From Fusobacterium massiliense (GTDB lineage: Bacteria > Fusobacteriota > Fusobacteriia > Fusobacteriales > Fusobacteriaceae): a DNA stretch of 64,000 nt. The notes under the pieces were generated by a model, which saw only the letters and a list, made by a program, of their open reading frames with translations, did no database searches and was not told the DNA's origin. Below are positions 1 through 64,000 of the stretch, piece by piece. The translations under genes were made by a program, and so were the position numbers. Location: the NCBI RefSeq assembly GCF_900095705.1, contig NZ_LT608326.1:1-64000 (forward strand), written 5' to 3'. Every line of letters starts with the position of its first letter. Within the stretch, counting starts at the first letter, position 1.

Positions 1-33
1 TCATCCTGAGCCAGGATCAAACTCTTCGTTCAA
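1..33 (-). rRNA. 16S rRNA, 5' end only (partial)
   Basis: Read on the minus strand, these bases match the universal 5' end of 16S rRNA (GAAGAGTTTGATCCTGGCTCAG). The rest of the gene lies outside the window. The exact mature 5' end is placed by analogy with other bacteria. The leader runs from here back to the promoter near 138-166. Confidence 0.93.
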
Positions 34-137
34 TCTTTTTAAAGCTCATTTGCTTTTTTGTTTACACCAAATTTATGGTTGCTTTTTGTCTTTTCTCTAT
101 TCTGTTGTTAATGTCCTTTGTCATATCGACATCGGTT

Positions 138-166
138 ATGATATCATCTTTCAAAAACTTTGTCAA
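138..166 (-). promoter_or_regulatory. Probable rRNA operon promoter (sigma-70)
   Basis: On the minus strand, a perfect -35 (TTGACA, 161-166) is followed after 17 bases by a -10 TATCAT (138-143). Transcription would start near 131, giving a leader of about 100 bases before the 16S 5' end. This is the only consensus-like promoter I see between the 16S gene and the aldehyde dehydrogenase gene. Confidence 0.7.
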
Positions 167-240
167 CTACTTTTTTTCTTTTTTAATCATTTTTTATTAT
201 TTTTTTATTTTTTATTTCTTTTCCTTATCATTTCCAATTA

Positions 241-401
241 ATAATTCAATATAATATTTTATTATTTTTTAATAATTATCTAAAATATAAATATTTTAAA
301 TAAATTTTATCAATAACTATATGTATATAATTTTATAAATAAATTCTGGTATCAGAGAATAATTTTTAATATTTAAATTTAATTTTATATTTTTCTATAA
401 A
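241..401. other. AT-rich spacer with no gene
   Basis: Between the rRNA promoter region and the first intergenic repeat the DNA is almost pure A/T. I see no ORF, RNA or clear promoter. It may act as an upstream AT-rich element for the rRNA promoter, but that is inference only. Confidence 0.5.
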
Positions 402-512
402 TAAAGTCTCTTGATAGCCATATGAATTCTACGAGCTTAACGAGCACAGACTCTTCAAACTAATACGGACATCATTTTTTTATTTAATTTTATACTTTCC
501 TATAGAATAAAT
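402..512 (+). repeat. Intergenic palindromic repeat, subtype A (copy 1)
   Basis: Core starts AAGTCTCTTGATAGCC and contains the complementary blocks around TACGAG and CTAATACGG. The right outer arm (GAGACT) is lost. The tail TATACTTTCCTATAGAATAAA (491-511) is present. Lies between the rRNA promoter region and the 3' end of the aldehyde dehydrogenase gene. Confidence 0.85.
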
Positions 513-515
513 AGA

Positions 516-559
516 AAACTGCACCTTCAATCTTATGTCTAAGATTTTGAGTGCAGTTT
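516..559 (-). terminator. Hairpin terminator after the aldehyde dehydrogenase gene
   Basis: AAACTGCAC pairs with GTGCAGTTT and an inner AATCTTA pairs with TAAGATT. On the minus strand it is followed only by a mixed T-rich tail, so efficiency is uncertain. It resembles the hairpin at 4726-4773. Confidence 0.6.
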
Positions 560-607
560 AATATTAAACTTTACAATAATTTCTTGATAATTTAATCTGC
601 TTATTTT

Positions 608-2083
608 TTAATATAATCCACTTACTCCATCTTCTAAATCTATTAGTATATTTTTCATTTGAGTATAGTGATCAAGTATGACTTTGTGAGTTTCTCTACC
701 TATACCGGATTTTTTATATCCTCCAAATGGAGCATGTTCCGGAATTTGATTGTAAGTGTTTACCCAAACTCTTCCTGTTTCAATAGCTCTTGCCATATTT
801 AAAGCTCTATTAATATTTTTTGTAAATACTGCTCCTCCAAGACCATATTCACTATCATTAGCCATAGCTATTACTTCTTCATCTGTCTTAAATTTAATTA
901 CAACAGCTAGTGGACCAAACACTTCTTCTTGTGAGATACGGCAAGCATTGTTTACATTTGCAACTAAAGTAGGTCTTACAAAATTCCCTTTTTCACAACC
1001 ATTTTCAGTATATTTTTCTCCACCAGTTAAAATTATTCCACCTTCTTCTTTTGCAAGTTTAGCATAATTTAAAATAGTTCTTACTTGCTTTTCATCTATT
1101 TGGCTTCCCATAACTGTTTCAGGGTCTAATGGATTTCCTATTTTTATATTATTAAATTTTTCAACCAATCTTTTTACAAATTCGTCATAAATTCCTTCTT
1201 GTACAAAGATTCTTGAACCAGCACAACAAACTTGACCTTGATTAAATAAAATTCCAAGTTGAGCCCCTTCAAGAGCTTTTTCAATATCAGCATCATCTAA
1301 AATTATATTAGCCGATTTTCCTCCTAGTTCAAGAGTAGCCGGAATTAACTTCTCAGCAGCAGCAAGTGCTATATCTTTACCAACTGCTGTTGATCCTGTA
1401 AATGCTAACTTATCCAAATTAGGATGATTCTTTAAAAATTCTCCAGCTGTACTTCCTTTTCCGGTAATTAAATTTACAACTCCTTTTGGTAAAACTTTTT
1501 CAATTAATTCCATCAACACAATTAAACTAAGAGTAGTTGAACTAGATGGTTTAATTACAACTGTATCTCCTGCAGCAAGTGCTGGAGCAAGTTTCCAAGC
1601 TGCCATTAAGAATGGGAAGTTCCAAGGGATAATTTGTCCTACAACTCCAATAGGTTCTCTTAAAATTAAACTTAAAAACTTTTCATCTAAAACAGTAGCC
1701 TTTCCTTCATCTGCTAGAATACAACCGGCAAAATATCTAAAATGAGCTGATGCCAAAGGAATATCTACTCCCTTAGTTTCCCTTATAGGTTTTCCATTAT
1801 CCATAGTTTCAACAGTAGCAAGCAAATCTTTATTAGCATCTATAATATCAGCTATTTCATTTAAAAGTTTTGCTCTTTCTTTTACTGTAGTTTTTTTCCA
1901 TGTCTTAAACGCTTCTTTAGCAGCTTTTACAGCTAAATCAACATCTCCTTCAGAAGCATCTGGAAATTCAGATAACAGCTCTCCATTATATGGTGAATAA
2001 GTTTTTACTACAACTCCATTACTTGAATTTACCCACTCTCCATTTATAAACATCTTATATGATTTTTTTATTATATTTTCCAT
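608..2083 (-). CDS. NAD(P)+-dependent aldehyde dehydrogenase
   Basis: A 491-aa protein of the ALDH superfamily, full length for the betaine-aldehyde/acetaldehyde dehydrogenase-like group. It oxidises an aldehyde to the acid in the cytoplasm with NAD(P)+. Visible motifs are the cofactor-binding IIPWNFP and FTGSTAVG segments, the general-base Glu in LELGGKSAN, the catalytic Cys in NQGQVCCAGSR, and the C-terminal APFGGYKKSGIGRE. A GAGGTG ribosome site precedes the ATG. It stands alone: no neighbour suggests the substrate, and no shell-protein targeting peptide is obvious although eut genes occur 35 kb away. Family assignment is firm; substrate is unknown. Confidence 0.92.
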   Translation of the reverse strand: MENIIKKSYKMFINGEWVNSSNGVVVKTYSPYNGELLSEFPDASEGDVDLAVKAAKEAFKTWKKTTVKERAKLLNEIADIIDANKDLLATVETMDNGKPIRETKGVDIPLASAHFRYFAGCILADEGKATVLDEKFLSLILREPIGVVGQIIPWNFPFLMAAWKLAPALAAGDTVVIKPSSSTTLSLIVLMELIEKVLPKGVVNLITGKGSTAGEFLKNHPNLDKLAFTGSTAVGKDIALAAAEKLIPATLELGGKSANIILDDADIEKALEGAQLGILFNQGQVCCAGSRIFVQEGIYDEFVKRLVEKFNNIKIGNPLDPETVMGSQIDEKQVRTILNYAKLAKEEGGIILTGGEKYTENGCEKGNFVRPTLVANVNNACRISQEEVFGPLAVVIKFKTDEEVIAMANDSEYGLGGAVFTKNINRALNMARAIETGRVWVNTYNQIPEHAPFGGYKKSGIGRETHKVILDHYTQMKNILIDLEDGVSGLY

Positions 2084-2187
2084 AATTTCACCTCTTAAAA
2101 TATTATCAACATAAAAACTTTAGTCTTTTAGTCAATAATATTATATCATATATGTTTATTTTAGTATAGTATTTTATTCACATATTT

Positions 2188-3942
2188 TTATATTTCTTTT
2201 GTATACTCTTTTAAAAATTCAATTTCTTTTTTTGTTAAATAAGGACTTAATTTCTCAAAAACTTCCTTATGGTACAAATTTAATTGTTTCTTTTCTTCTT
2301 TTGTCAAAAGTGACTTTACTATTCCATCTAAGTCAATTGGAGCATAAGTTATTGTTTCAAATTCCATAAACTTACCATGCTCTGTTTCACAGCACTCTCT
2401 AACTAAAAGTTCATTTTCTATTCTTATTCCATGACTATTTTGGATATATGCTCCAGGCTCATTAGTAACTATCATTCCATTTTCTAGTCTTTGTGGATTA
2501 TATTGCATTCTAATTCCATGAGGTCCTTCGTGAACATTTAAAACATGCCCTACTCCATGACCTGTTCCACATTTATAATCAATACCTACATTCCATAAGA
2601 ATTGTCTTGCTAAAATATCTAAGTTTGTTCCCGTTGCACCAAATAAAAACTTTGCTCTTGTTAATGCCAACATTCCTTTCAACACTAATGTATTATCTAC
2701 CCTTTTTTGTCTTGCAACTTTTCCTAAGAAAAAAGTTCTTGTAATATCAGTTGTTCCTTTTAAATAAGTTCCTCCCGAATCTAATAAATAAACTCCATCT
2801 TTTATTTGAACTTCATTTTCTTTGTTAGATTTATAATGCATCATAGCAGCATTGGCTCCAAAAGCTGAAATTGAATTGAAACTTAAATCTATAAAACCTT
2901 CTATTTTTTTTCTTAATGAATCTATTTTTTGTTCAGCAGAATATTCTGTTATTTTTTCCTTTTTATAATTATTTTTTAGCCAATACATAAATTTCACAAC
3001 AGCTACTCCATCTTGTATGTGAATTTCTTTTGTATTTTTTATTTCTATTTCATTTTTATGTGATTTCAAATATGTACTAGGGTTCATTGAAGAAATTATT
3101 TCATTTTTTGATATAGCTTCGAAAATTCCATAACTTATCTTATTGAAATCCACTAAAATATTCCCCTTCAATTTCTTTATATCTTCGAAGAACATAAAGT
3201 ATTCTTTTATTTCTATTTTATTATCTTTAAAATATTTATTACATTTTTTATCTAATTTAGAGTTATCTATGTATAATACTGACTTATCTTTTGAAATTAT
3301 TGTAAAAGAAAGAGCAACAGGATTATTTTTTATATCCTCACCTCTAAAATTATAAATCCATGCTATATCATCTAAAGTAGTTACTATATTATAGTCTGCA
3401 TTCTTACTTGAAATAATATCTCTAAGTTCTTGAATTTTATCATTGTATGACTTCCCACTATACTTATCTTCCAATATAAAAATTTTTCCATTTGGAAGGC
3501 TTTTTCTGTCTTCCCAAACTTCTGCCAACAAATCAAAATCAACAATTTTTAATTTTTTTTGACTCACAATTTCATTTACATCTGAATATGTCACGATTTT
3601 AGCATCTATACCCAATTTAGAATTTTCTTTCAATTTTGACAAAATATATTCTTTATAACTTGGAACACCTATATTGCCTTGTTTAAATAATTTTATTCCA
3701 CTTCCAGCTAATTGTTTTTCAGCTTGAATATGATATCTGCCATCTGTCCACAAACAAGCTTCATCTTTAAATATTACTAAAGTTCCAGCTGAACCTGTAA
3801 AACCAGATAAATATTCTCTTCCTTTAAAATATATATCTATATACTCACTTTCATGATAATCTGAACTTGTAACAATATAAGCATCCGCTTTATATTTCTC
3901 TAAAATTTCTTGTGCTTTTTTTATTCTATTTAAAATTTTCAT
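2188..3942 (-). CDS. Xaa-Pro aminopeptidase, M24B family
   Basis: A 584-aa cytoplasmic metallopeptidase that removes N-terminal residues preceding proline. It has the long three-domain architecture (two creatinase-type N domains, residues about 1-300, then the M24 pita-bread domain), like eukaryotic aminopeptidase P1 rather than the ~440-aa PepP of E. coli. Metal ligands are visible: two Asp in LLDSGGTYLKGTTDITRT, His in GTGHGVGHVLNVHEGP, Glu in NEPGAY, and Glu in RIENELLV. GGAGGATT precedes the ATG. It would serve peptide fermentation. An intergenic repeat separates it from the divergent flavodoxin gene. Confidence 0.93.
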   Translation of the reverse strand: MKILNRIKKAQEILEKYKADAYIVTSSDYHESEYIDIYFKGREYLSGFTGSAGTLVIFKDEACLWTDGRYHIQAEKQLAGSGIKLFKQGNIGVPSYKEYILSKLKENSKLGIDAKIVTYSDVNEIVSQKKLKIVDFDLLAEVWEDRKSLPNGKIFILEDKYSGKSYNDKIQELRDIISSKNADYNIVTTLDDIAWIYNFRGEDIKNNPVALSFTIISKDKSVLYIDNSKLDKKCNKYFKDNKIEIKEYFMFFEDIKKLKGNILVDFNKISYGIFEAISKNEIISSMNPSTYLKSHKNEIEIKNTKEIHIQDGVAVVKFMYWLKNNYKKEKITEYSAEQKIDSLRKKIEGFIDLSFNSISAFGANAAMMHYKSNKENEVQIKDGVYLLDSGGTYLKGTTDITRTFFLGKVARQKRVDNTLVLKGMLALTRAKFLFGATGTNLDILARQFLWNVGIDYKCGTGHGVGHVLNVHEGPHGIRMQYNPQRLENGMIVTNEPGAYIQNSHGIRIENELLVRECCETEHGKFMEFETITYAPIDLDGIVKSLLTKEEKKQLNLYHKEVFEKLSPYLTKKEIEFLKEYTKEI

Positions 3943-3959
3943 ACAATCCTCCTTCTATT

Positions 3960-4058
3960 TTTTATTTTATAGGAAAGTAGTCTCCGACGTCCGTATTACT
4001 CTGAAGAGTATTTCGGTGAGCTTGGAAGAGTCATACGGCTATTAGGAGACTTTATTTA
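3960..4058 (-). repeat. Intergenic palindromic repeat, subtype B (copy 2)
   Basis: Tail TTTATAGGAAAGTA lies at the left, then the core AGTCTCCGACGTCCGTATTA and the inner ACTCT/AAGAGT stem, closing at GGAGACT. Core orientation is opposite to copy 1. Located between divergent genes. Confidence 0.85.
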
Positions 4059-4162
4059 TATTCATAATTAATATATTTCCTCTGTCTCATTAAAATTCTA
4101 TATTTCTTTGAATTAATTGTATAGCAAATTTATTTAAAAAGCAATCTTTCTAAAGAAAAGTA

Positions 4163-4190
4163 TTGAAAAAAAATAGAATAGTGTTAAAAT
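4163..4190 (+). promoter_or_regulatory. Promoter of the flavodoxin gene
   Basis: TTGAAA (4163-4168), a 16-base spacer and TAAAAT (4185-4190), about 40 bases before the start codon. Confidence 0.55.
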
Positions 4191-4230
4191 AAATACAATA
4201 CAAATTAAATTTAAGTTAAGGGGATAAAAA

Positions 4231-4665
4231 ATGAATAAAATTAATATTGTTTATTATAGTTTTACCGGAAATACTTTAAGAATGGTTAAAGCTTTTGAAA
4301 AAGGACTTCAAGAAGCAGGAGTAGATTTTAAAAGTTATAGTATTGTTGAATTAAAAGATGACAATTTAGCATTTGACTGTGAAATACTAGCTTTAGCTTC
4401 TCCAGCTAACCAAACTGAAGAAATAGAAAAAAATTATTTCCAACCTTTTATGCAAAGAAATTCTGAAAAATTTAAGAATAAAAAACTTTATTTGTTTGGT
4501 ACATTTGGTTGGGGAAGTGGTAAATTTATGGCTAAATGGATAAAACAAGTTGAAGAGCTTGGAGCAAAATTAGTTGAACTGCCTATGGCTTGTAAAGGTA
4601 GCCCAAATGCTGAAACAAAAGAGAAATTAGAAAATATGGCAAAGAAAATAGTTACAACTGAATAA
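4231..4665 (+). CDS. Flavodoxin-like protein
   Basis: A 144-aa small electron carrier of the flavodoxin fold. The N-terminal phosphate-binding loop SFTGNTLRM (residues 10-18) follows a beta strand (INIVYYS) as in FMN-binding flavodoxins. FGTFGWGSGKF in the middle corresponds to the second FMN loop. The ATG follows AAGGGGATAAAA. It is flanked by its own promoter and a hairpin terminator, so it is probably monocistronic. Likely a low-potential donor replacing ferredoxin; the partner is unknown. Confidence 0.85.
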   Translation: MNKINIVYYSFTGNTLRMVKAFEKGLQEAGVDFKSYSIVELKDDNLAFDCEILALASPANQTEEIEKNYFQPFMQRNSEKFKNKKLYLFGTFGWGSGKFMAKWIKQVEELGAKLVELPMACKGSPNAETKEKLENMAKKIVTTE

Positions 4666-4725
4666 ACTAATTAAATTTTAATTTTTTTAAATTTACAATA
4701 AAACCATATCTAATAAACTATAGTG

Positions 4726-4773
4726 AACTGTATCTAAATTCTTCGACATAAGAATGGAAGTGCAGTTTTTTTA
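4726..4773 (+). terminator. Terminator of the flavodoxin gene
   Basis: AACTG pairs with CAGTT, the inner ATTCTT pairs with AAGAAT, and seven T follow. It runs directly into a repeat element. Confidence 0.7.
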
Positions 4774-4875
4774 CTCTATAAGAAAGTATAAATTTAGTCT
4801 CTGACGTCCGTATTAGTTCGAAGAGCCTGTGTTTATTGAGCTCGTAGAACTCATACGACTGTCAAGAGACTTTTT
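4771..4875 (-). repeat. Intergenic palindromic repeat, subtype A (copy 3)
   Basis: Tail CTCTATAAGAAAGTATAAAT at the left, core TAGTCTCTGACGTCCGTATT, inner AGTTC/GAACT stem, closing GTCAAGAGACT. Lies between two same-strand genes. Confidence 0.88.
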
Positions 4876-5000
4876 TTATTTTTCTATATATCTTTTTATA
4901 TATTTATGATAAAATATACAATTGTAATATTATTTTAATTATCAAGCAATAAATTTTAATAAAATAAAAATAATTAAGGGAATTTGAAAGGATACAAAAA

Positions 5001-5996
5001 ATGTTAGATTTGGAAAAAATCATTGTGATTGGGACGTCATATGAAAATCTTTCTCTTTTAGAGAGAGAAAACTTTATGAAAACTCGTCCAAAATATATCA
5101 TAGAAGATTTTTTTAAGAATAAAAAAATAAATGGTTATGTTAATCTTTCTACTTGTTTGAGAACAGAGTTTTATTTGGAACTAAACTCTGAAATTAATGT
5201 GGATGATATTAAGAAAAATTTTTCTGTAGAGATGAAAATAAAGACTGGAATGGAAGCAATTGAATACTTGTTTAAAGTCGGTTGTGGATACTACTCAATA
5301 ATAAAAGGGGAAGATCAAATACTTGCTCAGGTGAAATCTGCTCATACTGAAGCCTTAGAGAAAAACCACAGCTCTAAATTTTTAAATATTATTTTTAATA
5401 AAGCCATAGAACTTGGAAAAAAATTTAGAACAGAAAGTTCCATAGCTCATAATGCTTTATCTTTAGAAGCTATTTCTCTAAAATTTATAAAATCTAAATT
5501 TGATAATATTGAAGATAAAAACATTTTTATTTTAGGTATCGGTGATTTAGCTCAGGATGTTCTAGCACTTATGGTTAAAGAAAAACTTAAAAACATTTAC
5601 ATAACAAATAGAACTTACCACACAGCAGAAAAGATAAAAGAAAAATATGATATCCTAAATGTAGTAGATTATAAAGAGAAATATGATTCTATGAAATATG
5701 CAGATATAATAATTAGTGCTACTTCTGCACCTCATATAGTGGTTGAATACGATAAATTTATCAAAAATATGGTAGAAAATAGAAAATATCTTTTCTTAGA
5801 TTTAGCTGTTCCTAGAGATGTTGATATAAGACTTGCTGAAGATTTTGAAAACATAGATATTTTTAATCTTGACGATATTTGGGAAGTATATAATCAAAAC
5901 TCTATGAATAGAGATAAACTTTTGGAAGATTATTTGTATTTAATAGATGAACAAAAAGAAAAATTAATGAAATCTTTAAGTTTTTATGAAAAATAG
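5001..5996 (+). CDS. hemA: Glutamyl-tRNA reductase (short form)
   Basis: Reduces glutamyl-tRNA(Glu) with NADPH to glutamate-1-semialdehyde, the first step of the C5 tetrapyrrole pathway. The catalytic Cys is in VNLSTCLRTEFY (C52). The substrate domain is followed by a Rossmann domain (FILGIGDLAQDV) and the conserved FLDLAVPRDVD. At 331 aa it is clearly shorter than the usual ~415-450 aa: it ends soon after the start of the long spine helix, so the C-terminal dimerisation domain appears to be missing. First gene of an ordered hem cluster; AAAGGA precedes the ATG. A weak extended -10 (TGATAAAAT, about 4908) is the only promoter candidate. Confidence 0.9.
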   Translation: MLDLEKIIVIGTSYENLSLLERENFMKTRPKYIIEDFFKNKKINGYVNLSTCLRTEFYLELNSEINVDDIKKNFSVEMKIKTGMEAIEYLFKVGCGYYSIIKGEDQILAQVKSAHTEALEKNHSSKFLNIIFNKAIELGKKFRTESSIAHNALSLEAISLKFIKSKFDNIEDKNIFILGIGDLAQDVLALMVKEKLKNIYITNRTYHTAEKIKEKYDILNVVDYKEKYDSMKYADIIISATSAPHIVVEYDKFIKNMVENRKYLFLDLAVPRDVDIRLAEDFENIDIFNLDDIWEVYNQNSMNRDKLLEDYLYLIDEQKEKLMKSLSFYEK

Positions 5997-6012
5997 TTCA
6001 GAAAGGGAAAAA

Positions 6013-6921
6013 ATGAAAAAAAATATAGTTATCGGAACTAGAGGAAGTATACTTGCTCTTGCACAAGCAGAACTTGTAAAAAATATGTTATCAGAAAAAT
6101 TTTCAAATATAAATTTTGAAATTAAAAAAATAGTTACAAGTGGAGATAAAGATTTAAAATCGAATTGGGAAAACAGTGATGTTTCTTTAAAAAGTTTTTT
6201 TACAAAAGAAATTGAACACGAATTATTAAATGGAGATATAGATATAGCAGTCCATTCTATGAAAGATATGCCTGCTGTTTCTCCAAAAGGCTTAATTTGT
6301 GGAGCTATTCCAGATAGAGAAGATGCAAGAGATGTACTTGTAACTAAGGGAGACTTTTTAGTAACTTTACCTAAAGGAGCTAAAGTTGGTACAAGTTCTC
6401 TAAGAAGAGCCATGAATTTAAAAGCTGTTAGACCTGATTTTGAAATCAAACATTTGAGAGGTAATATTCACACAAGATTAAATAAACTTGAAACTGAAGA
6501 TTACGATGCTATTGTTCTTGCTGCTGCCGGTTTAAAAAGAGTAGGCTTAACAGATAAAATAAGTGAATACTTAAATGGAGAGGTTTTCCCTCCAGCTCCA
6601 GCTCAAGGTGTTTTATACATTCAATGTAGAGAAAATGATGAAGAAGTAAAAAATATTTTAAAAACAATCCATAATGAAGATATAGCTAAAATTGTTGAAA
6701 TTGAAAGAGAGTTTTCTAAAATTTTTGATGGTGGTTGCCACACACCGATGGGATGTTATTCTCAAATTGATGGTGATAAAATTAAATTTACTGCTGTTTA
6801 TTCTGATGAAGGAAAACAAATAAAAGCTGTAATAGAAGATAGTTTAGAAAAAGGAAAAGAAATTGCACATATGGCGGCTGATGAAATAAAATCTAAGATT
6901 ACAAAAGGAAAGGTACAGTAA
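6013..6921 (+). CDS. hemC: Hydroxymethylbilane synthase (porphobilinogen deaminase)
   Basis: Polymerises four porphobilinogens to hydroxymethylbilane. The 302-aa protein starts MKKNIVIGTRGS, the usual N terminus; an upstream in-frame ATG at 5986 overlaps hemA and lacks a ribosome site, whereas GAAAGGGA precedes 6013. Visible are the motifs AVHSMKDMP, GTSSLRRAMN, the LRGNIHTRL arginine loop, and the dipyrromethane-attachment Cys in DGGCHTPMG. It sits 16 bases after hemA and 15 before the next gene, consistent with one operon. Confidence 0.96.
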   Translation: MKKNIVIGTRGSILALAQAELVKNMLSEKFSNINFEIKKIVTSGDKDLKSNWENSDVSLKSFFTKEIEHELLNGDIDIAVHSMKDMPAVSPKGLICGAIPDREDARDVLVTKGDFLVTLPKGAKVGTSSLRRAMNLKAVRPDFEIKHLRGNIHTRLNKLETEDYDAIVLAAAGLKRVGLTDKISEYLNGEVFPPAPAQGVLYIQCRENDEEVKNILKTIHNEDIAKIVEIEREFSKIFDGGCHTPMGCYSQIDGDKIKFTAVYSDEGKQIKAVIEDSLEKGKEIAHMAADEIKSKITKGKVQ

Positions 6922-6936
6922 TATAAAGGGGATAGA

Positions 6937-8394
6937 ATGAAAAAAGGAAAAGCATATATCATTGGAGCAGGTCCAGGAGATTTTGAACTTTTAACAATAA
7001 AAGCAAAAAGAATTATTGAAAATTCAGATTGCATCGTATATGACAGATTAATTAGTGAAGATATACTAAAACTTGCTAAAAAAGATGCAGAGCTTATATA
7101 TCTAGGAAAAGGAAATACAGAAGGTGGACTTATTCAAGATGAAATAAATGAAACCTTAGTGAAGAAATGTTTAGATGGTAAGAATGTTGCAAGAGTAAAA
7201 GGTGGAGATCCTTTTGTTTTCGGTAGAGGTGGAGAAGAAATTGAAGCCTTAGTTAAAAATGAAATAGATTTTGAAGTTATACCTGGAATAACATCTTCTA
7301 TATCTGTTCCAGCTTATGCAGGAATACCTGTTACTCATAGAGGTCTTGCAAGATCTTTTCATGTATTTACTGGACATACTATGGAAAATGGAAAATGGCA
7401 TAATTTTGAGAATATTGCTAAATTAGAAGGAACTCTTGTATTTTTAATGGGTGTTAAAAATTTAGACTTAATAGTCGGAGATTTAATAAAATTTGGAAAA
7501 AATTCCAAAACTCCTGTTGCTATTATAGAAAAAGGAGCAACTAAAAATCAAAGAGTTACAGTTGGAACATTAGAAAATATCTTAGAACTTGTTGAAAAAA
7601 ACAAAATACTTCCTCCAGCAATTACAATAATTGGGGAAGTTGTTGAACTAAGAGAAAATTTCAAATGGTTTAAAAATGATATATTAGCTAAAAAGATTTT
7701 AGTTACTAGAGATAAAAAACAAGCTAAGGAAATGTCTGACAATATTTCTAAAAGAGGAGCTATTCCTGTTGAATTACCTTTTATAGAGATAGAAAATTTA
7801 AAAATTGATTTAGAATCTTTAAAAAAATATAAAGCTATCCTATTTAATTCTCCTAATGGAGTTAATGCATTTTTTGAAAATTTAAAAGATATTAGAATTT
7901 TATCAAATATAAAAATAGGAGCTGTTGGGGTTAAAACAAAGGAAGTTCTAGAAAATTATAAAATCATTCCTGATTTTATTCCAGAAGAATACTTAGTTGA
8001 TAGATTAGCAGAAGAAGTTGTTAAATTTACAAATGAAAATGATAATATTTTAATAGTTACTTCTGATATTTCTCCTTGTAATATAGAAAAATATAATTCT
8101 TTGTACAAAAGAAATTATGAAAAAGTTGTAGCTTACAACACAAAAAAAATAAAAGTGGATAGAGAAAAAATTATTGAAGCTTTAAAAGATATCGATATCA
8201 TAACTTTTTTAAGTTCATCAACAGTAGAAGCTTTTTATGAAAGCCTAGATGGAGATTTCTTTATTTTAGGAGATAAAAAAATAGCTTCCATTGGTCCTAT
8301 GACAAGTGAAACTATAAAAAGATTGGGTATGAAAGTTTCTTATGAAGCTGAAAAATATACAGCTGATGGTTTATTAGATATTATTTTTAAATAA
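6937..8394 (+). CDS. Fused uroporphyrinogen-III C-methyltransferase / uroporphyrinogen-III synthase
   Basis: A 485-aa fusion. Residues about 1-245 are a SAM-dependent CobA/SUMT domain (IIGAGPGDFELLT, VYDRLIS, VKGGDPFVFGRGGEE, PGITSSISVPAYAGIPVTHR) that converts uroporphyrinogen III to precorrin-2. Residues about 250-485 are a HemD synthase domain (LVTRDKKQAKEMS, ending ADGLLDIIFK) that cyclises hydroxymethylbilane. The fusion couples ring closure to methylation and points to sirohaem or cobalamin rather than haem as the pathway goal, since no hemE/F/G/H follows. Known in Firmicutes and Fusobacteria as CobA-HemD. GGGGATAGA precedes the ATG. Confidence 0.95.
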   Translation: MKKGKAYIIGAGPGDFELLTIKAKRIIENSDCIVYDRLISEDILKLAKKDAELIYLGKGNTEGGLIQDEINETLVKKCLDGKNVARVKGGDPFVFGRGGEEIEALVKNEIDFEVIPGITSSISVPAYAGIPVTHRGLARSFHVFTGHTMENGKWHNFENIAKLEGTLVFLMGVKNLDLIVGDLIKFGKNSKTPVAIIEKGATKNQRVTVGTLENILELVEKNKILPPAITIIGEVVELRENFKWFKNDILAKKILVTRDKKQAKEMSDNISKRGAIPVELPFIEIENLKIDLESLKKYKAILFNSPNGVNAFFENLKDIRILSNIKIGAVGVKTKEVLENYKIIPDFIPEEYLVDRLAEEVVKFTNENDNILIVTSDISPCNIEKYNSLYKRNYEKVVAYNTKKIKVDREKIIEALKDIDIITFLSSSTVEAFYESLDGDFFILGDKKIASIGPMTSETIKRLGMKVSYEAEKYTADGLLDIIFK

Positions 8395-8412
8395 TATCAA
8401 AATGGGGGAAAA

Positions 8413-9381
8413 ATGTTTATAAGAACAAGAAGACTTAGAAGAAATAAATTAACAAGAGAATTAGTTAAAAATATAAGTATAGAACTAAACTCTCTTATTT
8501 ATCCGTTATTTGTATGTGATGGAGAAAATATAAAATCGGAAATCGAATCTATGCCAAAACAATATAGATACTCTCTGGATAGATTAAATGAAGAATTAGA
8601 TGAACTTTTATCTTTAGGTATAAATAATATTTTACTTTTTGGAATACCTAATATAAAAGATGAAGTTGGTAGTCAAGGCTATTCTGAAAATGGAATTGTT
8701 CAAAGAGCTATAAGACAAATAAGAAAAGATTATAAAGATAAATTTTTAATAATTACTGATGTATGTATGTGTGAATACACTAGTCATGGACATTGTGGAA
8801 TTTTACATGAGCACGATGTTGAAAATGATATTACTTTAGAGTATATTTCAAAGATAGCTTTATCTCATGCAAAAGCCGGTGCTGATATTATAGCTCCTTC
8901 TGATATGATGGATGGAAGAATTGAAGCAATTAGAAAAACTTTAGATGAAAATAATTTTAAAGATATTCCAATTATGGCTTACAGTGTAAAATACTCTTCA
9001 GCTTATTATGGACCATTTAGAGATGCAGCAGATTCTGCTCCAAGTTTTGGAGATAGAAAAACTTATCAAATGGATTTTAGAAGCACTAATAATTTCTATA
9101 GAGAAGTTGAAGCTGATACTCAAGAGGGGGCAGATTTTATTATGGTAAAACCTGCACTGGCCTATCTAGATGTCATAAAATCAGTATCTCAAATAACAAC
9201 TTTACCAATAGTTGCATATAATGTTAGTGGAGAATACTCTATGGTAAAAGCTGCAGCTCAAAATGGTTGGATAGATGAAGAAAGAATTGTTATAGAAAAT
9301 ATGTATGCAATAAAAAGAGCGGGTGCTGATATAATAATAACTTATCATGCAAAAGATATAGCAAAATGGTTGTCAAAATAA
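8413..9381 (+). CDS. hemB: Porphobilinogen synthase (delta-aminolevulinate dehydratase)
   Basis: Condenses two 5-aminolevulinates to porphobilinogen. The 322-aa length is normal. The zinc-binding Cys triad is present in DVCMCEYTSHGHCG, so this is a Zn-dependent form. The two Schiff-base lysines fall in MAYSVKYSSAYYGPF and FIMVKPALAYLD. Start follows AATGGGGGAAAA. It lies 18 bases after the cobA/hemD fusion and 16 before hemL. Confidence 0.96.
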   Translation: MFIRTRRLRRNKLTRELVKNISIELNSLIYPLFVCDGENIKSEIESMPKQYRYSLDRLNEELDELLSLGINNILLFGIPNIKDEVGSQGYSENGIVQRAIRQIRKDYKDKFLIITDVCMCEYTSHGHCGILHEHDVENDITLEYISKIALSHAKAGADIIAPSDMMDGRIEAIRKTLDENNFKDIPIMAYSVKYSSAYYGPFRDAADSAPSFGDRKTYQMDFRSTNNFYREVEADTQEGADFIMVKPALAYLDVIKSVSQITTLPIVAYNVSGEYSMVKAAAQNGWIDEERIVIENMYAIKRAGADIIITYHAKDIAKWLSK

Positions 9382-9397
9382 AAGGGAAGGGATAGAT

Positions 9398-10699
9398 GTG
9401 AAATTTACTAATTCTGTTAAATTATATAAAAAAGCTGTGGACTTAATACCTGGTGGAGTTAATAGTCCGGTTAGAGCTTTTAAATCAGTTAATAGAGAAG
9501 CTCCTATTTTTGTGAAAAAAGGAGAAGGTTGTAGAATTTGGGACGAAGATGACAACGAATATATTGACTATATTTGTTCTTGGGGTCCATTAATTTTAGG
9601 ACATAACCATCCTAAAGTTATAGAAGAAGTAAAAAAAATAATAGAAAATGGAAGTTCTTATGGATTACCTACAAAATATGAAGTAGACTTAGCTGAATTA
9701 ATAGTTGATATTGTCCCATCTATAGAAAAAGTTAGACTAACAACTTCAGGAACTGAAGCAACTATGTCAGCTGTAAGACTTGCCAGAGCATACACTCAAA
9801 GAAATAAAATTTTAAAATTTGAAGGTTGTTATCATGGACATTCTGATGCTTTACTTGTAAAATCTGGGTCTGGATTATTAACTGATGGATATCAAGATAG
9901 TAATGGAATTACAGACGGAGTTTTAAAAGATACCCTAACATTGCCTTTTGGAGATATAGAAAAAGTTAAGAAAATTTTAGAAAATAAAGATATTGCCTGT
10001 GTTATCGTAGAACCTATCCCAGCAAATATGGGACTCATTGAAACTCATAAGGAATTTTTACTTGAACTTAGGGAAATAACTAAGAAAACAGAAACTTTAT
10101 TAATTTTTGATGAAGTTATTTCTGGGTTTAGACTTGCTTTAGGTGGTGCTCAAGAATTTTTTGGAATTACTCCAGATTTAACAACTCTTGGAAAAATAAT
10201 TGGTGGTGGCTATCCTGTTGGAGCTTTTGGCGGGAAAAAAGAAATCATGGATTTAGTAGCACCAGTTGGAAGAGTTTATCATGCTGGAACACTATCAGGA
10301 AATCCTATAGCTTCAAAAGCAGGATTTGCAACACTTACATATCTAAAAGAAAATAAAAGCATTTACAAAGACTTAGAAGAAAAAACAAAATATCTAGTGA
10401 AGAATATTGAAATATTAGCAAAAAAATATTCAGTTAATATTTGTGTAAATTCAATAGGTTCACTTTTTACTATATTCTTTAATGATAAAAAAGTTGAAAA
10501 TTTAGAGGATTCTTTAAAATCGAATACAGAAAATTTTTCTATTTATTTTAATACGATGTTAGAGAATGGTGTTGTTGTTCCCCCATCTCAATTTGAAGCT
10601 CATTTCTTATCTATGGCTCATAAACAAAAAGATTTAGATAAAACATTAGAAATTATTGAGAAAGCATTTAAAAATATTGGAGAAAAAAATGGTAAATAA
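9398..10699 (+). CDS. hemL: Glutamate-1-semialdehyde 2,1-aminomutase
   Basis: PLP enzyme converting glutamate-1-semialdehyde to 5-aminolevulinate. It has 433 aa, starting at GTG (VKFTNSVKLYKKA); AAGGGAAGGG lies just upstream and no better ATG is in frame. Motifs: PGGVNSPVRAF, the PLP-phosphate contact TTSGTEATMSA, the aspartate in LLIFDEVISGFR, and the Schiff-base Lys in TTLGKIIGGGYPVGAFGG. The gene order hemA-C-cobA/D-B-L supplies uroporphyrinogen III completely. Its 3' end overlaps the next gene by 11 bases. Confidence 0.96.
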   Translation: MKFTNSVKLYKKAVDLIPGGVNSPVRAFKSVNREAPIFVKKGEGCRIWDEDDNEYIDYICSWGPLILGHNHPKVIEEVKKIIENGSSYGLPTKYEVDLAELIVDIVPSIEKVRLTTSGTEATMSAVRLARAYTQRNKILKFEGCYHGHSDALLVKSGSGLLTDGYQDSNGITDGVLKDTLTLPFGDIEKVKKILENKDIACVIVEPIPANMGLIETHKEFLLELREITKKTETLLIFDEVISGFRLALGGAQEFFGITPDLTTLGKIIGGGYPVGAFGGKKEIMDLVAPVGRVYHAGTLSGNPIASKAGFATLTYLKENKSIYKDLEEKTKYLVKNIEILAKKYSVNICVNSIGSLFTIFFNDKKVENLEDSLKSNTENFSIYFNTMLENGVVVPPSQFEAHFLSMAHKQKDLDKTLEIIEKAFKNIGEKNGK

Positions 10700-11141
10700 A
10701 TTTTTTCCAGTTTCAATTGATTTAAATCATAAAAATGTTCTAGTTATTGGAGCAGGGAACATAGCTTATAGAAAAATTGAAACGTTATTAAAATATAATT
10801 GTAACATAAAAGTTATAACTAAAGATATTTCAGAAAAAAATATTTTAAGTCTTTATGAAAAAAAGAAAATAGAATTAATTAATTCTAAAGCTTTTGAAGA
10901 AAAAGATTTAGAAAATGTTTTTTTAGTTGTCGCTGCAACAGATAATGAAGAAATCAATAAAAATATATCCGATTTATGTATTAAAAAAAATATTTTAGTA
11001 AATAATATAACTTCAAAAAATGATATGAATTTAAGATTTATGTCAATTTGTGAAAAAGATGATATACAAATTGCAGTTTCAGCTAATGGTAATCCTAAAA
11101 AAGCAGTTGAAATGAAAAACAAAATAAAAGAATTAATATAG
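10689..11141 (+). CDS. Precorrin-2 dehydrogenase / sirohydrochlorin ferrochelatase-like (CysG N-domain/Met8 type)
   Basis: About 150 aa with a Rossmann fold: PVSIDLNHKNVLVIGAGNIAYRK at the N terminus and later VVAATDNEEIN and LVNNITSKNDMNL, typical of SirC/CysG N-domain enzymes that oxidise precorrin-2 with NAD+ to sirohydrochlorin. ATG at 10689 is inside the hemL 3' end; the longer in-frame start at 10656 lies deep in hemL and is unlikely. Shorter than CysG-B/Met8 (~200 aa), so ferrochelatase activity is uncertain. Last gene of the hem operon. Confidence 0.85.
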   Translation: MVNKFFPVSIDLNHKNVLVIGAGNIAYRKIETLLKYNCNIKVITKDISEKNILSLYEKKKIELINSKAFEEKDLENVFLVVAATDNEEINKNISDLCIKKNILVNNITSKNDMNLRFMSICEKDDIQIAVSANGNPKKAVEMKNKIKELI

Positions 11142-11171
11142 TTGAAAAATATATATAAATTGTGGTATAAT
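11142..11171 (+). promoter_or_regulatory. rpsT promoter
   Basis: TTGAAA (11142-11147), an 18-base spacer and a perfect TATAAT (11166-11171). It begins right at the hem operon stop codon and leaves a leader of about 110 bases. Confidence 0.7.
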
Positions 11172-11287
11172 ACTTGAGGTCCATTGTAAAATATGTGTCT
11201 CTTTGAAGCTTAATTGAATATTTATTTAATTATGTTATCTCAATTTTAATTTATTATATGTTATAAAAACATTTGGAGGTTATTTAA

Positions 11288-11548
11288 ATGGCAAATTCAA
11301 AATCAGCTAAAAAGAGAGTATTAGTAGCAGAAAGAAATAGAGTTAGAAATCAAGCAGTTAAAACTAGAGTTAAAACTATGGCTAAAAAAGTTTTAGCAAC
11401 TATTGAAGACAAAGATCTAGAAGCTGCTAAATTAGCTTTATCTGTTGCATACAAAGAATTAGATAAAGCAGTTAGTAAAGGAATTTTAAAGAAAAACACA
11501 GCTTCTAGAAAGAAAGCTAGATTAGCTGCTAAAGTAAATTCTTTATAA
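11288..11548 (+). CDS. rpsT: 30S ribosomal protein S20
   Basis: An 86-aa basic, helical protein beginning MANSKSAKKR with NRVRNQAVKTRVKT and the C-terminal KGILKKNTASRKKARL of S20. It binds 16S rRNA in the small subunit. TTGGAGGT gives a strong ribosome site. It has its own promoter and a strong terminator, so it is a single-gene unit with a ~110-base leader that could carry autoregulation. Confidence 0.97.
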   Translation: MANSKSAKKRVLVAERNRVRNQAVKTRVKTMAKKVLATIEDKDLEAAKLALSVAYKELDKAVSKGILKKNTASRKKARLAAKVNSL

Positions 11549-11566
11549 TTTAATTTCTACTCAAAC

Positions 11567-11594
11567 AAAAAAGGAGTTTTTAACTCCTTTTTTA
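11567..11594 (+). terminator. rpsT intrinsic terminator
   Basis: Stem AAAAAGGAGTT / AACTCCTTTTT with a short loop, ending in a T run. Directly followed by a repeat element. Confidence 0.9.
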
Positions 11595-11730
11595 TTTGAT
11601 AGAAAAGTATAAATTAAATGGTTATTCGTCTCTGACGTCCGTATTAGTTCGAAGAGCCTGTGTTTATTGAGCTCGTAGAACTCATACGGCTATCAAAAGA
11701 CTTTTTTATTCAATAGAAAAGTATAAATTT
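11592..11730 (-). repeat. Intergenic palindromic repeat, subtype A (copy 4), tails on both sides
   Basis: The core (about 11628-11702) has GTCTCTGACGTCCGTATTAG and closes at AAAAGACT. A tail-like block ATAGAAAAGTATAAATT occurs on the left (11600-11616) and again on the right (11713-11729) in the same orientation. Lies between convergent rpsT and the autotransporter gene. Confidence 0.85.
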
Positions 11731-11735
11731 AAATT

Positions 11736-14700
11736 TTAGAAAATATACCCTATATTAAATCCTATGCTTCTATTCTTATTACTTCTTCTATATTTTAATG
11801 ATGTTGAAATTCCATTCAAGTTCTTATAATCTATTTTTATAACTTCTGAAAGCATATTTTTTCTATTATAATTTTTTAGTTCAAATTCATTTGTTCCACC
11901 AACAAAAGTCGCTTTTGAATTTTCTAAATCCTTAGCTATAGAATAGTCTATCCCACCTGAAACTGTAAATTGATGTCTATCTTTTATAAATTTCTTACTA
12001 ACATCTATTCCAGTATTTGTTTCAAAATATGGTTGAATTTTCTTCTTAATTTTTATATCTTCATTCTTTGCTACTGTTTCTTTTTGCTCTACTCTTGTTG
12101 CTAATAACGAAATTTGAGGTTTTATACTCCAATTATTCATTAATTTTAAATCATATTCTAATTTTGAATAGAATGATTCTAAGTTTAATGCTTTATAATC
12201 CTTTGGTTTTACGCTTCCATAAGATAATGAATTTTGCCAAACTAAATTATTAGCCTTAAATAGTATATCTCCACCAATAAAAGTTGATTGTATTTTAACA
12301 TCTTCAAAACTTCTTAACTTTCCGTTAGCTCCCCCTAAATTAACTCCTATATTTATATTTTCTGTTAATCCATAATTTAATTTTGCTATCATTCCATTTG
12401 AGCTATAGCTATTATCTGAGTTATAGTTTCTTTTAATATTATAATTTTCTGCTTCAACTTTTATTTTATTTTTTTCTAAAAATTCTACATTATTAGCTCT
12501 ATGATAAGCTAAAGCACTATCAACTCCTAATTCTTTAAAATAAATTATTGGGTTATTATTTGTCACATTATATAAATAATTTACAAATAATTCTTTTGAT
12601 TTTTTATACTCTTTTAAATAGTCAAAAGAGTTTCCTTTTAAATCATTAATATATGCATTTAGAGCTCCATTTGAATATTTTTCTAAATTTCCTAATCTTG
12701 GATCCACAAAGAAATTATCTTCTTTATTATTTCCTTTGTTATCTGTATTAGTTACTTCTGTTTTTTGGAGTTGAGTATTTGTTTCCTTCTTGTCGACTTC
12801 TGTTTTTTGAGGTTGAGTATTTGTTTCCTTCTTGTCGATTTCTGTTTTTTGAGGTTGAGTATTTGTTTCCTTCTTGTCGACTTCTGTTTTTTGAGGTTGA
12901 GTATTTGTTTCTTTCTTGTCGACTTCTATTTTTTCAGGATTAGAGTCTACTAAATTTTCATTTTTTTCTCCTCTAAACTCAAAACCAAGTATATCTTTTT
13001 CTTTCCCAATTTGGACTTCATCTCCTATAGGATTTAATTCAACTTTCTTTTTACCCTTAACTTCTACAAAAAGATCTTTATCTGCTAAATCTGCAAAAGG
13101 TTGATTTTTTTTATCTATAAAAGTATAAGTTAATTTACTGTCATCTGAAATTTTAATCTTTTTAACCCCTGTAATCTTAGAATTTATTCCTATCTCTGTA
13201 TTTTTATTTACATCAATTTCATTGACATTTTCTAAAGTAGAATTAAAAATTATTCCATTGGTGCTTTCTCTATTTTCATAAGAATTTTCTTCACTTGCTG
13301 TTCTCAAACTTAATAAATTTGCAACACTTGATTTTTTATTATTTTTAAGTTCTCCAAATACTAATTTATTTTCTCCAGCTCCTAAATCAACATTTCCGTT
13401 TAATATTATATTATCTGAAATAACTATTGTGTCATTTCCTTCAGCTAAGTTAATTTTTCCATTAATTATATTACCTGATCCTAATTTTACAATATCATCT
13501 TCTGCACTTCCTTTTATAGCATAAGTATCCCCAAAGCCATTTGTATTTACTATACTATTTTCTACTTTAACTACACCTGCCTTATCAAAAGCTATTGCAG
13601 TTTTAAATGCATTAATAGTAGTATTTTTTATTGATTTATCTTCTTCATTATTAATTTTTATAAGTCCATTATTACCTACACCATTAATAATTTTATTTTC
13701 AATATTTCCACTCTCTTCGTAAGATCCATCTAAAGACAATATATTTTCAATAGTTTTTCCATCATATTTAGTCTTTTTGTTTTCTCCTATTACTTTTCTA
13801 GCTTCTCCTTTTCTATCCAAAATAACAAATATTCCATCGTTAGTATAGTGTTTTTTATCTTCGTATATAGTTTCAAAATAATCAAAGGTTCCAATTCCTC
13901 CTTTATATCCACCTATAATTATTCTTCCTGCTAAGATACCGTAGTTTTTAACTCCACCCTTAAATCCTGATACAAAATTTGGATTTGCTATACTCTGACT
14001 ATCATCTACTAATCCTTTTGACAATAAAGCAAACTCACTACCTGATATTATTCCAGTATTTTTTATTTCTGTTTCAACATTACCTTCAACTGATAATCCT
14101 GCTCCTGTATTTTGATAATTAAATCTTGAATATTTACCTTGAGAATGTCCATGATAAAGTTCTGCATAACCTGATAAAGTTCCTTCATTTAAGAAAGATC
14201 CTATTTTATTCGAACTTGCATCATTATCTTTTTGGTTATCATTTCTAGTCCCTTTTATAGAGATTCCATTTCCTGTTGCTATAATATCCCCTTCTGTGTG
14301 AATATTTGCTTTAATATGATCTACTTTTTTACTTTCTGCTAATTTCTTTTCTAATTCTTTTTCAAGTTTAGCTTTTTCTTCTTTTAAAGCAATTATTTCT
14401 GGAGTATTAGGACTTTCTAATTTCTTTTCTAAAACTTCCAAATTAGCTTGTTCTTTTTTTAGCTCTTCTCTCTTAGTAGCAACTTGGTATTTCATATAAT
14501 TTATATTTTCATATTTTTTTATATAATCTTCAGCCTTTTTTATTTTTTCTTTAATAACGTCTATTTTTTTTGAAAATACTTCTAATGCTTTTGGAGATTC
14601 TTCTGGGCTATCTTTATAAGGTTCATATTCTGCTTCATAATCTTCTTTAAGTTTTTCTGCATTTTTTTTAAGTACTGCTATATCATTTTCAATTTTTTTT

Positions 14701-16559
14701 CTATAATCACCTGAAGAAAACCATCTTAAGTCATCTTCTTTTCTTTCAATTTCTTTTTTTATTTCTTTTTCCTTAGTCTCAAATTCTTTCTTAAGAGCAT
14801 TCAAATACTCTCTTCCACCTTCTTTACGTGTATCCAATGGTATAGCATTAAACTTGGCGTCTGAGATTTCTTTATCCTTTTTGGTAATATCTTCTTTTAA
14901 TTTTGCAATTTTAATAGCTTTCTCATTTTCTTTTTCATTTTCATATTTTTTCCACTCAGAATTTTCATTTTTTAAAAATTCTAATTCATCTTTTTGACTT
15001 CTCAAACTTTTAGCAAAGTTTGATTCTTTACTAATTGCATCTTTATCCTCTATGTCAATATGAAATCTTTTCTCTTTTAAATCATTATCTTGTGTACTAT
15101 CATATGATTTTCCACCATAAACCACAGCTTTCCCTAAAATGTAACCTTTATTATTAATACTTTCTATTCTAGTTGTTCTCTTAGAATTACCTGAATTATA
15201 AACTGCTATTCCATTACCAGATGAAACTACATCAGCCTTTAATTCTCCGTATCCAGTTCCAGCCTTAGCATAAAGATCTCCAACCATTTTTCCTGTATTT
15301 TCTACTTCTCCTATACTTGACTCTGTTTCTTTTACTTGATTATTATTTGCATAAGTGTATACAGAAATTCCATTTGCAGAACCTTTTATATCAGCATTAG
15401 AATATTCATGAATACCTCTTGAAGTATTTTTCCCTACAACAGCACTTAATTTTCCACTTATTTCTCCATCATTTTTTATATTTCCTAAAGTAGATTTTGT
15501 TGTTGCTTTTACAAATTGATTAGAGTAAGCCGTAGTTGATACTCCATTTCCTGTTGCTAATGCTCTAATATTATTTAATGTTGCAAAATTCCCTGTAGTT
15601 GCATCAACATTTCCAGATATATGCCCATTATTTTCTATATTTCCTATAGAAGCAATATTTTCTTTATCATCAGACCAAGTATATTTATCTATTGTTGTTA
15701 AATATACCATATTAGATATTCCATTTCCTGTTGCTGTTGAATTTATTGTTCTCCATTGTGGAGACATTGCTTTATTTTCTCCAAAAGCTATAGAATCAGG
15801 CTTTACATAGCCCTCTTTTGTTTTTAACACAGCTTTTCCTTTTATTTGGCCATTATTTCTTACATTTTCAATAGCAAACTTATTATTTTTACCATATATA
15901 TCTGCTTCATCTACTTTTTTATCAATAGGACTTTTTTCAGTATTTCCAGAACTTAAAAGTTTAGCAGTCGATACAGATCTAAAGCTTGCTCTTCCTCTTG
16001 AACTTGCTCCTCCTATTGCATCTACTTTTCCACTATCTCCAGATGCTCCTGTTGCTGTTTCTCCAAAATCTACAAGTGATAAGCCTGATACTCCATTTCC
16101 ACTTGAATATACTTCTTCTATTCCACCAAATGTAGGTGTATTTCCAGCTATAAGATTAACAGTTCCTGAAATATGCCCTTCATTCTCTAATTTTTCTATT
16201 TTTTTTGACACTCCATTTTTATTACTGTATGGAGAATATCCTACTCCAGATACTCCATTCCCTTGAGATGTTGATATAACTTCCCCTATTCTTGTTTTAT
16301 CATTTTTTGTATCATCTTCAGCTTCAAAAATAACTTTTCCTTGAATTTTTCCTTTATTAAGTATTTTTCCGTTTCTTTGAAAGACAACTGCATTTCCGGA
16401 TTTTGCAAATATTCCTATAATTCCACTATTTATTGAATCTTTTTTTAATTTTTCTATTTTTTCCTTTTTTTCTGTTTTAGAAATAACAAAATCTTCTGAA
16501 TAAATAGTGCTTGAAATAAACAAAGCTAAAATTGTTAAGATTTTTTTATTATTAGACAT
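11736..16559 (-). CDS. Type V autotransporter, large surface/adhesin-like protein
   Basis: Start set at 16559 (MSNNKKILTILALF...): GAAAGGAG lies upstream, a signal peptide follows, and the consensus promoter at 16597-16625 overlaps the longer in-frame extension, which therefore cannot be translated. The ~1607-aa protein has: signal peptide (1-22); a passenger with repeated N-x-G-x-I-x-G and GNGVS motifs of beta-helix type; a long charged Lys/Glu coiled-coil-like block (about 496-743); more beta-helix repeats; a 14-residue tandem repeat with KKETNTQPQKTE; then an outer-membrane beta-barrel (about the last 270 residues) ending in aromatic GYIF. Secreted through the outer membrane; ligand unknown. 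Single gene with its own promoter. Confidence 0.9.
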   Translation of the reverse strand: MSNNKKILTILALFISSTIYSEDFVISKTEKKEKIEKLKKDSINSGIIGIFAKSGNAVVFQRNGKILNKGKIQGKVIFEAEDDTKNDKTRIGEVISTSQGNGVSGVGYSPYSNKNGVSKKIEKLENEGHISGTVNLIAGNTPTFGGIEEVYSSGNGVSGLSLVDFGETATGASGDSGKVDAIGGASSRGRASFRSVSTAKLLSSGNTEKSPIDKKVDEADIYGKNNKFAIENVRNNGQIKGKAVLKTKEGYVKPDSIAFGENKAMSPQWRTINSTATGNGISNMVYLTTIDKYTWSDDKENIASIGNIENNGHISGNVDATTGNFATLNNIRALATGNGVSTTAYSNQFVKATTKSTLGNIKNDGEISGKLSAVVGKNTSRGIHEYSNADIKGSANGISVYTYANNNQVKETESSIGEVENTGKMVGDLYAKAGTGYGELKADVVSSGNGIAVYNSGNSKRTTRIESINNKGYILGKAVVYGGKSYDSTQDNDLKEKRFHIDIEDKDAISKESNFAKSLRSQKDELEFLKNENSEWKKYENEKENEKAIKIAKLKEDITKKDKEISDAKFNAIPLDTRKEGGREYLNALKKEFETKEKEIKKEIERKEDDLRWFSSGDYRKKIENDIAVLKKNAEKLKEDYEAEYEPYKDSPEESPKALEVFSKKIDVIKEKIKKAEDYIKKYENINYMKYQVATKREELKKEQANLEVLEKKLESPNTPEIIALKEEKAKLEKELEKKLAESKKVDHIKANIHTEGDIIATGNGISIKGTRNDNQKDNDASSNKIGSFLNEGTLSGYAELYHGHSQGKYSRFNYQNTGAGLSVEGNVETEIKNTGIISGSEFALLSKGLVDDSQSIANPNFVSGFKGGVKNYGILAGRIIIGGYKGGIGTFDYFETIYEDKKHYTNDGIFVILDRKGEARKVIGENKKTKYDGKTIENILSLDGSYEESGNIENKIINGVGNNGLIKINNEEDKSIKNTTINAFKTAIAFDKAGVVKVENSIVNTNGFGDTYAIKGSAEDDIVKLGSGNIINGKINLAEGNDTIVISDNIILNGNVDLGAGENKLVFGELKNNKKSSVANLLSLRTASEENSYENRESTNGIIFNSTLENVNEIDVNKNTEIGINSKITGVKKIKISDDSKLTYTFIDKKNQPFADLADKDLFVEVKGKKKVELNPIGDEVQIGKEKDILGFEFRGEKNENLVDSNPEKIEVDKKETNTQPQKTEVDKKETNTQPQKTEIDKKETNTQPQKTEVDKKETNTQLQKTEVTNTDNKGNNKEDNFFVDPRLGNLEKYSNGALNAYINDLKGNSFDYLKEYKKSKELFVNYLYNVTNNNPIIYFKELGVDSALAYHRANNVEFLEKNKIKVEAENYNIKRNYNSDNSYSSNGMIAKLNYGLTENINIGVNLGGANGKLRSFEDVKIQSTFIGGDILFKANNLVWQNSLSYGSVKPKDYKALNLESFYSKLEYDLKLMNNWSIKPQISLLATRVEQKETVAKNEDIKIKKKIQPYFETNTGIDVSKKFIKDRHQFTVSGGIDYSIAKDLENSKATFVGGTNEFELKNYNRKNMLSEVIKIDYKNLNGISTSLKYRRSNKNRSIGFNIGYIF
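12755..12940. repeat. 42-bp in-frame tandem repeat in the autotransporter gene
   Basis: Units start at 12755, 12797, 12839, 12881 and a diverged one at 12923, each 42 bp (14 codons; protein KKETNTQPQKTEVD with V/I and P/L changes). Near-identity of units suggests recent slippage. They encode a Lys/Glu/Thr/Gln-rich linker just before the barrel domain. Confidence 0.95.
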
Positions 16560-16596
16560 CACTATACAAATACTCCTTTCTCTTGTTCTTATAAAC

Positions 16597-16625
16597 ATTA
16601 TACTTATAAATATTTTCTTTGTCAA
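16597..16625 (-). promoter_or_regulatory. Consensus promoter of the autotransporter gene
   Basis: TTGACA (16620-16625), exactly 17 bases, then TATAAT (16597-16602) on the minus strand. Transcription would begin near 16590, about 30 bases before the chosen ATG. Confidence 0.88.
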
Positions 16626-16777
16626 AATATATGATTAATTATATATTTATTAAAATAATATTTGGTAACCTTAATATAATTTAAATTCTATATTTTTAGT
16701 AATTCAAAAAATTTATTAGATTTTTACTAAATCATTGACAATTTCAGACACTATTTTTGGCTAGTTAAATTTATAAA

Positions 16778-16884
16778 TAAAATCTCTGACGTCCGTATTA
16801 GTTCGAAAAGCTTGTGTTTATAACTCATACGGTTATCACAAGAGACTAATTTTCGCTTTTAAATTTATGTTTTCCTTATAAATT
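16778..16884 (-). repeat. Intergenic palindromic repeat, subtype A, shortened (copy 5)
   Basis: The core ATCTCTGACGTCCGTATTAG closes at AAGAGACT with part of the inner stem-loop deleted (TGTTTATAACTCATACGG). A decayed tail TTTTCCTTATAAATT follows. It abuts copy 6. Confidence 0.8.
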
Positions 16885-16885
16885 A

Positions 16886-16994
16886 AATAAAGTCTCCTGA
16901 CAGCCGTATGACTCTTCCGAGCTCACCAAAATGCTCTCCAGAGTAATACGGACGTCGGAGACTAATTTTCATTTTATACTTTCCTATAGAATAA
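16886..16994 (+). repeat. Intergenic palindromic repeat, subtype B (copy 6)
   Basis: AAGTCTCCTGACAGCCGTAT, inner ACTCT/AGAGT stem, CGTCGGAGACT, then the tail ATACTTTCCTATAGAATAAA. Back to back with copy 5 of the other subtype. Confidence 0.9.
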
Positions 16995-17031
16995 AAAAAA
17001 AGGATTACTAATAGTAATCCTTTTTTTTATT
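16994..17031 (-). terminator. Terminator of the rpsB-tsf-pyrH-frr operon
   Basis: AAGGATTACT pairs with AGTAATCCTT, flanked by A8 and T8 runs so that it works in both directions. On the minus strand it follows frr directly. Confidence 0.9.
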
Positions 17032-17041
17032 AATTTAAAAC

Positions 17042-17614
17042 TTAAATTGTAGTAATTTCTTTTTCTTTTTTAGCAAATAAATCATCAATTTCTTTAACAT
17101 ATTTATCAGTTAAAGCTTGTACACGAGTTTCTTCTTTCTTTAATTCATCTTCAGATATAGGATTTTCCTTATCTTTTTCTAATTTTTTAAGATGATTATT
17201 TATATCTTTTCTTATATTTCTTACAGCAACTTTTCCTTGTTCAGCTTCATTCTTAGCTAATTTAACATATTCTTTTCTTCTATCTGCTGTAAGTTCTGGT
17301 AATACAAGTCTTATTACTCTACCATCATTATTAGGAGTCATTCCTAAATTTGCAGCAAGTAATACCTTTTCAATTTTAGAAATTAAAGATTTATCCCAAG
17401 GATCTATTACTAAAAGTCTCGCTTCTGGAGCAGATACAGACCCTATTTGATTTAATGGAACTTCACTTCCATAATTTTCTACTTTTATACCATCAAGCAT
17501 AGCAACATTTGCTCTTCCAGCTCTTATTGCAGTAAATTTTTCTTTTATTGCTTCAATAGTTTTTAACATTTTTTCTTCACATTCTTTAACAAGTATCTCA
17601 CTTGCCATACTCAT
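17042..17614 (-). CDS. frr: Ribosome recycling factor
   Basis: A 190-aa protein that splits post-termination ribosomes with EF-G. Hallmarks: IRAGRANVAMLDGIKVENYGSEVPLNQI, WDKSLISKIEKVL, LTADRRKEYVKLAKNEAE and VRNIRKDINNHLKK. GGGAGGT precedes the ATG at 17614. Last gene of rpsB-tsf-pyrH-frr, the widespread order, 44 bases after pyrH. Confidence 0.97.
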   Translation of the reverse strand: MSMASEILVKECEEKMLKTIEAIKEKFTAIRAGRANVAMLDGIKVENYGSEVPLNQIGSVSAPEARLLVIDPWDKSLISKIEKVLLAANLGMTPNNDGRVIRLVLPELTADRRKEYVKLAKNEAEQGKVAVRNIRKDINNHLKKLEKDKENPISEDELKKEETRVQALTDKYVKEIDDLFAKKEKEITTI

Positions 17615-17658
17615 AATTACCTCCCGGATTATCTCTATCTAGTATTTTATTATATCAT

Positions 17659-18520
<862 letters not shown>

Positions 18521-18528
18521 GAAAAAAT

Positions 18529-18552
18529 AGAGGATGCAAGTTGCATCCTCTC
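18529..18552 (-). terminator. Hairpin terminator between tsf and pyrH
   Basis: GAGGATGCAA / TTGCATCCTC is a 10-bp perfect stem with almost no loop, followed on the minus strand by TATTTTTTC. It probably attenuates read-through from rpsB-tsf into pyrH-frr. Confidence 0.85.
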
Positions 18553-18563
18553 ATTAATTAAGA

Positions 18564-19457
18564 TTAACCTTTGATTTGAGCAGCAACTTCTGCAGCGAAA
18601 TCTTCTTCTTTCTTTTCTATTCCGTCTCCAACTTTAAATCTTTCAAATCCAAGAACTTTAATATCTCCTGCATATTGAGCAACAGTTTCTTTGTTTTCTG
18701 CTCTTACATAAATTTGGTCTACTAAACAATTTTCTTCATAGAATTTATTCATTTTTCCAATTAATATTTTTTCTATTATATTAGCTGGTTTTCCTTCTTC
18801 TTCTAATTGTTTTCTAGCTATTTCTTTTTCGTGTTCTAAATCATTAGCTGTAACTTGTGCTTCTGATAAATATTTAGGATCCATAGCTGCAACGTGCATT
18901 GCTATATTTTTAGCTTTTTCTAGATTAGCTTCGTTTGCTTCTCCAGACATTTCAACTACAACTCCTAATTTTCCACCCAAGTGGCTGTATGTTTGTACGA
19001 AACCGTCTTTAGCTTCTACAACAGCTAATCTTCTTAAACTCATGTTTTCTCCGATTTTAGCTATTAAATCTGTTAAAGCTTCAGATACTTTCTTACCACC
19101 ATCTAATTGAGCTTCATTTAATTCTTCTAATGTATGAATATTTTTTTCTAAAGAAATTTTAACTAATTTTCTTCCAAAATCTTTAAATTCTTCATTTTTA
19201 GCAACGAAATCTGTTTCAGAGTTAAACTCTAATATAACTGCCTTTTTATGATCTGCAGTTACTTCATCAAATATTAATCCTTCTGCTGCTATTCTTCCTG
19301 CTTTTTTAACAGCTTTAGCTATCCCTTTTTCTCTTAGATAGTCTATTGCTTTTTCTATATCTCCATCATGGCTTTCTAATGCTTTCTTACAATCAAGCAT
19401 TCCTGCCCCTGTTCTTTCTCTTAATTCTTTTACTAAAGTAGCTGTTACTGCTGCCAT
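18564..19457 (-). CDS. tsf: Elongation factor Ts
   Basis: A 297-aa guanine-nucleotide exchange factor for EF-Tu. Typical N-terminal UBA-like domain ([20 protein letters not shown]), then the EF-Tu contact motif SETDFVAKN and two core subdomains ([13 protein letters not shown]). AGGAGG before the ATG. 39 bases after rpsB. Confidence 0.97.
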
Positions 19458-19496
19458 TTTACTACCTCCTATATTTTTATATACTTCTATATATTA

Positions 19497-20240
19497 TTAT
19501 TCAGCTGATCCTTCTTCAACAGAAACTTCTTCTGATTGAGGTTCTACTACTTCTTTACCTTGATTTCCTTCAACTATTGCATTAGCTATAACAGATGTAA
19601 CTAATTTTACTGATCTTATAGCATCATCATTTGCTGGAATTGGGTAAGTTATTAAATCTGGATCTACATTTGTATCTATCATAGCAAATACAGGAATTCC
19701 TAATAAGTGAGCTTCAGTTACAGATAATTCTTCCATTTTTACGTCTACTACATATATTGCATCTGGAGCTTTTTCCATATCTCTTATTCCTGATAAGTTT
19801 TTAGAAAGTTTAGATAATTCTTTTCTAAATTCTGCTGCTTCTTTTTTAGTGTAATCAGAATCTAAAGTTCCATCTGCATCCATTCTTTCTAATTCTTTCA
19901 TTCTTTCAATTCTCTTTTTAATTGTAGAGAAGTTTGTTAACATTCCACCTAGCCATCTACTATTTACATAGTACATTCCAGATCTTTCAGCTTGTTCTTT
20001 TATAGCTTCTTGAGCTTGTTTCTTTGTTCCAACAAATAAAACTTTTCCTCCGTTTTCAGCTATTTTTCTCATTTCTTCGTATGCTTCTTCTATTTTCTTT
20101 AAAGATTTGTGTAAATCAATTACATGAATACCATTTCTTTCTGTGAAAATATACTTTTTCATTTTTGGATTCCATCTTTTTGCTTGATGCCCAAAGTGAA
20201 CTCCTGCTTCTAATAATTGTTTCATTGATACAACTGACAT
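19497..20240 (-). CDS. rpsB: 30S ribosomal protein S2
   Basis: A 247-aa S2 with [79 protein letters not shown] and an acidic C-terminal tail (last ~20 residues Glu/Ser-rich). GGAGGAAAAAA precedes the ATG. First gene of the rpsB-tsf-pyrH-frr operon, driven by the promoter at 20360-20388 through a structured leader. Confidence 0.97.
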
Positions 20241-20353
20241 TTTTTTCCTCCTAAAATAAATTGAAATTTGGTTATACTTCCAACAATCTCAAAACTAAGC
20301 AATCTATTCAAGACCACCCTGCTTAGAAATAATTGTTGTGATTATTTAATCCA
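20241..20353 (-). promoter_or_regulatory. Structured 5' leader of rpsB (candidate S2 autoregulatory element)
   Basis: Within the ~110-base leader two nested inverted repeats are visible: outer CAACAAT/ATTGTTG (20332-20338 with 20281-20287) and inner CTAAGCA/TGCTTAG (20320-20326 with 20295-20301), the inner loop being about 18 bases. rpsB leaders in other phyla are bound by S2; whether this is equivalent is inference. Confidence 0.6.
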
Positions 20354-20359
20354 TTGACA

Positions 20360-20388
20360 ATTCTAGCATTTTTTTTAAGTTTTGTCAA
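20360..20388 (-). promoter_or_regulatory. rpsB operon promoter
   Basis: TTGACA (20383-20388), 17 bases, TAGAAT (20360-20365) on the minus strand, with A/T-rich DNA upstream. Start near 20353. Confidence 0.88.
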
Positions 20389-20471
20389 ATAAAAAACTAT
20401 AGTACTGCTTGATTTTTACAATATTTTTCTTGATATTTTTTCTGCAATGGGATAATATAAACTTAGTTAAT

Positions 20472-20570
20472 TATTGATATTTTTATGAGCTTTAGAAACT
20501 CAATTATATAAACTATCTAAGTTAATACGAATATCAAGCTTAATTTTTACTTTGCTATTTAATTTAATAA
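20472..20570 (+). repeat. Decayed copy of the subtype A repeat
   Basis: TTGATATTTTTATGAG, then CTCAATTATATAAAC, AAGTTAATACGAATATCAAG and TTTAATTTAAT align in order with the subtype A core and tail, but many paired bases are lost. Immediately left of an intact copy. Confidence 0.6.
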
Positions 20571-20571
20571 A

Positions 20572-20690
20572 CAAAGCCTCTGACGTCCGTATTAGTTCGA
20601 AGAGCCTGTATTCATTGAGCTCGTAGAACTCATACGGCTATCAAGAGACTAATTTTAATATTTAAATTTATACTTTCATATAGAATCAAA
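20572..20690 (-). repeat. Intergenic palindromic repeat, subtype A (copy 8)
   Basis: AGCCTCTGACGTCCGTATTA through GTCGTAGAACTC-type inner stem to ATCAAGAGACT, then the tail TATACTTTCATATAGAAT on the right. It lies between the divergent rpsB and HAD genes; the tail ends about 15 bases before the HAD start, so the promoter of that gene may be inside or replaced by the element. Confidence 0.88.
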
Positions 20691-20706
20691 AAAACGGAGG
20701 AGAATA

Positions 20707-21471
20707 ATGACTAAAACTTATCTTATAGACTTAGATGGCACTATGTATAGTGGAAATACAAATATTGATGGTGCTCGTGAATTTATTGAATATTTAAATA
20801 ACAATAACATTCCTCATATATTTCTCACTAACAATGCAACTAGAACTAAAAAACAAGCAAAAGAGCATATGCTTAATCTAGGATTTAAAAATATTAGAGA
20901 AGAGCAATTTTTTACATCAGCTATTGCTGCGGCAAAATATGTTGCTCAAAATTATTCTGAAAGAAAATGCTTTATGATAGGTGAGAGTGGACTTGAAGAA
21001 GCTCTTTTAGATGAGAATTTTGAATTTGTTGAAAATGATGCTAACTTTTTATTTGTTGGTTTAGACAAAAATGCTGATTACAAAAAATATAGCTCAGCTT
21101 TACATTGTCTTTTAAATGGTGCTACTTTTATAGCTACCAACACAGATAGACTACTTTCTAATAATGAAACTTTTGATATAGGTAATGGAGCTATTGTAAA
21201 TATGCTTGAGTATTCTTCAGGAAAAACTGCTATAAAAGTTGGAAAACCTTATGAAATAATTTTAGATATTTTTTTAAAAGAAAAAAAATTAACTAAAGAT
21301 CAAGTAATTTTAATAGGAGATAATCTAGAAACTGATATAAAATTAGGTTATGATGCTAAAATTGAAACTATAATGGTTTGTTCAGGTGTCCATACTGAAA
21401 AAGATATAGAAAAGTTAAAAATTTACCCTAATCGTGTTGTAAAAAATTTAAGAGAACTTATATCTAAATAA
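20707..21471 (+). CDS. HAD-IIA family phosphatase (NagD/YutF-like)
   Basis: A 254-aa cytosolic HAD hydrolase. Motif I is LIDLDGTMYSG (nucleophile D8, acid/base D10), motif II FLTNNATRTK, motif III Lys in AIKVGKP, motif IV ILIGDNLETDIKLGY, with the C2 cap between them, matching NagD/YutF-type p-nitrophenyl/sugar phosphatases. CGGAGGAGA precedes the ATG. The natural substrate is not predictable. The TAA stop is formed by the first bases of a repeat element, so the last codons may have changed when the element arrived. Confidence 0.9.
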   Translation: MTKTYLIDLDGTMYSGNTNIDGAREFIEYLNNNNIPHIFLTNNATRTKKQAKEHMLNLGFKNIREEQFFTSAIAAAKYVAQNYSERKCFMIGESGLEEALLDENFEFVENDANFLFVGLDKNADYKKYSSALHCLLNGATFIATNTDRLLSNNETFDIGNGAIVNMLEYSSGKTAIKVGKPYEIILDIFLKEKKLTKDQVILIGDNLETDIKLGYDAKIETIMVCSGVHTEKDIEKLKIYPNRVVKNLRELISK

Positions 21472-21595
21472 AGTCTCTTGGTCTCTTGACAGCTGTATGA
21501 GTTCTACGAGAACAATAAATACAATCTCTTCGAACTAATACGGATATCAGAGACTAATTTTCATTATTTATTTTTATACTTTCCTATAGAGTAAA
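21467..21595 (+). repeat. Intergenic palindromic repeat, subtype A (copy 9) touching a stop codon
   Basis: AAATAAAGTCTCTTG contains the HAD stop TAA; GTCTCTTG is duplicated in tandem (21473-21488). It closes at ATCAGAGACT with the tail ATACTTTCCTATAGAGTAAA. Confidence 0.88.
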
Positions 21596-21598
21596 AAA

Positions 21599-21632
21599 AC
21601 ACACAGTTAAAATTATACTGTGTGTTTTTTTA
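21599..21632. terminator. Bidirectional terminator between the HAD gene and rnpB
   Basis: ACACACAGT (21599-21607) pairs with ACTGTGTGT (21617-21625), T8 on the right and A7 on the left. It can end the HAD transcript (+) and the RNase P RNA (-). Confidence 0.92.
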
Positions 21633-21635
21633 TTT

Positions 21636-21961
21636 TGGCATTCAATAAGCCGGGTTTTGTATTTGTTAATTATTTTTCTCGAATTATAATTACTTATAAT
21701 CTCTAGCGACTTACCCTGAAAGAGAGCGAGCAACTCCTATCACTTTCCTATTTAGTCTTGCTTCAAAGGGGGTTTACCTAGCTTTTTTAGTCTCCTAAAA
21801 AACTGGTGGTCTCTTACACCACCTTTTCACCCTTACCATAATGGCGGTTTATTTTCTGTGGCACTTTCCTTAAAGTTTCCTTTAGTAGCCGTTAGCTACC
21901 CTTTTGCTCTGTGAAGCCCGGACTTTCCTCTGTAAAATACAGCAATTAACTCGAATACCAT
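21636..21961 (-). ncRNA. rnpB: RNase P RNA, bacterial class A
   Basis: On the minus strand the conserved CR-I GAGGAAAGTCCGGGCTTC, the AGGGTGAAAAGGTG segment, the ACAGAAA and AAACCC blocks and the 3' CCCGGCTTATTG are all present. P1 pairs GGTATTC (5') with GAATGCC (3'), which sets the ends. It is the catalytic RNA that matures tRNA 5' ends. It begins about 12 bases after the stop codon of the TPM-domain gene; a TAGAAT box sits in that gap but its -35 is poor. Confidence 0.95.
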
Positions 21962-21973
21962 TACTCATTCTAC

Positions 21974-22555
21974 CTAATCATTTTTTTCATTAGAATCTCT
22001 TTTGTTAGCTCTTTTTTCTTCATATACAGTATAACCTTTATATCCAATTCCTACAAGTACCATTATTAATAAAATTGGCCATATAGAAACATCTTTCCCA
22101 TCTTTTTGCTCTTTAGTCATTGTCATCTGATTTAAAGGATCTATATTAACTTCTTGTAAAATTGCTGTTGCACCATCAAGTATAGTTAATATATACTTTG
22201 TATATTCTTTTCTTTCAAGCAAGATTGCAGTTTCATTTAGCAAATTATTCATCTCTTCTTGATAATCATCAACATCTATATCCTTACTGAAAGAGACTTC
22301 AACATTATATTTTTCATCATTAGATTTTTTTAAATTCAAAATTAAAGCTCTCTCCGGATCTGAAACTACAAAACTTTCCTCCATGTATAATGTATTCACA
22401 AAGACTGTAACATCTTTCTCTTTTTTTATTTGTTCTATTTTTTCATTAATTTCTTTCTTATCATCATCTTTTAATAAATTCAAATTGTCATTAACATTTG
22501 CTAAAGATAAAATTGAAATTAATAAAAATAGAAATATTGCTAATATTTTTTTCAT
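21974..22555 (-). CDS. TPM-domain-like membrane-anchored secreted protein
   Basis: 193 aa. Signal peptide MKKILAIFLFLLISILSLA, then an extracytoplasmic domain (about 20-150) starting with DNLNLLKDDDKKEINEKIEQIKKEKDVTVFVNTLYM, reminiscent of TPM/DUF477 domains. One membrane helix follows (WPILLIMVLVGIGYKGYTVY, about 158-177) and a short charged cytosolic tail. The family is recognised by pattern only; TPM domains are linked to photosystem repair or phosphatase activity elsewhere, which says little here. It lies 11 bases after nif3 and is followed directly by rnpB. Confidence 0.6.
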   Translation of the reverse strand: MKKILAIFLFLLISILSLANVNDNLNLLKDDDKKEINEKIEQIKKEKDVTVFVNTLYMEESFVVSDPERALILNLKKSNDEKYNVEVSFSKDIDVDDYQEEMNNLLNETAILLERKEYTKYILTILDGATAILQEVNIDPLNQMTMTKEQKDGKDVSIWPILLIMVLVGIGYKGYTVYEEKRANKRDSNEKND

Positions 22556-22566
22556 AATCTCTCCAT

Positions 22567-23343
22567 TTATAAAAATTTAAACACTGGCTCACTATTAAAA
22601 ACTATAAAATTCAATCCAGTTGCTTTCAATTCTTTGACTAAAATATCAGAAAAAAAGTTTTCACTTTCATAATGTCCAAAATCTATAACACTTAAACCAG
22701 CTTCTTTTGCATCTAAAGCATCATGATAAGAAACATCTCCGGTTATAAATAAATCAATATTTTCTTTTTTAGCCTTTCTCCAATAACTCATAGCTGAACC
22801 ATTGATTAAGACAACTTTTTTTATCTCTGTATCTAAATCATTTGTAATCACTCTCAAATTTGAAATACCTAATTTTTCTTTTACAAAATCTGAATATTTT
22901 AATAACGATATTGGTGTTTTTAGTTTAAAAACTCTTCCTATTCCACAATTTTTTTCTTTATCCAAATCTAGAATTTTACTCTCTTCAATTTCTAATTTTT
23001 TTAAAACATAGTCATTCAACCCATCAATCGTAGAATCTAAATTTGTATGAATACTATAAACATTTATATCATTTTTTATTAAAGCTCTTATTTTTTTACC
23101 TAAAACAGTTTGCTCATTTATTTCCTTTATAGCTTTAAATATAATAGGATGATGAGTAATAATCATATCAACTTTTTCTTTTATTGCATTATCTATGACT
23201 TCTAAAGTTGCATCTATAGAAAACTGAATTTTTTGGACTTCTTTGTCGTAATCTCCTATTAAAAGTCCGATATTATCCCAGTCTTCAGCATTTTCTCTAG
23301 GGAATTTTTTTTCAATTATTTTTATAATTTCTCTAGTTTTCAT
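22567..23343 (-). CDS. NIF3 / GTP cyclohydrolase I type 2-like dinuclear metal protein
   Basis: 258 aa, NIF3 family: WDNIGLLIGD near the N terminus, MIITHHPIIF with paired metal-binding His, SIHTNLDS, and DFGHYESENFF at the C terminus completing the dimetal site. The family forms hexameric rings of uncertain biochemical role. The ATG overlaps the stop of the sigma-like gene (ATGA), so the two are translationally coupled, an arrangement that places it in the rpoD operon. Confidence 0.9.
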   Translation of the reverse strand: MKTREIIKIIEKKFPRENAEDWDNIGLLIGDYDKEVQKIQFSIDATLEVIDNAIKEKVDMIITHHPIIFKAIKEINEQTVLGKKIRALIKNDINVYSIHTNLDSTIDGLNDYVLKKLEIEESKILDLDKEKNCGIGRVFKLKTPISLLKYSDFVKEKLGISNLRVITNDLDTEIKKVVLINGSAMSYWRKAKKENIDLFITGDVSYHDALDAKEAGLSVIDFGHYESENFFSDILVKELKATGLNFIVFNSEPVFKFL

Positions 23344-24167
23344 AGTTCAACTCTTTCATCTACAACCGATAATTTGAAAAGTCCATCTTTTAAAAGATTA
23401 TCAAGTTCTTCTTGTTTCATATTCATGATTTTTTGAACTTCTAAAATATCTCTTTTTCTATGTCCATCTAAACCAAAGTATAGTGTCAAAGCCTGTATTT
23501 CTCTTTCCCTTAATCTATATTTTATGTTAGAATAATCAAAAAGATTTTCAACTGTTTTTTCAAGTTTTCTCATTTCTTCAATCTTTTTTTCTTCATTTTC
23601 TTTTTCAAGTTTTCTCAACTCATCTGACTTACTTTTATCTTTTAAAGATACTTTAGAATGTCCACTTTTATCTATTTCACTTTCAGCAAAATTTTTATAT
23701 CCAGCTTTTCTATAATTAGCATAGTCATCAATGTAATTAAACATTTCTCTAACTATGAAATAGTCTTTATATTTTTTAAAATCCTTATCATCATCAAATA
23801 AACTATCAGCTGTCATCATTCCTATAAAACCTTCTTGAGTTAAATCGGTGTATGATATTCCATCTTTCAACATATGTAGCCCTATTTCATAAACTTTTTT
23901 TAAATTTTTTTCAACCCTTGTTCCACAGCAATCGTCAACACCACAATCATGTTCACAAGTGCAAATGTCATCTTTTAAATTCTCCAAAGTTTCTGTTATT
24001 AATAAATCTATATACTCATATTCTATTTCTTCTTCTGTTAATTTTCTACCTTTTTGAATAGGATATAATTCCAAATTTTTAGAATGTTCTAAAACATATT
24101 TTTTCAATTCTTCAATATCTATATCTCTATTTTTTTGTAAAAAATTTTCAAACTCTAAAATTTTCAA
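23340..24167 (-). CDS. Divergent sigma-70-like protein with a cysteine cluster
   Basis: 275 aa, coded 17 bases after rpoD. Residues about 118-160 (DLTQEGFIGMMTADSLFD...KYKDYFIVREMFNYI) align with sigma region 2 of the neighbour ([20 protein letters not shown]...[11 protein letters not shown]) but lack the WW pair used to melt the -10. The C-terminal REREIQALTLYFGLDG...ILEVQKIMNMKQEELDN mirrors region 4 with a degenerate helix-turn-helix. A unique CTCEHDCGVDDCCG (about 88-101) has five Cys in the region before domain 2. A Lys/Glu helix links the halves. It could be a specialised sigma, a decoy or a metal/redox-responsive regulator of RNA polymerase; function unproven. Confidence 0.7.
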   Translation of the reverse strand: MKILEFENFLQKNRDIDIEELKKYVLEHSKNLELYPIQKGRKLTEEEIEYEYIDLLITETLENLKDDICTCEHDCGVDDCCGTRVEKNLKKVYEIGLHMLKDGISYTDLTQEGFIGMMTADSLFDDDKDFKKYKDYFIVREMFNYIDDYANYRKAGYKNFAESEIDKSGHSKVSLKDKSKSDELRKLEKENEEKKIEEMRKLEKTVENLFDYSNIKYRLREREIQALTLYFGLDGHRKRDILEVQKIMNMKQEELDNLLKDGLFKLSVVDERVEL

Positions 24168-24184
24168 AATACTCCTCCTAATTA

Positions 24185-25435
24185 TTAATCCACCTTAAAG
24201 TCTTCTAGTTTTTTCTTTCTACTTGGGTGTCTTAATTTTCTAATAGCTTTTACTTCTATTTGTCTTATTCTTTCTCTAGTAACATTGAATATTTTCCCAA
24301 CTTCTTCTAAAGTTTTTGGTGAGCTATCATCTAATCCAAATCTAAGTCTTAATACTTTTTCTTCTCTTTGACTTAAAGTTTTTAACACACTATCCAACTC
24401 TTCTCTAAGTATAGCTCTATTAGTTGCTTCATATGGACTTGTTGTTTTTTGATCTTCAACAAAATCTCCAAGCTCACTATCTTCTTCACTTCCAACTGGA
24501 GTTTCTAAAGATATAGGTTCCTGGTTCATTTCTTGTATTGCTTTAATTTTTTCAACTTCCATATTTAATCTTTCAGCTAATATTTCAGGAGTAGCATCTT
24601 TCCCAGTTTCTTGTAAATAAATTCTTGATTCTTTCTTTATTTTGTTTATTGTTTCTATCATATGAACAGGTATTCTTATTGTTCTACCTTGATCTGCTAT
24701 TGCTCTTGTTATAGCTTGTCTTATCCACCAAGTTGCATATGTTGAAAACTTATACCCTTTTGTATATTCAAACTTTTCAACTGCTTTCATCAAACCAATA
24801 TTACCTTCTTGAATTAAATCAAGAAGTTTTAATCCTCTATTTGTATGTTTTTTAGCAATACTTACGACTAATCTTAAATTCGCTTCTGTTAGTTGATTTT
24901 TTGCATACTCATCTCCATCATAAGCCCTTTTTGCAAACTCCAATTCTTGTTCATGTGATAACAATGGAACTTGTCCTATTTCCCTCAAATACATTTTTAT
25001 AGGTTCATCAACTTTTGTACTTCCACCTAAATTTAAAAGTTTTTCATCAGTAAGTTCATCTTCACTTATATCTTCAACATAGTCTGGGTTAAACTCATCA
25101 TCAAAAAAATGTTCTGTATCTTCATCAACCTTATCTTCATCTTCTTCTTCTTCATCAAGTATATCATCTTCATGTTCTATATAATCATCTGAATCTTTAT
25201 GTTCTTCTTCGTGTTCATCAAATTCATCTAATTCTTCTTCTTCATCCTCTTCTTCAAGTTGACTTTTACTTACAATTTTTCCACCAGTTTCTATTATTGT
25301 ATGTATAAGTTTTTCTATTTTTTCAATAGGAAAGTCATCTTTTAATTCTTCATTAATTTCTTCATAAGTTATCTTATCCTCTTTTGCTTTGTTAATTAAT
25401 GCACGAACTTTTTCTTTCTTTAATAATTCTTTCAT
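24185..25435 (-). CDS. rpoD: RNA polymerase primary sigma factor (sigma-70/sigma-A)
   Basis: 416 aa. Short region 1.1-like N terminus, then a very acidic stretch (about 62-125, rich in Glu/Asp). Region 1.2 begins [19 protein letters not shown]; region 2 has [39 protein letters not shown]; region 3 [13 protein letters not shown]; region 4 [26 protein letters not shown] and the recognition helix [21 protein letters not shown]. It directs transcription from the TTGACA/TATAAT promoters seen throughout the window. Second gene of dnaG-rpoD, the common order. Confidence 0.97.
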
Positions 25436-25462
25436 GCTACCTCCCTTAAATAACTTTAAACT

Positions 25463-27364
25463 TTAATTTTCTTGAAAAAGATATTTATATTTTTCAAAAA
25501 TTATCACTAACTCATCAAAACTCATATTAGTTCTTACTTTTTTTACATTTTTTTTCCCAACTCTTCTGTTTTCTTCCACAAAGACAAAATTTATCTCGTC
25601 AAAAAAAAGATTCCAATTATGTTTTCTTTGAAGACTTAAATCACCTTTTTCTATTTCTTGATCTCTTCTATTTCTAAAATAACTCTTCATGGTTTCTATA
25701 TTATTTTTTTCATCTTCTATATCTCTATCGTTCTCCATAGAGCACTTTATATTTAATATTCCTAGTATATCTTCTCTTTCACTAAGGGTTAAATCATTAT
25801 CTTCTTCTATAAATATATTGAAATCCTTTATTATATTATTACTACCTAAATCATTATCTTCCTTTATTTTTTTTGAAAAAAATTCAAAAACTTTTTTTAA
25901 AATAAAACCATTACTCATTTTTTCATCAAAAAACTTATAATATTTAGGTTTTAATAACAACAATTTAGATATAGCAATTTCTAAATTTTGACTTTCTCTA
26001 TCTTGACTGGAAAATCTTTCTTCTTGTTTTTCTTTTCTTTTTTCCTTTTTAATTTCTTCCTGAAAATAATGTTTTGTGTTCTCTTTATTATTTTTAACAA
26101 GTTGATCAAACAAGCTTTCAAAACTAATCCCTGTCTTTGACGATAAATTTTTTAAATATGTTTCTCTTTCAATAGGATTAGCCACTACAGAAAAGAAAGG
26201 TGAAAATCTCTCTATAAAATGTTGTTTAGCTAATGGGTTTTCCAAATCATATTCGCTCGAATAAGTTTTATACAAGAAATCAAATATCTCTTGAGATTTT
26301 TTTACAACTTCTATAAATGCTTCCTTACCATTTTTCTTTAAAAACTCATCTGGGTCTTTACTTCCTTCAAATTGTAATACCCTTATATTAAATCCTTGTT
26401 CTTTTAAAATCAGGCCTGCTCTTTCTGTTGCTGAAACTCCTGCCTTATCCATATCAAAAGATAGAAAAACATTAGCTGTATATCTCTTTAATAAACTTGC
26501 TTGTTCAACAGTTAAAGCTGTTCCTAAGGGAGCAATACTTGTATCAAAATCATATAATACTCCTGAAAGGACATCCATATATCCTTCCATCAATATACAA
26601 TAGTCTTTATTTTTTATAATAGGAGCTCTTTCTAATCCGTATAAGTTTTTACCTTTTTTAAATATGGGAGTATCTGGAGAATTTATATACTTAGGAATTT
26701 CCTTATTATTTTCTAATGTTCTTCCTCCAAAAGCTATTACTCTTCCATGATTTGAAAATATTGGAAAAATAATTCTATTTCTAAAAGTATCATAAATATT
26801 TCCGTTATCATTTTTCTTAATAAGACCTAAAACTAATAAATCTTCTTCTGTATAACCTTTTAAAGTTAAAAATTCATATAAATCAGACCATTTAGCTGAA
26901 GCATAACCTAGTTGATGTTCTTTTATGAGATTTGTATCAATATCTCTACTAGAAAGATAATTTAGAGCTCCCCTAGCTTCATTTTTGAATATATTTTCCA
27001 TAAAAAAACGATGAGTTTCTTCCATAATCTCATAAAATTTCTCATACTCATCAACATTAGAATTGTCTTTTTGTGGCTTTATATTGACTTTATATTTTCT
27101 TGCTAACTCCTTCACAGCTTCATAAAATGGTATTTTTTTATATTTAGAATAAAATGATATTGCATTACCACCATTATTACATACAAAACATTTACAAACT
27201 CTTTTTTCTGGATTTACTGAAAAAGAAGGATTTGTATCTGCATGAAAGGGGCATAACCCTTTATAACTAGAACCTGATTTCTTTAAGTCTACAAACTCTC
27301 CAACAACATCTTGTATTGCAACTGTATCTAATAACTTATCTACATCTTCCGGTTTATAATACAT
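25463..27364 (-). CDS. dnaG: DNA primase
   Basis: 633 aa. N-terminal CHC2 zinc finger (CPFHADTNPSFSV...CKCFVC), primase core YINSPDTPIFKKGKNLYGL, TOPRIM motifs ILMEGYMDVLS and FLSFDMDKAG, and a helical C terminus for DnaB interaction. It makes RNA primers at the fork. GGAGGAGA precedes the ATG. Upstream, a near-perfect 21-bp palindrome (AGCTATA...TATAGCT, about 27389-27409) and a weak promoter could control the dnaG-rpoD-sigma-like-nif3-TPM unit. Confidence 0.96.
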   Translation of the reverse strand: MYYKPEDVDKLLDTVAIQDVVGEFVDLKKSGSSYKGLCPFHADTNPSFSVNPEKRVCKCFVCNNGGNAISFYSKYKKIPFYEAVKELARKYKVNIKPQKDNSNVDEYEKFYEIMEETHRFFMENIFKNEARGALNYLSSRDIDTNLIKEHQLGYASAKWSDLYEFLTLKGYTEEDLLVLGLIKKNDNGNIYDTFRNRIIFPIFSNHGRVIAFGGRTLENNKEIPKYINSPDTPIFKKGKNLYGLERAPIIKNKDYCILMEGYMDVLSGVLYDFDTSIAPLGTALTVEQASLLKRYTANVFLSFDMDKAGVSATERAGLILKEQGFNIRVLQFEGSKDPDEFLKKNGKEAFIEVVKKSQEIFDFLYKTYSSEYDLENPLAKQHFIERFSPFFSVVANPIERETYLKNLSSKTGISFESLFDQLVKNNKENTKHYFQEEIKKEKRKEKQEERFSSQDRESQNLEIAISKLLLLKPKYYKFFDEKMSNGFILKKVFEFFSKKIKEDNDLGSNNIIKDFNIFIEEDNDLTLSEREDILGILNIKCSMENDRDIEDEKNNIETMKSYFRNRRDQEIEKGDLSLQRKHNWNLFFDEINFVFVEENRRVGKKNVKKVRTNMSFDELVIIFEKYKYLFQEN

Positions 27365-27487
27365 CTCTCCTCCTTCTTTTTTTATAAATAGCTATATAAA
27401 TTTTATAGCTTCAACAAAGATATATTTCTTATTAAGACTAACATTAAAGTTCAATTTTTCTATTATTTTTAGATTTCTCCATAGAGA

Positions 27488-27608
27488 ATAAATAAAGTGT
27501 CCTGACAGCCGTATGACTCTTCCGAGCTCACCGAAATGCTCTCCAGAGTAATACGGACGTCAGAGACTAATTTTACTATTTAATTTTTTACTTTCCTATA
27601 GAATAAAA
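27488..27608 (+). repeat. Intergenic palindromic repeat, subtype B (copy 10)
   Basis: AAAGTGTCCTGACAGCCGTA, inner ACTCT/AGAGT, CGTCAGAGACT, then the tail TACTTTCCTATAGAATAAAAA. Between the dnaG start and the end of the foldase gene. Confidence 0.9.
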
Positions 27609-27737
27609 AGGGCTATTGCATCTATTAAAATTAAAAAATTAAAGAGTTATCTTCTCAGATTTTATTTATAAAAATCTACTTATAACAAACTATTTTTAAT
27701 TTCATATTTTAAACTTCACAACAGTCCCTTTTTTAAA
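27605..27737 (-). terminator. Long-range terminator stem downstream of the foldase gene
   Basis: On the minus strand, AAAGGGACTGTTG (right end) can pair with CAATAGCCCTTT (left end), followed by TTTATTC. Between the arms is ~100 bases including AGATTTTTATAAATAAAATCT-type pairing (split into AGATTTT and AAAATCT). It may be a terminator with a large structured insert or a 3' UTR-derived RNA. Confidence 0.4.
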
Positions 27738-27751
27738 TTATTTTTTTGTTA

Positions 27752-29464
27752 TTATTTAAAAAGTTTTGCCATATATTCTGCAACTTTTAAATTAATATAG
27801 TCAATTTTTACTTGTTCTTTTGATTTTTCAAAATTGGCTAATTCTGGTTTCACTTCTTTAGTCTTTTGAACTAATAATATTGTATATTTAGTAGGTGTTG
27901 GTCCAAAATTATTTATTATCTTTATACTATTCAAAGGAGCTTCAAAAATAGCTTTAGCTATTTCTGGGCTATATCCAACATTAGGAATATTTCCGTCTGG
28001 AGAAACATCTTTAACTTCTATATTTTGAATAACATCTTCGTCTATTTTATCATTAAATGCTATAACTCCAGCTTCTACATCAGATTTAACTTTATTTAAT
28101 TTATCCATTTTAGCCTTTATTGTACTTTCTGAAGGTTTAGTTGGAACCATTATATGAGATGCTGTCCATTTTGAATTTTTAGAATCATTTTCTCTAACAA
28201 AAATTACATGGTATCCGTATCCAGTTTTTACAACTTTCTTTACTATTGAATTACTTGGAGCATCTTTTACAGCTTCTTCAAATTCTTTTACCATCATTCC
28301 TGTTTGGAAAGTTCCTAAATCTTCATATACATATTCTCCAGTAGCTTTTAACTCATTTCCTTTTTTTTCAAAATTTTGAGTTGTTACTTCAGCCAATACT
28401 TTTTCTGCTTTTTGTTTAGATAAATTTTCATCTTCTTTAGATGGTTTTACATTTATAAATGTTAATTTTGCATCTGCAGAAGGTAAAATATCATATCTAT
28501 TTTTGTATCTTTCAAAAAACTCTCTTAATTCTTTATCAGTAGGTTTTACATCTTCCCCTACTTTTTTTGATAAACCTAGCAAATACTCTTGTAATTGAGA
28601 TAGCATATCTAAGTTTTCATCAACTGAAACACCTTTTTCTTTTGCAATTTTTGCTACTTTTATTTGATTAGATATTATTTGTTTAGCTTCTTTTTCAGCT
28701 TCTTCTTTAGTTGTTTTCTTTGATAACATTACTTGGATTGTAGCCTTCGCTAAATCTAAATTTGTTATAGCAAATCCTTCTTCTTCATAAGAAGTTTTTT
28801 CTACTAGAGCTTCATACTCAGGAGCCAATTCTTTTATTGTCATAGCTTTTTTAGCTTTTCCTAATTCAATTCTATATTTTTCAGCACCTTTTTCAAATTT
28901 ATAGCTTTCTAGCACTTTTGCTCTATCAGCATTCACTAATGAATGAAGTGCTATGTAACTATTAAGTTCTTCATCTGTTGGATTAATATCCTTAGAGAAT
29001 TGTTCAATAGTCTTTTGAATTAATAAATTTTCTTCAATTTTTTTCTTTAAAGAATCTTTAGTAAGACCTTGAACTTGAAGCATTCTTTTAAATTGTTCTT
29101 TATCTCCCATAGAAGCTTCTAATTCTTGATATTGTTTATCTATTTCTGAGCTAGGTACTTTTATTTTTAAATCTTTAGCAAGATGTAATGTTAGATTTTT
29201 TTCAATAACATCATTGAATGCAAGTATATCTATTATTGATTTATCTACACCTTCTTTATATGTGTTATTTAATTCTTGTTTTGCTCTCTCTATATCAATC
29301 TTTTGTACATAATCAGCATTTAAAAGCATTGCTTCTTGTGCTTTTTTATCAGCTCTACTTTTTCTAAAACTTTCATATCCACTGTATGCTAAAGATAATA
29401 TAAAGACAACTGTTAAAACAATAATAAAAGGTTTCATTTGTTTACGAAATTTTCTAATTGACAT
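27752..29464 (-). CDS. PpiD/SurA-like membrane-anchored peptidyl-prolyl isomerase
   Basis: About 570 aa. Start placed at ATG 29464 (MSIRKFRKQMKP); the GTG at 29479 coincides with the GAGGA ribosome site itself. One N-terminal membrane helix (FIIVLTVVFILSLAYSGY) anchors a large envelope domain. A SurA_N-like helical region (about 40-170) comes first, then parvulin/PpiC-type segments (LGTFQTGMMVKEFEEAVKDAP, VVKTGYGYHVIFVREN) and a second weaker one (VGYSPEIAKAIFEAPLNS). Role: folding of exported or outer-membrane proteins such as the autotransporter class. It follows the NtrC-type regulator by 27 bases. Confidence 0.82.
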   Translation of the reverse strand: MSIRKFRKQMKPFIIVLTVVFILSLAYSGYESFRKSRADKKAQEAMLLNADYVQKIDIERAKQELNNTYKEGVDKSIIDILAFNDVIEKNLTLHLAKDLKIKVPSSEIDKQYQELEASMGDKEQFKRMLQVQGLTKDSLKKKIEENLLIQKTIEQFSKDINPTDEELNSYIALHSLVNADRAKVLESYKFEKGAEKYRIELGKAKKAMTIKELAPEYEALVEKTSYEEEGFAITNLDLAKATIQVMLSKKTTKEEAEKEAKQIISNQIKVAKIAKEKGVSVDENLDMLSQLQEYLLGLSKKVGEDVKPTDKELREFFERYKNRYDILPSADAKLTFINVKPSKEDENLSKQKAEKVLAEVTTQNFEKKGNELKATGEYVYEDLGTFQTGMMVKEFEEAVKDAPSNSIVKKVVKTGYGYHVIFVRENDSKNSKWTASHIMVPTKPSESTIKAKMDKLNKVKSDVEAGVIAFNDKIDEDVIQNIEVKDVSPDGNIPNVGYSPEIAKAIFEAPLNSIKIINNFGPTPTKYTILLVQKTKEVKPELANFEKSKEQVKIDYINLKVAEYMAKLFK

Positions 29465-29491
29465 TTTAAGATTCCTCACTTTTAATTTTCA

Positions 29492-30877
29492 TTATTTTAT
29501 ATCTAAACCATATTTTCTAATTTTTTCATATAAAGTTGTTCTTCCTATACCAAGTATTTTAGAAGTTTCTTGCTTATTCCATCTAGTTTTTTGAAGAGCT
29601 ATAGCTATAACAACTCTTTCAACTTCTTCTAAACTATATATTTCTTGTTCTAAGATTTCTTTTAATGGTCCTACCCCAATAACTGTTTTATTTTCAACTA
29701 TATTTGATTTAGTTTTTATTTCTAAAGGTAGTTGTTCAACATCTAATATTTTATCTTTAGATAATAAAGCCATTCTTTCTATTAAATTTTTCAATTCCAT
29801 TATATTTCCTGGATAATAATATTCCATTAAAAATTTCATAGCTTCTCCAGAAATAACTGGTGTTTCTTTGTGAAGTATTCTTACTATTTTATTTAAAAAG
29901 TAATTTGCTAATACTGGAATATCTTCTTTTCTTTCTCTCAAAGGAGGAACTTCTATTGTTAATGCTGTTAATCTATGATATAAATCTTTTCTGAATTTTC
30001 CTTTTTCAGTTTCAACTTTTAAATCTATATCTGTTCCAACTATGAATCTAACATTAGTTTTTCTAACTTTAGTCCCACCAACTCTTTTAAATTCACCATA
30101 TTCTATTGCTTTTAAAAATCTTGATTGAACTTTTATATCCATTTTAGCTATATCTTCTATGTATATAGTTCCACCATCTATTTCTTCAAGTAGTCCTTTC
30201 TTACTTGCATTTGCTCCTAAAAAAGCTCCTCTTTCATAACCGAACATTTCTCTTTCAATTAATTCTCCAGGAAATAAAGCACAACTTATTTGAGAATATT
30301 TTCCTTTATTTCTTTCACTTTTCTTATGAATTTCTTTAGCTATGATGTCTTTTCCTGTACCAGTTTCTCCAACTATAAGAACTGGCAAATCACTGTCAGC
30401 TATTTTTTCTATAAGATTTCTTACTTCTTTTATTTTCATAGATTGACCAATGATATCTGTATCTTCTTCTAGTATACTTATTTTATCTTCTAGTCTTCTA
30501 TTTTCTTTCTTTAATTCTAAACCTTTTAATGATGGTAATAATATTGCATCTAAGTCTTCTATTTTTAAAGGCTTATTTAAAATAGCAAAAACTCCTGAAT
30601 TTTCTATTGTTTTATAAATATCATTGTTATACTCATCAACTAAAGCTATAGTTACAAATTCCTTTCCTATACTTTCCAACTTCTTTTTAGCTTCTTCTAT
30701 AGATAAACCTTCTAAATTGTTATCTAAAAGAATCAGATCAAAATCACTTTCTCTAACCATATCTATTGCATCTAATAAATTATTGAATGTTATAACCTCA
30801 TATTTTTCAGCCAACTCTTTTCTTATTTGTTTTAGTACTTCTTTCTTTTCAGAAATTGCTAATATTGCATTTTTCAT
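29492..30877 (-). CDS. NtrC-type response regulator with altered sigma-54 activation loop
   Basis: 461 aa: receiver domain (phosphoacceptor D52 in ILLDNN, K102 in NKPLK), AAA+ domain (Walker A GETGTGKD 170-177), and a Fis-type helix-turn-helix (NKQETSKILGIGRTTLYEKIRKYG). Two landmark motifs deviate: GAFTGA is GAFLGA (217-222), and the Walker B Asp-Glu is Glu-Asp (IYIEDI, 238-243). The arginine-finger segment FRKDLYHRL is intact. The Thr in GAFTGA contacts sigma-54, so classical activation may be weak or absent. It has its own good sigma-70 promoter and is cotranscribed with a periplasmic foldase; no cognate histidine kinase is adjacent. Confidence 0.85.
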   Translation of the reverse strand: MKNAILAISEKKEVLKQIRKELAEKYEVITFNNLLDAIDMVRESDFDLILLDNNLEGLSIEEAKKKLESIGKEFVTIALVDEYNNDIYKTIENSGVFAILNKPLKIEDLDAILLPSLKGLELKKENRRLEDKISILEEDTDIIGQSMKIKEVRNLIEKIADSDLPVLIVGETGTGKDIIAKEIHKKSERNKGKYSQISCALFPGELIEREMFGYERGAFLGANASKKGLLEEIDGGTIYIEDIAKMDIKVQSRFLKAIEYGEFKRVGGTKVRKTNVRFIVGTDIDLKVETEKGKFRKDLYHRLTALTIEVPPLRERKEDIPVLANYFLNKIVRILHKETPVISGEAMKFLMEYYYPGNIMELKNLIERMALLSKDKILDVEQLPLEIKTKSNIVENKTVIGVGPLKEILEQEIYSLEEVERVVIAIALQKTRWNKQETSKILGIGRTTLYEKIRKYGLDIK

Positions 30878-30930
30878 ATTTATCCTCCTTTTCTAAAACA
30901 AAGCATTTTTTTTATTTGTTATCATTTTGT

Positions 30931-30959
30931 ATTATAACCGATTATGTGTATAATTTCAA
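30931..30959 (-). promoter_or_regulatory. Promoter of the NtrC-type regulator/foldase operon
   Basis: TTGAAA (30954-30959), 17 bases, perfect TATAAT (30931-30936) on the minus strand, about 50 bases before the start codon. Confidence 0.82.
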
Positions 30960-31013
30960 GATTTTTTATTTATTATCCATTAAATTACTTTTAATTTATT
31001 ATTTAAATTATTA

Positions 31014-31138
31014 TAAATAAAGTCTCTGACGTCCGTATTATTTCGAAGAGCCTATCTTCATTGAGCTCGTAGAACTCATACGGCTGTCAAGAGACTAATT
31101 TTTTTTATTTAATTTTATACTTTCCTATAGAATAAAAA
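31014..31138 (-). repeat. Intergenic palindromic repeat, subtype A (copy 11)
   Basis: AAGTCTCTGACGTCCGTATT, inner stem, GCTGTCAAGAGACT, then the tail TATACTTTCCTATAGAATAAA on the right although the core is in reverse orientation. Between divergent genes. Confidence 0.9.
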
Positions 31139-31140
31139 TA

Positions 31141-31169
31141 TTTGCATTTTTTCTTATATAAGATAAAAT
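31141..31169 (+). promoter_or_regulatory. Candidate promoter of the DXS-like gene
   Basis: TTTGCA (31141-31146), 17 bases, TAAAAT (31164-31169). It starts two bases beyond the repeat element, so the repeat forms its upstream DNA. Confidence 0.5.
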
Positions 31170-31224
31170 TATACTATTAAATAATTTATATCATTTAAAA
31201 AAAATATATAGCAAGGAGAAAGGA

Positions 31225-32988
31225 ATGCTTTTAGAAAAAATTAATAAACCAGAAGACATAAAGAAATTAAATTTTAACGAGATGAGAGAATTAGCCCAAG
31301 AAATTAGAGACACTATCATAAAAAGAGATGCCGTATACGGAGGACACTTTGGTCCTAACTTAGGAATAGTTGAAACTACGATAGCTCTACATTATGTATT
31401 TAATTCTCCAAAAGATAAGTTTGTATTTGACGTATCTCACCAAACTTATCCACATAAAATAATTACAGGAAGAAAAGAAGCTTTTATTGATGAAAAACAT
31501 TTTGATGACGTTACTGGATATAGCAATCAATATGAAAGTGAACACGATCATTTTATATTAGGTCACACATCTACTTCTATTAGTTTAGCTTTAGGACTTG
31601 CTAAAGCAAGAGATGTTAAAGGAGAAACAGAAAATATCATTGCTATAATTGGAGATGGTTCTCTAAGTGGTGGAGAAGCTCTTGAAGGATTAAATTTTGC
31701 AGGTAGTGAATTAAATTCTAATTTTATTATAGTAGTAAATGATAATGATATGTCAATAGCTGAAAATCATGGTGGGCTGTATAAAAATTTAAAATTATTA
31801 AGAGATACTGATGGAACAGCAGAAACTAATTTATTTAAAGCTATGGGACTTAACTATATATATGTTAAAGACGGAAACGATATTGAACGAGTAATAGAGG
31901 CTTTTCAAAAAGTTAAAGATATTGAACAACCAATAGTTGTTCATATTTCTACTCAAAAAGGTAAAGGATATAAACAAGCAGAAATAGATAAAGAACCTTG
32001 GCATTATGTAATGCCTTTTGATTTAGAAACAATGGAACCAAAATCAAAAAATAACTCTGAGAATTATACCAAAGTTACAAGAGAATATCTACTAAAAAAA
32101 ATGAAAGAAGATAAAAAAGTTGTACTTATAACAGCAGGAACTCCTGGAACATTAGGATTTAACAAAAAAACTAGAGATGAAGTTGGTTCTCAATTCATAG
32201 ATGTCGGTATAGCTGAAGAAACAGCAGTTGCTATTGCATCTGGTATGGCTTCAAAAGGAGCTAAACCAATTTTTGGAGTTGTTAGTAGTTTTATTCAAAG
32301 AACTTATGACCAATTATCACAAGATTTAGCAATAAATAATAATCCTGCTACTTTTATCATTTATTATGGTGGAGCTATTGGAATGACTGATGTTACTCAC
32401 TTAGGTTGGTTTGATATACCCCTAATAAGCAATATTCCTAATATAGTCTATCTTGCTCCTTCTACTAAAGAAGAACATCTTGCAATGTTAGAATGGGCAA
32501 TAGAGCAAGAAAAATATCCGGTTGTAATTAGAATTCCAGGTGGAAATATGGTGTCAACAGGAAAAGAATTTAAAAAAGATTTTTCTAAATTGAATACTTT
32601 TGAAATGAAGCAACAAGGAAAAAAAATTGCTATTATTGGACTTGGAACTTTCTATCAACTAGGAGAACAAGTTGCTAAGCTGTATGAAGAAAAAACAGGT
32701 ATTAATCTTACTGTTATAAATCCAATTTATGCAAGTGGAATAGATACTGAAATGTTAGAAGACTTAAAAAGAGAACATGACCTAGTCGTTACTCTTGAAG
32801 ATGGAGTTTTAGATGGTGGTTTTGGAGAAAAAATTGCTAGATTTTATGGAAATTCAAATGTTAAAGTATTAAACTATGGTCTAAAAAAAGAATTCTTAGA
32901 TAAAGTTAATATTAGTGAATTATTGAAGATAAATAGACTAAAAAAAGAACTAATACTTGAAGATTTATTAAATCTAACAGACAAATAA
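31225..32988 (+). CDS. 1-deoxy-D-xylulose-5-phosphate synthase-like transketolase
   Basis: 587 aa ThDP enzyme. Thiamine-diphosphate and metal motif GDGSLSGGEALEGLNFAGS...NDNDMSI, N-terminal YGGHFGPNLGIVETTIALH, central pyrimidine domain (VGIAEETAVAIASGMA) and a C-terminal transketolase domain. Several signature positions differ from housekeeping DXS: DVGHQ is DVSHQ and GIAEQHAV is GIAEETAV. It may be an isoprenoid-pathway DXS or a paralogue using a different aldehyde acceptor. Monocistronic, AAGGAGAAAGG before the ATG. Confidence 0.75.
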   Translation: MLLEKINKPEDIKKLNFNEMRELAQEIRDTIIKRDAVYGGHFGPNLGIVETTIALHYVFNSPKDKFVFDVSHQTYPHKIITGRKEAFIDEKHFDDVTGYSNQYESEHDHFILGHTSTSISLALGLAKARDVKGETENIIAIIGDGSLSGGEALEGLNFAGSELNSNFIIVVNDNDMSIAENHGGLYKNLKLLRDTDGTAETNLFKAMGLNYIYVKDGNDIERVIEAFQKVKDIEQPIVVHISTQKGKGYKQAEIDKEPWHYVMPFDLETMEPKSKNNSENYTKVTREYLLKKMKEDKKVVLITAGTPGTLGFNKKTRDEVGSQFIDVGIAEETAVAIASGMASKGAKPIFGVVSSFIQRTYDQLSQDLAINNNPATFIIYYGGAIGMTDVTHLGWFDIPLISNIPNIVYLAPSTKEEHLAMLEWAIEQEKYPVVIRIPGGNMVSTGKEFKKDFSKLNTFEMKQQGKKIAIIGLGTFYQLGEQVAKLYEEKTGINLTVINPIYASGIDTEMLEDLKREHDLVVTLEDGVLDGGFGEKIARFYGNSNVKVLNYGLKKEFLDKVNISELLKINRLKKELILEDLLNLTDK

Positions 32989-33042
32989 GAGTTAATAACA
33001 TACAAAAGTAATATTCTTATCATTTTTTATATACTTTTTTAA

Positions 33043-33162
33043 CTAAATAAAGTCTCCTGACAGCCGTATGACTCTTCCGAGTTCACCGAAATGCTCTCCA
33101 GAGTAATACGGGTGTCAGAGACTAATTTTGCTATTAAACTTTATACTTTCCTATATAATAAA
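33043..33162 (+). repeat. Intergenic palindromic repeat, subtype B (copy 12)
   Basis: AAGTCTCCTGACAGCCGTAT, ACTCT/AGAGT inner stem, GTGTCAGAGACT, then the tail TATACTTTCCTATATAATAAA. Between convergent genes. Confidence 0.9.
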
Positions 33163-33212
33163 AATAGCCTCCTACGATATTTTATATTCTATTGTAGAAG
33201 ACTATTCTTTTA
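33162..33212. terminator. Terminator between convergent DXS-like and PNPOx-like genes
   Basis: AATAGCCTCCTACGATA pairs imperfectly with TATTGTAGAAGACTATT. On the minus strand TTTTTATT follows; on the plus strand CTTTTAAAT. Likely bidirectional. Confidence 0.7.
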
Positions 33213-33290
33213 AATATTTACAGAGTTTTTTCTATACTCTCAAAGATTTTATTAATTTTTAGAACTTAATCTTGATAAATATGTTCCAAA

Positions 33291-33707
33291 TTATAGCTTT
33301 AATGTTTTGATTGTCCCTAAATCCTTTGTAACTATAACCGTATCAAATCTTATTTCAAATAAAATCAAGGATTCTCCCGCATATTCTATAGTATCTTTGT
33401 AATCCGGAACTTTAGCAATAAATTGCTCAGCAACATCAAAAATAGTTTTTAAACTTTTTTGAACTATGCCTTTAGCCTTGACATGTTCATTTCCTGAGTG
33501 AGGAATTGTAGTAAATGCCACATATGGATTCGATTTTATTTCTTTGATTTTATCATTTCCTCTAAAAGACGAAAAGTAAATTATATTTTCAGTCGGCTCA
33601 AAATAAAAATTTACTATTCTCACATTTGGAATATTATCTACAGATGTTGCTAAGGCTATTTCTGTTTGTTCAGCCATAATTTTCAAAAATTCTGTTTTTG
33701 CATTCAT
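33291..33707 (-). CDS. Pyridoxamine 5'-phosphate oxidase-family flavin-binding protein
   Basis: 138 aa split-barrel protein (MAEQTEIALATSVDNIPNVRIVNFYFEP...IIYFSSFRGNDKIKEIKSNPYVAFTTIP), as in small PNPOx-like FMN or F420/haem-binding proteins. It is too short and lacks the C-terminal dimerisation motif of true PdxH, so vitamin B6 synthesis should not be assumed. AAGGAGGT precedes the ATG. It shares a 21-bp promoter motif with the neighbouring WYL regulator. Confidence 0.82.
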   Translation of the reverse strand: MNAKTEFLKIMAEQTEIALATSVDNIPNVRIVNFYFEPTENIIYFSSFRGNDKIKEIKSNPYVAFTTIPHSGNEHVKAKGIVQKSLKTIFDVAEQFIAKVPDYKDTIEYAGESLILFEIRFDTVIVTKDLGTIKTLKL

Positions 33708-33736
33708 TTAAGAAGACCTCCTTTTTATATAATTTA

Positions 33737-33773
33737 ATTATACAGAATAAAAGTATCAAATTGTGAAACCTTT
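33737..33773 (-). promoter_or_regulatory. Promoter and putative operator of the PNPOx-like gene
   Basis: Minus-strand -10 TATAAT (33737-33742) has a poor -35; that region is covered by GTATCAAATTGTGAAAC (33753-33769, plus-strand reading), which recurs before the WYL gene. Confidence 0.55.
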
Positions 33774-33790
33774 AAAATTCAGTTACAAAT

Positions 33791-34732
33791 TTAAAGAGAT
33801 TTAATGTAAGTTATATTATCTTCTATTTTTTTAATAATCAATTCCTTTAACTCAGGTGGATTAATTGAAATAATTTCTTTTCCAAAAACGGAAAAGTAAC
33901 TCGAGATAAAATCTTCTTCATTTTTGTTATAGTATCCTCTAATAACCGGTGCATTATTACACCAAACTAATGCCATTGATGGATAATTTTCTTTTATAAA
34001 TAAATCCACACCTCTTTCTGTTATATTTACTTCAAAATCCGTAGATTTTTTTTCTTTGAAATTATTTTTTTTCAAGGTTTCAATTCTATAGTTGTCAACA
34101 GGTTTCTTATTTTCATTGATAGATAAAGAAAGAATTTTATCACAACGAAATACTTGCATTTTGTCATTATCATAATTATATACTGTCACATACCATTGAC
34201 CAAACGATGTAGATATATTCAAAAATTGTACGGTATATTTATAATCATTATTTTTACTTTTATAAGTAATATCACATACAGAATAGTTAATTGATAAATA
34301 CAATATATCCTTCAAAAATGGACAATTATTCACTTGCTTTAAAGCTTTAAAGCTGAATACTGTTTCCATTCTGCTCAAATTCAACTTATGTTCTTTAGAG
34401 ATACAGGATTCAAATTTCAGTTTTAATTTCTGTAGATCTAAATTAAAAGGGGTGGATTGATATTCTTTTAGTGTCAGCATGGAGAAGTACATCGCATACA
34501 TTTCATCTGTGGTAAAAATAATGGGTGAAAGTAATCGATTTTTTAAAATTCCATATCTTCCATACCTGCCATATTCCGAAAATATTGGCATTCCAATCTG
34601 TTCTAAAGATTGAATATCTCTGATTGCAGTGCTTCTTGAGATATTATATTTTTCCATCAAATCTGTTAAGTTAAAATAGCTCTTATTATTTAAATATATC
34701 ATCATATCATTAAGTCGCTCTGATTTATTCAT
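33791..34732 (-). CDS. WYL-domain transcriptional regulator (YafY/DeoR-type HTH)
   Basis: 313 aa. N-terminal winged HTH (MNKSERLNDMMIYLNNKSYFNLTDLMEKYNISRSTAIRDIQSLEQIG, about 1-60), then a WYL domain (about 130-240, SFGQWYVTVYNYDNDKMQVFRCDKILSL) and a WCX-like C-terminal part. Such proteins bind ligand or nucleic acid through WYL and repress or activate neighbouring genes. GGAG before the ATG. A shared motif in front of both this gene and the PNPOx-like gene suggests autoregulation plus control of the neighbour. Confidence 0.87.
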   Translation of the reverse strand: MNKSERLNDMMIYLNNKSYFNLTDLMEKYNISRSTAIRDIQSLEQIGMPIFSEYGRYGRYGILKNRLLSPIIFTTDEMYAMYFSMLTLKEYQSTPFNLDLQKLKLKFESCISKEHKLNLSRMETVFSFKALKQVNNCPFLKDILYLSINYSVCDITYKSKNNDYKYTVQFLNISTSFGQWYVTVYNYDNDKMQVFRCDKILSLSINENKKPVDNYRIETLKKNNFKEKKSTDFEVNITERGVDLFIKENYPSMALVWCNNAPVIRGYYNKNEEDFISSYFSVFGKEIISINPPELKELIIKKIEDNITYIKSL

Positions 34733-34757
34733 TCAAACATCTCCTATAAATATAAAG

Positions 34758-34788
34758 GTATCATATTTTGAAACTTTTATACATTATA
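34758..34788 (-). promoter_or_regulatory. Promoter and putative operator of the WYL regulator gene
   Basis: TATAAT on the minus strand (34783-34788) followed by GTATCATATTTTGAAAC (34758-34774, plus-strand reading), which would cover the start site. The same motif on the plus strand also offers TTGAAA for a possible rightward promoter with TATAAG. Confidence 0.5.
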
Positions 34789-35014
34789 CTATAAGTGAAA
34801 GAAAAATATAAGAAGTAATATTGTGGAACAATATTTGACAAAATTAGTCTTGCAACCAATAAGCAATAATGAAGTTGTTTTAAGTTAACAATTCTTAAAA
34901 AGTAGTGTAGATTTCTTAGTGAGGGTAATCATGAGAGGAATAAAAATAGATTAAGCAGTAATGGGGAATTACAATGTATTATTTAAAGTCTGTTATTCAT
35001 ATAGAAAATAACAA

Positions 35015-35043
35015 TTGACCTTTTTAATACTGGTAATTATTAT
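35015..35043 (+). promoter_or_regulatory. Promoter of a candidate small RNA
   Basis: TTGACC (35015-35020), 17 bases, TATTAT (35038-35043). No ORF with a ribosome site follows before the terminator at 35092-35128. Confidence 0.6.
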
Positions 35044-35049
35044 AAAAAA

Positions 35050-35128
35050 TCAAATTTGAAATATAGAAAAAGAGTAACTTTCTTCCATTTCAGAGGACCT
35101 ATTATTGTGCGGAAGTCCTCTTTTTTTG
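35050..35128 (+). ncRNA. Candidate small RNA of about 80 nt
   Basis: Predicted start near 35050. The transcript contains GAAA...TTTC pairing around AGAGTAAC and ends in an intrinsic terminator: AGAGGAC (35092-35098) with GTCCTCT (35115-35121) followed by T7. The promoter-to-terminator distance and lack of an ORF suggest an sRNA; no known family is recognised. Confidence 0.5.
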
Positions 35129-35149
35129 TCTAAAAATACAGGCAAAAAA

Positions 35150-35499
35150 ATGGAAGAAATAAAATCCCAAAAGAATATTATCTTTATTTCAACGGACAAA
35201 AGGTTAAAGTTAGTAAGTAGATATATAAGAAAAAAACATGAAAAATATTTAGAACAGGCAGACAAGAAAAAAACACTTGCTCTTTTTTTTATGTTGGACA
35301 CTTTGTAGATAATATTATTGTTGAAAGTGTTGATGTTGAAAAGATTATTGAGATGATGATTGAAGTAGTCAGAAATACTATATCAAAGCTTAATGTAGAA
35401 GAAGAAATATTATTGAAGAAAATTTTCAAGTTTTTATTCTCAAAAATTCTCTTAATTATACTAAGTGATAGTCTAAACTTTTTCATCAATACTATTTGA
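35150..35499 (+). pseudogene. Frameshifted ORF, unknown protein
   Basis: Frame starting MEEIKSQKNIIFISTDKRLK runs to a T8 run at 35283-35290. Reading continues in the -1 frame as YVGHFVDNIIVESVDVEKIIEMM and ends with SDSLNFFINTI at TGA 35497. The ribosome site is weak. Together about 115 aa; no family recognised. It could be a decayed gene, a phase-variable gene or chance. Confidence 0.35.
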
Positions 35500-35529
35500 C
35501 AAATAACCCAAATAACCAAAATAAAAAAA

Positions 35530-35577
35530 CTTGACATCTATATAAGTTTTATGAACTCAATAAACACAGATGTCAAG
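35530..35577 (-). terminator. Terminator after eutW
   Basis: CTTGACATCT pairs with AGATGTCAAG, with ~28 bases of loop, followed on the minus strand by T7. Its loop (TATAAG, ATGAACTC, AATAAACACAG) resembles the subtype A repeat core, so it may be a remnant of that element adopted as terminator. Confidence 0.75.
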
Positions 35578-35593
35578 GGTCTTTTTTATCTTT

Positions 35594-36991
35594 TTAATTT
35601 TTAAAATCAAATTCTATTGTTGTTCCAATATCTTTTTGGCTCTTAATTTCTAAATTTCCTTTTAATTTATCTTTGACTAATGAACTTATAATTAAAAGTC
35701 CCATACTATCATTATTTTCTGTTGCTTTCATACCAATACCGTTATCAGAAACAGTAATTTTTGAACTTTTTTCTCCTTTTTTTATAGTTATATCAATTTT
35801 CCCACTATCTCTTGTTACAAAAGCATGTTCAGTTGCATTTTGTACTATTTCATTCACTACTAGAGCTACTGAAGTTGCTTTATCAGAGCTAATAAAAAAT
35901 TCATCTCCAACTATTTCAAAATCTATTTTTTTAGACCTATCTATATTATTCTTAAAATAATTTTTACATAAAATATCCAATATTTGTTTTATAGAAATAT
36001 TTTCTATTCCAGTAGCAGATAAAATCTCATGAGTTATTGCTATACTTAAAATTCTATTAATAGTTTCATCTAAAATCTTTTTAGTTTCAAGACTTTTAAC
36101 TCTTCTTTTTTGTATTCTAAGCAAACTTGCAACTGTTTGTAAATTATTTTTAACTCTATGATGAATTTCTTTAATAAAAACTGTTTTTATTTTAAGCTCT
36201 TCTTCATATTTTTTTTCTTCTGTAATGTCCTTTATAATTAAAGTTACTCTTTTTACATCTTCGTTTATCTTACTTACTAAACATTGTACATTTAAAATAA
36301 AATCTAATATTTTAACTTCTTTTTGTTGATACTCATCTGGGTTTTTAATTATGTCGTTATATTTAGCTCTCTCAAAATATAAATTTTCAAAACTTTGACC
36401 TGTTATAGAGGTTACCCCTAATTTTTCATACAAACTCTTTGCAACTTTATTAGCATATGTTGAATAACCATTTTTATTAAAAATTATTATCCCATCATTG
36501 ATGTACTCTGTTACCCTATCTTTCAGACTATCTATTTGTCCCATCAATATTCCAGCTGCTTTTTTGTCATATTCCTTTTCAAAAAACTCTTTTTGCTGCT
36601 CACTATACTCTATTATTATAGTACAAATCACCTCATCTAAAGAATTAAATATAGGTAAAATATTTTGTAAAACATTAGCTTTTTCTTGAGTGATAGCCTT
36701 GTAGTTTCTTGAGGGTAATCCTGTTTCAAATGTCCTAAAAACTGCTGGTTCATCTAGCCTATATGCTATTTCACCAGAAATATTTTTGCTGTATAAACTA
36801 TTTTTTTCTGGTCTTGCATGGAATACTACCATAGCTTCTTCATTTTTCTTTGTTGGGCAGTCCAAAAATACGTCCATATCCAAAATGTTACTAAGTATTG
36901 TAGCTACATTAGACATTTGTTCTACTATATCTATATCAGATGGAGTTAAAGTGGCACAAATTTTACAAAGTAATCTTAGCACTTTACTCAA
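35594..36991 (-). CDS. eutW: Ethanolamine-sensing histidine kinase, EutW-like
   Basis: 465 aa cytoplasmic kinase. N-terminal H_kinase_N-like sensor (LLCKICATLTPSDIDIVEQMSNVATILSN, about 1-140), a PAS domain (about 155-265), a HisKA_2 box with phosphoacceptor His in EIHHRVKNNLQTVASLLRIQKRR, and a HATPase_c domain (EIVQNATEHAF, VSDNGIGM). Known EutW senses ethanolamine and phosphorylates EutV. Start overlaps the eutV 3' end by 8 bases. It is the last eut gene here; structural lyase genes do not follow. Confidence 0.87.
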   Translation of the reverse strand: MSKVLRLLCKICATLTPSDIDIVEQMSNVATILSNILDMDVFLDCPTKKNEEAMVVFHARPEKNSLYSKNISGEIAYRLDEPAVFRTFETGLPSRNYKAITQEKANVLQNILPIFNSLDEVICTIIIEYSEQQKEFFEKEYDKKAAGILMGQIDSLKDRVTEYINDGIIIFNKNGYSTYANKVAKSLYEKLGVTSITGQSFENLYFERAKYNDIIKNPDEYQQKEVKILDFILNVQCLVSKINEDVKRVTLIIKDITEEKKYEEELKIKTVFIKEIHHRVKNNLQTVASLLRIQKRRVKSLETKKILDETINRILSIAITHEILSATGIENISIKQILDILCKNYFKNNIDRSKKIDFEIVGDEFFISSDKATSVALVVNEIVQNATEHAFVTRDSGKIDITIKKGEKSSKITVSDNGIGMKATENNDSMGLLIISSLVKDKLKGNLEIKSQKDIGTTIEFDFKN

Positions 36992-37562
36992 GACCTCCTG
37001 TCATTATAATTATTTCTGATAACTTATACATACTTATTCTTTTCTGCATACTTAAATCTCTAATTTTTTTATACGCCTCTTCCTCAGAAAGAGTATATTT
37101 TGCCATAACTATTCCTTTGGCTCTTTCAACAATTTTTCTTTCTTCTAGTTTCTTTTTAGTTTCCTCAACTTCTTTTTTCAAGTCACTATATAGCTTAAAA
37201 TTTTTATATATCATTTTAAGCCTTTCAATAAAAATAGGCTCATCTATTGGTTTTAAAATATATCCCATGACTATACTATTAGAAGCCTCTTCTATATATT
37301 CAGCAATATTATAGGCTGTAAGTATTACCACGCAACCTGTGAAACCCTCTTCTTTTAAAATATTTGCTACTTTCAAACCTGAAATGTATGGAATCTTTAT
37401 ATCTAATAAAACTATATCAGGCTGCATCTTTTTACACACTTCAACAGCTTCTATTCCATCAGAAACTTCTCCTACAACATCATATCCATTTTCTTTTAAT
37501 ATTTCTATAAGGTCTATTCTTGTTAGTGTTTCATCTTCCACAACAACAACTCTAAGCTTCAT
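36984..37562 (-). CDS. eutV: Response regulator with ANTAR RNA-binding domain, EutV-like
   Basis: 192 aa. Receiver domain with D54 in IVLLDIKIP and a Lys in YILKPIDEP, a coiled linker (about 118-135), then an ANTAR domain (ERKIVERAKGIVMAKYTLSEEEAYKKIRDLSMQKRISMYKLSEII). ANTAR regulators bind dual hairpins in leader RNAs and prevent termination. The gene overlaps eutP by 11 bases and eutW by 8. No dual-hairpin leader is visible before eutS in this window, so its targets probably lie elsewhere. Confidence 0.9.
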   Translation of the reverse strand: MKLRVVVVEDETLTRIDLIEILKENGYDVVGEVSDGIEAVEVCKKMQPDIVLLDIKIPYISGLKVANILKEEGFTGCVVILTAYNIAEYIEEASNSIVMGYILKPIDEPIFIERLKMIYKNFKLYSDLKKEVEETKKKLEERKIVERAKGIVMAKYTLSEEEAYKKIRDLSMQKRISMYKLSEIIIMTGGLE

Positions 37563-37989
37563 CTAACCCCAACCTTTTTCTAATAGCTTCTAAACCTTCA
37601 CTATCATTTAGTCCAATTCTATATATTTCTGTTGCTCCTGCCTCTCTTAATATTTTTTCACTTCTTTCTGCATTGGAGTTTTCTAGGTCTACTTTTGTAA
37701 TAACTCCAATTACTTCCTTTCTAGGAAACATAGTTGCAAATTTTGGTGGAAATAATGTTGATTCATCTATTGAAGATTGCACCATTACTATCATTTTTGC
37801 ATCAGACGAAAGAACTAGCAATGACTTGTAATATACTTTATTTTCAACATACTCTCCAGGTGTATCTATTACTTTACTCTTATAAGAAACTGCTTGTGTT
37901 TTTTTGTATTTAACTTCTTCATTATTTAATTTTTGAGTTAGAGTTGTTTTTCCACAACCAGTTTTTCCTATTAACATTATTTTTTTCAT
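37552..37989 (-). CDS. eutP: EutP/PduV-family small GTPase-like protein
   Basis: 145 aa. P-loop GKTGCGKTTL at the N terminus, DTPGEYVENK (G3), and ITKVDLENS (G4). EutP/PduV proteins associate with ethanolamine/propanediol microcompartments; an acetate-kinase activity has been reported for some. It lies between the shell gene eutS and eutV. Confidence 0.9.
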   Translation of the reverse strand: MKKIMLIGKTGCGKTTLTQKLNNEEVKYKKTQAVSYKSKVIDTPGEYVENKVYYKSLLVLSSDAKMIVMVQSSIDESTLFPPKFATMFPRKEVIGVITKVDLENSNAERSEKILREAGATEIYRIGLNDSEGLEAIRKRLGLDEA

Positions 37990-38009
37990 TTTGTAACCTC
38001 TTCAAAAAT

Positions 38010-38357
38010 CTATGATTTTGTAATTTCACAAACATAGAATTTTAATGTATTTTGTAAAAATTCTAATACTGCTTTTAAAGAAGACTCTACACTAGCAAAA
38101 TCTCCCACTAATAAAAGTGTTCCACTAAATCTATCTAAAAATCCTAACTCTATACTTCCAGACTTTATAGCTACATCGGCACTTATTATAGCAGCTTCTC
38201 CAGGTGTTATTGTAAGTATTCCAATAGCATTAGTTCTTTCTTCATCTAATCCTAATTTTATACACATATCTTTATCTGGATTTGCTATTAAATGTGCAAG
38301 TGTTACTTGCTTCCCTGGTACATATTCTTGCACTACTCTTTGTTTGTTCATTTCCAT
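38010..38357 (-). CDS. eutS: Ethanolamine microcompartment shell protein EutS
   Basis: 115 aa BMC-domain protein of the circularly permuted EutS/PduU class: [67 protein letters not shown]. It forms hexameric shell tiles. AAGGAGTAA lies about 8 bases before the ATG. It begins only 30 bases after folP, with no leader. Confidence 0.93.
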
Positions 38358-38387
38358 TTTTGTTATTACTCCTTACTTGTTACTATT

Positions 38388-39209
38388 CTATTTCCTATAA
38401 ATCCCATCTGCAACTAAACAAGCTCTTTTATTTTCTAAAACATTGTGAACTCTCACAATATCAATTCCTTTTTCAATACCTATTACTGTCGTTGCAACAG
38501 TTCCTTCTACTCTTTCATCAAAAGGTAAATCATTTAGAAGTTTTCCTATAAATCTTTTTTTAGAGGCTCCTAATAATATAGGACCCATATCCCTAATTTC
38601 ATTTAATCTAGATAAAACTTCTATATTTTGCTCAGCATTCTTCCCAAATCCCAAACCTGGATCTAAAATTATTTTATTTCTATCTACTTCGTATTTATCT
38701 GCTATTTTATAAGTTTCTTCAAAAAAATCTCTTATAGATAAAATTATATCTTTTTTATAGATTTCATCATTTTGATTATGCATAGCTATTAAAGGCAAAT
38801 TATATTTTTTTACAATCTGTGCCATTTCTCCATTATCATATTGTAAGCCCCAAATATCGTTTACGATATTTGCACCAACTTTTATAGCCTCTTCAACCAC
38901 ATTATATTTATAACTATCTATTGATATTATTGTATTTAAATTTTTAGAAATTTTTTCTATTATAGGTACAACTCTTGAAATTTCTTCTTCTGAACTTATT
39001 TGTATATGCCCTGGTCGTGTCGATTCTCCACCAACATCTATTATATCTGCTCCATCTGAGATAAGTTTTTCTGCTTGTTTCATAGCAGCATCTAAATTAT
39101 TATACTTACCTCCATCTGAAAATGAATCAGGTGTAACATTTAGAATTCCCATTACTAAAGTTCTTTCGCCCAAAATAATTTCTTTATTTCCACAACTAAT
39201 TTTTTTCAT
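38388..39209 (-). CDS. folP: Dihydropteroate synthase
   Basis: 273 aa. Joins p-aminobenzoate to the pterin pyrophosphate. Start set at ATG 39209 (MKKISCGNKEIILG), with AAGGAGCTTG upstream; the longer in-frame start at 39263 lies inside folBK. Motifs: MGILNVTPDSFSDGG, IIDVGGESTRPG, IVNDIWGLQ, ILDPGLGFGKNAEQN, LGASKKRF. Its 5' end overlaps folBK by 14 bases. Confidence 0.96.
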   Translation of the reverse strand: MKKISCGNKEIILGERTLVMGILNVTPDSFSDGGKYNNLDAAMKQAEKLISDGADIIDVGGESTRPGHIQISSEEEISRVVPIIEKISKNLNTIISIDSYKYNVVEEAIKVGANIVNDIWGLQYDNGEMAQIVKKYNLPLIAMHNQNDEIYKKDIILSIRDFFEETYKIADKYEVDRNKIILDPGLGFGKNAEQNIEVLSRLNEIRDMGPILLGASKKRFIGKLLNDLPFDERVEGTVATTVIGIEKGIDIVRVHNVLENKRACLVADGIYRK

Positions 39210-40020
39210 TTTCAAGCTCCTTTCTAAGTGTACTAATTCTCTTTGAAAGTAAAGGATGAACAAAATTAGGTATTATTTCTTCCAAAGGTTTCAAAACAAA
39301 TTCTCTATATTCCATATATGGATGAGGTACTATCAAGTCATCTTCTTCTATAACTTCTTTTCCATAAAAAATAATATCTAAATCAATAATTCTAGGTCCC
39401 CATTTAATTTTTCTTTCTCTTCCCATTTTCTTTTCAATAGAAAGTAATTCCTGTAAAATTTCTCTGGAGCTAAGCAAAGTTTTTACTCCTATACAAGAGT
39501 TTAAAAAATCATCTTGTTCTTTGTAACCAAAAGGTTCTGTCTCTATAATTTTACTTTCCTTTATAATAAAAGTATCTCTTATATTAGCTACTTCTTTAAT
39601 AGCTTTTTCAAGATTTTCTCTTTTATTTCCCATATTAGAGCCCAATGAGATATATACTTCTGTCCATTTTCTTGTAATCTCAACAGAAACTTCTTTCAAA
39701 GGTAAGCCTACTGGAGCCCAAGGTTTTTTTATTTCTAATTTTAACTCATTTACCAGAGGGTAATTAACTAATACTTCTCTAGCAATATCTTCTGCTAACG
39801 TTTCTATCAAATCATATTTCTTTTGAAAAAAGACTTTCTTTATACTTTCTGAAACTTCTCCATAATGAGTTGTTTTTGTTATATCATCATTTAAGCCTGC
39901 TTCTCTTAAATTAGTCGTAAGCTCTAAGTTTATAAAAAATTTTTGTCCTAATTTTTTTTCTTCTTCAAAAACTCCATGATAACCTATAAATTCTAAATCT
40001 CTTATATAAATTTTATCCAT
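39196..40020 (-). CDS. Bifunctional dihydroneopterin aldolase / HPPK
   Basis: 274 aa fusion. Residues 1-120 are FolB (IYIRDLEFIGYHGVFEEEKKLGQ, active-site Tyr and Glu; YDLIETLAEDIARE; Lys in KLEIKKPWAP). Residues 121-274 are FolK (VYISLGSNMGNKRENLEKAI, ETEPFGYKEQDDFLNSCIG, GPRIIDLDIIFYGKEVI, PHPYMEYREFVLKPL). It converts dihydroneopterin to 6-hydroxymethyl-dihydropterin pyrophosphate. Lies between folE and folP. Confidence 0.96.
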   Translation of the reverse strand: MDKIYIRDLEFIGYHGVFEEEKKLGQKFFINLELTTNLREAGLNDDITKTTHYGEVSESIKKVFFQKKYDLIETLAEDIAREVLVNYPLVNELKLEIKKPWAPVGLPLKEVSVEITRKWTEVYISLGSNMGNKRENLEKAIKEVANIRDTFIIKESKIIETEPFGYKEQDDFLNSCIGVKTLLSSREILQELLSIEKKMGRERKIKWGPRIIDLDIIFYGKEVIEEDDLIVPHPYMEYREFVLKPLEEIIPNFVHPLLSKRISTLRKELENEKN

Positions 40021-40078
40021 TTCTACTCCTCATTAAGTAAAATAAATTAAATACAAATTGATGAATTTCTCTTTCTTT

Positions 40079-40633
40079 TTATTTCAATAATGTCAAAACT
40101 TCAAGTTTTTTATTAATATCAGTTTCAAACACACCTTTTACAGAAGTCGTTAAAATTTTTGTATTTTCTTTTTTTTGACCTCTCATAGTCATACACAAGT
40201 GTTTAGCATCAATAACAACATAAACCCCTTGACAGTTTAAAATTTCATAAATATATCTAGCTATCTCTTCTGTAAGTCTTTCTTGCAGTTGAGGTCTTCT
40301 TGATAAAATTTCTATAAGTTTTATTATATCTCCAAATCCAAAAATTTTCTTGTTTGGTATATAGGCTATGGAAATAGTCCCAAAGAAAGGTAGAAAATGA
40401 TGTTCACACATTGAATAAAAATCTATATTTTTTTCTATAATTAAGTCATCACTAACAACTTCATAAGTTTTATTCAATACAGAAAAAGGATCTACTCCAA
40501 TCCCCCCAAATATTTCTCTATAGCTATCGGCTATCCGTTTAGGAGTTTCTTTTAATTCTTCCTTATATTTACTGTTATCCTCTAAGGCATCTATTACTTC
40601 AAAAAAAGCGTTTTCTATCTTCTTTGAGTCCAT
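40079..40633 (-). CDS. folE: GTP cyclohydrolase I
   Basis: 184 aa. Converts GTP to dihydroneopterin triphosphate. Zinc ligands visible in MCEHHFLPFFGTISIAYIP and HLCMTMRGQKKENT; other motifs RRPQLQERLTEEIARYI and TSVKGVFE. Only 14 bases after glyS, so probably cotranscribed. Confidence 0.97.
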   Translation of the reverse strand: MDSKKIENAFFEVIDALEDNSKYKEELKETPKRIADSYREIFGGIGVDPFSVLNKTYEVVSDDLIIEKNIDFYSMCEHHFLPFFGTISIAYIPNKKIFGFGDIIKLIEILSRRPQLQERLTEEIARYIYEILNCQGVYVVIDAKHLCMTMRGQKKENTKILTTSVKGVFETDINKKLEVLTLLK

Positions 40634-40647
40634 TTTCCCTCCAAGTT

Positions 40648-42708
40648 TTAATCTAACTTATTCAAATAAGCCACTTTATCAAATATTTCTAAAATATAAG
40701 TTAATTGATTGATTCTATTTTGTTTAATTTCGTTATTTTCATCCATAACCATAGTATTTTCAAAATATTTATCTATAGCAGGTATAATTGTAGTCAATTT
40801 ATCAAAATATTCTGAATATTCTTTATTTTTCAAAATTTCTTGAATTTCTACTGCTAAATCTTTAGCAGATACATATAAAGTCTTTTCATATTCATTTTGG
40901 AATAATTTTTCATTAACTTCTTTTGTTTTATTATTTTTAACAATATTTGCAATTCTTTTCAATGTTTGTAAAAGTTTAACAAATTTTTCTTTTTGAAGTT
41001 TTTCTGTTATTGCTTTTACTACATCAAGAGCATCTATAATATTATCAAAATCTTTATCTAAAACTGAATTAATTATATCTTTTCTATATTTCATATCAGA
41101 GAAAATATTAATTATTCTTTGTTTAAAAAATTCTAGTACTTCTTTTTCAGTCTTAGCTCTATCTTCTTTTAAAACTCCATCTTTTTCTAATGTATCAAGA
41201 GATACATTTACTAAATCTTTTAAAGATACATTCAATGATGAATTAACAATTATATTAACTATACCTAGAGCTGATCTTCTCAATGCAAATGGATCTTTAG
41301 AACCTGTTGGAATTAATCCTACTCCAAAGCATCCAACTAAAGTATCTATTCTATCTGAAATACCTGCTATTATTCCTTCTATTCCACTAGGTAATAAATC
41401 TCCTTGGAATCTAGGATAATAATGTTCTTTTATTCCAAGAGAAACACTATCTTTTTCTCCAAGTTTTAAAGCATAATCAGCTCCCATAAATCCTTGAAGT
41501 TTTGTAAATTCTTTTTCTCCTATCATATTAGACACTAAATCAGCTTTAGCCAATTCTACTGTTCTTAATATATCTTCTTTTTTATATTCATAACCAAGTT
41601 TTTCTATTAAGAAATTAGCTATTTTTTCACTTCTCTTAATTTTTGAATAAATAGTTCCTAAGTCTTTTTGGAAAACTACTGTCTTTAATTTTTCAACATT
41701 ATTTTTTAAAGGAATTTTCAAATCTTCTTGATAGAAAAATCTAGCATCTGAAAGTCTTGCAGATAAAACTTTTTCATTTCCTGTTTTAACATTTTCTGAA
41801 TAATCTATACCATTTCTTATTACAACAAACTTAGGTAATAATTTCCCTTTTTTATTTAATATAGGAAAATATCTTTGATGTACTTGCATAGATATGATTA
41901 AAACTTCTTGTGGAACTTCTAAGAAATCTTCAGAAAAAGAACCTATAATAGGATAAGGATATTCAATTAAGTTTGTTACTTCTTCTAAAAGTCCTTTATC
42001 CATAACTACTTGTTCATCTTCTTTTAAAGATTCATTAATCATCTTTTCTATCATTTGTTTTCTTTCATCAATATCAATTATTACATTATTTTCTTTGATT
42101 TTTAACAAATAGTCGTCAGCTGTTGCAACTTCAAATTCTTTTCCAAAGAATCTATGTCCTTTAGATTTATTTGAGCTTCTAATTCCCTCAATTTCAAAAT
42201 CTATAACTTTATCTCCATATAAAGCTAAAAACCATTCAATTGGTCTTGCAAATCTCAAAGTTTTATCCGACCATCTCATTGATTTTGGAAATGTTTCTTC
42301 TAAAACTAAAGATTTTAATATTTCAGGAAGTATTTTTTCTGTTGCTTCTCCTTTAGAGGATTTTCTAATAGCAATATATTCTCCCTTATCAGTTTTAATT
42401 AGTTCAACTTGGCTTTCTTCTGCTCCTTGCCCTTTTATAAAACCAAGTCCTGCTTTTGTTAAAACTCCATCTTTATATGCTATTTCTTTTGATGGTCCCA
42501 TATTTAACTCATTTAATTCTTCTTGCATTTCTGAAACTTCATCAACAACTAAAACTAATCTTCTTGGTGTCCCATAAGTTTTTATTCCGTCAAATTTTAT
42601 TCTATTTGTAGTTAATTTTTTTTCAAAATTATTTTTTAAATCTGTTAAAGCTTGATTTAAAAATCTTGCTGGTATTTCTTCCATTCCTATTTCAAATAAT
42701 AATTTCAC
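40648..42708 (-). CDS. glyS: Glycine-tRNA ligase, beta subunit
   Basis: 686 aa, the bacterial alpha2-beta2 enzyme's tRNA-binding subunit. N-terminal [20 protein letters not shown]-type segment [34 protein letters not shown]-type segment [30 protein letters not shown] and a C-terminal anticodon-binding-like helical part. GAGGATAT precedes the start. 80 bases after glyQ. Confidence 0.97.
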
Positions 42709-42788
42709 TTTATATCCTCCTCTTTTTTCTCTTTTCTCTAAATATTTTACTATAAGTTAGATGTTATCTAACAAACAAAATATTTTCC

Positions 42789-43661
42789 TTACTTTTTATT
42801 TAAAAGAGGGTAGCCTAATGCTTTTCTGTTTTCTACAAAAACTTCTGCACATTTTCTAGCCAAATTTCTAACTCTCAATATATATGCCATTCTTTCAGTT
42901 GTAGAAATAGCTCCTCTTGAATCTAAAACATTAAAAACATGTGAACATTTTAAAACATAATCATAAGCTGGTAAAACCAACCCTTTTTCTAAAATATATT
43001 TTGCTTCTTGTTCAAATTCATCAAACCATTTAAAATGTTTATCAAGACTAGCAAGTTCAAATGAATATTTTGAATTTTCAAATTCAAATTGATATCTCAT
43101 ATCTCCGTATTTTACACCTTTTGCCCATTCTAAATCATAGACATTTTCTTTATTTTGAATGTAAAGAGCCAATCTTTCTAGTCCATAAGTTATCTCAACT
43201 GGAACTATATCTAATTCTAATCCTCCAACTTGTTGAAAATATGTGAATTGTGTTATTTCCATTCCATCTAACCAAACTTCCCAACCAAGTCCCCAAGCTC
43301 CTAAAGTTGGTGATTCCCAGTCATCTTCAACGAATCTTATATCATGTTTTTCTGGTTCTATTCCTAAAACTCTCAAGCTTTCCAAATACATTTCTTGTAT
43401 ATTAGTTGGAGATGGTTTCATAATTACTTGAAATTGATGATGTTGATATACTCTATTAGGGTTTTCTCCATATCTACCGTCTTTTGGTCTTCTTGATGGT
43501 TCTACATAAGCAACATTCCATGGTTCTGGTCCTAAAGACATCAAAAATGTATTAGGGTTAAATGTCCCTGCTCCTTTTTCAACGTCATAAGGATTCCCTA
43601 TTATACAACCTTTTGAGCTCCAAAATCGTTGTAAAGAAAAAATTATTTCTTGAAATGTCAT
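42789..43661 (-). CDS. glyQ: Glycine-tRNA ligase, alpha subunit
   Basis: 290 aa catalytic subunit. [88 protein letters not shown] and [13 protein letters not shown] are hallmark motifs. ATG overlaps the lspA stop by 4 bases. No T-box leader is visible; expression comes from upstream genes. Confidence 0.97.
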
Positions 43662-44122
43662 TTTTTATTTCCTCCTCTTTTTCTATCGAAAAATATATGT
43701 TCTACAATTATTAATATTACCCCTATATTTATCCATACATCAGCAAAATTGAATATAAAATGCCATATTCCTCTAAAATCTAGCATATCTATTACATAGC
43801 CTCTGAATATTCTATCAATCAAATTTCCAATAGCACCAGAAACTATCATAGTATAAGCAATTCTCTCAATAAAACTAATTTTTTTTAAATTTTTTATGAA
43901 ATAAAACATAATAAATATTACTGCTACTATTGCAAAGATTGTAACTACATCTATTTTTCCTTGAAATAATCCAAAAGCAATTCCTCTATTTTGAACATAA
44001 GTTAAATTGAAAAAATTTTCCACTATGGGAATAGATTGGGTTATATGCATAACCGAATCTATTATATATTTAGTGTATTGATCTATTATCAATAGTATTA
44101 AAAATAAAAATATGTATATCAT
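43658..44122 (-). CDS. lspA: Lipoprotein signal peptidase
   Basis: 154 aa inner-membrane aspartyl protease with four membrane helices. Catalytic Asp residues are in [23 protein letters not shown] and [22 protein letters not shown] is the third conserved block. It cleaves lipoprotein signal peptides before the lipidated Cys. Between ileS (12 bases) and glyQ (4-base overlap), as in other ileS-lspA pairs. Confidence 0.96.
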
Positions 44123-44134
44123 TGTCTTTTCTCC

Positions 44135-46942
44135 CTATTTCAAGACTTCTGTACATCTTGGGCAAAGTGTTGGATGTTCTGCATCAACTCCTAAATTATC
44201 ATACTTCCAACATCTTTCACATTTTTCTCCTTCAGCACGAGTAATTTTTATTTCTAATCCTTCCACTTCTTCAGCTTTAGTAAAGTTTTCGTCTGTACTT
44301 TCTACTATTTCAACTTTAGAAACTATAAAAACTGTTTCTAGCAATGATACATCAGACTTCATAAATTCTTGTAAAGATGAATCTTTTGAGAAAAGACTTA
44401 CTTTTGCATCTAGAGAGTTTCCGATAATTTTATTTTCTCCTTGTCTTGCTTTTTCTAATTTTTTATTTACTTCTTTTCTTAATTTTATAATTTGTTGCCA
44501 TTTTTCATCTAATTCAGGATTTAAGTATTCATCATTATTTTCATACCAATCAACTAAGAATACAGACTCTTCATCTCTTGTTTCAACTGGTAAATTTTCC
44601 CAAATTTCTTCAGCAGTAAATGATAAAATTGGAGCTATCATTTTTGTTAATGTCATTAATACTTCATGCATAACTGTTTGAGCAGCTCTTCTTGCAACAG
44701 ATTCCTTCTTTTCAGTATATAATCTATCTTTTATTATATCTAGATAAAATGCTGACATATCTATTGCTGCAAAATAATGAATTTCTTGGAATAAATTATA
44801 GAACTCATATTTATCATAATTTGCAGTTACACTTCTTTTCAATACTTCTAATTTGTTTAAAGCCCATTTATCTATTTCAAGCATATCTTTATATGCTACT
44901 TTATCTGTTTTTGGATTGAAATCATAAGTATTTCCTAAAATATATCTAGCTGTATTTCTTATTCTTCTATATGCTTCAGACATTTGTTTAACTATATTAT
45001 CAGATATTCTAACATCATCTCTATAGTCAACTGATCCACACCAAAGTCTTAAAATATCTGCTCCATAAACTTTTATTACATCATCAGGAGAAACTGTATT
45101 TCCTAATGATTTAGACATTTTCTTTCCTTCTCCATCGTTAACAAATCCATGAGTTAAAACATTTTTATATGGAGAATCTCCTGTAGATGCAACAGATGTT
45201 AATAAAGATGTATGGAACCATCCTCTATGTTGGTCTGAACCTTCAAGGTATAAATCACATGGTCTATGCAATCCTTCCCAAACTTCTAAAACTCCTCTAT
45301 GGCTACTTCCTGAATCAAACCAAACGTCCATTATATTTGTTTCTTTTCTCAATTTTACATTTTTTAAGTTATATTTTCCTAATAATTCTTCTCCAATTAA
45401 TTCTTCAGGAGTTTTTGCTACCCAAACATTTGAACCTTCAACTCTTACCATATCACAGATATGGTCTAATATTTCTCTATGGAATATTTCTTCACCTGTC
45501 TCATCGTTATAGAATATAGGAATTGGAACCCCCCAAACTCTTTGTCTTGAGATACACCAGTCAGGTCTTGTTTCCATCATAGATCCTATTCTATTTCTTC
45601 CCCAAGATGGTATAAAGTTTATTTCATTTATAGCTTTTAAAGTTTTTTCTCTTAAATCTCCACCTTCCATTCTAATGAACCATTGTTCAGTAGCTCTGAA
45701 TATAACCGGAGTTTTTGATCTCCAGTCATGAGGATATGAGTGGCTTATCTCTTTCATTTTTAATAAATGTCCTGTTTCAGTTAAATGAGCTATTATTGCT
45801 TTGTTAGCTTCTGTATAGAATAAGCCTTTAAATAAATCTCCTGCTTCATCTGTTAAATATCCTCTATTATCTATTGGAGAAATTACTGGTAATTTATATC
45901 TTATTCCAACAACATAGTCATCTTGTCCATGCCCTGGAGCAGTATGTACACAACCTGTACCTGCATCAGCTGTAACGTGATCTCCTAAAATAATATATCC
46001 TGTTCTTTCTAAGAAAGGATGTTGATAAGAAGTATTTTCTATATCTTTTCCTGTAAACTCTGCTACAAGTTCAGCATTTTCTATTCCAATTTCTTTGAAA
46101 GCTATTTCTGCCAATTCTTTAGCAAGTATTAAATTGCAATTAGCTGTTTTGTAAACTCCGTATTCAAAATTTTCATTTAAACATATAGCCACATTTGCTG
46201 GCAATGTCCATGGAGTTGTTGTCCATATTACCATGTATGTATTTTCATCAGCAAAGCCAATTTTTTCTAACAAATCCTTATTAGCTTTCATTTTTACATA
46301 TATAGATGGAGATGTATGATCATGATATTCTATTTCTGCTTCAGCTAAAGCTGTTTCAGTTACAGGAGACCAATAAACTGGTTTTAATCCTTTAAATATA
46401 TATCCATTGTCATATATTTCACCAAATAATTCTAATTGTTTAGCTTCGAATCTAGGATCAAGAGTTAGATAAGGATTATTCCAATCTCCTAAAACTCCTA
46501 GTCTTATAAATTGCTCTTTTTGAACTTCTACCCATTTTCTAGCATATTCTTCACATAATTTTCTTATATCTAAAGCTGACATTTCTCTAGCTTTAGCAAC
46601 TCCTAATTTTTCTACAACTTTTAATTCTATTGGTAGTCCATGTGTATCCCAACCAGGAACATAAGGTGATCTAAATCCTCTAAAAGTTTTATATTTTAAA
46701 ATGATATCTTTTAATATTTTATTTAAAGCATGTCCTATATGTGTATTTCCGTTTGCATAAGGAGGTCCATCATGTAATATAAAATCCCCTCTATCTTTGT
46801 TTTTTTCCAAACCTTTTTCGTAAATTTTTTCGTCTGTCCATTTCTTAATATACTTTGGCTCCTTGTTTGGTAAATTAGCTTTCATTTGAAAGTCTGTTTT
46901 TGGCAAATGAAGTGTACTTGTGTATTCTTTTTCACTACTCAT
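44135..46942 (-). CDS. ileS: Isoleucine-tRNA ligase
   Basis: 935 aa class I synthetase. HIGH motif in [17 protein letters not shown], an editing domain with [10 protein letters not shown] and the catalytic GHGQDD-type segment, KMSKS in [10 protein letters not shown], and a C-terminal zinc knuckle [11 protein letters not shown]...CPRC. Its start overlaps the sensor kinase stop by 8 bases. Confidence 0.97.
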
Positions 46943-49367
46943 TTATTTTTTCCTCCCTATATTTGTTAAAAATTATTCTTACTTTTGTTCCAACATCTAA
47001 TTCTGAAGTTATACTTACTAAACCCTTATGCTCTTTAACTATTTTATAAATAGTTATAAGACCCATACCCATTATATTTTTAACTCTATTTTCTGTTTCA
47101 GTATATGGTTTCATAAGTCCATTAACTTCTTCTTCAGTCATTCCAATACCATTATCCACTATATCTATTATAACCCTATTGTCTTTGTCAGTAATAACTA
47201 TAATATTTATTTTTTTATCTAATTTATTTCTAACTAAAATAGAGTTTATAGAGTTTCTTAAAATTTGTAAAAACAATTGATATATTTTTTTCTTATCTCC
47301 ATAAATTTCTCCTGAGAAATCTACAAATACAGAAATATTTATCCCATATTTTCGTAAAATTCTATCGCTGTTTTTCACAATTTTATCAATCAATCTTTCA
47401 AGATTGAAAGGTCTAAAATTGTTGGTATTATTATTCACAGAATAATTGAGAACAACATTTCTCTTTTTTTCATCTCTAACATAGCGAATAATTTTATCTA
47501 TATCTTTACTATTATATCTATTATTTTTAATTTTTTCAATAAAAGTTTCTACATTATTGATTAAATTCTTATTATTTGAAATAAATTTACTAGAAATCTT
47601 AGTCATAGTTAAATATCTTTCTTTCATAAGTTTATCTTCTTCCAACATATTATTTTTAACTCTTATCAAAAAATTCATTAACAATAAAGCATTCAATTCA
47701 ACTTCTTCTTCTGATATCGTTCGATCTCTTCCAAAATAATCTACTATTATACAACCTACTTTTATTTCTTTATCAGCTATTGGTAACACCATAAAATTTC
47801 TTAGCCCTAGTGCTTTAAAAAGTTTATTCCCAAAAGTATACTTAAATCCTTTATCGTTATGATAAATTATTTTTCTACTGTTCATACTTTCCCAAAAAAT
47901 TCCTCCGGGTTCATACTTAACATTTAATAAAGGTAACATATTTTCTATATCTTTCAATTGAAATTTAAAACCACTTATACCTTGAGTATATTTCTCTATA
48001 TTAGAAACTATGTGTGCATTCACAGAATAATTTTTTGCCGTAAGCTCGTTTCTCTCTTTATCATAATGCATATATATTGCTCTACTATAACCTAGACCTA
48101 CTTCTGAAGTCATAGCATGTAATATTTGCTCTATACTCTCTATAAAGTTTTTATTAATATCTACTCCTATTAAAATATTTTCAATTGTAATAATCCTGTT
48201 TAAGTTAAAATTTAATTTATTATTATTCTCTCTTAATAACGTTTCATTTTCTTCTATTCTTTTTGCCATATTTTTTAAGGAGTTTGATATAGATCTAATC
48301 TCAAAAATGTTCTCTCCATCAAAATTAACTTCATAGTCATAGTCTTTCTTTAAATTATTATAAATTCCTATTTCACTAGTTTTATCCGCAATTAGCATCA
48401 AAGGTCTTAATAACCTAGCAAATATTCTTGCACATAATGTTGTACTTATTACTACTGATAATAAACAAACAGCAAGTATCATGGTTGCAAGCATATATTT
48501 TATAGCTATAGAACTACTCTTTGAAATTGCTACACCTATATTTCCTATATAAGTATTATCACTGTTTTTTAAAGCTAACATTCCTAGATAGTAGTTATTT
48601 CCACCAACTTTTTTTTCTGAGAAATAGTATTTATCACTAGATAACTCTCTCGCAACCTTATTAAATTTAAAATTTTTAAAAAAATCTAAAGGTTTTTCTA
48701 AATATAACTCTCCATATGATTTTCCCTCTTTTGTTGTAAAAAATATTTTATCTTCATCTGATAAATAAGCATATTCTTTTACTTTAGAGAGACTATAATT
48801 TTTTAAAGGTAAAGTCAGTACAATATAATTTCTTTCATGAGATTTATATACTCTGTACGGATAAATTATCCTCACATATAAATCATTTTTTGTTCCTAAA
48901 AATTCATATTTTACATTTTCTAATGTTGATAGGCTTGGATTGATATTATTAGCTAAGTATAAATCATACTTTATTTCTCTGTCTCCACTTTCACCTAAAA
49001 TTAAATTTTTAGAAGAAAGTACTTGAATATAACTTTTGTTATATAAAGAATAAGAATCCACATTCAATTGATTTTTTATTACATCTGCTAACTTGTTTTT
49101 AATAAATTCATCATTACTATCCACCAACACCAAATTTATAGCATCGTTAGAAACATCATTAAGTGTTTCTTTTGTTTTTTCAATTAAAGAAAGATATGCC
49201 TTATTCACTAATAAAGTTCTTTCCCTTGATTTATCCAAAAGTCTCATATTTAATTCATTAAAAATCATTATTCCAAACAACAGTGCCATAACAATAGATA
49301 TCATTATTATAGCAATACCATTGTATGAAATTATTCTTAGCAATAAAGAGTCTTTTTTTATAAACAT
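46935..49367 (-). CDS. Membrane sensor histidine-kinase-like protein lacking the phosphoacceptor His
   Basis: 810 aa. TM1 (about 15-35), a large periplasmic sensor (36-285), TM2 (290-312), HAMP-like linker (312-370), a GAF-like domain (about 395-570), a helical DHp-like segment (585-645) and a HATPase_c domain (655-803) with the N box [15 protein letters not shown], and [16 protein letters not shown]. In the DHp position where HE(L/I)-x-N-P is expected the sequence reads [13 protein letters not shown]; there is no His between residues 585 and 650. ATP binding looks intact but autophosphorylation on His does not. No response regulator is adjacent. ATG follows the tex stop with no gap. Confidence 0.8.
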
Positions 49368-51533
49368 CTAGTTCCCCTTCTTAGTTAAGCCTACTCTTCC
49401 TCTTTCCTTATCAACTTCTTTTATCTTTACTTTTATAATTTGTCCAACTGATAAAACTTTGCTCGGATCATCTATATATTTATCAGATATTTCTGATATA
49501 TGTAATAGAGCATCATTTTTTAAACCAATGTCTATGAATGCTCCAAATTTAACAACATTTCTAACTGTTCCCTCAAGTTCCATTCCAATTTCTAAATTAT
49601 CAATATTTAAAATATCTGATTTTAAAAGTGGTTTTTCAAAATCATCTCTTGGGTCTCTTCTATCTTTTAATAAAGCTTCATACACATCTTTTACTGTCTC
49701 TAATCCATAAGAGTTTTCTTGAGCAAATTTTGTATAGTCAAAAGATTTTAATCTTTCTCTAGCTTCTTTTAAATCATCATTATATTTTTGAAGATTAAAT
49801 CCGATTTTCTCTAAGATATGTTCTCCTATATGATAAGACTCTGGGTGAATAACTGTATTATCCAATATGTTTTCCCCTTCTGGAATTACTAAAAATCCTG
49901 CCATTTGTTCATAAGCTTTAGGACCTACACCTTTTACTTTTAAAATTTCTTTTCTATTTTTAAAGTTTCCATTTTCTTTTCTATATTCAACAATATTCTT
50001 TGCAACTGTCTTCTTTATTCCAGATATATGTGATAATAATGCCCAAGAAGCTGTATTTATATTTGCTCCAACATTATTTACAACATGACTTATAACATTG
50101 TCTAAAGACTCATCTAATTTAGATTGATTAACATCATGTTGATACATTCCTACACCAATAGATTTTGGATCAATTTTTACAAGCTCTGCTAAAGGATCTT
50201 GTATTCTTCTACCTATTGAAATTGCCCCTCTAACAGTAACATCTAAATCCGGAAATTCCTCTGCTGCTATTTTTGAAGCTGAATAAACTGATGCTCCTGC
50301 TTCATTTACTATAAGATATTTTATATTTAATTTTTCTTCTTTTATCAAATTAGCTACAAAAGTTTCTGTTTCTCTTGAAGCTGTTCCGTTACCTATAGAA
50401 ACTATATCTATGTCATATTTTTTAACTAATTTTACAAATTTATCCTTTGCATCTTGTATTTGCTTTGGATTATGCATGGCTTCAACCAAATAAAAAACTG
50501 TATTTTCTCTATAAAAACCAAATTTATCTATAACTGCTACCTTACAACCTGTTCTATATCCAGGATCCAATGCTAAAACATTTTTTTCTTTTAGTGGAGC
50601 TTGTAATAATAAGTTTTTCAAATTATCTTTGAATACATCTATTGACTCTAATTCAGCTCTTTCTGTCAATATATTTCTAACTTCTCTTTCTATTGATGGA
50701 AGTATCAATCTATCTAATGAATCCTTTATAATACTCTTATATGTTTCTTCCAATTCATTTTTTGGAAATTCTTTGATTATCATTTTTTCAACTCTATCTC
50801 TATCACCATCTTCCAATGATAAATGAACTGTAAGTATGTCTTCTTTTTCTCCTCTATTTACTGCCAATATTCTATGAGATGGCATTTTACTTATTTTTTC
50901 TTGATACTCATAATAATCTGTATAAACCTTTTTTTCATCTAATTCTCCAGCTTTTTTACTAGCTTTTGAATCTATCATAGAGACCTTTAAATATATTTCT
51001 CTAATTTTTTCTCTATATTCAGCTTTTTCAGAAATATTTTGAGCTATAATAAGCATTGCTCCTTCTATTGCTTCTTCAACAGTAAGAACTTCCTCAGTAA
51101 TAAAGTCTTTTGCAGCAATTTCTATTTCTTCTAAATTATTTAATGAATAAAATTTTTCTGATAATGGTTCTAAACCTCTTTCTTTTGCTATATCTGCTTT
51201 TGTTTTTTTCTTCTTTCTATATGGAAAATATATGTCTTCTACTTCTTGTAAAATTTTTGCTTCTTCAATATTTTTCTTAATTTCGTCTGTCAATTTACCT
51301 TGTTCTTCAATAAGTCTTATTACTTCTTCTTTTCTCTCTTCAAGATTTCTCAAATATTCCACTTTTTGTAAAATATTTCCGATTTGGACTTCATCTAGAT
51401 TTCCTGTAACTTCCTTTCTATATCTAGCAACAAAAGGTATTGTTGCACCTTCATCCAAAAGTTTCATCGTACTTTCAATTTTGTCTACAGGTATTTTTAA
51501 TTCTTCAGCTACATTAATAAAAATTTTTTCCAT
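49368..51533 (-). CDS. tex: Tex-family RNA-binding transcription accessory protein
   Basis: 721 aa. N-terminal helical domain (about 1-190: ATIPFVARYRKEVTGNLDEVQIG), a YqgF/RNase H-like domain (about 320-450: VLALDPGYRTGCKVAVID), helix-hairpin-helix repeats (KVKGVGPKAYEQMAGFL) and a C-terminal S1 domain (about 645-716: GMELEGTVRNVVKFGAFIDIG). Tex affects transcription and stress tolerance in several bacteria. It is the first gene of the long minus-strand run to eutW; a repeat element lies upstream. Confidence 0.95.
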   Translation of the reverse strand: MEKIFINVAEELKIPVDKIESTMKLLDEGATIPFVARYRKEVTGNLDEVQIGNILQKVEYLRNLEERKEEVIRLIEEQGKLTDEIKKNIEEAKILQEVEDIYFPYRKKKKTKADIAKERGLEPLSEKFYSLNNLEEIEIAAKDFITEEVLTVEEAIEGAMLIIAQNISEKAEYREKIREIYLKVSMIDSKASKKAGELDEKKVYTDYYEYQEKISKMPSHRILAVNRGEKEDILTVHLSLEDGDRDRVEKMIIKEFPKNELEETYKSIIKDSLDRLILPSIEREVRNILTERAELESIDVFKDNLKNLLLQAPLKEKNVLALDPGYRTGCKVAVIDKFGFYRENTVFYLVEAMHNPKQIQDAKDKFVKLVKKYDIDIVSIGNGTASRETETFVANLIKEEKLNIKYLIVNEAGASVYSASKIAAEEFPDLDVTVRGAISIGRRIQDPLAELVKIDPKSIGVGMYQHDVNQSKLDESLDNVISHVVNNVGANINTASWALLSHISGIKKTVAKNIVEYRKENGNFKNRKEILKVKGVGPKAYEQMAGFLVIPEGENILDNTVIHPESYHIGEHILEKIGFNLQKYNDDLKEARERLKSFDYTKFAQENSYGLETVKDVYEALLKDRRDPRDDFEKPLLKSDILNIDNLEIGMELEGTVRNVVKFGAFIDIGLKNDALLHISEISDKYIDDPSKVLSVGQIIKVKIKEVDKERGRVGLTKKGN

Positions 51534-51605
51534 AACTTTCCCCTTATTTAAATTTTATGTCTTTTTTATTATATCATTTTTTTTGTTTATTTTATAGTAT
51601 ACAAA

Positions 51606-51716
51606 AATGTCTCCTGATAGCCGTATGACTCTTCCGAGCTCACCGAAATGCTCTCCAGAGTAATACGGATGTCGGAAACTAATTTTCATATTAAATTTAT
51701 ACTTTCCTATGAAATA
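51606..51716 (+). repeat. Intergenic palindromic repeat, subtype B (copy 13)
   Basis: TGTCTCCTGATAGCCGTATG, ACTCT/AGAGT inner stem, GATGTCGGAAACT, then the tail TATACTTTCCTATGAAATAA. Between the divergent tex and DUF2147 genes. Confidence 0.88.
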
Positions 51717-51727
51717 AGAAAAAGCTC

Positions 51728-51756
51728 TTTACAAATAAAATAACAGATGTTATTAT
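51728..51756 (+). promoter_or_regulatory. Promoter of the DUF2147 gene
   Basis: TTTACA (51728-51733), 17 bases, TATTAT (51751-51756). The spacer contains ACAAATAAAATAACA, repeated at the ABC transporter promoter. Confidence 0.7.
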
Positions 51757-51782
51757 ATAAAAAAACAAAGGAGTTGAAATTT

Positions 51783-52241
51783 ATGAAAAAACTTATTTTT
51801 ATATTAGTCTTATTACTATCAGCTGTATCATTTGCTAGTGAAGATAGTATAGTTGGACTTTGGATTACTGAAAAAGGAGCTAGTGGAAATCAACTTATAG
51901 TTGAAATTTACAAAAATAAAGATAAATATAATGGAAGAATTAAAAATATGACTATTCCTACTTATCCAGACGGTGAATTTAAAGGTCAAGAAAAAATGGA
52001 TTTAAACAATAAAGATAAATCTTTAAAAAACAGAAAACTTATCGGAATTGATTTTGTCTATAATTTTGATTACAATGCTACTGATGATAAATATGAAAAT
52101 GGTAATATCTATAACCCTGAAAATGGAAAAGTTTACCACAGTTATATGAAACTAAATAAAGATAATACTTTAACAGTAAAAGGTTCTATTGATAAGAGTG
52201 GACTTATAGGTAAAAAACAAATTTGGAAAAGATATAACTAG
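51783..52241 (+). CDS. Secreted DUF2147-family protein
   Basis: 152 aa. Start set at ATG 51783 (MKKLIFILVLLLSAVSFA signal peptide) with CAAAGGAG upstream, and the predicted transcript begins only near 51763, excluding the longer ORF. The mature domain has SIVGLWITEKGASGNQLIVEIYKNKDKYNGRI and a repeated beta pattern ending GLIGKKQIWKR, as in DUF2147 (lipocalin-like periplasmic proteins of unknown ligand). Single gene with its own terminator. Confidence 0.87.
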   Translation: MKKLIFILVLLLSAVSFASEDSIVGLWITEKGASGNQLIVEIYKNKDKYNGRIKNMTIPTYPDGEFKGQEKMDLNNKDKSLKNRKLIGIDFVYNFDYNATDDKYENGNIYNPENGKVYHSYMKLNKDNTLTVKGSIDKSGLIGKKQIWKRYN

Positions 52242-52246
52242 ATAAA

Positions 52247-52370
52247 ATTAAATAAAGTCTCTTGACAGCCGTATGAGTTCTACGAGCTCAATGAACACAG
52301 GCTCTTCGAACTAATACGGACGTCCGAGACTAATTTTCATTATTTAATTTTATACTTTCCTTATAAATAA
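52247..52370 (+). repeat. Intergenic palindromic repeat, subtype A (copy 14)
   Basis: AAGTCTCTTGACAGCCGTAT to GTCCGAGACT, tail TATACTTTCCTTATAAATAAA. It starts a few bases after the DUF2147 stop codon. Confidence 0.92.
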
Positions 52371-52373
52371 AAA

Positions 52374-52408
52374 AAAACTAGATTTTAAGTTAATCTAGTT
52401 TTTTTTAT
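52374..52408 (+). terminator. Terminator after the DUF2147 gene
   Basis: AACTAGATT pairs with AATCTAGTT around a short loop, followed by T8. On the minus strand the flanking A/T runs would also work. Confidence 0.88.
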
Positions 52409-52461
52409 TTTTTCAATATTATAATTTTTATAAAATTAATTTTCAAAGTCAAAATTTTTTA

Positions 52462-52488
52462 TTGACAAATAAAATAACATTCTATACT
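52462..52488 (+). promoter_or_regulatory. Candidate promoter of the ABC transporter pair
   Basis: Perfect TTGACA (52462-52467) with TATACT (52483-52488), but only 15 bases apart. The 15-mer ACAAATAAAATAACA starting at 52465 is identical to one in the DUF2147 promoter. Confidence 0.5.
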
Positions 52489-52525
52489 CTAAAATATAAA
52501 ATATTTTTATAGAAAGGATTTAGTT

Positions 52526-54271
52526 ATGATTGATAAAAGACTTTATGACTTTTCTGGAAATATAAAAAAATATATTTCTATAACAACCGCATTATCTTGT
52601 GTCAAACTTATTGCTAATATAATTTTCTACTCAATAATTGCATTTTTACTTAATAGTATTATAGATAAAAATTTTTCATTTAATTATATCTACATTGTTT
52701 TTGCAATTATTGTTCTTATTGCAATAAGACAGTTCTCAACAATAAAAGTTTCCCATCTCCTAGGAGATTTAGTTGTTGATGTAAAAAGAAATTTAAGAAA
52801 GATAATTTTTGAAAAAGTTTTAAAATTAGGTTTAGGATATAGCCAATTATTTAAAACACAAGAGTTAATACATCTTTCTGTTGACAATGTTGAACAACTT
52901 GAAGTTTATTTTGGAGGATTTCTTACTCAATTTTATTATTGTGTTTTCTCTAGCTTCATCTTGTTTATACCAATAGCATTTTTTAATGTTAAAATTGCTT
53001 TAATTTTATTGTTATTCTCATTATTTATTCCTTTTTTACTTTATGTTATTTTAAATAAAGTAAAAAAAGTTCAGAGAAAATACTTCTCAAAGTATATGAA
53101 TGTTGGAACTTTATTTTTGGATAGTTTACAAGGACTTACTACTCTAAAACTTTATGGAACAGATGAGCAAAGAGAAAAAGAAATAGCTAGAATGTCAGAA
53201 GAATTTAGAATAGAAACTATGAAAGTTTTAAAAATGCAATTGCTATCTATTGCTCTTATAAATTGGGTTATTTACGGTGGAACTATCTTGTCTATCATTT
53301 ATTCAATAAAATTTTATTTGAATGGAAGTATAAGTTTATTCTCTATGCTATTTATTTTTATGTTAGCTCCTGAATTTTTTATTCCAATGAGAAGTCTAAC
53401 AGCTCTATTTCATGTCGCAATGACTGGAGTTACTGCGGCTGAAAATATTAGTAAATTTTTAGATGCTCCTGAAAAGCAAAGTAATGGAAATTCTAATTTT
53501 AAAAACAATAATGAAATTAAAATTAGTAACTTGGATTTTTCTTATACTGATGGAACTTTAGCTTTAAAAGATATTAGTTTGAATTTTAAAAAGAACTCTC
53601 TAACAGCAATAGTTGGGCATTCTGGTTGTGGAAAATCCACTTTAGTTTCAATTCTATCTGGCGAACAAAAAGTTCCTAGAAATAAAATTTTTATTGATGG
53701 TATTGATATCACAGAAATTAAAAGCGAAGATTTAATAAAAAATATTTTAAAAATTACTCATGATTCTCATATTTTTGCTTCTACTGTTAGAGAAAATTTA
53801 GCAATGGGACAAGTTGATATTCCAGATGAAAAAATGATTGAAGTTTTAAAAACTGTAAAACTTTGGTCTATTTTTGAAAAAGATAGAGGACTAGATTCTA
53901 TATTAAAAAGCCAAGGGAAAAATTTATCTGGTGGACAAGCTCAAAGAGTTGCTCTTGCAAGAGCATTATTGTATGATGCTTCAGTTTACATATTCGATGA
54001 AGCAACATCAAATATTGATATTGAATCAGAAGAAATTATTTTAAATATTATTCATAATTTAGCAAAAACTAAAACTATAATTTATATTAGCCATAGATTA
54101 TCAGCTATCAAAAATGCTGACTGTATATATGCTATGGATAAAGGTAGAATTATAGAATATGGTAAACATCAAGAACTTTATGAAAAAAATGGATTATATT
54201 CTGAAATGTATAAAAATCAAGAAGTCTTAGAAACTTATTTATCAAAGAGAGGTGAAAAGAATGAAAAATAG
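52526..54271 (+). CDS. ABC transporter permease/ATPase half, CydD-like
   Basis: 581 aa: six-helix ABC-type membrane domain (about 15-300), then the ATPase (Walker A GHSGCGKST, signature LSGGQAQRVALARALL, Walker B SVYIFDEATSN, H loop ISHRLSA). The fold and the pairing with the next gene resemble CydDC thiol exporters or other heterodimeric exporter-type transporters, but no cydAB oxidase is near. Substrate unknown. AGAAAGGA before the ATG. 3' end overlaps the partner gene. Confidence 0.85.
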   Translation: MIDKRLYDFSGNIKKYISITTALSCVKLIANIIFYSIIAFLLNSIIDKNFSFNYIYIVFAIIVLIAIRQFSTIKVSHLLGDLVVDVKRNLRKIIFEKVLKLGLGYSQLFKTQELIHLSVDNVEQLEVYFGGFLTQFYYCVFSSFILFIPIAFFNVKIALILLLFSLFIPFLLYVILNKVKKVQRKYFSKYMNVGTLFLDSLQGLTTLKLYGTDEQREKEIARMSEEFRIETMKVLKMQLLSIALINWVIYGGTILSIIYSIKFYLNGSISLFSMLFIFMLAPEFFIPMRSLTALFHVAMTGVTAAENISKFLDAPEKQSNGNSNFKNNNEIKISNLDFSYTDGTLALKDISLNFKKNSLTAIVGHSGCGKSTLVSILSGEQKVPRNKIFIDGIDITEIKSEDLIKNILKITHDSHIFASTVRENLAMGQVDIPDEKMIEVLKTVKLWSIFEKDRGLDSILKSQGKNLSGGQAQRVALARALLYDASVYIFDEATSNIDIESEEIILNIIHNLAKTKTIIYISHRLSAIKNADCIYAMDKGRIIEYGKHQELYEKNGLYSEMYKNQEVLETYLSKRGEKNEK

Positions 54272-55955
54272 ATCTGCTTTTAATATTATGTATAATTTAA
54301 TAAAATTATTAAGCTCTCTTTGGTCTAAAATGACAATAGCTGTTTCAACTGGTGTTATTGGTTTCTTATTTTCATTTGGGATAAGTCTTTTTGGAGCTTA
54401 TGCCATATTATCTGTTATCCCTGCAACAAAAGATACTTTAAAAAATGTTGTTGGTGGTTCTTTTTCTACTCAAACATATTTCTATGCTATGATTTTTTGT
54501 GGATTTTTTAGAGCTATCCTACATTACTTAGAACAATTTACCAATCATTACATAGCTTTTCATATACTTGCTGATATTAGAGTAAAGCTATTTAAAGTTA
54601 TGAGAAAATTAGCTCCTGCTAAAATGGAAACTAAAGATCAAGGTAATCTTATATCTATTTTAACTGCTGATATCGAACTTTTAGAAGTTTTTTATGCTCA
54701 TACTATTTCTCCAATTATTATTGCATTTTTTACAAGTATCTTCTTATTTGTATACTTCTATAATTTGCATTTTATCTATGCTCTTTATATGCTATTTTGC
54801 CAAATAATTGTAGGAATTATTATACCTTACATTGCTCATAAAAGATCTTCAAAAGCAGGTATTGAAATTAGGAAAAAATTAGGATCTCTTAATGATGAAT
54901 TTTTGGATAAATTAAAAGGAATTAGAGAAATAATACAATATTCTCAAGGTTTATTAACAAAGAAAAAAATAGATGAAATTACTTCTTCTTTAGGTAAAAA
55001 TCAAAAAGATTTGAGAAATAAAATGGCTGAAGTTCAAATGATGGCTGATTCTGCTATTATTTTTCTTTCTACTATTCAAATTTTACTAAGTTGCTATTTA
55101 ATAAAAAATTCTATTCTAACAAAAGAAGTTGCTATACTTGCAGGTGTTTTACAAATTGGTAGCTTTGCTCCATATATTAATCTTGCTGCTCTAGGAAATA
55201 TCTTAGCTCAAACTTTTGCTTCTGGTGAAAGAGTATTGGATTTAATGATAGAAAAACCTATCATTGATAGTAACGAAAATGTTTCTAATAATTTCAATTA
55301 TGTTTTAAAAAATGGTGTTGATATTATTTCTATTAACAATATTTCTTTTTCATATAATGAAAACTCAAGAGATATTTTAAAAGATTTTTCTTTAAAAATA
55401 AAAAAAGGTAAGATAACCGGTATAATGGGAGAAAGTGGTTGTGGAAAATCTACTTTACTTAAATTAATTATGAGATTTTGGGATATAACTTCTGGAGAGA
55501 TTATTTTAGATAGTAATAATATAAAAGATATTCCTTTAAATCAATTACATAAAAAATTTAATTATATGACACAAAGTACTAATCTTTTTATTGGAAATAT
55601 TAGAGATAACTTACTTGTAGCTAAACCAGATGCTACTGATGAAGAAATATATATAGCTCTTAAAAAAGCTTCGTTCTATGATTATGTAATATCTTTACCT
55701 AATAAATTAGATACTGTTGTAGAAGAAAGTGGAAGGAATTTTTCTGGTGGAGAAAGGCAAAGAATTGGACTTGCTAGAGCATTCTTAGCTAATAGAGAAT
55801 TTTTCTTATTAGATGAGCCGACTTCTAATTTAGATATTTTAAACGAAGCTATTATCTTAAAATCACTTGCTGAAGAAGCTAAAGATAAAACTGTTATTTT
55901 AGTCTCTCATAGAGAATCTACACTTTCTATTTGTAATGAAATTTTTAAAATATAG
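54261..55955 (+). CDS. ABC transporter permease/ATPase half, CydC-like
   Basis: 564 aa from ATG 54261, preceded by AGAGAGGTG (the GTG at 54252 is within that site). Membrane domain with LADIRVKLFKVMRKLAP and IREIIQYSQG, the CydC-like coupling region; ATPase with GESGCGKST, FSGGERQRIGLARAFL, FFLLDEPTSN and VSHRES. Start overlaps the first subunit by 11 bases, so the two form a heterodimer. Followed by a repeat element, then flavodoxin and TetR genes. Confidence 0.85.
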   Translation: MKNRSAFNIMYNLIKLLSSLWSKMTIAVSTGVIGFLFSFGISLFGAYAILSVIPATKDTLKNVVGGSFSTQTYFYAMIFCGFFRAILHYLEQFTNHYIAFHILADIRVKLFKVMRKLAPAKMETKDQGNLISILTADIELLEVFYAHTISPIIIAFFTSIFLFVYFYNLHFIYALYMLFCQIIVGIIIPYIAHKRSSKAGIEIRKKLGSLNDEFLDKLKGIREIIQYSQGLLTKKKIDEITSSLGKNQKDLRNKMAEVQMMADSAIIFLSTIQILLSCYLIKNSILTKEVAILAGVLQIGSFAPYINLAALGNILAQTFASGERVLDLMIEKPIIDSNENVSNNFNYVLKNGVDIISINNISFSYNENSRDILKDFSLKIKKGKITGIMGESGCGKSTLLKLIMRFWDITSGEIILDSNNIKDIPLNQLHKKFNYMTQSTNLFIGNIRDNLLVAKPDATDEEIYIALKKASFYDYVISLPNKLDTVVEESGRNFSGGERQRIGLARAFLANREFFLLDEPTSNLDILNEAIILKSLAEEAKDKTVILVSHRESTLSICNEIFKI

Positions 55956-56000
55956 TAATAAATAAACAGATATTAGATATTAATTTTTTAATATTTTATT

Positions 56001-56143
56001 TTATTCTATAGGAAAGTAATAAATTTAATATAAAAATTAGTCTCTTGATAGCCGTATGAGTTCTGCGAGCTCAATAAACACAGGCTCTTCGAACTAATAC
56101 CAACGTCAGAAACTTTATTTATATTTTCTTATAGAATTAAAAA
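56001..56143 (+). repeat. Intergenic palindromic repeat, subtype A (copy 15), with both terminal inverted repeats
   Basis: The left end TTATTCTATAGGAAAGTAAT (56001-56020) is the reverse complement of the usual right tail, and the right end TATTTTCTTATAGAATTAA (56122-56140) keeps it too. The core TAGTCTCTTGATAGCCGTAT closes at CAGAAACT. This copy shows the likely complete element, ~143 bp. Confidence 0.9.
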
Positions 56144-56169
56144 CTAACTATTTCAAGGAGGATTTAAAA

Positions 56170-56673
56170 ATGAAAACTTTAATAATTTATTCTTCACAAA
56201 CAGGAAATACAAAACTTGTGTGTGAAAAAGCTTTTGAATTTCTAAAAGACGAAAAAAATATAGTTCCTATCGAAGAGATTGAAACTATAAATCTAGATGA
56301 ATATGATAATATAATTATTGGAACTTGGATAGACAAAGCTACTGCTGATGCTAAAGCAAAAAAATTTATCAACTCTTTAGTTGATAAAAAACTTTATTTT
56401 ATAGGAACTTTAGCCGCTTCCCTATCTTCTGACCATGCAAAAAAATGTTTTAATAATTTAAGTAAATTATGCTCAAAGAAAAATAATTTTATTGACGGGG
56501 TTTTAGCTAGAGGAAAAGTTTCTGATGACCTAAAAGAAAAATTTACAAAATTCCCTCTAAATATAATCCACAAATTTGTTCCTAATATTAAGGAAATAAT
56601 AGATGAAGCTCAATCTCATCCTAACGATTCAGATTTTTCGCTTATCGAAGATTTTATAAATAAAAATTTTTAA
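56170..56673 (+). CDS. Flavodoxin-domain protein
   Basis: 167 aa. FMN loop SSQTGNTKLVCEKA at the N terminus (residues 7-20), then YDNIIIGTWIDKATADAKAKKFI and LYFIGTLAASLSSDHAKKC. It is longer than classical flavodoxins, with a C-terminal extension. CAAGGAGGA precedes the ATG. Between a CydDC-like ABC pair and a TetR gene; in such settings flavodoxins often serve iron/haem or redox handling, but that is inference. Confidence 0.82.
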   Translation: MKTLIIYSSQTGNTKLVCEKAFEFLKDEKNIVPIEEIETINLDEYDNIIIGTWIDKATADAKAKKFINSLVDKKLYFIGTLAASLSSDHAKKCFNNLSKLCSKKNNFIDGVLARGKVSDDLKEKFTKFPLNIIHKFVPNIKEIIDEAQSHPNDSDFSLIEDFINKNF

Positions 56674-56683
56674 TAAAAGAATA

Positions 56684-56712
56684 TTGATAAAATCAAAAAA
56701 ATAGGATAAAAT
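56684..56712 (+). promoter_or_regulatory. Promoter of the TetR-family gene
   Basis: TTGATA (56684-56689), 17 bases, TAAAAT (56707-56712), right after the flavodoxin gene. Confidence 0.7.
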
Positions 56713-56748
56713 GAAAATATAGAAGTTCTTTACGAAAGGAGTTTTTTT

Positions 56749-57258
56749 ATGGCTAGACGAACCGAGTACACAAAGGAAATGATACTAGAAGCAGCTATAA
56801 ATTTATTTAAAAAAGAAGGTACTTCTGCTATTACTGCAAAGAAAATAGCTAATGAACTTCATAGTTCAGTTGCTCCTATTTATTCTGTATATTTAAGTTT
56901 AGATGATTTAAAAAAAGATTTGTATCAGAAAATTGAAGAACATTTACTTGAAGAAAATTGTGGTTGTGAAATTTGTGAACAAAAATTATATAGTACTGAT
57001 ACCAATTTTGATTCTCTTATTTCAAGAATGGCAAGTAAATTAGAAATAAATGAAAACAGTGATATTAAACTTCAAAAAAAATTAAAAGAGATTAAGGAAA
57101 ATTTAAGAAAAGGCGAAAATAGATCTTCTATATTCTCTCAATTTTCAGAACTTGCTACTTTAGTTTTAAATACAAATAAAAGAAAATTTTCAAAAATACA
57201 AATCTTAGAGCTCATTGCTAAACATAAAAAATATATAATGGAATTCAGAAAAAAATAA
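56749..57258 (+). CDS. TetR/AcrR-family regulator with a Cys-x-Cys-x2-Cys motif
   Basis: 169 aa. N-terminal HTH (RRTEYTKEMILEAAINLFKKEGTSAITAKKIANELHSSVAPIYSVYLSLDDLKKDLY, residues 3-58). The ligand domain is short and begins NCGCEICEQK (about 67-76), a possible metal or redox switch. CGAAAGGAG before the ATG. It probably controls the neighbouring flavodoxin/ABC genes. The stop codon abuts a repeat element. Confidence 0.82.
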   Translation: MARRTEYTKEMILEAAINLFKKEGTSAITAKKIANELHSSVAPIYSVYLSLDDLKKDLYQKIEEHLLEENCGCEICEQKLYSTDTNFDSLISRMASKLEINENSDIKLQKKLKEIKENLRKGENRSSIFSQFSELATLVLNTNKRKFSKIQILELIAKHKKYIMEFRKK

Positions 57259-57377
57259 ATAAAATCTCTTGACATCCATATAAGTTCTTCGAGCTGAACA
57301 AACACAGACTCTTCAAACTAATACGAACGGCAGAGATTAATTTTAACTATTTAATTTATACTTTTCTATAAAAAAAT
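57257..57377 (+). repeat. Intergenic palindromic repeat, subtype A, partly decayed (copy 16)
   Basis: AAATCTCTTGACATCCATAT, TTCGAGCTG, CTCTTCAAACTAATACGAAC and GCAGAGATTAATTTT, tail TATACTTTTCTATAAA. Starts at the TetR stop codon. Confidence 0.82.
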
Positions 57378-57378
57378 A

Positions 57379-57434
57379 AAAAGCCTATAAAATAATTTCT
57401 ATAATCAGTATATAGTAAATATTTTGTAGGCTTT
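57379..57434 (-). terminator. Terminator of the diaminopropionate/D-aminoacylase operon
   Basis: AAAGCCTA(T/C)AAAATA pairs with TATTTTGTAGGCTTT; the minus-strand side is followed by TTTTTATTTTTTTA. It can also serve the convergent TetR gene. Confidence 0.75.
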
Positions 57435-57530
57435 ATACTATTATTAGCTTGTTTTAAATTTTAAAAGCTTAAGTTCTAAAAAATAATTATTGTTTGATTA
57501 AGCTTAAAAATTTTATTATTACATTATATT

Positions 57531-59120
57531 TCATTTTGTAACTCTTATTACTTTTCCGTTTAACTTATTTGTCGATTTTCCTTCATTTACTGCTACTTTT
57601 CCATTTACCAATACATAATCTATTCCATCTGGAAATTGAGTTGGATCAATAAAAGTTCCTTTATCTATGATTTTGTTCTCATCAAAAATTACTATATCTG
57701 CAAAATAATCTTCTTTCAATAAACCTCTATTATCTATTTTAAAAGTTAATGCCGGTTTGTGTGTCATTTTATAAATGGCTTCTTCTAAAGACATTGTTTG
57801 CATCTCTCGAACAAATTTTCCCAAAACTCTTGGAAAAGACCCATATACTCTTGGATGAGGCTTTCCACCTAATAACCCATCCGTACAAACATTACTTTCT
57901 GGTCTTCTCATAAAAGTAACCACATGTTCATCTTTTCCATAATAATCATACATACCAACTGCATTTTCTTCTTCCATTAGTAAGTCAAATACAGCATCAA
58001 ATTTTTCTTTGCCTCTCATTTCGGCAATTTCAGTTAAATTTTTACCAATACAATCTTGATTTTTATTTGTTTTTACAGATGTTACATAAATTCCATCAAA
58101 CCCAGCGAAATCTATAAAATTGTCCCAACCTGGGATACCTTTTATAATATCTTCTTTCATTTTTTCACGTAAATCTTTATCTTTTAATCTTTCTATTAAT
58201 TTATCTGTTCCACCAGCATGTGCCCAAGGTGGTAAAATTACCCCTAACATTGTACTTCCTGCTACATATGGATACTGATCATAGGAAACATTTATTCCTT
58301 CTTCTCTACATTTATCTAATAAAGCTATTACTGGATCTATTAATTTCCAATTTTTTTGTCCACATATTTTAAAATGTGAAAAATGTATTTTTACTCCGCT
58401 CTCTTTTGCTATCCTAATAACTTCTTGCATGGATTCTACCATAGTGTCTGCTTCACTTCTTTGATGTATAACTAAAGGTCTCCCATACTCAGCGGCTACT
58501 TTACAAATTTCTATTAATTCTTCTGTTTCTGCATAAGCACAAGGTATATAAATAAGACCTGTCGAAAGTCCAGCTACCCCTGCTTCCATTTCTCTTCTAG
58601 TTATTTCTTTCATTTTTTCTAATTCTTCTTTTGTTGCTTTTCTTGCCTCTAATCCCATAGCTTCCATTCTTATATTTCCATGTGGTACTAAATATAACTC
58701 ATTCGGTCCAGAACCTGTTTTTGAAATTAAATTAAGATAGCCATTTGTATCATTCCAATCCCAATTTAATTCATCACTATCACCATCTAATCCAGCCAAA
58801 TTTTTTCTCCAAGAGCTAACATATTTCTCAGGAAGAGGTGCCATAGAGATGCCATCTTGTCCTAAAATTTCTGTTGTAATTCCTTGTCTAATTTTAGGTT
58901 CTACGAATGGTTCAATTAAAACTTTTAAATCTGAATGACTATGTGTATCAATAAAACCAGGAGAAACTATTTTCCTAAAAGCATCAATTATTTTATCTGC
59001 TTTAATATTTAAATTACCTATTTTTTTTATTTTTTCATTTTCTATTAAAATATCAGCCAAATATCTCTTACTTCCACTTCCATCAATTAAAGTTCCATTT
59101 TTTATTAAAATAGTAGACAT
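57531..59120 (-). CDS. D-aminoacylase-like amidohydrolase
   Basis: 529 aa from ATG 59120 (MSTILIKNGTLIDGSG), with AGGAGGTAAG upstream; the longer ORF start overlaps the symporter gene and lacks a site. It belongs to the amidohydrolase subgroup of N-acyl-D-amino-acid deacylases: GFIDTHSHSDL (H60, H62), VIHQRSEADT, IHFSHFKICG and a C-terminal KMTHKPALTFKI. Where characterised D-aminoacylases have a metal-ligand Cys in GNCG, this protein has GQDG (D89). It lies last in the dpaL-ygeY-symporter operon and presumably releases an amino acid from an N-acyl or peptide-like substrate; the true substrate is unknown. Confidence 0.8.
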   Translation of the reverse strand: MSTILIKNGTLIDGSGSKRYLADILIENEKIKKIGNLNIKADKIIDAFRKIVSPGFIDTHSHSDLKVLIEPFVEPKIRQGITTEILGQDGISMAPLPEKYVSSWRKNLAGLDGDSDELNWDWNDTNGYLNLISKTGSGPNELYLVPHGNIRMEAMGLEARKATKEELEKMKEITRREMEAGVAGLSTGLIYIPCAYAETEELIEICKVAAEYGRPLVIHQRSEADTMVESMQEVIRIAKESGVKIHFSHFKICGQKNWKLIDPVIALLDKCREEGINVSYDQYPYVAGSTMLGVILPPWAHAGGTDKLIERLKDKDLREKMKEDIIKGIPGWDNFIDFAGFDGIYVTSVKTNKNQDCIGKNLTEIAEMRGKEKFDAVFDLLMEEENAVGMYDYYGKDEHVVTFMRRPESNVCTDGLLGGKPHPRVYGSFPRVLGKFVREMQTMSLEEAIYKMTHKPALTFKIDNRGLLKEDYFADIVIFDENKIIDKGTFIDPTQFPDGIDYVLVNGKVAVNEGKSTNKLNGKVIRVTK

Positions 59121-59133
59121 ATATCTTACCTCC

Positions 59134-60606
59134 TTATATATTTTCAAATTCTATTTCAGGAGCTGCTTCAACTCCCATTTTTCTTTCAATATAAGAACCT
59201 ACAAATATTACTATGAATGCCACAATTCCCCCTGGAACCATTGCATTTAATCCCCAAGGAGTTTTTAAAATATAAATCCATATTGCTGCTACTATTGTTC
59301 CTGCAATAATAGATAAAAATCCTGCTCTTTTAGTAACATTTTTATAAAATATTCCACAAATAAAAGCTGCAAATGGACCTGCACTTCTTAGTGCAAAAGC
59401 ACCCATCATAACACTAATTACATTACTTGCTTCAAGCGCTATAAATAGTCCAGCTACACCCACTACAAACATTGCTATTTTAGAAATCCATATTTCTTTT
59501 TTATCATCTTTTATTCCTTTATTTATATATGGTGTAAAAATATCATTCGTAAACATAGTTGCTGTTCCAATCATATTTCCAGAAGCACTACTCATTGTAG
59601 CAGCAACTATTGCTGCTAACACAATACCTGCTACAACTGGAGGTGCAAATGTTATAGTTGCTTGAGCTAAAGCATTTTTTTGAGCACCTTCTAATATATA
59701 GCCATCAATACAAACATAAGCTAAAAGTCCTATAATAGCAGGAACTATCGCATATATCGCTGACACAAACCCCGCAAGGACAGAACCTATTTTAGCTGAT
59801 TTTCCATCTTTAGCTGAACAATATGTTTGAACTATTTCTTGTCCAGTTGGAAAAGTCATAAAATACATTGCTATATAACCTAAAATTGTTGTTGCTCCTA
59901 TTTTAGTCATACTTAAAAAATTCATATCATTTCCATCAATATCATGTATATTTTTAGCTTTTTCAAATAAAATTTGAAAACCTCCAACAGCTTTGTTATT
60001 TACCATTATAAACATTGCTATTGTCATTCCAATAGTAATAAATATTACGTGCATTAAATTAGCAGCAGTAACAGATTTAAAACCTCCAAACATAGTATAA
60101 ATAATAACTACTATTGTACTAACTATTGCAGCTGTTTTAAAATTAAAACCAGTAACAACATTTATAATGGATGCTGTTGCAATTATTTGAGCCCCTGTTG
60201 CCATAAATAATGCTAATATCGAAGTAAATGCTGTAAAAATATGTGATGCTTTCCCATACCTCTTACTTATAATTTCTGGAACTGTATTAGCCTGTGCTCT
60301 TCTAAAATATGGAGCTATAAAAGATACAAGAATAAAACCAATTCCTCCTGCTATAACATACCATGAAGCTGACAAACCATATTTAAAAACATTGGTTGCA
60401 ATCCCAGTTGTACTTGCACCACCTGTATTCGCTGCAAATAAAGTTCCTGCCAATACAACTGGTCCAAGTGATTTACCGGCCATTAAGAAGTCATCATTAC
60501 TTTGTTTCTCTTCTTCTTTTCTTTTAGAAGCAATAAGTCCAATAAGAACCGTTGCTCCCATATATATCAAAATAATTATTAGAGCTATCACTTGTGTTCT
60601 ATTCAT
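59134..60606 (-). CDS. Sodium:solute symporter family transporter
   Basis: 490 aa, about 13 membrane helices. SSS family marks: an N-terminal out-facing helix, GAsTTG-type GGASTTGIATNVFKYGLSASWY, TMFGGFKSVTAANLMHV and FPTGQEIVQTYCSAKDGKSA. It imports a solute with Na+ through the inner membrane. The C-terminal tail is short and charged. Sandwiched between the M20 hydrolase (59 bases) and the amidohydrolase (13 bases), so the imported solute is probably their substrate. Confidence 0.88.
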   Translation of the reverse strand: MNRTQVIALIIILIYMGATVLIGLIASKRKEEEKQSNDDFLMAGKSLGPVVLAGTLFAANTGGASTTGIATNVFKYGLSASWYVIAGGIGFILVSFIAPYFRRAQANTVPEIISKRYGKASHIFTAFTSILALFMATGAQIIATASIINVVTGFNFKTAAIVSTIVVIIYTMFGGFKSVTAANLMHVIFITIGMTIAMFIMVNNKAVGGFQILFEKAKNIHDIDGNDMNFLSMTKIGATTILGYIAMYFMTFPTGQEIVQTYCSAKDGKSAKIGSVLAGFVSAIYAIVPAIIGLLAYVCIDGYILEGAQKNALAQATITFAPPVVAGIVLAAIVAATMSSASGNMIGTATMFTNDIFTPYINKGIKDDKKEIWISKIAMFVVGVAGLFIALEASNVISVMMGAFALRSAGPFAAFICGIFYKNVTKRAGFLSIIAGTIVAAIWIYILKTPWGLNAMVPGGIVAFIVIFVGSYIERKMGVEAAPEIEFENI

Positions 60607-60665
60607 AAAGTCTCCTCCTCGTTTCCAATAAAATTAAAGTTAAACTTCCTAAGTTTTATAAATTT

Positions 60666-61850
60666 TTATTTTCCTAAATATCCATCCAATATTGCATAGT
60701 ATCCTTCTGTTACTTTTTCTATTTGTTCAACTTCAACATATTCATCTATGACATGAGCTAAATTTTCTTTTGATGGTCCATATCCTATTGTGTGTATTTT
60801 AGCCTCTCCTGCATAATGTGAACCATTTGTACAGAAGTTATAATATGTTATTATTGGACTTTGACCTATTTTTTTTAGACTTGAGTATGCCTTTTGAATA
60901 TAATCTGCCTTTTCATCATAAAGCCATCCTGGAAAAAATCTTTCTCCTTTTATTTCTTCTCCAGTCCAACATTTTTCTTTACCAATAGCATAAGATACTT
61001 TTGCTTCTAATTCTAAGTCTTCTTTTTTCAACTCATTAATACAATCTTGAATTGGCTTTAATACCCCTTCCATAGTTTCCCCAACTAAAAGTCTTCTATC
61101 ATATGTAGCTCTACAATAGTCAGGAACCACTGAAGCTCCTGGATATGGTGAAGATTTTATATCAGTTAATTCCAAAATTCCATATCCTAATTTGTCTTGA
61201 TGTGTCATAGGCAATTTTTTGATTTTATCTATTAGTTTTATCATCTTATAAACTGCATTTATTCCTTTTTCAGGATTTGCAGAATGAGCAGGTTTTCCAA
61301 ATGTTTCTACTACAATTTCTGCTCTTCCTCTTTGACCAATTTTTAAATTTAATTCAGAAGCTTCCCCTATAATAACAATATCTGGTTTTACATATTTGCT
61401 AACTTCTCTAGCAGCAACTCCTTCAAAACATTCTTCATGTACAATTCCTGCTACATATATTTCACCTGAAAAATTTTTATTCATATCTTCCGCGAAATAT
61501 GCTCCAGCTAATGCCATTGAAATTAAAGCTCCTTTCATATCAGAAGTTCCTCTTCCATAAATTTTCCCATCTTTTATTTCTGCAGAAAAAGGTTTTTCTT
61601 TCCATTTTTCTTCTTGTACAGGAACTGTGTCCATATGTCCATCCATTAATATTTTTAATCCTTCTTTTTTACCTTTAATACAACCAATAATATTTCCGTA
61701 ATGGTCTACATGAATTTCATCATATCCAATTTCTTTAAATAATTTTTCCAAATATTTGACTACTCCCTTTTCTTCTCCAGAATAACTTTTTTCTTGTATT
61801 GCTTTTTGTAATGCCTCTACTACTCTTACCTTTCTTTCTTTTGTTAACAT
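60666..61850 (-). CDS. YgeY-type M20 family metallohydrolase
   Basis: 394 aa. M20 dizinc ligands in DGHMDTVP, GRGTSDMKGALI (D), VHEECFEGVA (Glu pair), EASE and the C-terminal GYGPSKENLAHVIDEYV (His). The lid domain has RGRAEIVVETFGKPAHSANPEKGINAVYKM. Best match by pattern is YgeY, linked in E. coli to ygeX (diaminopropionate ammonia-lyase), which is exactly its neighbour here. Likely cleaves an amide to free diaminopropionate or a similar amino acid. 12 bases downstream of dpaL. Confidence 0.85.
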   Translation of the reverse strand: MLTKERKVRVVEALQKAIQEKSYSGEEKGVVKYLEKLFKEIGYDEIHVDHYGNIIGCIKGKKEGLKILMDGHMDTVPVQEEKWKEKPFSAEIKDGKIYGRGTSDMKGALISMALAGAYFAEDMNKNFSGEIYVAGIVHEECFEGVAAREVSKYVKPDIVIIGEASELNLKIGQRGRAEIVVETFGKPAHSANPEKGINAVYKMIKLIDKIKKLPMTHQDKLGYGILELTDIKSSPYPGASVVPDYCRATYDRRLLVGETMEGVLKPIQDCINELKKEDLELEAKVSYAIGKEKCWTGEEIKGERFFPGWLYDEKADYIQKAYSSLKKIGQSPIITYYNFCTNGSHYAGEAKIHTIGYGPSKENLAHVIDEYVEVEQIEKVTEGYYAILDGYLGK

Positions 61851-61862
61851 AACTTCTCCTCC

Positions 61863-63071
61863 TTAATTATTTTTATAATGTCCATTCCAAACTACATTTC
61901 TATAACCTTCTGTATCTGTATCTCCTTCTGTACTTATACATAAAATAGATGAGTCCTTATTTATATTTAATTTTTCCCATAACTCTTTATAATCTTTTTG
62001 ATTTTCATAAAGAGTTACAAAACTACCTACACCTACTGCTCCTGATTCCCCAGAAATAATTCTCTTATCTTCACCAAGTGGAGAAGATAAAATTCTCATC
62101 CCTTTTGCCGAAATACTATCATCACAAGATAAAGAAAAATTAGAATAATCTCTTAAAATCTCCCAACTTATAGTATTTGGCTCCCCACATGCAAGTCCTG
62201 CCATAATAGTTTTCAAATCTCCTGTCACATTATGAGGTTTTCCATCATTTGCTTTAAAAGATTTATATATACAATTTGCTCCATGTGGTTCACAAATAAC
62301 TGTAATCGGTCTTTCTTCTCCATATATCTCAGTAACTAGTGCTTGCATTGCTCCAGCAAATGAACCAACCCCTGCTTGTAGAAATATGTGTGTTGGCTTT
62401 TCTTTATTCTTTTCTAATTCATCTATAATCTCGCTCATAATAGTCGAATAACCTTGCATTATCCAAAGAGGAATTTTTTCATATCCTTTCCAAGCAGTAT
62501 CTTGAACCATTATCCAATTATTTTCTTCCGCTCTTTTATTTGCTAATCTTACTGCATCATCATAATTCAACTCAGTTATACTTGCATCAGCACCTTCATT
62601 TTGAATTGCTTTTAATCTCATTTGCGATGATCCTTTTGGCATATAAACAACAGATTTTTGTTGAAGGTGACTTGCCATCCAAGCAACTCCACGTCCATGA
62701 TTTCCATCTGTAGCTGTAATAAAAGTTATATCTCCTAGTTTTTCTTTTATTTTTTTTGAAGTTAGTATGGAAAATGGAAGATTTGATATATCTTCATTTA
62801 AAATCTCACTTAAACATTTTCCTATTGAATAAGAGCCCCCCAGAACTTTAAAAGCATTTAATCCAAAACGCTTAGATTCGTCTTTTACCCATATTTTTTT
62901 TACTCCACAATACTTTGCAAGTTCTTTTAAATCTATTAAAGGGGTTTTTTCATATTTTGGTAAACTCTGATGAAATTTTAAAACACTTTTTATTGAATAT
63001 TTGTCAAAACCATCTACTATTCCCTTATTTTTTTTTACTTTATCATTTTCTACCCATTCAATTATTTTCAT
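61863..63071 (-). CDS. dpaL: Diaminopropionate ammonia-lyase (DpaL/YgeX)
   Basis: 402 aa PLP enzyme of fold type II. Schiff-base Lys in RFGLNAFKVLGGSYSIGKC; phosphate-binding loop and substrate segments FITATDGNHGRGVAWMA, MPKGSSQMRLKAIQNEGAD, and LQAGVGSFAGAMQA; C-terminal GESGAVGVGSF and CISTEGDTDTEGYRNVVW. It converts D- or L-2,3-diaminopropionate to pyruvate and two ammonia, a useful reaction for an amino-acid fermenter. GAGGAGGTT precedes the ATG. First gene of its operon, behind a -24/-12 promoter. Confidence 0.9.
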   Translation of the reverse strand: MKIIEWVENDKVKKNKGIVDGFDKYSIKSVLKFHQSLPKYEKTPLIDLKELAKYCGVKKIWVKDESKRFGLNAFKVLGGSYSIGKCLSEILNEDISNLPFSILTSKKIKEKLGDITFITATDGNHGRGVAWMASHLQQKSVVYMPKGSSQMRLKAIQNEGADASITELNYDDAVRLANKRAEENNWIMVQDTAWKGYEKIPLWIMQGYSTIMSEIIDELEKNKEKPTHIFLQAGVGSFAGAMQALVTEIYGEERPITVICEPHGANCIYKSFKANDGKPHNVTGDLKTIMAGLACGEPNTISWEILRDYSNFSLSCDDSISAKGMRILSSPLGEDKRIISGESGAVGVGSFVTLYENQKDYKELWEKLNINKDSSILCISTEGDTDTEGYRNVVWNGHYKNN

Positions 63072-63096
63072 ATAAATATAACCTCCTCATTTCTCT

Positions 63097-63118
63097 CTTG
63101 CTTATATTAATAAGCAAG
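63097..63118. promoter_or_regulatory. 22-bp perfect inverted repeat at the dpaL start site
   Basis: CTTGCTTAT (63097-63105), ATTA, ATAAGCAAG (63110-63118). It overlaps the -12 element and the predicted +1, so it could be a repressor site or a 5' UTR hairpin. Confidence 0.6.
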
Positions 63119-63128
63119 AATTATGCCA
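63113..63128 (-). promoter_or_regulatory. Sigma-54 (-24/-12) promoter of the dpaL operon
   Basis: Minus-strand TGGCATAATTCTTGCT has the invariant GG and GC exactly 10 bases apart as in TGGCAC-N5-TTGCA. The start is predicted near 63102, about 30 bases before dpaL. No good TTGACA/TATAAT pair competes on this strand. Confidence 0.75.
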
Positions 63129-63183
63129 TTTTTATTTTTCTAAATAGATCAATGGATTTTTATAAAAACCTATTTCTTTTTAT

Positions 63184-63286
63184 TATCAAATTGATAAAGT
63201 ATTATCATTTTGATATTTTTTCTATCATTATATATAAAAAGAAAGAATATGTAAAATATTTTAACTATATGTTTATCAAAATGATA
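63184..63286. promoter_or_regulatory. Three 13-bp TATCA-N3-TGATA boxes, putative enhancer sites
   Basis: TATCAAATTGATA (63184-63196), TATCATTTTGATA (63203-63215) and TATCAAAATGATA (63274-63286). Centres are about 88, 107 and 178 bases upstream of the predicted dpaL start, a normal range for enhancer-binding proteins. The first two are 19 bases apart. Confidence 0.65.
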
Positions 63287-63300
63287 AAATATGTTATAAT
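63272..63300 (+). promoter_or_regulatory. Promoter of the divergent regulator gene
   Basis: Extended -10 TGTTATAAT (TATAAT 63295-63300) and TTTATC (63272-63277) 17 bases upstream. The third TATCA-N3-TGATA box lies on the -35, suggesting negative autoregulation. Confidence 0.65.
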
Positions 63301-63335
63301 TAATATATTAAAATACAAAAAAAGGAAAAGATATT

Positions 63336-64000
63336 ATGAATTTTTTAAATTTTATTTTAGATGATGTAAAAAAATATTCTGAAATTATTTCAAAAGTTAT
63401 AAATATAGATGTTGAAATTATGGATTCTTCTTTTATTAGAATTGCAGGTACTGGTAATCTAAAAGAAAAAGTTGGATTAAATATGAAAGATGAATCCCAT
63501 ATATATCATCATGTTTTAAAAAATAAAAAAACAACTATAATTTTAGAGCCTCGTGAAGAAAAACACTGCTTTTATTGTCAAAAAAAAGAATTATGTAAGG
63601 AAGAATTAGAAATTTCAACACCTATTATTTATCAAGAAGAAGTTATTGGTGTAATAGGTCTTATTTGTTTTGAAAAAAATAAAAAATATGACTTTATAGA
63701 AAAAAAAGATTTATATATTGAATTTTTAGAGCAAATTTCAAAATTCATCTCATATAAAGTTTATGTATATTTTAGTAATTTACAACTAAAAAGAGATAAT
63801 GAAATTTTAAGTAATATTATTAATAGAGTTCAAGATATTATTATATTAACAAATAGAAAAAATCAAATTGAATTAATTAATAAAAAAGGTAAAAGTATAT
63901 TGGGAGATATTACTAACAAGGAAAAACTTATTTTAAAAACATCTTCAAATTTTTTAAATCAAAAAGAATTTAGTTTTTTATATTCTGGAAAGGAAATTAC
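63336..64000 (+). CDS. GAF/PAS sensor regulator, probably sigma-54 enhancer-binding type (3' end outside window)
   Basis: Open from ATG 63336 (AAAGGAAAAG upstream) to the window edge, 221 codons seen. Residues about 1-150 form a GAF-like sensor domain with a Cys cluster KHCFYCQKKELCKEE and a following hydrophobic core (STPIIYQEEVIGVIGLICF). Residues about 165 onward (IINRVQDIIILTNRKNQIELINKKGKSILG) begin a PAS domain. The layout matches YgeV/PrpR-like regulators, in which a sigma-54 AAA+ domain and HTH follow; that part is not visible. Divergent position and the sigma-54-type promoter next door support the call. Confidence 0.65.
   Translation, partial: MNFLNFILDDVKKYSEIISKVINIDVEIMDSSFIRIAGTGNLKEKVGLNMKDESHIYHHVLKNKKTTIILEPREEKHCFYCQKKELCKEELEISTPIIYQEEVIGVIGLICFEKNKKYDFIEKKDLYIEFLEQISKFISYKVYVYFSNLQLKRDNEILSNIINRVQDIIILTNRKNQIELINKKGKSILGDITNKEKLILKTSSNFLNQKEFSFLYSGKEI

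What the first reader, a model, noticed from the sequence alone, without database searches (positions are those of the whole stretch)
23340..24167. Sigma-70-like paralogue with a five-cysteine cluster encoded next to rpoD
The protein keeps recognisable regions 2 and 4 but lost the aromatic melting residues, and has CTCEHDCGVDDCC ahead of domain 2. Being translated in the same operon as the primary sigma factor and coupled to nif3, it could be a metal- or redox-responsive sigma, an RNA polymerase-binding decoy, or a structural helper.
Basis: partly seen in the sequence, partly recalled or inferred. Interest (0 to 1): 0.72.

Follow-up and report, generated by a model that had tools for sequence, protein, structure and literature searches.

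The report
DNA-blind sigma-factor relative beside rpoD
Fusobacteria carry, directly downstream of the gene for their main sigma factor, a second sigma-like protein that has kept the surfaces for holding RNA polymerase but lost those for reading promoters, so it probably regulates the polymerase instead of starting transcription; the striking cysteine cluster is a local decoration, not its core feature.

Summary
The gene (24167..23340, minus strand, TTG start, AGGAGG ribosome site) lies 17 nt after rpoD and overlaps nif3 by 4 nt (ATGA). The five cysteines in 13 residues are the densest Cys cluster among 365 ORFs in 400 kb of this genome. The cluster is not the family's feature: most relatives have 0-1 Cys, although the sister species and a second genus carry other Cys/His-rich patches. 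What is conserved is stranger. An orthologue sits at this locus in all 14 genera of the family. In five genera and two outgroup families it is a full, RpoD-like sigma. In one monophyletic group of eight genera (41 sequences) region 3 is deleted and promoter-reading positions have changed (31% conserved, versus 92% for core-polymerase contact positions). QEG of region 2.2 is invariant (41/41), whereas Arg588 of the -35-reading helix has become Glu or Asp in 38/41. dN/dS is 0.04-0.27, so this is not decay. The predicted fold is confident (pLDDT 83) and matches sigma chains. I conclude that a duplicated primary sigma became a DNA-blind, RNA-polymerase-binding regulator co-expressed with RpoD, most likely a sigma competitor. 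Polymerase binding is inferred, not shown. New variant of a known kind.

The parts
23340..24167 (-). sigma-like gene ('SigX' here; 275 aa, TTG start), orthologue of the gene between rpoD and nif3 throughout the family
24174..24179 (-). AGGAGG ribosome-binding site in the 17-nt gap after rpoD
   Evidence: sequence
24185..25435 (-). rpoD, primary sigma factor, upstream in the same apparent operon
   Evidence: TIGR02393 above cut-off
22567..23343 (-). nif3/DUF34 gene, start overlaps the SigX stop by 4 nt
   Evidence: PF01784 and TIGR00486
23976..24014 (-). region 1.2-like helix (residues 52-64)
   Evidence: alignment
23925..23963 (-). five-Cys cluster CTCEHDCGVDDCC (residues 69-81), between regions 1.2 and 2.1, the site where other sigma factors carry their non-conserved region; predicted disordered
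23814..23846 (-). region 2.2 DLTQEGFIGMM (residues 108-118); QEG invariant in 41 of 41; expected contact with the beta' clamp helices
23721..23798 (-). diverged region 2.3/2.4 (residues 124-149); -10-reading residues lost
23463..23513 (-). region 4.1 (residues 219-235), YFGL core kept
23367..23453 (-). region 4.2 helix-turn-helix (residues 239-267), DNA-facing residues replaced, recognition helix no longer basic

Best explanation
A duplicated primary sigma factor, once a working alternative sigma at this locus, lost promoter recognition at the base of the Fusobacterium/Cetobacterium group and was kept as an RNA-polymerase-binding protein. Shown here by sequence: shared locus and ancestry, loss of region 3 and of -10 and -35 reading residues, strict retention of the region 2.2 core-binding motif and of the region 4 hydrophobic core, purifying selection. 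Inferred: it holds core RNA polymerase through the beta' clamp helices and the beta flap but cannot open a promoter, so it competes with RpoD (and the two small sigmas of this cell) and sets how much polymerase is free. Being made from the rpoD transcript would tie its dose to that of RpoD. The Cys or Cys/His patches of a few species would be accessory, perhaps tuning it by metal or redox state.
For: Same place between rpoD and nif3 in nearly all genomes of the family, all 14 genera represented. Profile comparison of reduced and full forms: 99.9% probability, 282 columns. Reduced forms are one clade in both the RpoD tree (100/99) and the protein's own tree (100/99). Core-contact positions keep residue class in 92% of cells, DNA-contact positions in 31% (position permutation p < 1e-4); Q406, E407, G408 are 41/41; R588 is E/D in 38/41. 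Recognition-helix net charge +5 (RpoD), +4 (full forms), -0.7 (reduced forms). dN/dS 0.04-0.27. AlphaFold pLDDT 82.9, pTM 0.82, and the Foldseek hits listed are almost all sigma chains of RNA polymerase entries. In F. nucleatum, FN1317 and FN1318 are reported as sigma factors with changed abundance in a proteomic comparison (PMC4234264); FN1317 fits this gene by gene order (FN1321 is AtoC-like).
Against: No binding to polymerase has been measured, and no co-fold with beta' or beta could be run. The window's own sequence is among the more diverged members (L402T, I405T, N409F). One species of the same genus, G001, has lost the gene (96 nt between rpoD and nif3), so it is dispensable there. The contact residue sets come from my knowledge of E. 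coli sigma70. Foldseek whole-chain TM-scores are low (0.2-0.26), as expected if domains are rearranged but not proof of placement.
Confidence: 0.52

Rival explanations
1. It is still a promoter-reading sigma factor with an unusual specificity, like ECF sigmas that have only domains 2 and 4, perhaps with a partner protein supplying DNA contacts as in SigO-RsoA.
For: Scores above the TIGR02937 sigma cut-off; most reduced members keep one Trp and a conserved R-E-M motif at region 2.4; domain layout 2-linker-4 with region 3 missing.
Against: The recognition helix is neutral to acidic with R588 to E/D in 38/41, whereas the two other small sigmas of this genome keep Lys/Arg-rich ends; the profile is closest to primary sigma, not ECF; no conserved partner gene at the locus other than nif3.
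Confidence: 0.2
2. A sigma mimic that binds a sigma regulator (anti-sigma) rather than RNA polymerase, freeing RpoD or another sigma, as PhyR does with NepR.
For: Degenerate DNA contacts as in PhyR (PMC8103513).
Against: In PhyR the core-binding surface is degenerate too (PMC8103513); here it is the best conserved part. No receiver domain. No anti-sigma gene recognised at the locus.
Confidence: 0.1
3. A metal- or redox-responsive regulator in which the Cys cluster is the functional heart, linked to the dinuclear-metal protein Nif3.
For: Densest Cys cluster in 365 ORFs; His/Cys-rich patch at the same site in sister G002 and CSCGHDPNEEHECCG with many His in another genus; DUF34/NIF3 proposed as metal chaperone or insertase (title of PMC8469502).
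Against: Cluster absent from nearly all orthologues (0-1 Cys in most), not at one position, loop disordered (pLDDT below 50 at 68-80); a GrpE-like ORF of the same genome carries a similar His/Cys patch, so such patches look like general appendages.
Confidence: 0.12
4. A decaying gene without function.
For: Fast divergence (38% identity between two species of one genus) and loss in G001.
Against: Open frame in every orthologous locus read in full, dN/dS 0.04-0.27, new conserved motif GxGExxF in region 4, protein reported in F. nucleatum (PMC4234264).
Confidence: 0.04

Closest known systems
Primary sigma factors RpoD/SigA (sigma70 groups 1 and 2)
   Same: Homologous over regions 1.2, 2.1-2.2 and 4; locus neighbour; full-length orthologues in related genera are RpoD-like with a moderately supported region 1.1
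   Different: Region 3 deleted, region 2.3/2.4 and -35 reading residues lost, acidic
T4 gp55 and gp33
   Same: gp55 binds the clamp helices through acidic residues of a sigma region 2-like fold; gp33 clamps the flap tip helix and does not by itself bind DNA (PMC7892883)
   Different: Phage proteins, two separate chains; gp55 reads the -10-like element; gp33 is not structurally related to sigma region 4. Here one bacterial chain is homologous to sigma in both parts
PhyR sigma-like domain
   Same: Sigma fold without promoter contacts
   Different: PhyR also lost core binding and sequesters NepR; it has a receiver domain (PMC8103513)
SigO-RsoA of Bacillus subtilis
   Same: Sigma functions no longer complete in one standard chain
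   Different: Split over two proteins and active in initiation (PMC8103513)

Membership tests
sigma70 family (by descent) | Sequence homology to sigma regions 2 and 4 | tested here: met
   Sigma70_r2 above Pfam cut-off in the window protein and a match (E up to 0.1) in all 41 members; profile to SigA E 7.5e-27 over regions 1.2-4
sigma70 family (by descent) | Sigma fold | tested here: met
   AlphaFold pLDDT 82.9; nearly all listed Foldseek hits are sigma chains, probability up to 1.00, though whole-chain TM-score is 0.2-0.26
functional sigma factor | Core-binding residues of region 2.2 | tested here: met
   Q406 E407 G408 invariant in 41/41, D403 is D/E in all; binding itself not tested
functional sigma factor | -10 reading and melting residues of regions 2.3/2.4 | tested here: not met
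   Positions keep class in 47% of cells vs the full forms and 30% vs RpoD; W433, Y425 and position 423 lost
functional sigma factor | -35 reading helix of region 4.2 | tested here: not met
   11% class conservation vs the full forms; R588 to E/D in 38/41; helix charge -0.7
ECF (group 4) sigma | Closest relatives among ECF sigmas, basic recognition helix | tested here: not met
   Closest solved chains are primary sigmas; own-genome small sigmas differ at this helix
PhyR-type sigma mimic | Receiver domain and degenerate core-binding surface | tested here: not met
   Only Sigma70_r2 is found by Pfam in the window protein; core surface conserved
Cys-based metal or redox regulator | Conserved Cys ligands in orthologues | tested here: not met
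   Most orthologues have 0-1 Cys
RNA polymerase core-binding competitor | Physical binding to beta' or beta | not testable with these tools
   Complex prediction not available; needs pull-down

The most novel reading that the evidence does not exclude
Fusobacteria evolved a chromosomally encoded, DNA-blind sigma that occupies both sigma docking sites of RNA polymerase and is made in step with RpoD: a built-in competitor or hibernation factor derived from a primary sigma, for which I know of no cellular precedent, with species-specific Cys/His loops as metal or redox switches.
Probability: 0.35. Interest if true: 0.8.

Novelty: new variant of a known kind. Interest (0 to 1): 0.6.

Why it matters
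Database models call this protein, in the rpoD operon of Fusobacterium and its kin, a sigma factor, yet the parts that read promoters are gone and the parts that grip RNA polymerase are kept under selection. If it is a polymerase-binding competitor, it would show how a primary sigma paralogue becomes a regulator of the polymerase, with the full forms and an intermediate genus still alive to compare, and it would be a new handle on transcription in F. nucleatum, where few regulators are understood.

Tried and rejected
A single-sequence scan of genome contigs with the window protein found nothing; the alignment scan worked but its pattern was short and also pulled in unrelated sigma genes of Clostridia and Proteobacteria. 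PADLOC gave no match, PHROGs only a general sigma family. The structure of the full-length form was poor (pLDDT 63, pTM 0.28), so no structural comparison of the two forms was made. The promoter scan over the region equals shuffled expectation (19 vs 19.1), and no terminator-like site lies between rpoD and this gene. Region 1.1 remnant: supported for full forms (hhalign E 1e-4), not directly for reduced forms against RpoD. Literature searches found no study of this gene beyond the proteomic mention.

Full report
Observation. The ORF 24167..23340 (minus strand) encodes 275 aa from a TTG preceded by AGGAGG, 17 nt after rpoD; its stop overlaps the nif3 start by four bases. Sigma70 region 2 is above the Pfam cut-off, TIGR02937 above its cut-off. 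The five Cys (69, 71, 75, 80, 81) lie between regions 1.2 and 2.1. Among 365 ORFs in 400 kb of the same genome no other reaches five Cys in a 14-residue window.

Family. Whole-genome searches of the phylum and assembly of the loci show an orthologue just upstream of nif3 in all 14 genera of this family; in nearly all it directly follows rpoD. In genus g12 about 4 kb separate rpoD from it. Its arrangement with nif3 is also present in families f2 and f3 (G025, G026) and in f6 (G097), though rpoD is elsewhere in G097. Organism names from one scan include Fusobacterium mortiferum and Cetobacterium. Family f4 gave no match in most genomes and in two only RpoD itself.

Two forms. In g3, g5, g7, g9, g14 and two outgroup families the protein is 329-356 aa, with intact STYATWW-type region 2.3, region 3 and region 4, about 28-35% identical to the window RpoD, with a moderately supported region 1.1: a duplicated primary-type sigma. 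In g1 (the window), g2, g4, g6, g8, g10, g11, g13 it is mostly 245-291 aa (one start call gives 232), and g12 is intermediate. The reduced forms are a single clade in the RpoD tree (100/99) and in the protein's own tree (100/99), so the change probably happened once there. G097 (f6) also looks partly reduced, perhaps independently; one genome only.

What was lost and kept. Positions were named from knowledge of E. coli sigma70. Over 41 reduced sequences, core-contact positions (region 2.2 and region 4 core) keep the residue class of the full forms in 92% of cells, DNA-contact positions in 31%. Q406, E407 and G408 are 41/41; G564 is 41/41; R588 is Glu/Asp in 38; P453 is gone; W433 is gone in all. 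The recognition helix falls from +5 to -0.7. A new motif, G-x-G-E-x-x-F then A-L-x-x-L-S, is conserved in its place in most members. dN/dS between close relatives is 0.04-0.27.

Structure. AlphaFold with the 41-member alignment gives pLDDT 82.9 and pTM 0.82; the Cys loop is below 50. Foldseek lists sigma chains almost exclusively, with low whole-chain TM, presumably because domains 2 and 4 are differently spaced.

Cysteines. Most orthologues have 0-1 Cys. The sister G002 has ECECHDHHKGHFHTH at the same site; g6 has a run of His with HECSCGHDPNEEHECCGKHH in the linker between regions 2 and 4. A GrpE-like ORF of the window genome has HEHKHGGHSCCGKHGHKH. I read these as recurrent metal-ligand-rich appendages, accessory at most.

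Mechanism. The pattern (grip kept, DNA reading lost, co-expression with rpoD, selection) fits a protein that occupies RNA polymerase without initiating. T4 gp55 shows that a sigma region 2-like fold with acidic residues binds the clamp helices, and gp33 that a flap-bound protein need not bind DNA by itself (PMC7892883). PhyR is the contrasting case, where core binding was lost as well (PMC8103513). The genome has only four region-2 proteins: RpoD, this one and two small sigmas, so a competitor would act mainly on RpoD. Binding remains untested.

Expression. In F. nucleatum, FN1317 and FN1318 are listed among sigma factors with changed abundance (PMC4234264); equating FN1317 with this gene rests on gene order (FN1321 AtoC-like down to FN1317, as in the window) and is an inference.

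Noticed in passing
22567..23343 and related loci: Nif3 is short (about 258-274 aa) in genomes with the reduced sigma, but 334-384 aa with a central insert in genomes with the full sigma; G009 (L012) is an exception with a long Nif3 and a reduced sigma.
   Followed up: partly
L093 (G001), 2828-2924: A species of the window's own genus has lost the sigma-like gene; rpoD and nif3 are 96 nt apart.
   Followed up: yes
L002 (G002), 2388-3160: nif3 of the sister species matches in two different frames, a possible frameshift or sequencing error.
   Followed up: no
G000:C5:247680-248279 (L166): GrpE-like ORF (near a dnaJ-like ORF) with a His/Cys patch HEHKHGGHSCCGKHGHKH, similar in kind to the patches in the sigma-like proteins.
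   Followed up: no
20560..20652 and 21478..21570: 93-nt inverted repeat, 81% complementary, flanking a HAD-type phosphatase gene (20707..21471).
   Followed up: no
21631..21961 (-): RNase P RNA, class A (Rfam RF00010, 284 bits).
   Followed up: yes
L174 3358-4233 (G097): A sigma-like gene next to nif3 in another family also shows weakened promoter-reading residues, perhaps an independent case.
   Followed up: partly
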